Below are positions 1 to 22,010 of a DNA stretch of 22,010 nucleotides, piece by piece. The stretch comes from a virus, in IMG/VR virus record IMGVR_UViG_3300012954_000102, positions 1-22,010 of that record; one strand, given 5' to 3'. A model generated the notes under the pieces. It was not told where the DNA came from. It searched no databases and was given only the letters and a program-made list of their open reading frames with translations. Each line of letters opens with the position of its first letter. Within the stretch, counting starts at the first letter, position 1. The translations under genes were made by a program, and so were the position numbers.

Positions 1-3000
1 AGATGATCCTTCTACGAATAATGCGTTAGTAGCTCCTGACGATACTATGAAATCGATATCACCAGTATCACCAAACGTAATCATGTCTTGTGAATCATCT
101 TCTAGTATTCGTATAAATTGTTCACCACCTACATGGAACTCCATTCTATCATTACCTACTACCCATTTTGTATCATCGTCTTGGTAGTGAGCCATTGTCC
201 AGTCAGTTGTAGGATTTTCTTCTCCTACGAACATGTTACCCTTAATCGTTGTAGTATTACTTGAACTTACTGTCAACGAACCTGTTATTCTAACTGAACC
301 TGAAACCTCCAGTGTTGAGTTAGGTGTATATATTCTACCTAAAGCGGTTTTGAATCCTGCGGTACCGTTTCCAATAACCATCGAGTTACTTGCACTTACT
401 ATAGAATGATTACCTAGTGCTATAGAGTTATTTATAGCTGCTGTACCATCTATATGTGTTGGTGCATCTGATCCACTTCCTATAAATATATTTGCACTAC
501 CAGTTGAATTAAGACCGGCTTGGAATCCAATTGCTATATTAGCATCAAGATTCATTTCTCGAGCTAACGCTCCCTCACCAATAGCAATATTGTAATCTCC
601 TTTAACTAATCGGTTAGCAGCGTCGAATCCGGCAACAAAGTTTCTTCTACCTGTTGTAAGTGAAGGTGCAGCATCTGCTCCTAAAACTACGTTGTATTCA
701 CCTGAGGTTATATTAGGTGCTACATTATTACCGATAGCAACGTTTCCATCACCAGTAACTACTCCTGTGTTAGCAGCTTGACCAACAAATATGTTTAGAT
801 TTCCAGTTGTTAGATTTGTACCTGCTCTATTACCTAAAACAACGTTATAGTCTCCGGACGTTAAATCTCCTAGAGCATCTCTACCTAAAGCGATGTTATC
901 GTCTCCTGTTACTACTCCTACTCCCATAGAACCAGATCCGATAGCAATATTTCTTTGTCCTGATGTTAAGTTAAGACCAGTTTGTGATCCCAGTGCAATA
1001 TTATCATCTCCAGTTACTATACCAAATGCTAGAGCATGATGACCAACAGCAATATTTCTTTGAACAGTACCTCCAGCTGCTTTTCCAAGAGCTAAGGTAC
1101 CTAAGGCTATATTATTAACACCATCAGTTAGATCAGACATAACACTAGTACCCATACCAATGTTATATGTTCCTGAATCTATATCAGTACCTGCTTCTCT
1201 ACCTAGCAATATGTTTCGGAATCCATCAGTTATAGCATCACCTGATGATTTTCCTAGTAATATATTCGCGGCTCCTGTAGTTAAGCTTGAACCTGCTTCA
1301 CGACCAATTGCAATATTATCATCACCTGATGTATCGCCATTATACATTGCTTGATAACCAATAGCAACATTCCAGTGACCATCATCAACTGAATCTCGCA
1401 TTGCTTCCCATCCTAATGCAACGTTACCTATATTATTGGTTGCCTCTTTCATTGAACCGGAACCGATTGCGATGTTGTTACCACCTGTCGTATTATCTTC
1501 TAGAGCGAAATTCCCTATTGCTATATTATCATGACTAGAATTTGAAGCCATCGCCATAGAACCTGATCCTATAGCAATATTAGATTTAGCAGTTGTAAAC
1601 TCGAGTCCTACACGATGTCCGATAGCAATATTACTACTAAAATTACCGTTAGCAGCTCTCATAGCATAAGGTCCTATTGCAGTATTATAAGAACCGCCTC
1701 CGATCTGACCAGACAGTGCTTCTGTTCCTACTGCGACGTTTGCAACAGTTTCAGCTGCTGCAGTAAGTGCACTCGATCCAATAGCAATATTTTCCGCTCC
1801 TGACGTTAATACTGCTAACGCTTCGGTACCAAAACCTATATTTTTATCACCTGTTACTATACCAGTACCTGCAGTTGAGTTTCCGATAAATACGTTCTGA
1901 CCTCCAGTAGTTAAGTTTGAAGCTGCGCTAGGTCCAACTGCTATATTATTTATTCCTGAAGTTAAGTCTTGTAAAGTCTGACCACCAATACCAATATTAT
2001 TGTCACCAGCTACATCTCCTAGACTCATTGCTTTATAACCTATAGCAATATTTTTATCACCATCGTCTGCTGATGTTGCAAAAGATTGATACCCTATTGC
2101 TATGTTACTGCGATTAGTTGTTACACTAGCAGCTGATCCTGAACCTATAGCTATATTATTTATTCCTGAAGTTAAATCTTCTAGCGCAAAGTTACCTATT
2201 GATATATTGTCATTACCTGTTACCGTTCCTAGTCCCATTGAACCGGACCCAACTGCTATATTTGATATACCAGTAGTTAAATTACCGGCTGCTAACCTAC
2301 CTAATGCTATATTATCAGTACCTGAAGTAATATCTTCTAGTGCTATTTTTCCAAGTGCTATATTGAAATACCCAGTAACTATTCCTGTACCCATCGCGCT
2401 AGTACCTATAGCTACATTATCAAACCCAGAAGTTAATTCTTCTGCAGTTCCTGTTCCTAATGCTACATTTCGAGCTCCTGATGTGATGTCTAGTAATGCG
2501 TTAGCTCCAATTGCTACGTTGGTAGCTCCTGTAACAACACCTGTACCCATTGCATTTGATCCGATTGCAACCTGATTGGATGCAGCTTCTGATGCATCTA
2601 GTGCTCCGAATCCAAGAGCTACATTAAATGAACCAGCAAGTAAACTCGATCCTGCTGTAGTACCCATTAAGACATTGCTAGTACCTGTAGTCATATCTTG
2701 ACCTGCATCAGTACCTATTGCTATATTTTTATCACCAGTTACTATGCCTATTCCTAAAGCGTCTTCACCTATAGCAATATTATTGTCTGCTGTAGTAAGA
2801 TTTAACGAAGCTTTATGACCTATAGAGATATTATGATGACCGGATGTTACATCTTCTAATGATACTCTACCAATCGCAATATTATCTTCTCCAGTTGCTA
2901 CTCCTGTTTTCATAGCTTCGTAACCGATAGCTATAGTATAATTGGCTGTTCCAGTTGAGTTATAAAATGCACTAGTACCTATTCCTATATTAGACTGACC

Positions 3001-4632
3001 ATCAAGAGTTTTTAACCCTGCTTGTTTTCCTATGAATACGTTAGCTCCACCAGTTGTTAAAGCTTTACCTGTATTGTACCCGACTAGTGTATTATAGTCA
3101 CCAGTAGTCATAGCCATTGCAGATTGATAACCGAAACCTATATTCGCTTCACCACCGGTAGCTGCATCAGTACCACCTGCTGAAACTCCAAAGAACATTG
3201 AAGTGTCGGCTCCAGATCCTGATACATATATCATTTTCTGATTGTTAAAATATATACCGTTTATACCATCTTTATCATGGAATGTACCAGCATTTATATC
3301 TATTGTTCTACCTTGAATTATATTTAATGATCCACTTAATTGAATCTGTTGTGGATATTGATAAGCGTTAATACTTGGAATATTAAATCCAACTTTACCT
3401 GTCTTATCTAATCTTAACGCTTCAGTATATGTACTATTAGCTACCCAAGGATTAGTATTTAGATTGTTAAGCATATTTTGAGTTCTAAATACTAATGAAC
3501 CACTCATTTGATTATTAGTTCCAGTAGAAGCACTTACTGTAGTTATTTCCCAAGCTGTTTTACCTGATTCAAAAAATAGACTGGCTGAAGTTGCAGCAGT
3601 TGCTGATTCAATTTTAGTTCTTGAATTTGTAGAAGAACTTACTACTAAATTTTCGTCTATTGTAGATCCTGATGGTACAGCTATACCGACATTATATTTA
3701 TCCTCAGTAGTAAAGAATACCGATAAGGTGTTACCGTTTACAACAAAAACATCGTCTGACTGAGTCTTATCTCTAAATCTAAAATTATCTTCTGCAGGCG
3801 TTGTATATGTTGCATACATTACCTTTCCGTTTTTCCAACCTAGACCATCATGACCTTGATCATCTATTCTTAATAAATGAGAGAATATAGGTGGAGTCGC
3901 TTGCCCTGGTTGTATAAAAGTTCCTTGAAGTTGACTTCCTGATGTTCCTATTCCTACACCGTTTAAGAAATAACTATCAGAACCTGATTGCATGATACTT
4001 CCCGTAACAAGCATTGTATCGTCGAATTGAGCTCCGAATTTAGTTGAACCACTAGTAAAAATAATTGACTCGGAAACAATCTCAGTGTGAAATTCTTGAG
4101 CGAATATTGTATCCTCAACTATAAGTGAACCGGTAATTACAACATTACCGTAAACATCTAATGCTGCATTTTCACCACCGAATCTAGGCACATTATAATA
4201 ACCACCTGTTCCGTCTTGCCCTCTGTTAACTCGTGCAGGTTTTTGATCCTCTATTCCAGGATTTTGTAAATATATGAATTTAGCTTGACCAATACTTCTA
4301 AAAGATCCTTGACATGATCCTGATACCGTAAGTGCACCTGATACCCATGCATTAGCGTGAACTTTTAATTGATCGTCACCGCAGTTATTTCCTAAGAAAG
4401 TTGAACCAGAAACCGAAAGGTGTGTATCAACTTGAACTCTAGAAACAGTTAAATGTTGTAAGTCTTGAATATTAGCTAACGAGGCATTACTCGCAGTTAT
4501 ACGGGTAACATTTAAGTCAACAATTCTTGAGCCAGTACCATCATATATTTCATGATCCTGTCCATCATATTGAACGATACGTTTGTATGTATTTTTTACT
4601 TTTTTACTACTTAAATCACCCGGATTAGCCAT
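1..4632 (-). CDS. Giant repeat-rich tail fibre/adhesin, YadA-head-like (C-terminus beyond window)
   Basis: The frame is open from ATG 4632 (AGGGAAAG ribosome site just upstream) to base 1, giving at least 1544 residues with no stop, so the C-terminus lies outside the window. Residues 1-490 are Ser/Thr/Gly-rich with recurring segments such as VSGSLTVSGS, typical of beta-structured phage fibres. Residues about 491-1424 hold some 54 imperfect 17-18-residue repeats of the form TTGxxNIAIGxxALxxL, which resemble the left-handed beta-roll repeats of YadA-type trimeric adhesin heads. After the repeats comes a second fibre-like segment (LEVSGSVRITGSLTV). No signal peptide is visible, which fits a virion protein rather than a bacterial autotransporter. 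It follows the gp15-like gene. A host-binding fibre or virion surface adhesin is inferred. The repeat architecture is directly visible, but the exact position in the virion is not. Confidence 0.8.
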   Translation of the reverse strand, partial: MANPGDLSSKKVKNTYKRIVQYDGQDHEIYDGTGSRIVDLNVTRITASNASLANIQDLQHLTVSRVQVDTHLSVSGSTFLGNNCGDDQLKVHANAWVSGALTVSGSCQGSFRSIGQAKFIYLQNPGIEDQKPARVNRGQDGTGGYYNVPRFGGENAALDVYGNVVITGSLIVEDTIFAQEFHTEIVSESIIFTSGSTKFGAQFDDTMLVTGSIMQSGSDSYFLNGVGIGTSGSQLQGTFIQPGQATPPIFSHLLRIDDQGHDGLGWKNGKVMYATYTTPAEDNFRFRDKTQSDDVFVVNGNTLSVFFTTEDKYNVGIAVPSGSTIDENLVVSSSTNSRTKIESATAATSASLFFESGKTAWEITTVSASTGTNNQMSGSLVFRTQNMLNNLNTNPWVANSTYTEALRLDKTGKVGFNIPSINAYQYPQQIQLSGSLNIIQGRTIDINAGTFHDKDGINGIYFNNQKMIYVSGSGADTSMFFGVSAGGTDAATGGEANIGFGYQSAMAMTTGDYNTLVGYNTGKALTTGGANVFIGKQAGLKTLDGQSNIGIGTSAFYNSTGTANYTIAIGYEAMKTGVATGEDNIAIGRVSLEDVTSGHHNISIGHKASLNLTTADNNIAIGEDALGIGIVTGDKNIAIGTDAGQDMTTGTSNVLMGTTAGSSLLAGSFNVALGFGALDASEAASNQVAIGSNAMGTGVVTGATNVAIGANALLDITSGARNVALGTGTAEELTSGFDNVAIGTSAMGTGIVTGYFNIALGKIALEDITSGTDNIALGRLAAGNLTTGISNIAVGSGSMGLGTVTGNDNISIGNFALEDLTSGINNIAIGSGSAASVTTNRSNIAIGYQSFATSADDGDKNIAIGYKAMSLGDVAGDNNIGIGGQTLQDLTSGINNIAVGPSAASNLTTGGQNVFIGNSTAGTGIVTGDKNIGFGTEALAVLTSGAENIAIGSSALTAAAETVANVAVGTEALSGQIGGGSYNTAIGPYAMRAANGNFSSNIAIGHRVGLEFTTAKSNIAIGSGSMAMASNSSHDNIAIGNFALEDNTTGGNNIAIGSGSMKEATNNIGNVALGWEAMRDSVDDGHWNVAIGYQAMYNGDTSGDDNIAIGREAGSSLTTGAANILLGKSSGDAITDGFRNILLGREAGTDIDSGTYNIGMGTSVMSDLTDGVNNIALGTLALGKAAGGTVQRNIAVGHHALAFGIVTGDDNIALGSQTGLNLTSGQRNIAIGSGSMGVGVVTGDDNIALGRDALGDLTSGDYNVVLGNRAGTNLTTGNLNIFVGQAANTGVVTGDGNVAIGNNVAPNITSGEYNVVLGADAAPSLTTGRRNFVAGFDAANRLVKGDYNIAIGEGALAREMNLDANIAIGFQAGLNSTGSANIFIGSGSDAPTHIDGTAAINNSIALGNHSIVSASNSMVIGNGTAGFKTALGRIYTPNSTLEVSGSVRITGSLTVSSSNTTTIKGNMFVGEENPTTDWTMAHYQDDDTKWVVGNDRMEFHVGGEQFIRILEDDSQDMITFGDTGDIDFIVSSGATNALFVEGSS
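361..3162 (-). repeat. About 54 tandem YadA-head-like 17-18-residue repeats
   Basis: Reading the minus strand, the motif N-[IV]-[AGSV]-[IVLF]-G recurs about every 51-54 bases, usually preceded by T-[TS]-G or V-T-G and followed by a small/Ala/Leu segment. I counted about 54 copies by eye. Many copies differ at DNA level, so these are old, diverged protein repeats rather than a fresh tandem array. Within the array, repeats that start with VTG return most often every third or fourth unit, suggesting expansion by blocks of about three repeats. The motif matches the head repeats of trimeric autotransporter adhesins, known to form a beta-roll. Confidence 0.88.
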
Positions 4633-4655
4633 ATCTTTCCCTAGTTAGTTTATAT

Positions 4656-4669
4656 CTAATATAAATATG
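4656..4669 (-). promoter_or_regulatory. Putative promoter motif CATATTTATATTAG upstream of fibre gene
   Basis: In the short gap between the gp15-like gene and the fibre gene the minus strand reads CATATTTATATTAG. The first eleven bases match the motif found at 7276, 14090 and, in part, 17583 and 11133. It ends 24 bases before the fibre ATG. A sense promoter is inferred from repeated placement before gene starts. The complementary strand reads TATAAATA, the T4 late-promoter consensus, but pointing away from the gene. Confidence 0.45.
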
Positions 4670-4672
4670 AGA

Positions 4673-5539
4673 TTATAAAATTTCATTGATATCAGACACT
4701 ACTCGTGTTCCAAACTTTATATTATAATTAGTAACATTTCTACCTGTACTAGGTTGTAGATCAATATCTTTTGAGATCAATCCTGCTTTTACATTAAGAT
4801 CGATGTTACTAGTAACCAGTCTATCTCCATCTGATGGTACAGTCGTGTTAAGGTCTGTAGATGAATAACCAGTCATAAATTTATATTCCATTCCCCATGC
4901 TTTTCCTTGGTGGTCCCAAAACATTTCGTTTATTCCATTTATCTGTTCAATAAAATCACAGAATATTTGTATACTATAAGTTATATCTACAAACGTAGGA
5001 ACTACCATAGAAAATCTTTCTCTTTTAGGTTGTCTATTTTGCAAAGTAGAAAATCTATCGTATTTATTTACTTCAGAATATCTATTTACAAAATGATCCA
5101 TTAACTGACGTTCTCTTCCTTGAAAAACAGTTAACTTACTCAACTCAGTATTTTTACTTACATTAGTTCGAGAATAAACGATTAAAGGAAAATTACTTTT
5201 TGATTTTCCGTCTCGTAATGCTGCAAGTTTTTGCATTGAGGTCCACTTCTCAGGTGAACCGTATTGAACAGGTACAGGTACGTTTCTACCATTCTCAACT
5301 ATATAAGGTTTAATCTTTTGTTCAATATATCGCTTTATAGCGAAATCAACATCATATAAAGTAATACTAAATCCATTATGCTTATCCTGATCTCGTCTTA
5401 TCTGTGCTTCTCTTCTTACGAGTTTAGGTGCTTTCGGTGCTTTAGAGAAAGCCTCCGAAGTAGGTTCAGCAGTTTCTAATGGATTAAAAGCTGCTGGATG
5501 AAACCTTTGCAAAGTTGATATTGGATTATTTCTACTCAT
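4673..5539 (-). CDS. Tail completion / sheath stabiliser protein, gp15-like
   Basis: This 288-residue protein is probably the counterpart of T4 gp15, which caps the tail tube and sheath and joins the tail to the head neck. The support is moderate. Residues 66-99 (AIKRYIEQK followed by VPVPVQYGSPEKW) resemble the T4 gp15 segment IKRQLE...VPITYASKEHF, recalled from memory. A later stretch, TFVDITYSIQIFCDFIEQI, parallels the gp15 segment around ELSIFTRYEDDMFQIVEQI. T4 gp15 is 272 residues, so the length agrees, although this protein has a Pro/Ala/Lys-rich N-terminal extension of about 55 residues. It starts three bases after the stop of the gp14-like gene: tandem TAG stops sit directly before the ATG, with AAAAGG upstream as a ribosome site. 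The position after two neck-like genes supports the call. Confidence 0.7.
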   Translation of the reverse strand: MSRNNPISTLQRFHPAAFNPLETAEPTSEAFSKAPKAPKLVRREAQIRRDQDKHNGFSITLYDVDFAIKRYIEQKIKPYIVENGRNVPVPVQYGSPEKWTSMQKLAALRDGKSKSNFPLIVYSRTNVSKNTELSKLTVFQGRERQLMDHFVNRYSEVNKYDRFSTLQNRQPKRERFSMVVPTFVDITYSIQIFCDFIEQINGINEMFWDHQGKAWGMEYKFMTGYSSTDLNTTVPSDGDRLVTSNIDLNVKAGLISKDIDLQPSTGRNVTNYNIKFGTRVVSDINEIL

Positions 5540-5542
5540 CTA

Positions 5543-6067
5543 CTATATACCTTTTGGAAAATTATATTGTTGTGTATCGGTCCCATACCGTACATCTTCT
5601 ATATTTAATCTACTCATTCTAGTCATATGTGTAGTACATATTATCGAATGTGATGAACCATGCATTTCTCCAGCTAACGAAAAGTCAGGATCTTTACCTC
5701 CAAATATTTGATTGTCAACCATTGAGTCTATTTCAAAATATGCTTTATCCCACTCTATTATATCTCCAACTTCTGGTACTAGATTTATTTTAGTAAACTC
5801 TTTTCGTAAAAAACTAAAAGTTGCTGCTTGTTGTAAATCTACTCCATAAGCTTCTTCTACATATTGCTGATTACTTCTATCTACTAAAGTAGCTAATTTT
5901 ACTCCTGCGTAGTATCTCTTATCAGTTCCTTCTCCGTATACATTATCTCCAGTTTCGTCTATAACTAATTTATAGAATAAGATTTCAGTTTGAATAACAC
6001 TGTTAATCAATTCCTCATTTAGTTTTTCAAATAAACTTATATCTCTTGCACCTGAAAATAATGGCAT
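5543..6067 (-). CDS. Neck / head-completion protein, gp14-like
   Basis: A 174-residue protein without membrane segments or signal peptide. Residues 97-114 (VPEVGDIIEWDKAYFEID) have the form 'Pro..GD-hydrophobic..FEI' that I associate with T4 gp14-type neck proteins. The N-terminal part (ETGDNVYGEG) also fits that group. T4 gp14 is 256 residues, so this would be a short version. It lies between a gp13-like and a gp15-like gene, which reproduces the T4 order 13-14-15. That context is the strongest argument. The ATG at 6067 follows the gp13-like stop by two bases, with TAGGAT as a weak ribosome site, so translation is probably coupled. Another head-closure or connector protein is possible. Confidence 0.6.
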   Translation of the reverse strand: MPLFSGARDISLFEKLNEELINSVIQTEILFYKLVIDETGDNVYGEGTDKRYYAGVKLATLVDRSNQQYVEEAYGVDLQQAATFSFLRKEFTKINLVPEVGDIIEWDKAYFEIDSMVDNQIFGGKDPDFSLAGEMHGSSHSIICTTHMTRMSRLNIEDVRYGTDTQQYNFPKGI

Positions 6068-6069
6068 AA

Positions 6070-7245
6070 TTATCCTATATAAATTTTAAGTGGCACTCTA
6101 TTTAATGATTGTTGAAGATTTTCTGATTCTTCTCTCTTCATTTCTAATTGCCGTTGTCTACTAGTAGCTTCTAATGTTTCTCTTATCTGAGTTATTAGTT
6201 GCTCTTTTTCGCTTGCTGCTTCTGATTTAAGCGTTGCTCCATCTAAACTTACTTCAGAGTTCGGAATCGGAATAGTACCATATTTACTTCGAATAGCTCC
6301 AAGTAATTCTTTTGCTAGAGCTGCAGCGTATTTCCAGATCCATTGCTTACCAACACTGTTTATTTCTTTGTATGTTAAATTACCTAACGGTACATTGCTA
6401 TAATCACTTATTACTCCTTCTCCACCAATCCCATTATCGTTTGCACGTAAAGGGTTATTTCTGTCCGCTTCTACGTAATATTCGAACCAAACTTTTTCGC
6501 CTGAGTCTCCTGAACTTGGTCTAGGAAATAATTTTAATTGATTATCTCGTAATTGAAAACTGTATGCTGACTTTCTAATTTGATCGTTAAATTCGATTGC
6601 TTGAATCCTGAGTGCATCTGCGAATACAGGCATTAGTAAAAAGTTAATTCCAGGTGAATAATTCCCCCAACCAAATCCATCTAGCATTTGTTGTGATCCT
6701 GCCCCTGTACCGACATAAGGATCAAAGAATCTTGTTATAGCTGGAGTTGCTTGATAGTAAACTCTTGTTACAACGATTCGCTTACCGTCTTCGTTATCAG
6801 CAGCCCATAAAGCTTGTAAATCGTAATCTTGTTCGTCACCTACTAAAGTTATCGATCCTGACTTGTAAGCTACATTACCACCTGAACCTGCTTCAGTACC
6901 ATAATTTTCAGCTATAGCTATCTGCGGCCCTAAGGTTGGTGTAATTTCTTTTCCAGTAAAAGAGCTTCCAGTTGAAAATCCTTTTACATCTAGCATTGTT
7001 TCTCTAATTCGGAACTGATTTACTTGAGCACCGTATTCAGTAACTGCTTCCTCGAAACATGCATAGAATTGGTTATCTTGCATTTCTATATCGGTAATCG
7101 GATACCCTAGCTTTTTCGCGCTGAATACCGCTACTTTAGGTGCATCTACCTGATATGCTGTATCGTCATCATATAGTCCAAAAGGAGTACTAGCGCTAAC
7201 TGCGCTACCACTACCTGGCCATATTGCAATATCTAATCGTGCCAT
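6070..7245 (-). CDS. Neck protein, gp13-like
   Basis: A 391-residue structural protein. Residues 46-72 (LGYPITDIEMQDNQFYACFE and on to AVTEYG) match the N-terminal pattern of T4-type gp13 neck proteins: Leu-Gly-x-Pro, then an Ile-Glu-x-x-Asp segment, then a helix with Glu-Ala. In T4, gp13 and gp14 form the collar that closes the filled head and accepts the tail. T4 gp13 is 309 residues, so this is longer, with Gly/Ser-rich stretches near residues 110-130 and 180-195. The C-terminal 60 residues are charged and helical (EKEQLITQIRETLEATSRQ). The ATG at 7245 has AAGGGA at good spacing, and a promoter-like motif lies 31 bases upstream. A more general virion-protein role cannot be excluded. Confidence 0.66.
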   Translation of the reverse strand: MARLDIAIWPGSGSAVSASTPFGLYDDDTAYQVDAPKVAVFSAKKLGYPITDIEMQDNQFYACFEEAVTEYGAQVNQFRIRETMLDVKGFSTGSSFTGKEITPTLGPQIAIAENYGTEAGSGGNVAYKSGSITLVGDEQDYDLQALWAADNEDGKRIVVTRVYYQATPAITRFFDPYVGTGAGSQQMLDGFGWGNYSPGINFLLMPVFADALRIQAIEFNDQIRKSAYSFQLRDNQLKLFPRPSSGDSGEKVWFEYYVEADRNNPLRANDNGIGGEGVISDYSNVPLGNLTYKEINSVGKQWIWKYAAALAKELLGAIRSKYGTIPIPNSEVSLDGATLKSEAASEKEQLITQIRETLEATSRQRQLEMKREESENLQQSLNRVPLKIYIG

Positions 7246-7275
7246 TTTTATCCCTTAAAATTAGTTATACTTTAC

Positions 7276-7289
7276 CATATATAAATATG
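7276..7289 (-). promoter_or_regulatory. Putative promoter motif CATATTTATATATG upstream of gp13-like gene
   Basis: The minus strand reads CATATTTATATATG in the gap after phoH, identical to the copy at 14090-14103. It ends 31 bases before the gp13-like ATG, almost the same spacing as the 14090 copy (30 bases). The flanks CCATAT and ATATGG make this copy a longer near-palindrome, so a protein-binding site or small hairpin is an alternative to a promoter. Confidence 0.5.
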
Positions 7290-7296
7290 GAGGAAC

Positions 7297-7959
7297 TTAA
7301 GAAGAAGGGAAGTTTTTATAGACTTCTAACAGATCTTTAAGGATTGGGTGTCGATAATTCTCAAGTAACTCTATCGTATGAATACCTTTTACATTCTTAA
7401 TTGAAGATAAAAAAGATAGTCCGCTATCTCTCTGACGTTTAAGATCTACCTGTCCAACATCTCCACAAAAAAACATTTTTGATTTTATTCCTATCCTCTG
7501 AAGTATCATAAGAGTTTGTGCATTATCTAAATTTTGACATTCGTCTACCACTACTACTGAATTAGTAAACGTTCTACCTCTCATATAGCTTACCGGTACT
7601 ATTTCTATCTGCTCTTTAGCTACAAACTCGTCTATGCGTTCCTTTCTTAATAGCTGGTACATATTTCCATATATAGGTGCTACCCATGGATCCATTTTCT
7701 CCTTTATACTTCCTGGTAGGTGCCCTATATCTTCTTTAGATACGGTAGGTCGTGTAATAATTAACTTATTAACGTCTTTATCTAATAGTGCTTGCAAAGC
7801 TATTTGACATGCGAGTAAAGTTTTTCCGGAACCAGCTTTTCCGATTATTACTGATACATCGTTTTCTAAAATTTCTGCTTTGGCTTGTTTTTGTTCTTGG
7901 GTTAATGATAATTTGAAACGATAACCTTTTTTGTTGTTTTTTGGTCTGTCTTTATACAT
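7297..7959 (-). CDS. phoH: PhoH-like P-loop ATPase
   Basis: A 220-residue PhoH-family protein. The Walker A motif GKAGSGKT is at residues 40-47 and the Walker B motif VVVVDECQN at 135-143. The family segment ITRPTVSKEDIGHLPGSIKE is at 68-87, CGDVGQVD at 165-172 and ENYRH at 200-204. The length suits the phage single-domain form. PhoH proteins bind and hydrolyse ATP and resemble the helicase half of superfamily 1 enzymes. Some bacterial homologues are linked to RNA turnover and phosphate starvation, but the role in phages is unsettled. The gene lies alone between the capsid terminator and the neck genes, an unusual place for a metabolic or replication gene. The ATG at 7959 has a strong AGGAGA ribosome site, and CTTATATAA further upstream could be a -10-like element. 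Confidence 0.94.
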   Translation of the reverse strand: MYKDRPKNNKKGYRFKLSLTQEQKQAKAEILENDVSVIIGKAGSGKTLLACQIALQALLDKDVNKLIITRPTVSKEDIGHLPGSIKEKMDPWVAPIYGNMYQLLRKERIDEFVAKEQIEIVPVSYMRGRTFTNSVVVVDECQNLDNAQTLMILQRIGIKSKMFFCGDVGQVDLKRQRDSGLSFLSSIKNVKGIHTIELLENYRHPILKDLLEVYKNFPSS

Positions 7960-8010
7960 TTATTATCTCCTAAAACTTTTATATAAGTAGGTAAGTCTAG
8001 CAGTAACCAA

Positions 8011-8042
8011 AAAAAAAGACCTCAAAAATATGAGGTCTTTTT
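8011..8042 (-). terminator. Intrinsic terminator after major capsid gene
   Basis: A perfect stem pairs 8013-8024 with 8031-8042 (core GACCTCA / TGAGGTC) around a six-base loop. On the minus strand the hairpin runs into a run of nine or more T. It begins about 22 bases past the capsid stop codon. A-runs on the other arm make it potentially bidirectional, though no plus-strand gene needs it. Confidence 0.93.
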
Positions 8043-8063
8043 AATTACTAATTCAATAGATTA

Positions 8064-9797
8064 TTACAGAGTATGTAATCCTCTTACATTGATCTTACCA
8101 TAGAATTCAGGTCGTACAATTCGTTTAGCGTAACGAGTCATAACACCTTTTCTAGGAGTAAAGTTAGTTGGGTCATAGATTAGTGGAGTCATAATCAATG
8201 GTACATATGGAGCATAAACTGCACCAGTTTCCAAGAATTGATTTCCTCTAAAGCCCATTAAGATTGTGTTTGCTTGAACGTAAGGATTTTTGTAAACAGT
8301 AAATCTGTTGTTTAATTGTCCTACTTTCTGAACACCCATTGCAAATGAAGATGAGTTACCATCTGTATCAGCAGCATATCCTGGAATTGATTCTAGGATT
8401 GTTGCAACGTCTGGAGAACATACTAACCAGTTAGCACCTCCTCGCATAGTTTTTGCGTGAATCTTGTTCGAAACTTTTTGTATTTTAGTACCTAAAGTTT
8501 GGAACCAAGTTCCTTGGTTGTAAGCTTCACCAGTGTTAGCAGTTGCAAATACGTTGTTTCCATCGTATTTTTCACCGATTGTTACTGACCAGTTTTCTTC
8601 AACTAATGCATTGTTCATTAACATGTCTAAGATTTCTAAATCAATCTCTTGTGAGATGTACTCAGATAACATAGAAGTTAATTCCGCTTCAGCATCGATT
8701 GAGTGATAAGCATTTAAGTCTTGCGCGAACTCTGGAGTCCAAACAGCTTTTAGCTTTCTAGTTTTAGCAACAATAGCAATTGATTTCATTTCCAAGTTAA
8801 TTTCTGGAATTGCAATATCAGCAGCACCACCTGTAGCAGTTTGTCTTAACGTACCATCATCTTCGAAGTCACCTCTTGTAGTATCAGTTGGTTTAACTGG
8901 GAACGTAAAGAAGTAAGTATCGTCAGTACCTGAAGTAACGCCTGAACCTGATATAATGAACTGAACGTGAGTTGCATCGTCTGGCTGTACTTCAACACCT
9001 GATGAGTTAGTTAATTTAGTAAATTCAGAGAACTGAGCTTTTACTACACCTGTAGTAGCATTACCTAATCTCCAAGACTTAACTGCGTCTAAGTCGTAAG
9101 TTGCATCAGATACACCGTTTTCACGTACTTCAGATAAAGCAGCTAGTACAGTATGTACTCGGTGAGCTTTTACATTTACACCACCACCTAATGTAGTACC
9201 ACCGTGGAACTGTCCAGCATATGATTGAGAGAATACAGTGTTGAAGTTGTAGTCTATCGCATCTAATGCACCAGTTACAGCAGTCTTGTCTCTAGAAGAA
9301 GATACCATGTTGATCGAGTATCCATATCGTCCTGATCCGTAAAGACCTTCAGTAGGATCACCTTTAGCTTTCGTTTCACCGAAAACTGAATCTTTTTGTG
9401 AATCTTTTCCTGAGTTAGTTGTAAATCCAGTACCATTGTCTGTTCCATACTTGTAATCCAAGTAGAAAATTAGACCTGATGGTAAATTCATTGGTTGAAC
9501 CGAAACAAATTCCTTTGCTGCGATCTCGGCGAATACTCTTCGAACTAAAGGTAATGCAACACCTGACCACTCTTCCGAGTTTGATGCTGTACCTGTTCTT
9601 GAAGCTTCGTCGATAAGTTGTTTAGCTTGGTTTTCTAATAAGATAGCCATACCATGCTTTTCATATTCGTTGTCTAAACCTTCTAATAGACCAGTTCTGT
9701 TCCACTTTGATACAATGCCTTTTGTTTCAGCTAATTGTGCACGGTGGTTGTTACTAGTATTAGCAAGGATAGAGCCAACTGTAGTTTCTTTTGCCAT
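8064..9797 (-). CDS. 23: Major capsid protein, gp23-like
   Basis: This 577-residue protein is the shell subunit of the head. The N-terminal region (residues 28-64, with IVSKWNRTGLLEGL and GMAILLENQAKQLIDE) and the following block GVALPLVRRVFAEIAAKEFV are characteristic of T4-type gp23. T4 gp23 is 521 residues. A likely prohead-protease site is IDE|AS after Glu64, close to the Glu65 cleavage of T4 gp23, which would leave a mature protein of about 513 residues. A Gly/Thr-rich central segment (about 270-325) is the kind of region where accessory surface domains sit. The ATG at 9797 has AAGGAGA at ideal spacing, 18 bases after the scaffold stop, and the gene is followed by a strong terminator. 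This suits high expression of a scaffold-capsid unit. Confidence 0.96.
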   Translation of the reverse strand: MAKETTVGSILANTSNNHRAQLAETKGIVSKWNRTGLLEGLDNEYEKHGMAILLENQAKQLIDEASRTGTASNSEEWSGVALPLVRRVFAEIAAKEFVSVQPMNLPSGLIFYLDYKYGTDNGTGFTTNSGKDSQKDSVFGETKAKGDPTEGLYGSGRYGYSINMVSSSRDKTAVTGALDAIDYNFNTVFSQSYAGQFHGGTTLGGGVNVKAHRVHTVLAALSEVRENGVSDATYDLDAVKSWRLGNATTGVVKAQFSEFTKLTNSSGVEVQPDDATHVQFIISGSGVTSGTDDTYFFTFPVKPTDTTRGDFEDDGTLRQTATGGAADIAIPEINLEMKSIAIVAKTRKLKAVWTPEFAQDLNAYHSIDAEAELTSMLSEYISQEIDLEILDMLMNNALVEENWSVTIGEKYDGNNVFATANTGEAYNQGTWFQTLGTKIQKVSNKIHAKTMRGGANWLVCSPDVATILESIPGYAADTDGNSSSFAMGVQKVGQLNNRFTVYKNPYVQANTILMGFRGNQFLETGAVYAPYVPLIMTPLIYDPTNFTPRKGVMTRYAKRIVRPEFYGKINVRGLHTL

Positions 9798-9815
9798 TTT
9801 CTTATCTCCTTGATA

Positions 9816-11012
9816 TTATTTTGTTAATCCGGCTAGTTTCTTAAATCTAGAAGCCATATCAGCACCTTCAGAAATAATTGCTTTCTTAGGCTTTGTAGAT
9901 GCTACTGCCTTAGATGCAAATCCTTCTTTGATTGATTTTCTTCTAGTTGATTTCGGCGCAATCTGAGATTCTGCTAAAGTAGTGTAAACTAATTTAACTT
10001 CTCTAGTCGATTTTGCTCTATCAAAAGTTTCTATTACTTTTAATTTTTGACTTTCATTCAAGTTACCATTTCTAAATAATTTGTTAGTAAATAACAATTT
10101 AGCATTTAGTAAGTTAACTTCATTGATTTTGCTTCGTAAGAATTTTACTACTTTGTAAGATTCTTCAAGCTTCTCAGTTAAGTTGTTGATCGTTTCCGAC
10201 TCACCTTCCATACCGTCTTCAGATTCATCTAACTCTTCCTCTTCACGTAGAGATTTAATAACTTCCTCTAGGTCGATGTCTTCGTCTTCACGCATACCTT
10301 CGTCCATGTGGTCGTCTTCTTCCTCATGTAAATTATCTAAAGTTTCTGATTCACCTTCCATACCGTCTTCTGACTCAGATACAACTTTTACGCCATCACC
10401 TTCTTGATCGTCAGTGTAGCCGTCAGCTGCTTTTGCATCAGGTGCTTTGTTATCGGCAGTACCGATACCAGATGATACATCGTTACTTTCATCAAGTTCG
10501 TCATGTTCACCTTCTTCGATTTCGTCTTCAAGCTCTTTAATAATAGCTTCTAGCTCTAAATCGTCTTCTTCAGCAATAGCGTGCTCGTCGTCTCGCATTT
10601 CGTCCATATCGTGCTCACCTTCTTCCATGTCTTCTTCGTCTTCGTGCATGCCTTCGTGGTGTCCCTCGTCATGAGTTTCATCCTCTTCTTCACGCATCCC
10701 GCCTTCTTCCATGTCGTGCTCATCTTCTCGCATCTCGTCCATGTCGTCTTCTTCTTCACGCATTTCATCCATGTCATGCTCGTCTTCTCGCATTTCATCC
10801 ATATCGTGTTCAGTTTCGTCCATATCTCTCATTTCATCCATATCCTCATCTTCTCTCATTTCATCTACATCCGCTTCTTCGCGAATTTTAGCTGAAATCA
10901 TAGACTGAAGTTTTGGAGTGAAAGCTTCTTCAAGTGCAAGTTTAGCATTAGCAAGAGCAGTTTTACGAACAGCTTTAGCATCAGCGATTGCTTCTTTTAA
11001 TAGATCATTCAT
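9816..11012 (-). CDS. 22: Prohead core scaffold protein, gp22-like, very acidic
   Basis: A 398-residue protein placed directly before the capsid gene, as T4 gp22 is. Residues 1-45 (AFTPKLQSMISAKI) and residues 285-350 (FLRSKINEVNLLNAKLLF and LKVIETFDRAKSTREVKLVY) resemble scaffold proteins of marine T4-like phages. Between them, residues 46-262 are extraordinarily Asp/Glu-rich, with His, Met and Arg, and repeat a unit such as DMDEMREDEH. T4 gp22 is 269 residues, so the acidic domain accounts for much of the extra length. Scaffolds of this type fill the prohead core and are cut to peptides by the gp21 protease. Candidate sites of the form [LI]xE| include ISE|G near residue 382 and LAE|S near 348. 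The ATG at 11012 has AAGGAGA. A promoter-like motif lies 121 bases upstream, just after a terminator. Confidence 0.88.
   Translation of the reverse strand: MNDLLKEAIADAKAVRKTALANAKLALEEAFTPKLQSMISAKIREEADVDEMREDEDMDEMRDMDETEHDMDEMREDEHDMDEMREEEDDMDEMREDEHDMEEGGMREEEDETHDEGHHEGMHEDEEDMEEGEHDMDEMRDDEHAIAEEDDLELEAIIKELEDEIEEGEHDELDESNDVSSGIGTADNKAPDAKAADGYTDDQEGDGVKVVSESEDGMEGESETLDNLHEEEDDHMDEGMREDEDIDLEEVIKSLREEEELDESEDGMEGESETINNLTEKLEESYKVVKFLRSKINEVNLLNAKLLFTNKLFRNGNLNESQKLKVIETFDRAKSTREVKLVYTTLAESQIAPKSTRRKSIKEGFASKAVASTKPKKAIISEGADMASRFKKLAGLTK
10201..10370 (-). repeat. Duplicated 20-bp segment within scaffold gene
   Basis: The plus-strand sequence TCACCTTCCATACCGTCTTC occurs at 10201-10220 and again at 10351-10370, exactly 150 bases apart and in frame. 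The protein copies are ESEDGMEGESET at residues about 213-224 and 263-274. This looks like an internal duplication of a 50-residue block in the acidic domain. Confidence 0.85.
10698..10865 (-). repeat. Acidic decapeptide repeats in scaffold gene
   Basis: Residues 50-105 of the scaffold repeat Asp-Met-Asp-Glu-Met-Arg-Glu-(Asp/Glu)-Glu-(His/Asp) about five times with small changes. At DNA level the plus strand repeats CATTTCATCCATATC-like blocks about every 30 bases. The low complexity also produces long Ser-rich and hydrophobic reading frames on the opposite strand, which are artefacts. Confidence 0.85.
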
Positions 11013-11132
11013 TGTCTATTCTCCTTAAATTTGATTGTGGAAATAAGAATATTCGGATTCTTAATAGTAATTAGTTTCTATATATTTCACACTACATAAG
11101 ATAGCTTAAGAAAAGCGTAGTGTATTCTTATC

Positions 11133-11146
11133 TACGAATAAATATG
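11133..11146 (-). promoter_or_regulatory. Putative promoter motif CATATTTATTCGTA upstream of scaffold gene
   Basis: The minus strand reads CATATTTATTCGTA and shares the core CATATTTAT with the copies at 4656, 7276 and 14090. It begins three bases after the T-run of the preceding terminator and lies 121 bases before the scaffold ATG, leaving a long leader. Terminator followed at once by this motif supports a promoter for the scaffold-capsid unit. Confidence 0.45.
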
Positions 11147-11148
11147 AC

Positions 11149-11177
11149 AAAAAAAGAGAAACCACTCGGATTTCTCT
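11149..11177 (-). terminator. Intrinsic terminator after bS21 gene
   Basis: On the minus strand AGAGAAATCC pairs with GGTTTCTCT across a four-base loop (GAGT) with one bulged T, followed by seven T. It starts about 25 bases past the bS21 stop. It separates the terminase-to-bS21 block from the scaffold-capsid block. Confidence 0.82.
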
Positions 11178-11201
11178 AATCTTTTTTATATTTTTATGGA
11201 A

Positions 11202-11573
11202 TTATTGTGCTTTTCCATTGATAACCGCGACCCAAACCTGTTTACTCTCACGTTTTATGTCACGGATCGTTGTTTTACTCTGGATAGCTTTAGTACGTTT
11301 TCTAGCCTCATACTTTAATTTACTTGGTTTAGTGTACCTTCTCCTTTCTTTAAGTTCTCCTAGAACATCAGTCTGTTTCATCATTTTTTTGAAACGTTTT
11401 AATGCTTGTTCTATATTTCCATCAGGTACTTTGATACCTTTAGGAACTCCTGGTATTTGGAAGTCGGCTCGAGTTAATCTCTTTCTTCGCTTAAAGTTTT
11501 TCTTTTTGTTGCCGTGATTTCTTGTGTTCGTATCAGATTGATTACGATGTTTTTGATTTCTGGTGTAAGCCAT
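11202..11573 (-). CDS. rpsU: Ribosomal protein bS21 homologue with extensions
   Basis: A 123-residue, strongly basic protein. Residues 46-100 (GIKVPDGNIEQALKRFKK, then TDVLGELKERRRYTKPS and a Lys/Arg-rich helix) align with bacterial bS21, whose usual length is about 60-70 residues. bS21 sits on the 30S platform next to the 3' end of 16S rRNA and affects initiation. Here there is an added N-terminal tail of about 45 residues rich in Asn, Arg and Lys, and about 20 extra C-terminal residues ending VWVAVINGKAQ. Phages are known to encode bS21 more often than most other ribosomal proteins, so this probably replaces or competes with the host copy. The gene lies between protease-linked genes and the scaffold gene and precedes a terminator. 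Unlike most neighbours it lacks a clear Shine-Dalgarno: the bases before ATG 11573 are A/T-rich (AAAATATATCGA). Confidence 0.9.
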   Translation of the reverse strand: MAYTRNQKHRNQSDTNTRNHGNKKKNFKRRKRLTRADFQIPGVPKGIKVPDGNIEQALKRFKKMMKQTDVLGELKERRRYTKPSKLKYEARKRTKAIQSKTTIRDIKRESKQVWVAVINGKAQ

Positions 11574-11637
11574 TCGATATATTTTAGATTATTACTTAAT
11601 TTATATTAAATATACGAAAAATAATTTAAGGAAACAA

Positions 11638-12057
11638 CTATTTTGTATTTTTTGGCGCTAAAGGTATAGTATTATCGATATCAGCTATTTCATAGTATCG
11701 ACTTAATTTACTACCTATATCTTCATATAGCGCTTCTAGTCGGTGTTGCAAAGTTCCTACTTCTCCTGCAGCTTTTTCGAAGAGTTTTACTGCATTATTT
11801 ATTTCTTTGACATCTTTTTTTACTGTTACGCCATCGAACCAGTGTTCGGTTTCATCTAATGCTAATCTACCAGCATATTCGCTTATAGTTTTTATAGCTT
11901 CTACAACTTCTCGAACATCTTTTTGTCTATATATATGCTGCTCAAATTTATTGAATTTATTTACTGCATCAAGGACTAACTGCTTTGATTTTTTATCAAG
12001 CTTTCTGTAGTTTTCTTCTTGCTTGCTTTCTAATACTATTTTACTCATTTTAATCAT
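11638..12057 (-). CDS. Helical protein of unknown function, between protease and bS21
   Basis: I do not recognise this 139-residue protein. It is almost entirely charged and helix-forming, with heptad-like Leu/Ile/Val spacing (NKFNKFEQHIYRQKDVREVV; AVKLFEKAAGEVGTLQHRLE), no Cys, no membrane segment and a short Pro-containing tail. ATG 12057 is preferred because AGGGAA lies seven to eight bases upstream; a second ATG three codons in is the alternative. It follows the protease gene by nine bases, so the two are probably co-transcribed. A small prohead core or internal virion protein is plausible from context only. Confidence 0.75.
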   Translation of the reverse strand: MIKMSKIVLESKQEENYRKLDKKSKQLVLDAVNKFNKFEQHIYRQKDVREVVEAIKTISEYAGRLALDETEHWFDGVTVKKDVKEINNAVKLFEKAAGEVGTLQHRLEALYEDIGSKLSRYYEIADIDNTIPLAPKNTK

Positions 12058-12066
12058 AGTTATTCC

Positions 12067-12699
12067 CTAATCTACTGGACAGCAACCTTTCATTTCACAA
12101 AGGATGTCTCTGATAATTGTATTTACTTTGTCGTAACTTTGATTTTTATTAACCCCTTCAGCTATAACTCCTTCGTTTACTCCTATAGGTTTCATAAAAG
12201 CACCATGCGTTGATGGATTACTTACAAAATCCCAACATATAAGTTCAAAATCGTCTTCGACTGCTACTGTACCTTCTCCTAACTCTTTTACTGATCCTAA
12301 CCCTCTTGAGCTAATGCCAAGTAGTATACCAGCTTTTAGTAATTCTTTTAATATATTACCAGATGGTGTCGATAAAATTTCTACCTTACCAACTACATCG
12401 TCTCCGTTCCACCAACAGTCTAATATATTATGAGAAACGTTATTTAAGTTAACTACTGATGATTCTGGATGATCTAATTCACCGAGTGCACGTTTTTCAG
12501 CTATTTGTATTTTTTTATATTGAGCAACTTCTCTAGCTAGAATATCTTTAGGATAAATTCTACCATTTTGATTTTTAGCTCCGGATCTTTGTAAAACACC
12601 CTCTACTATAACTCGTCCATCATTATTAGATATAGATTCGTTAATCTGTTGAGGAGTTACTTGGAACGGTATATAATCTACTAGTACTTGCTTTGCCAT
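12067..12699 (-). CDS. 21: Prohead maturation protease, gp21-like
   Basis: This 210-residue protein is the serine protease that cleaves scaffold and capsid proteins during head maturation. Family signatures are visible: GRIYPKDIL at residues 46-54, RALGELDHPE at 70-79 with the probable catalytic His77, and LLGISSRGLGS at 126-136 with the catalytic Ser at 130 or 131. T4 gp21 is 212 residues, so the length matches. The C-terminal tail has three Cys (CEMKGCC). The start codon overlaps the stop of the previous gene in TAATG, indicating translational coupling, and GGGAT upstream is only a weak ribosome site. Its probable substrates, the scaffold and capsid proteins, are encoded two genes further on. 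Confidence 0.93.
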   Translation of the reverse strand: MAKQVLVDYIPFQVTPQQINESISNNDGRVIVEGVLQRSGAKNQNGRIYPKDILAREVAQYKKIQIAEKRALGELDHPESSVVNLNNVSHNILDCWWNGDDVVGKVEILSTPSGNILKELLKAGILLGISSRGLGSVKELGEGTVAVEDDFELICWDFVSNPSTHGAFMKPIGVNEGVIAEGVNKNQSYDKVNTIIRDILCEMKGCCPVD

Positions 12700-13205
12700 T
12701 ACGATCCCAATTTTCTCATTGCGTGACCTATTCGTGTCATACGCTCACTAATCTTACTAAATTTAGCTTGAGTAGACTTCCAATAGTTTTCACTAGTTAC
12801 ACCCATCTCTGTTTTTAGCTTATTATTCTGATGGATTATTCTTTCGATTTCGTATAATTTACGATTAACCTCTTTTATAGAATTATTAACCTTTTTCTTG
12901 GCGGACATTGACTCATCTTTTTTATAATCTCGGTAGTTAATTTCACTCATTACCTGTCTATAAACTGATTCACCCATATTACCTTTATATATTCTATTAG
13001 GTTTCTTTTTAACAATACTCATACCAGTACTATTAGTAGCTACATCCTTTGTTTTCTTTTTGTCCTTTGCTCTACCTTTACCGAAAGCAAATGGTGTCTT
13101 AGGTGGGCCTTCACCTCCATCAAGATTACCAGTTACACTCATCTCATCAAGTTCTTCTTGAGACTCTTCTAACTCGTTTAATATTTTTTTGATGTATGAT
13201 TCCAT
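12699..13205 (-). CDS. Unassigned protein before protease; possible prohead core component
   Basis: A 168-residue basic protein that I cannot assign to a named family. Residues 1-21 form an acidic helix. Next comes MSVTGNLDGGEGPPKTPFAF (22-41), a Gly/Pro-rich motif I associate with small proteins in this position in marine T4-like phages. A Lys-rich stretch (KGRAKDKKKTKD) and a C-terminal coiled-coil-like helix (about 100-165) follow. In T4 the two small core genes 67 and 68 lie between portal and protease, so an equivalent role is possible by position alone. The ATG at 13205 has AAGGG upstream, and the stop overlaps the protease start by one base. Confidence 0.75.
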   Translation of the reverse strand: MESYIKKILNELEESQEELDEMSVTGNLDGGEGPPKTPFAFGKGRAKDKKKTKDVATNSTGMSIVKKKPNRIYKGNMGESVYRQVMSEINYRDYKKDESMSAKKKVNNSIKEVNRKLYEIERIIHQNNKLKTEMGVTSENYWKSTQAKFSKISERMTRIGHAMRKLGS

Positions 13206-13214
13206 CTAAAGCCC

Positions 13215-14060
13215 TTACTTTATATTTTTAAGTTCTTTGATTAACTCGTAGAATCTCATTAAAGATAATACTTCCTGATCTTTGATTACATTTCGTTTTC
13301 CAAGAGCAGTTGCTTGTTTAGCTACTTCTTTAAGTTTTATTCGAACAACAGGATCTTTAATTGATCTCATTTTGTTTCGAAGTGTACGTTTAATATGTGG
13401 CACCTCTGATGATATAAGTTCCTTAAGATTATTAGTATTTGAGACATTGTTAATATATTCTCTTAAGACTTTCTTTTGTTTTGGAGTTAAATCACCATAC
13501 TTTTCGTTAAATTTATCGACTAATATCTGATATGATAAAAGTTGCATATCTTTGTCTTGATTTGTGTATTCAGAAACGATTTGCTTTTTAATATTCTTAG
13601 GAGCTTTCTTTCCAGTAACAGCTTCTACTAAATTATATCTTAATTTTACTCCTTCAGCCGGAGGCAACGAAGTATTTTCAAATATTGTATAAGTACTTGC
13701 TAGTGTTCTATAATTATCGATTCTAGCTTTAGTAAATTTATCAATATCGTAATGCTCTTTAATCTCTTTTATAAGATTATATTTTTCTCTCCGAAGTTTA
13801 CCTTGATTAAGTTTTCTTCGATTAGTAATTACTGCATCTAAAAACCGATTAGCTTGATTTTCTGAATTAAATTTTTCTTTTAATATTGTTTGATACAGCT
13901 GAAGTTCTTTTCCTAACTGAGTTTTATTAGAAAAGTATTCTTTTATAATTCTAACAGCTTCAGAGTTATCTTTAGATAGCGTATCCGACGCAATCTGACG
14001 GACAAGTAGTTCAAATAGAATACCTGTATTCTTAAATTTCGAGTGTTTTACTGTGCTCAT
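13215..14060 (-). CDS. Unassigned basic helical protein after portal
   Basis: A 281-residue, Lys/Arg-rich, predicted all-helical protein with no Cys, membrane segment or catalytic motif that I recognise. It opens MSTVKHSKFKNTGILFELLV, and the segment KNTGILFELLVRQIASDTL looks like a conserved amphipathic helix. The high positive charge would suit contact with DNA or with the acidic scaffold, but that is inference. It lies between portal and protease genes, the place of gp67/gp68 in T4, though it is much longer than either. The ATG at 14060 has only a modest ribosome site (GGTGAAAG). A copy of the recurrent AT-rich motif lies 30 bases upstream. Confidence 0.78.
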   Translation of the reverse strand: MSTVKHSKFKNTGILFELLVRQIASDTLSKDNSEAVRIIKEYFSNKTQLGKELQLYQTILKEKFNSENQANRFLDAVITNRRKLNQGKLRREKYNLIKEIKEHYDIDKFTKARIDNYRTLASTYTIFENTSLPPAEGVKLRYNLVEAVTGKKAPKNIKKQIVSEYTNQDKDMQLLSYQILVDKFNEKYGDLTPKQKKVLREYINNVSNTNNLKELISSEVPHIKRTLRNKMRSIKDPVVRIKLKEVAKQATALGKRNVIKDQEVLSLMRFYELIKELKNIK

Positions 14061-14089
14061 ATTCTTTCACCATTAGACGTAGTTTTTAT

Positions 14090-14103
14090 CATATATAAAT
14101 ATG
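14090..14103 (-). promoter_or_regulatory. Putative promoter motif CATATTTATATATG after portal gene
   Basis: The minus strand reads CATATTTATATATG in the 59-base gap between the portal stop and the next ATG. It is identical over 14 bases to the copy at 7276 and at nearly the same distance (30 bases) from the following start. Confidence 0.5.
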
Positions 14104-14119
14104 ATGTTTTAAGAAAAAC

Positions 14120-15964
14120 CTATAAATTACCGTCGATTATATTACCTTCGTCGAGTAGGCCTCCGTTGTCGTCGTATTCTTTTTTTGTTTCATGAAGAGT
14201 TTCTTTTAAGACGCTCTTTGTTTTAGTTTTTGACTTTAGTGATTGTATTACATTCTTATATTTTTCACGTTTATCTTCTCTAGCTAAAGGACTATTGCCT
14301 CTAAAGTTATGCTTTAGCGGAGATTTTCCTATATCGTAAGTTTTACCTAAATCTTTGTCTCCTATAGGATCTTGACCACCAGGATGTTCAGTAGATTTAT
14401 ATTTCATACCGATATCAGGTCTTCCTACAGGTGCATCTGATGGTTCATCATAATTTTGCTGTCCTGCTGTAGCTAGATCATGAGGTGTACCGAAAGATCT
14501 TAACGTTTTCGAAGGATCATTACCTTCTTGCTCAATTTGAGACTGTCTAAATTTGAGTTTCAGGTCTGCAATAACGTTTTCACGCTCATGAGCCCATGCA
14601 CCGTCACCCATATTCATGATATTTTCGTAAATCCATTCGTCAGAAAGTAGTTTTGATTGTTGAATATCAGTAGCAAGTCTAATTTTCTCTTGCCATATAG
14701 AGATTTTTTCTTGTTCGTATACTGTTGATGGAGTAGTTAGGTTAAGTTCAAAATTTACTAGATCTTCATCCTTAAATCCTTGTGTGTATAAGTGAACTAT
14801 AGCTATTTTAGTAAGCTCCGATACTGCGATTCGCTGTAATCTTTCAATAGTACGAGCAAAACGTATATCTTCAGCTGCTAAAGTTGCTTTACCTTCTACT
14901 TGTTCATCATATCCTAAAAAGGCTTTAGGAACTCGTAAAGCTGACATCATTTTATTTTTAAGATATTCGATATCATCTATAGCGTTAAAGTCTAACCCTT
15001 GTACTGACTCTATTCCTGTACCTGATTCACCTCCTCGTGTAGGAAGGTAAAAATCTTCCATCATATTTTGCATATTAAATTTAAGATTGTATTCTCCTGT
15101 GGTTTGATCTACATAAGGAACCTTTTTCATCTTATCTATAATAGCTTGCATGTATTGGTCAACTTCATTCGGTGGTATATTACCAACATCTATCTTAAAT
15201 ATTCTTTTTTCAGGTGCACGCATAATTCTATGAATCATCATTGCGTCCTCCATCATAGTAAGCTGCTTCCAAGTCTTTCTAGCTGGTTCTATCATTGATT
15301 TACCGTACGGTAGAAAGTTAGCATCACTTAATAAACGAAAATGAGCTATTTCGAAGTTTTGGTACTCAATATTCCCACCTTGACCATCTTGTTTGAATAT
15401 TACCTTGTAAGGATCTTGTGGGTCTTCACCTTCTTCTCTAGTCATCTCGTAAGATGAAAGAGGTACTACATTTACAACCCCATATCCCTCTGCAATATCT
15501 AATTTTAAGAAAAAGTCACCATATTTACACATGTTTCGTACCCATGGCCATAAGTTAAATTCGATATTACAGATATCATAAAATAAATTATGTAATATTT
15601 TTTGAACATTTTCGTTCTGACAAGTTATCGTAAGTACTTGATCGAATTCGTTCTTCATTGTTGATTCATCTGAGTATATATCTAAAGCTGATGATATAAT
15701 AGCGTCTGAATCCATCGATTCGTAATCAGTATATAGTTCATTTTTGTTATATGAGAAATTTTGCATAGCAGGTGTACCGTATCCAAAATTAACGTTAGTT
15801 TTTCTTAATTTTGAAAATCTATCTACTCCCATAGTAACTGTGTTACCCATCGATTGAAGTCTAGAGGTATCCTTTACCTTTAACTTTCTACCACCAACGT
15901 TTCTTACCACTACGTTACTGCTAAATAGTTTCTGCAATCTAGAAAATATTGTTTTATCTGCCAT
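14120..15964 (-). CDS. 20: Portal protein, gp20-like
   Basis: This 614-residue protein forms the dodecameric portal through which DNA enters and leaves the head. Typical gp20-family blocks are MDSDAIISSALDIYSDES (residues 84-101), WPWVRNMCKYGDFFLKLDI (139-157), LPYGKSMIEPARKTWKQL (218-235) and RAPEKRIFKIDV (249-260), followed by a YLKNKMMSALRVPKAFLGYD block that includes the KMMSALRVP signature. T4 gp20 is 524 residues. The excess is mainly a polar C-terminal tail of about 110 residues, rich in Gly, Pro, Asp and Lys, and probably disordered. The ATG at 15964 has AGAGGAA upstream and lies 23 bases after the terminase stop, so the two are likely one transcript. T4 places sheath and tube genes between these two; here there is no room for them. 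Confidence 0.95.
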   Translation of the reverse strand: MADKTIFSRLQKLFSSNVVVRNVGGRKLKVKDTSRLQSMGNTVTMGVDRFSKLRKTNVNFGYGTPAMQNFSYNKNELYTDYESMDSDAIISSALDIYSDESTMKNEFDQVLTITCQNENVQKILHNLFYDICNIEFNLWPWVRNMCKYGDFFLKLDIAEGYGVVNVVPLSSYEMTREEGEDPQDPYKVIFKQDGQGGNIEYQNFEIAHFRLLSDANFLPYGKSMIEPARKTWKQLTMMEDAMMIHRIMRAPEKRIFKIDVGNIPPNEVDQYMQAIIDKMKKVPYVDQTTGEYNLKFNMQNMMEDFYLPTRGGESGTGIESVQGLDFNAIDDIEYLKNKMMSALRVPKAFLGYDEQVEGKATLAAEDIRFARTIERLQRIAVSELTKIAIVHLYTQGFKDEDLVNFELNLTTPSTVYEQEKISIWQEKIRLATDIQQSKLLSDEWIYENIMNMGDGAWAHERENVIADLKLKFRQSQIEQEGNDPSKTLRSFGTPHDLATAGQQNYDEPSDAPVGRPDIGMKYKSTEHPGGQDPIGDKDLGKTYDIGKSPLKHNFRGNSPLAREDKREKYKNVIQSLKSKTKTKSVLKETLHETKKEYDDNGGLLDEGNIIDGNL

Positions 15965-15987
15965 AATTATTCCTCTTTATATAACCT

Positions 15988-17568
15988 TTATTTCAAAAGC
16001 CATGTAAGATCTTCATCACCTTTTGGCCCTCGTTGAATCCAAGGATTATTATCAAGTCTATTACCTGTATAAACACCAGCACCTCGGTTTACTGATATAT
16101 TATTTAATGCGCTCTTTGTTAAATCCATACCTTTTTGACGAAGCATAAGAGCGGTGTCTCTAACCCACATTCCTATACTGTAAGCCATTACAAGGTCATC
16201 GTTGTAACCGCCTTGCGCTTGAGCTTTACTTCCTTTCCATACGAAAACAAATAGTTCATCGATCAAACGTTTTGACCGGACTATACATGCCTTCTCCCTA
16301 AAATAGGTATCTAGCTTTGATATAATTAGTGGTCTCGTCTTCGAAGTAGTCGTAAATCCTGGAACCATCTTATCTTTAGTTTTTAAGTCGTATCGCTTCT
16401 TAAGCTGCTGACCAGTATCTACTACGGATAGGTCTGCTGAAGAATAAAATAAGTTTGGATACTCTCTATCTACTGCTGCTTGAATAGCTGCCCACCCTAC
16501 ATTAGCGTTTTCAATAACTAACAAGGCGTTGTTCCATTCTGTAGCAGTATTTACTAACATATTACCAAAATCTTTAGTTGGAAGTTGACCCTTATATTCT
16601 GCTACTTGAGCTAAGGTCTCGACATCTATAACATGAAACGTACTATAGTCACTTGAATCACCACGAGCAACATCGGCTGCTATCATATAGTCTTTAGAGT
16701 AATCAGGATATTCCCATAACCAATAATTTCCATCGAATCCACGTTTTTCTATAGGCTCTTGTACCTGCTGTTCTAGATACCACTGAAGTATTGTACCATC
16801 AACTACTGTATAACCTGAAGTAATAAAATCGCAATCACATTCTTGTGCTGCCATTTTTTCTCCAAGTAACTGGTCTTGTTTTGCTCTCCAGTCTTGCTCA
16901 CGATCTGGGTGTAATGTCCAGTGCAGTTTTATTGGATTAAATCCGTTAGTACCTGCTTCTGCTCCTACCCATGTTTTGTGAAAGAAGTTACCTGTTCCAT
17001 TAGGAGTAGATAATACTATAGCACCACCTCCGGTAGCTAACGTTTGTTGAGAAGAAGCCCATATTTCATCTATACTATCTACGAATGCTGCTTCGTCAAT
17101 TATTAGTAGTGATAATGCTTCAGATCTACCAGCGTCACCAGAACTAGAAACTGCTTTTACTTGAGACCCATTAGAAAAGCGTAATGACAATTTATTATCT
17201 TCAACACAGTTACCTTTTAACCAGCCTGGTAAGCCATCGTGCATTACTCTAACTTTAGTAACTAAATTTTTAGCTACTTCCTGCTTTGTTGCAATTACTA
17301 AAATATTTTTATCATTATGAAATAGCATTAACCATAAAGAGTAACCAGCTGATAAAGTAGATATACCTAACTGTCGAGATTTTAGTATAACATTATAGTC
17401 ATGATCTCTTAATTCAGTTAAAGTAGTTTCTTGAAAAGGATATAAATTAAATTTTATTTTACCTTTATGAGGATGTTGTATATAACAATACTTTCTCATA
17501 AAATGTACTGGATCTTTTGCACATTTCGAAAATTCTAATTTTATTACGTCTTTTAATGATTTCTTCAT
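15988..17568 (-). CDS. 17: Large terminase subunit, gp17-like
   Basis: A 526-residue packaging motor and headful nuclease. The ATPase domain has the Walker-A-like motif KSRQLGIST at residues 63-71, Walker B LLIIDE at 154-159 and the coupling motif STPNG at 187-191. The C-terminal RNase-H-like nuclease has ADVARGDSSDYS with Asp299, VIENANVGWA with Glu353 and GYNDDLVMA with Asp457/Asp458. The adenine-binding Q motif may be FNLYPFQ near 40-46. T4 gp17 is 610 residues, so this is somewhat short but appears complete. The start at 17568 follows a weak TAGGTAG ribosome site, with a recurrent AT-rich motif 15 bases upstream. No small terminase subunit was recognised in the window. Confidence 0.97.
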   Translation of the reverse strand: MKKSLKDVIKLEFSKCAKDPVHFMRKYCYIQHPHKGKIKFNLYPFQETTLTELRDHDYNVILKSRQLGISTLSAGYSLWLMLFHNDKNILVIATKQEVAKNLVTKVRVMHDGLPGWLKGNCVEDNKLSLRFSNGSQVKAVSSSGDAGRSEALSLLIIDEAAFVDSIDEIWASSQQTLATGGGAIVLSTPNGTGNFFHKTWVGAEAGTNGFNPIKLHWTLHPDREQDWRAKQDQLLGEKMAAQECDCDFITSGYTVVDGTILQWYLEQQVQEPIEKRGFDGNYWLWEYPDYSKDYMIAADVARGDSSDYSTFHVIDVETLAQVAEYKGQLPTKDFGNMLVNTATEWNNALLVIENANVGWAAIQAAVDREYPNLFYSSADLSVVDTGQQLKKRYDLKTKDKMVPGFTTTSKTRPLIISKLDTYFREKACIVRSKRLIDELFVFVWKGSKAQAQGGYNDDLVMAYSIGMWVRDTALMLRQKGMDLTKSALNNISVNRGAGVYTGNRLDNNPWIQRGPKGDEDLTWLLK

Positions 17569-17582
17569 ATATAGTCTACCTA

Positions 17583-17596
17583 CATATATAAATATA
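17583..17596 (-). promoter_or_regulatory. Putative promoter motif TATATTTATATATG upstream of terminase
   Basis: The minus strand reads TATATTTATATATG, one base different from the identical pair at 7276 and 14090. It lies in the 55-base gap before the terminase gene and ends 15 bases before the ATG. That leaves a very short leader if the motif is a -10-type element. Confidence 0.42.
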
Positions 17597-17623
17597 CGGA
17601 AATTATATTATAATTCCAACTTA

Positions 17624-18016
17624 TTACGGTAAACTATAATCTATAACGTGTATTATGGCGATAGTGCCGATTGCCCCAAAAACTATTCCAGCTGCTCTAG
17701 AGTTCCACCATCTATCTCTTCTATCTAACTCTTTTCGATATAAGTTTATATTATCATTGAGTAATCTTTTTTGATCTTCTAATAAAAATATTTGAAGTGA
17801 ATCACTAGCCATTATCTTTTTATTAACATCTATAATATTATTAAGATCGGTAATAAATAAATCTTGTTTAGCTATTACAGAGTCAAGGCTTGTTATTTTT
17901 ACCTTATATTCTGTATTTAATTTTTTAGTAATTTCATAAACTGTTTTATAATCTTTAGTTTGAGAATAGCTTATGAGTGTAAATAATAGAAATATTATTG
18001 TAAGTATTTTTTTCAT
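17624..18016 (-). CDS. Signal-peptide, coiled-coil, C-terminal TM protein; spanin-like candidate
   Basis: A 130-residue protein I cannot name. Residues 1-19 (MKKILTIIFLLFTLISYSQ) form a classical signal peptide whose end resembles Flavobacteriia signal peptides. Residues 25-100 are a polar coiled-coil-like helix. Residues 108-125 (AAGIVFGAIGTIAIIHVI) form a transmembrane segment, followed by a five-residue tail. It would lie mostly in the periplasm, anchored by its C-terminus. A role in lysis (spanin-like) or in the phage-infected envelope is possible, but no endolysin is seen beside it. The ATG at 18016 has AAAGGG upstream. A terminator lies between it and the previous gene, so it probably has its own promoter. 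Confidence 0.82.
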   Translation of the reverse strand: MKKILTIIFLLFTLISYSQTKDYKTVYEITKKLNTEYKVKITSLDSVIAKQDLFITDLNNIIDVNKKIMASDSLQIFLLEDQKRLLNDNINLYRKELDRRDRWWNSRAAGIVFGAIGTIAIIHVIDYSLP

Positions 18017-18030
18017 ATATAACCCTTTAT

Positions 18031-18057
18031 AAAAAGCTCCCGGTATTACCCGGGAGA
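18031..18057 (-). terminator. Intrinsic terminator after 185-residue protein gene
   Basis: On the minus strand CTCCCGG and CCGGGAG pair perfectly (18050-18056 with 18037-18043) around a six-base loop, followed by C and TTTTT. It is GC-rich in an AT-rich setting. It lies 24 bases after the stop of the upstream gene and about 15 bases before the next ATG. Confidence 0.9.
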
Positions 18058-18068
18058 CTAAATTGTAA

Positions 18069-18076
18069 TATTTATA
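18069..18076 (-). promoter_or_regulatory. TATAAATA octamer, T4-late-promoter-like
   Basis: The minus strand carries TATAAATA three bases past a stop codon and about 53 bases before the next start. The octamer equals the T4 late-promoter consensus. A terminator hairpin lies directly downstream, so a transcript from here would begin with or end at that hairpin. In AT-rich DNA this match can occur by chance. Confidence 0.3.
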
Positions 18077-18079
18077 GAC

Positions 18080-18637
18080 TTATTTGAAGTTTACAAATTC
18101 GATTGCCCAACATACAGTACCTGCTGTAGTAACTGAATGATCAGTACACGTTGTATTACAGTGTAAAGTTCTTGCTGTAGTTGAAAAAGTTGTATCAGCA
18201 GCTAGTGTAGTAGCGTCTAATGTTTTTTCCCATTCAGATCGTGGTACACGTACTGATGCTCCTACTGCTAGATCAGTACCATCTGCTCCTGCATCGATAA
18301 TATTATCGTCATGTTTAGTAATTACTTCACCACCACCTGCAGTAGTACCTACCTCGTATCCTAAACTAGCGCCAGTTGCAGTCTCAGGTGCTACTGTGAA
18401 TACTAACCAGATATTATTGATTATTGAGTTAGCTGGTTGAGTTAAAGTTACTACTGAATCACTATCTTGTACGAAAGCTGTAGTATTCGTAACAGTTCTC
18501 CATGATGAGCAGTTATCACCAATATGTGTTATTAAATCGTTTAAGTGTTTTGCTTTTGCAGGAATAGAGTTTAATCTATTATCTCCGTTACCTCTTGGGC
18601 TCGCGTTAGAGAATGTTACTCTTTCAAGTTGTGCCAT
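18080..18637 (-). CDS. Thr/Ala-rich beta-type protein; possible virion surface or decoration protein
   Basis: A 185-residue protein with no family I can name. It is rich in Thr, Ala, Val and Asn, with alternating patterns that suggest beta strands (SVVTLTQPANSIINNIWLVF) and few charges. This composition is like small head-decoration or fibre proteins. Four Cys occur, two of them in HCNTTCTDH near residue 160. There is no signal peptide or membrane segment. A strong AGGAGA ribosome site precedes ATG 18637, and a terminator follows, both consistent with high expression. A virion role is inferred from composition and expression signals only. Confidence 0.8.
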   Translation of the reverse strand: MAQLERVTFSNASPRGNGDNRLNSIPAKAKHLNDLITHIGDNCSSWRTVTNTTAFVQDSDSVVTLTQPANSIINNIWLVFTVAPETATGASLGYEVGTTAGGGEVITKHDDNIIDAGADGTDLAVGASVRVPRSEWEKTLDATTLAADTTFSTTARTLHCNTTCTDHSVTTAGTVCWAIEFVNFK

Positions 18638-18648
18638 TTTTTAATCTC

Positions 18649-18972
18649 CTATAGATTTTTTTCAGCTTCAGCTAGAGCAGCTTCCAAATCAGCTATTGTT
18701 TGATCGTTCTTTTTGACGTTCTTTTTTGCATCTTTGACTTGCTTGCTTCTACCATCAGCAGTTTTGGTTAATTCGGTTAGTTCATTATTTAGTTGTTCTT
18801 TTTCAGCTTTGACTTCCTGAATTTGAGATTCTAACCTTTTAACCTCAGCATCATTTTTAGCAATTTTAGGATTGATCTTTCTTCTACCTACTGCTTTTGC
18901 TGCAAGTAAAATACCTAATATAGTGCCTATCGAGCCGACTATAAATAGTAATATCTTCTTGAATTTACTCAC
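18649..18972 (-). CDS. Small membrane-anchored coiled-coil protein (GTG start)
   Basis: A 107-residue protein with one N-terminal transmembrane segment at residues 6-27 (ILLFIVGSIGTILGILLAAK), a basic patch GRRK just after it, and a long charged coiled coil from about 35 to the end. The shape, a membrane anchor plus periplasmic or cytoplasmic coil, resembles inner-membrane spanins (Rz) and other phage envelope proteins, but no diagnostic motif is present. The start is GTG at 18972, chosen because AAAGGAGA lies at correct spacing and no ATG is better placed. It begins two bases after the previous stop, so it is part of a tight small-gene operon. Confidence 0.8.
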   Translation of the reverse strand: MSKFKKILLFIVGSIGTILGILLAAKAVGRRKINPKIAKNDAEVKRLESQIQEVKAEKEQLNNELTELTKTADGRSKQVKDAKKNVKKNDQTIADLEAALAEAEKNL

Positions 18973-18974
18973 GC

Positions 18975-19352
18975 TTACTCTCCTTTCTCAACCTTTTTAT
19001 TAGGTTGTCCAGGATTGCTCTCAATACTTCCTGGATTAAATTTATACTTTTGCTCTATATACTTATTGAAAAATTCGTAAGTCTGAGTCAGAAGTTTTTG
19101 ATTATCATCTAAAGCCTTCATAGTAGCAACTATAGTATCTCGATCGATTTTGTTTTGCTCAGGTGATTTAGCAGGGTCATTTGGTTTCATAAGTAACGGG
19201 AGATAATTAGGTAGTGATCCTAACGAAGTTTGCATATTCATTACATAATCATTCATTGACTGAACCATTTGAGTTAGCTTTTCGTCTCCTTGTTGCTCCT
19301 GTTCAAGTAGCTCGTATTGCCGTCTACGCCATTTTTTATCATCCCAAGTCAT
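18975..19352 (-). CDS. Unassigned helical protein
   Basis: A 125-residue protein that I do not recognise. It begins MTWDDKKWRRRQYELLEQEQ, a strongly charged amphipathic helix. It continues helical to about residue 102, with a Pro-containing loop at 50-65, and ends in a Pro/Asn/Gly-rich tail (NPGSIESNPGQPNKKVEKGE). No Cys, signal or membrane segment is present. It starts one base after the preceding small membrane protein gene, with GTAGGG as ribosome site, and is followed two bases later by another membrane protein gene. Partnership with the membrane neighbours is possible from context only. Confidence 0.75.
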   Translation of the reverse strand: MTWDDKKWRRRQYELLEQEQQGDEKLTQMVQSMNDYVMNMQTSLGSLPNYLPLLMKPNDPAKSPEQNKIDRDTIVATMKALDDNQKLLTQTYEFFNKYIEQKYKFNPGSIESNPGQPNKKVEKGE

Positions 19353-19353
19353 A

Positions 19354-19554
19354 TTATTGCCCTACGTTTACGCCTTTATTTGATACATGCTCACCAACGT
19401 TACCTGCAGCATATATTCCGAATACCCATTTTACGAATTCAGACCATTGTCCAAAGTCTGCTTGATTAGTAGCAACAAATACTATTGACGCTAAAAATAA
19501 AATCATTGCAAACATTAACTTTTTACTCTGTAGTTGTGTTTTTAATACCGACAT
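19354..19554 (-). CDS. Small membrane protein, holin-like candidate
   Basis: A 66-residue protein with a clear transmembrane segment at residues 13-30 (LMFAMILFLASIVFVATN) and a second, partly hydrophobic helix at about 37-52 (WSEFVKWVFGIYAAGN). Size and two-helix layout match small phage membrane proteins, including some holins, but nothing diagnostic is visible. The gene overlaps the end of the zinc-ribbon gene by 32 bases in another frame. The overlap is believable because a strong AAGGAGA ribosome site precedes ATG 19554, and the codons downstream of the overlap make a sensible membrane protein. It stops one base before the next start. Confidence 0.75.
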   Translation of the reverse strand: MSVLKTQLQSKKLMFAMILFLASIVFVATNQADFGQWSEFVKWVFGIYAAGNVGEHVSNKGVNVGQ

Positions 19555-20143
19555 TTTTATCTCCTTGTTCTAATTTTTCTAAAAGCTCGTCTTTGAACTT
19601 TTCGAATTGTTTATCTATACTTTCTTCTATTGATTTTACAGATTCTGGTAACCTCCATTTATCGATAGTTCCATCACTGTTAATAAATTCACTTTTAGTA
19701 AATTTAGCTTTTAGTAGTTCAACCTCTTTAGAAGCATCTTTAAGAAAATTCATTGAGTTTTTTCTAATAACATCTCTTTCGTATTTTTCATAAATAGGTT
19801 CCCTTTTTACATATCCTTCACATTTCATAAGAGTTTCTTCCTTAACTATACAATCGTGACATTTTCCTTCTCTTTGTATGAACTGTTTATCGAATTTAGT
19901 TGCTTTTTTGCTACATTTAGGGCATAGCGACGAATCTATTGCTTTACGTATTTTACTAAATCGTCCTACTTTAGCTTTATATCCATTTTTTTGTATCCAC
20001 TTTTGACCGTCTTTATCTACCCATGAATCGCCTATTTGACGTTCAATAGATTTTTTCTCAAAGCCTTTAGATGTTCGAGTTTGAGTTCTATGCTCTCCTC
20101 TTATCATCTCATTTATCGCTTTTACATTATTTAATTTTGCCAT
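19523..20143 (-). CDS. Zinc-ribbon protein of unknown function
   Basis: A 206-residue protein with a four-cysteine zinc-ribbon: CPKC at residues 74-77 and CHDC at 95-98. The N-terminal segment GDSWVDKDGQKWIQKNGYKA (38-57) looks like a small conserved beta unit found in phage proteins. The rest, from about 105, is charged and helical. Such ribbons bind nucleic acid or act as structural elements. No catalytic motif is visible. The ATG at 20143 follows AAAAGGT at good spacing, three bases after the stop of the 71-residue gene. A TATAAATA octamer lies 23 bases upstream and may give it its own late promoter. Confidence 0.82.
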   Translation of the reverse strand: MAKLNNVKAINEMIRGEHRTQTRTSKGFEKKSIERQIGDSWVDKDGQKWIQKNGYKAKVGRFSKIRKAIDSSLCPKCSKKATKFDKQFIQREGKCHDCIVKEETLMKCEGYVKREPIYEKYERDVIRKNSMNFLKDASKEVELLKAKFTKSEFINSDGTIDKWRLPESVKSIEESIDKQFEKFKDELLEKLEQGDKNVGIKNTTTE

Positions 20144-20146
20144 AAC

Positions 20147-20362
20147 TTACCTTTTATTGATTGATTTATTTATATGCTTTGCAACAACCTCTTCTACTGA
20201 ATCTTGTGATGGAATTAGTTTTTCGATTCTAAATTTTAACATAGGTCTGCCGTTAATAGTTGGTTGACCTTTTTCGTCAGTACCGAACTCTTTTACTACT
20301 ACTCGTTTATTCTTAAAACGACCAGTTAGTATTGTATCCCCTATGTTTATATCTATATTCAT
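20147..20362 (-). CDS. Small conserved-looking basic protein
   Basis: A 71-residue protein with a likely beta-barrel-like opening: DINIGDTILTGRFKNKRVVV (3-22), then GQPTINGRPMLKFRIEKLIP (32-51), and a basic helical tail ending NKSINKR. The 'GDTIL.GRFKNKRV' and 'NGRP.LKFRI' pattern is one I associate with small uncharacterised phage proteins. No function can be assigned. The ATG at 20362 lacks a visible Shine-Dalgarno: the leader is TACTTATATATA, which could include a -10-like element. The gene lies 35 bases after the ligase-like gene. Confidence 0.75.
   Translation of the reverse strand: MNIDINIGDTILTGRFKNKRVVVKEFGTDEKGQPTINGRPMLKFRIEKLIPSQDSVEEVVAKHINKSINKR
20167..20174 (-). promoter_or_regulatory. 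TATAAATA octamer upstream of zinc-ribbon gene
   Basis: The minus strand reads CATATAAATAAATC inside the end of the 71-residue gene, 23 bases before the zinc-ribbon ATG. The core equals the T4 late-promoter octamer and spacing is suitable. Its presence could be chance in AT-rich DNA. Confidence 0.35.
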
Positions 20363-20397
20363 TATATATAAGTATTACGTTATTATTAAAACCCTTT

Positions 20398-22010
20398 CTA
20401 GAACGCCATCATTCCAGTTATTTGATTAACTGGTGCAAATGCTCCCGTTAGTTTATAGGTATTACCTTTATATACAAAAACTAAACCTTCGCTAGGTATA
20501 ATAGTTTTGAATCCGCCTATTGCATCTATTTTAGCAAGTTGCGCTTTCATTCTATTTAACTTTTTTAAGTCTCCACCTTTTCTGACGTCTGTAATTGCTT
20601 TAGCTACTTGACGCCTGATACTCTGAACTGCTCGATCAGGGCTCGCTGCTAGAAAGCCTTCTACATTTTTTAGTACTTCTGCGCCTAGTTCGAAGAATAA
20701 AGTTTCAAAAGGAAACATATTTTTCTTTACTTGATCAGCATGATTTATCTTATCGAATTTTTTTGCTTGTTCTAACATTTTTTCGTCAGGAAAATTTTTC
20801 TTATCAATTCTAAACGATTTATCGAAAAAAGCCCATCGTTTTACTAATCCTACTAACACTGTATTATCTATATTGCTAAACTTTTTACTAATAAAATCTT
20901 CCCACCATGCTTGATGATATTCACCAAACGTATTACTATCTTTCATTTTATATTTTGACATTAAACTAGATAATTTACTTATAAAATAAGGTTTTTTACT
21001 AGCAAAATCTTGATGCGGGTTTACTGTTAAGACTTTAGGACCTATTATACTAAATCCTTTCTGCATGTTCTGATTTATCTGTGCTATCATTCCAGCTAAA
21101 ATTCTTGCACCGTCAGTAACAGAGCCGATTGCTTTACCATCTTTATATTGCAGTACGTTATGAAACTGAAGATACGGAGCATCATAAACTATAACGTTAG
21201 CAGATGCTGGATACATAATTTCCATATTTACCCAGTTATTACCGTCGTTGAATATTTTTTTCTTTTGCTTATCACTTAAACCTTTTATTGCTTTAGCTAA
21301 ATCTCGCATTGCATAGTTAAATGCTTTTTCGATATTTCCTCTATTAGCAAATTTTAACTTTACACCTTTAGCATCCATTCCACCTCGCTTTACATCACCC
21401 GTATTTCTCGCTGCTAAAAGTTTTTTGTTCCATGTTATAAATAAATTTTGACCATCAGTCTTTTCGGTAGCTGAAGTTTCTAGATCCAACCTACCTTGAA
21501 GCGCATTATTTATAATTTGTTTGAAGTCTCCGAATGTAAGTCCTTTATCATCGAACGGGTGAGACATATGACCATATGCGCCACCTTCTATAAGAAGTTT
21601 TACCGACTCGTTAATAGATAAATCTTTAATATTTTTAGCTGCTTTTTTAATAGTTGTATCCGGCTTGTTAGCTTTGTAAACATCTTTTGCAGCTTTAGCT
21701 CTTTTTCTATCTACAACATTAGGTTCTAATCTACTACTCTTTATAGATTGATCAGCTCCTAACCAGTCTAATATTTCCATTCCTACTGTTGTTGCAATAT
21801 AGTTAACATGCTTTTTATATGCGTTATATGCCCTAGTTGATTTTAGATCAGATTGGTTATTCGGCGACCTTAGACCTTGATCTCCTGCTGGGAAGTAAGA
21901 TACACTTGCGATAGGACCTCTAGGGTAAGCAGTATCTCCAATATGATTTTCAGGAGTTGGTATCGCATCTCTAGAGGTTACTTCGTATCCAGTACCTAAA
22001 TCGATAAGAT
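20398..22010 (-). CDS. Ligase/nucleotidyltransferase-like protein (N-terminus beyond window)
   Basis: The frame stays open from the stop at 20398 to the high end of the window. The first Met in view (21780) is therefore probably internal: 76 sensible codons precede it, including AYPRGPIASVSYFPAGDQG. Counting from that Met, the covalent nucleotidyltransferase motifs appear in order: EKTDG with the candidate nucleophile Lys107 (motif I), AARNTGD with Arg125, NMEIMYP with Glu187 (III), VIVYDAPYLQFHNVL (IIIa), SEGLVFVYKG with Glu431 (IV) and TYKLTG with Lys443 (V). DNA ligases, RNA ligases and capping enzymes share this set. About 240 residues separate IIIa from IV, far more than usual, so a helical insertion splits the fold. 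At least 536 residues are present. The substrate is unknown, and a degenerate structural role remains possible. It precedes small genes and the terminase-portal block. Confidence 0.78.
   Translation of the reverse strand, partial: LIDLGTGYEVTSRDAIPTPENHIGDTAYPRGPIASVSYFPAGDQGLRSPNNQSDLKSTRAYNAYKKHVNYIATTVGMEILDWLGADQSIKSSRLEPNVVDRKRAKAAKDVYKANKPDTTIKKAAKNIKDLSINESVKLLIEGGAYGHMSHPFDDKGLTFGDFKQIINNALQGRLDLETSATEKTDGQNLFITWNKKLLAARNTGDVKRGGMDAKGVKLKFANRGNIEKAFNYAMRDLAKAIKGLSDKQKKKIFNDGNNWVNMEIMYPASANVIVYDAPYLQFHNVLQYKDGKAIGSVTDGARILAGMIAQINQNMQKGFSIIGPKVLTVNPHQDFASKKPYFISKLSSLMSKYKMKDSNTFGEYHQAWWEDFISKKFSNIDNTVLVGLVKRWAFFDKSFRIDKKNFPDEKMLEQAKKFDKINHADQVKKNMFPFETLFFELGAEVLKNVEGFLAASPDRAVQSIRRQVAKAITDVRKGGDLKKLNRMKAQLAKIDAIGGFKTIIPSEGLVFVYKGNTYKLTGAFAPVNQITGMMAF

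Follow-up and report, generated by a model that had tools for sequence, protein, structure and literature searches.

Which mRNAs does a phage-encoded ribosomal protein favour, and by what signal? Phage bS21 has been suspected of steering translation, and both points are unsettled in the literature that we searched. The question is raised here by a 22,010-nucleotide stretch of viral DNA (hereafter the window, meaning the whole stretch analyzed), in which a bS21 gene lies among genes preceded by Shine-Dalgarno (SD) sites. The initial annotation had proposed a translation takeover switch, in which phage bS21 would replace the host protein and expose the anti-SD of the ribosome.

The bS21 gene and the Shine-Dalgarno sites of the window

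The open reading frame at 11202–11573 matched Pfam family PF01165 (Ribosomal_S21) with an E-value of 1.1e-12 and 47.9 bits, above the curated cutoff of 27, and PHROG 21469 (“ribosomal protein S21”), which bears out its annotation as bS21. An AlphaFold2 model of the protein was set aside (mean pLDDT 59.5). The gene is part of a T4-like head module with the order TerL, portal, protease, bS21, scaffold-like protein, major capsid protein (MCP), and PhoH (Table 1). The scaffold-like protein, for which a PHROG search returned no match, contains acidic EEDDMDEMRED-type repeats. Positions 1–4632 encode a very large repetitive protein with NIAIG...LTTG repeats and no match in a Pfam search, which may be a tail fibre or an adhesin-like head.

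With a promoter-like element before it and a terminator after it, bS21 looks like a transcription unit of its own. Ten of 11 leaders listed for close relatives had the promoter-like element, L008 deviating in the −7 element, and so did 27 of 62 leaders family-wide, as compared to 3% in shuffles. The terminator hairpin was kept in relatives despite base changes. The start of bS21 has no SD, as the initial annotation had stated, and its pairing with the anti-SD amounts to ~0 kcal/mol. A leaderless-like or SD-independent route of translation had been suggested for this gene. SD independence agrees with the lack of SD pairing, but a leaderless mRNA does not agree with a predicted leader of ~28 nt; this short, AU-rich, and unstructured leader thus points to a gene that is SD-independent but not leaderless. 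In six relatives (L047, L057, L063, L075, L078, and L080), a terminator-like hairpin and T-run directly precede the bS21 start, and attenuation or shielding from upstream transcription is a possible role of this hairpin in the L047-type clade.

All six AGGAGA sites listed previously (for the starts at 19554, 18972, 18637, 11012, 9797, and 7959) were recovered, 11–13 nt before the starts. Across the 21 curated starts of the window, an SD-type 4-mer was present at positions −18 to −5 in 17 cases (mean of 9.8 and maximum of 16 in 2000 dinucleotide shuffles), and a strong SD in seven (shuffle mean 1.9, p = 0.0005). Many phage SDs were of moderate strength (−4 to −8 kcal/mol). The start at 20362, like that of bS21, had no SD.

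Table 1 Features of the window, all on the minus strand, with the basis of each assignment.
Feature	Position	Strand	Basis
bS21 gene, 123 aa	11202..11573	−	Pfam PF01165, PHROG 21469, 12 IMG/VR relatives at 64–100% identity
bS21 core domain, residues 47–92	11298..11435	−	Pfam match coordinates
Basic N-terminal extension of bS21, not in host bS21	11436..11573	−	Family comparison
Ala96 codon, aligned with F. johnsoniae Tyr54 (stacks on anti-SD)	11286..11288	−	phmmer versus 7jil chain z
bS21 promoter-like element TTG-N20-TATATTTA, Bacteroidota type	11607..11637	−	Kept in relatives
Predicted bS21 leader, AU-rich, unstructured, SD-less	11574..11602	−	Start set from promoter-like element; MFE −1.4 kcal/mol
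Predicted intrinsic terminator 3′ of bS21	11155..11177	−	Terminator scan; hairpin −12.8 kcal/mol, z −3.2
Terminase large subunit (TerL)	15988..17568	−	PHROG 2, E 5.8e-44; 56.7% identical to Flavobacterium phage immuto
Portal protein	14120..15964	−	PHROG 213, E 1.7e-67
Head maturation protease	12067..12699	−	PHROG 207, E 1e-54
Scaffold-like acidic protein, between bS21 and MCP	9816..11012	−	Slot position and homology in relatives
MCP, T4 gp23-like	8064..9797	−	PHROG 138, E 3e-74
SD AGGAGA, scaffold-like gene (start 11012)	11020..11025	−	All 24 scaffold starts in bS21+ loci have a strong SD (24/24)
SD AGGAGA, MCP gene (start 9797)	9805..9810	−	Motif position; MCP SD counts in relatives
SD AGGAGA, phoH (start 7959)	7966..7971	−	phoH SD in 14/14 bS21+ loci, 0/3 without bS21
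SD AGGAGA, gene with start 18637	18645..18650	−	Motif position
SD AGGAGA (AAAGGAGAG), gene with start 18972	18979..18984	−	Motif position
SD AGGAGA, gene with start 19554	19560..19565	−	Motif position

Co-occurrence of bS21 and Shine-Dalgarno sites among relatives

SD use was confirmed to accompany bS21 beyond the window, across its relatives. These were collected in searches with bS21, with TerL, and with two MCPs, the last two chosen to catch kin without bS21. Most relatives are fragments, and the association was assessed in the 149 loci covering protease to MCP, of which 67 contained bS21 (bS21+) and 82 did not (bS21−). An SD preceded the MCP gene in 66 of the 67 bS21+ loci and in none of the 82 bS21− loci. 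The former count stood at 65 before correction of the start at L172, which was rejected as an exception because the script had picked a wrong ATG; in the dereplicated dataset, with this start uncorrected, the respective numbers were 45 of 47 and 0 of 72. L185, a bS21+ locus without an MCP SD, counts against the proposed switch. AGGAG, GGAGA, and AAGGA were among the most enriched 5-mers in bS21+ loci, with a peak at −13 to −10, and bS21− loci were flat; gene starts were taken from a simple ORF caller, the errors of which mostly dilute the SD signal. The bS21 start was SD-less in 56 of 61 distinct leaders and had an SD in five. bS21 was absent from the entire length of the long bS21− contigs (immuto, 160 kb; G023, 162 kb; G024, 183 kb; G025, 182 kb; G026, 132 kb), and a search for two other translation genes, IF3 and bS18, gave no match in either group. 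One bS21-less locus, L217, showed a moderate SD fraction (0.46), yet no MCP SD.

Related loci are not independent, and hence the independent replicates of this association number two to three only. In a tree of protease and MCP, the bS21 label takes ~3 changes, and the SD state follows at each of them. A single clade of bS21+ members was rejected (IQ-TREE and AU test, p-AU = 0.0002), and two bS21+ loci with SDs, L037 and L154, are nested in a supported group that lacks both bS21 and SDs. According to this phylogeny, there was more than one gain or loss of bS21, and SD use went along each time. The two to three evolutionary changes are thus consistent in direction, though small in number.

Timing of Shine-Dalgarno use and the probable host

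Genes were assigned to an early or a late class according to their homologues among the annotated genes of the phages immuto and Mel-JY01, and SDs were not used for this assignment. The initial annotation had suggested that an exposed anti-SD could favour late phage mRNAs. A late bias was indeed seen in six bS21+ genomes, in which SDs preceded 92 of 139 late genes but only 21 of 86 early genes (p = 9e-10). The contrast was sharp in G010 (19/23 late versus 2/17 early) and G009 (16/23 versus 3/18); it was weaker in G027 and Mel-JY01, which counts against the switch. In three bS21− genomes, SDs were at background in both classes (6/65 and 4/57). Early genes are SD-rich in T4, and the late bias is absent from cyanophage syn9; the bias is therefore not simply a matter of T4-like build, and the idea that SD use is a general late-gene trait of T4-like phages found no support in these two phages. 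In a number of relatives (L103–L121, L290–L298, and L316–L324), the −7 promoter-like element ends 3–7 nt before the ATG in many genes. Near-leaderless mRNAs are predicted for such genes, several of which are early replication genes.

The cultured phages closest to the window by TerL were Mel-JY01 (labelled as a Microcystis phage), with 58.6% identity, and Flavobacterium phage immuto, with 56.7%. Promoters were sought with the pattern TTG-N18-22-TAnnTT[T/A][G/A], which we take to be a mark of Bacteroidota sigma factors. It was enriched before genes relative to shuffles in bS21+ genomes (G009, 42 versus 7; G010, 30 versus 3; G027, 18 versus 3; Mel-JY01, 13 versus 3) as well as in bS21− genomes (immuto, 36 versus 0; G024, 26 versus 4; G025, 30 versus 5), and was not enriched in T4 (1 versus 2 in shuffles) or syn9 (2 versus 0). 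Shuffles, T4, and syn9 served as controls for this relaxed pattern, which is partly post hoc, as a strict TAnnTTTG scan had missed immuto and G010 and the pattern was set after early-gene leaders had been viewed. Based on TerL kinship and promoter enrichment, the host of the window phage is likely a member of the Bacteroidota. The initial annotation had made its argument conditional on a host from the Flavobacteriia, and the kinship with immuto and the promoters are in keeping with it. In 395 Bacteroidota genomes, spacer-like host matches were limited to short, AT-rich, and chance-like ones, save for the L096 phage contig itself, and yielded no direct link to a host. Host labels that phage contigs received from MAGs were judged unreliable, and Cli_8 itself uses SDs. 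One SD-less phage contig (L097 / G020) is binned in a MAG with SD-using genes and was probably mis-binned. In the intergenic regions of Mel-JY01 (L003 / PP395634), the strict pattern detected 17 Bacteroidota-type promoters versus 1.4 expected; these promoters look Bacteroidota-like, and the Microcystis host label is open to doubt.

Genes were SD-less in both host-control MAGs (Chitinophagaceae and Bacteroidetes). The Chitinophagaceae MAG carries an extended SD, AAAGGAGG, before rpsU (−13.2 kcal/mol). In Flavobacteriales hosts, rpsU is typically the sole SD gene (PMC9976891). The claim that genes of the host group mostly lack SDs thus holds in the two MAGs and in the published work. These data bear on an alternative explanation that we regard as unlikely, namely that the bS21+ members infect Bacteroidota-like hosts that already read SDs and have kept bS21 for some other reason. 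It would fit the fact that clade environment and the bS21/SD trait are not separated across the relatives, but in bS21+ genomes the SD level of early genes is close to that of shuffles, a state that a host reading SDs would not favour, and the SD state shifts with bS21 within a well-supported clade. Furthermore, the Bacteroidota-type promoters common to both groups argue against this explanation, and they lend no support to a switch of host phylum between bS21+ and bS21− members.

A proposed translation switch in comparison with known systems

The co-occurrence of bS21 and SDs suggests that the virus retunes host ribosomes toward its own late messages, and the comparative evidence supports a translation takeover switch well. 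The T4-like phage would meet Bacteroidota host ribosomes that hide the anti-SD and largely ignore SDs. Owing to its host-type promoter-like element, terminator, and SD-less leader, the bS21 gene is predicted to be expressed and translated by unmodified host ribosomes. Phage bS21 would then displace host bS21 on 30S subunits, for which pelagiphage bS21 in E. coli offers a precedent. Its basic N-terminal extension and, in the window clade, the absence of Tyr54 may leave the anti-SD free and aid pairing with ordinary SDs, and late structural mRNAs, with SDs beginning 10–13 nt before their start codons, would be favoured over SD-less host mRNAs. From these comparisons we infer the causal step, that phage bS21 makes host ribosomes read SDs, and we consider it probable that the full explanation holds, whereby phage bS21 replaces host bS21, frees the anti-SD, and favours SD-bearing late mRNAs. 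It also seems somewhat likely that in mid-infection this single ribosomal protein changes how the host initiates translation, turning SD-blind ribosomes into SD-reading ones while early and bS21 mRNAs stay in the SD-less mode, as a temporal switch that is gained or lost as a unit.

Bacteroidia bS21 proteins that sequester the anti-SD have the stacking residue Tyr54 and an extended SD on their own mRNA (below −13 kcal/mol). The window bS21 has Ala96 at the Tyr54 position of F. johnsoniae (phmmer alignment with 7jil chain z; the comparison of contact residues covered this position only) and a pairing energy of ~0 kcal/mol, and its close relatives have A, S, T, or G at position 54. In F. johnsoniae, Y54A increases strong-SD translation ~3-fold in vitro, and mRNAs with strong SDs are translated more in both the Y54A and the deltaC mutant, whereas a weak SD (AGGA) is helped by neither (PMC9976891). 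This lack of gain counts against the switch, given the many moderate SDs of the phages. So does position 54 itself, where roughly half of 68 distinct phage bS21 proteins retain Tyr or Phe. The residue class there does not predict SD strength and does not track SD use, and loss of Tyr54 was thus rejected as a family-wide cause. Nor can this loss be the whole mechanism, since an aromatic residue is retained in about half of the relatives that use SDs and Y54A ribosomes ignore weak SDs. The basic N-terminal extension is a better correlate of SD use than position 54. In the family, a median of 34 residues (range 14–59; net charge +5) precede the first core helix, and every member except L099, with just 14, has an extension, which is basic in most cases. 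Host bS21 and the bS21 of four huge phages have ~14 such residues with a charge of 0 to −2, and SDs are few or absent in these four phages. The bS21 phage LR756508 likewise shows little SD use, if any, which counts against the switch. A 735 kb phage (L126, LR756501) encodes a host-like bS21 that keeps Tyr54 and whose start is preceded, as in host rpsU, by AAAGGAGG.

The results from F. johnsoniae also bear on a variant that we deem improbable, in which SD mRNAs are read by bS21-less ribosomes after removal or titration of host bS21, and phage bS21 acts as a partner or restorer. Ribosomes of F. johnsoniae without bS21 or its C-terminus do prefer strong-SD mRNA, and McNutt et al. speculate that a phage protease might attack host bS21 (PMC9976891). 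However, bS21-deficient ribosomes answer only very strong SDs and perform poorly on weak-SD mRNA, whereas phage SDs are moderate; moreover, phage bS21 would oppose SD use in this variant, yet both co-occur. Although SD function is predicted here from sequence, it is very unlikely that the purine tracts serve mRNA stability or phage-protein binding instead of anti-SD pairing, with bS21 being coincidental, as the enriched 5-mers (AGGAG, GGAGA, and AAGGA) are canonical, peak sharply at SD spacing, and are absent in bS21− kin. We give equally little credence to bS21 as an ordinary auxiliary gene that tops up or speeds 30S maturation without mRNA selectivity; no other ribosomal protein is as common in phages as bS21, and its carriers infect many groups of hosts (PMC6375957, PMC9976891), but such a role leaves the near-perfect SD association and the late bias unexplained.

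As to the preferred reading, a phage bS21 that opens host ribosomes to SDs, the association names a concrete signal and its direction; the bS21− sister phages offer a natural control group, and F. johnsoniae is a genetically tractable test host. If true, this reading would amount to a virus imposing specialised ribosomes in nature and would bear on why Bacteroidota retain a normally hidden anti-SD. In the literature searched, subscription papers and preprints being outside the search, nothing was found on late genes with SDs in phages of Bacteroidota or on a link between such genes and bS21. Phage-encoded bS21 as a possible selector of phage mRNAs is already published: Chen et al. 2022 (PMC9723584) propose that the phage protein becomes part of ribosomes, where it selects phage mRNA, predict Bacteroidetes hosts, and describe bS21 and structural genes as expressed together late. 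The passages on SDs found there deal with bS21 structure and the Tyr54 argument, and an SD analysis of phage genes was not found. Their phages resemble the window in that bS21 lies within the TerL-portal-protease-MCP module and differ from it at position 54, which is aromatic in 61/61 of them and A, S, T, or G in the window clade.

Pelagiphage bS21 was shown to enter E. coli 70S ribosomes (Mizuno et al. 2019, PMC6375957); the pelagiphage has a host of another phylum, and mRNA selectivity was not shown there. E. coli ribosomes with pelagiphage bS21 were ~5% active once purified (PMC6375957), which counts against the switch. Flavobacterium phage immuto (MW353177, Immutovirus) has the same TerL/MCP family, module order, and Bacteroidota-type promoters as the window, but neither bS21 in its 160 kb nor SD use. 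McNutt et al. 2023 (PMC9976891), who speculated on a link of phage bS21 with Bacteroidia, described autoregulation by bS21-less ribosomes in F. johnsoniae. That system and the one proposed here share the principle that bS21 gates access to the anti-SD, although the phage SDs are much weaker than the SD of host rpsU. In their arrangement, the two are mirror images: host rpsU is the SD gene, whereas the phage bS21 gene is SD-less and the late genes carry the SDs.
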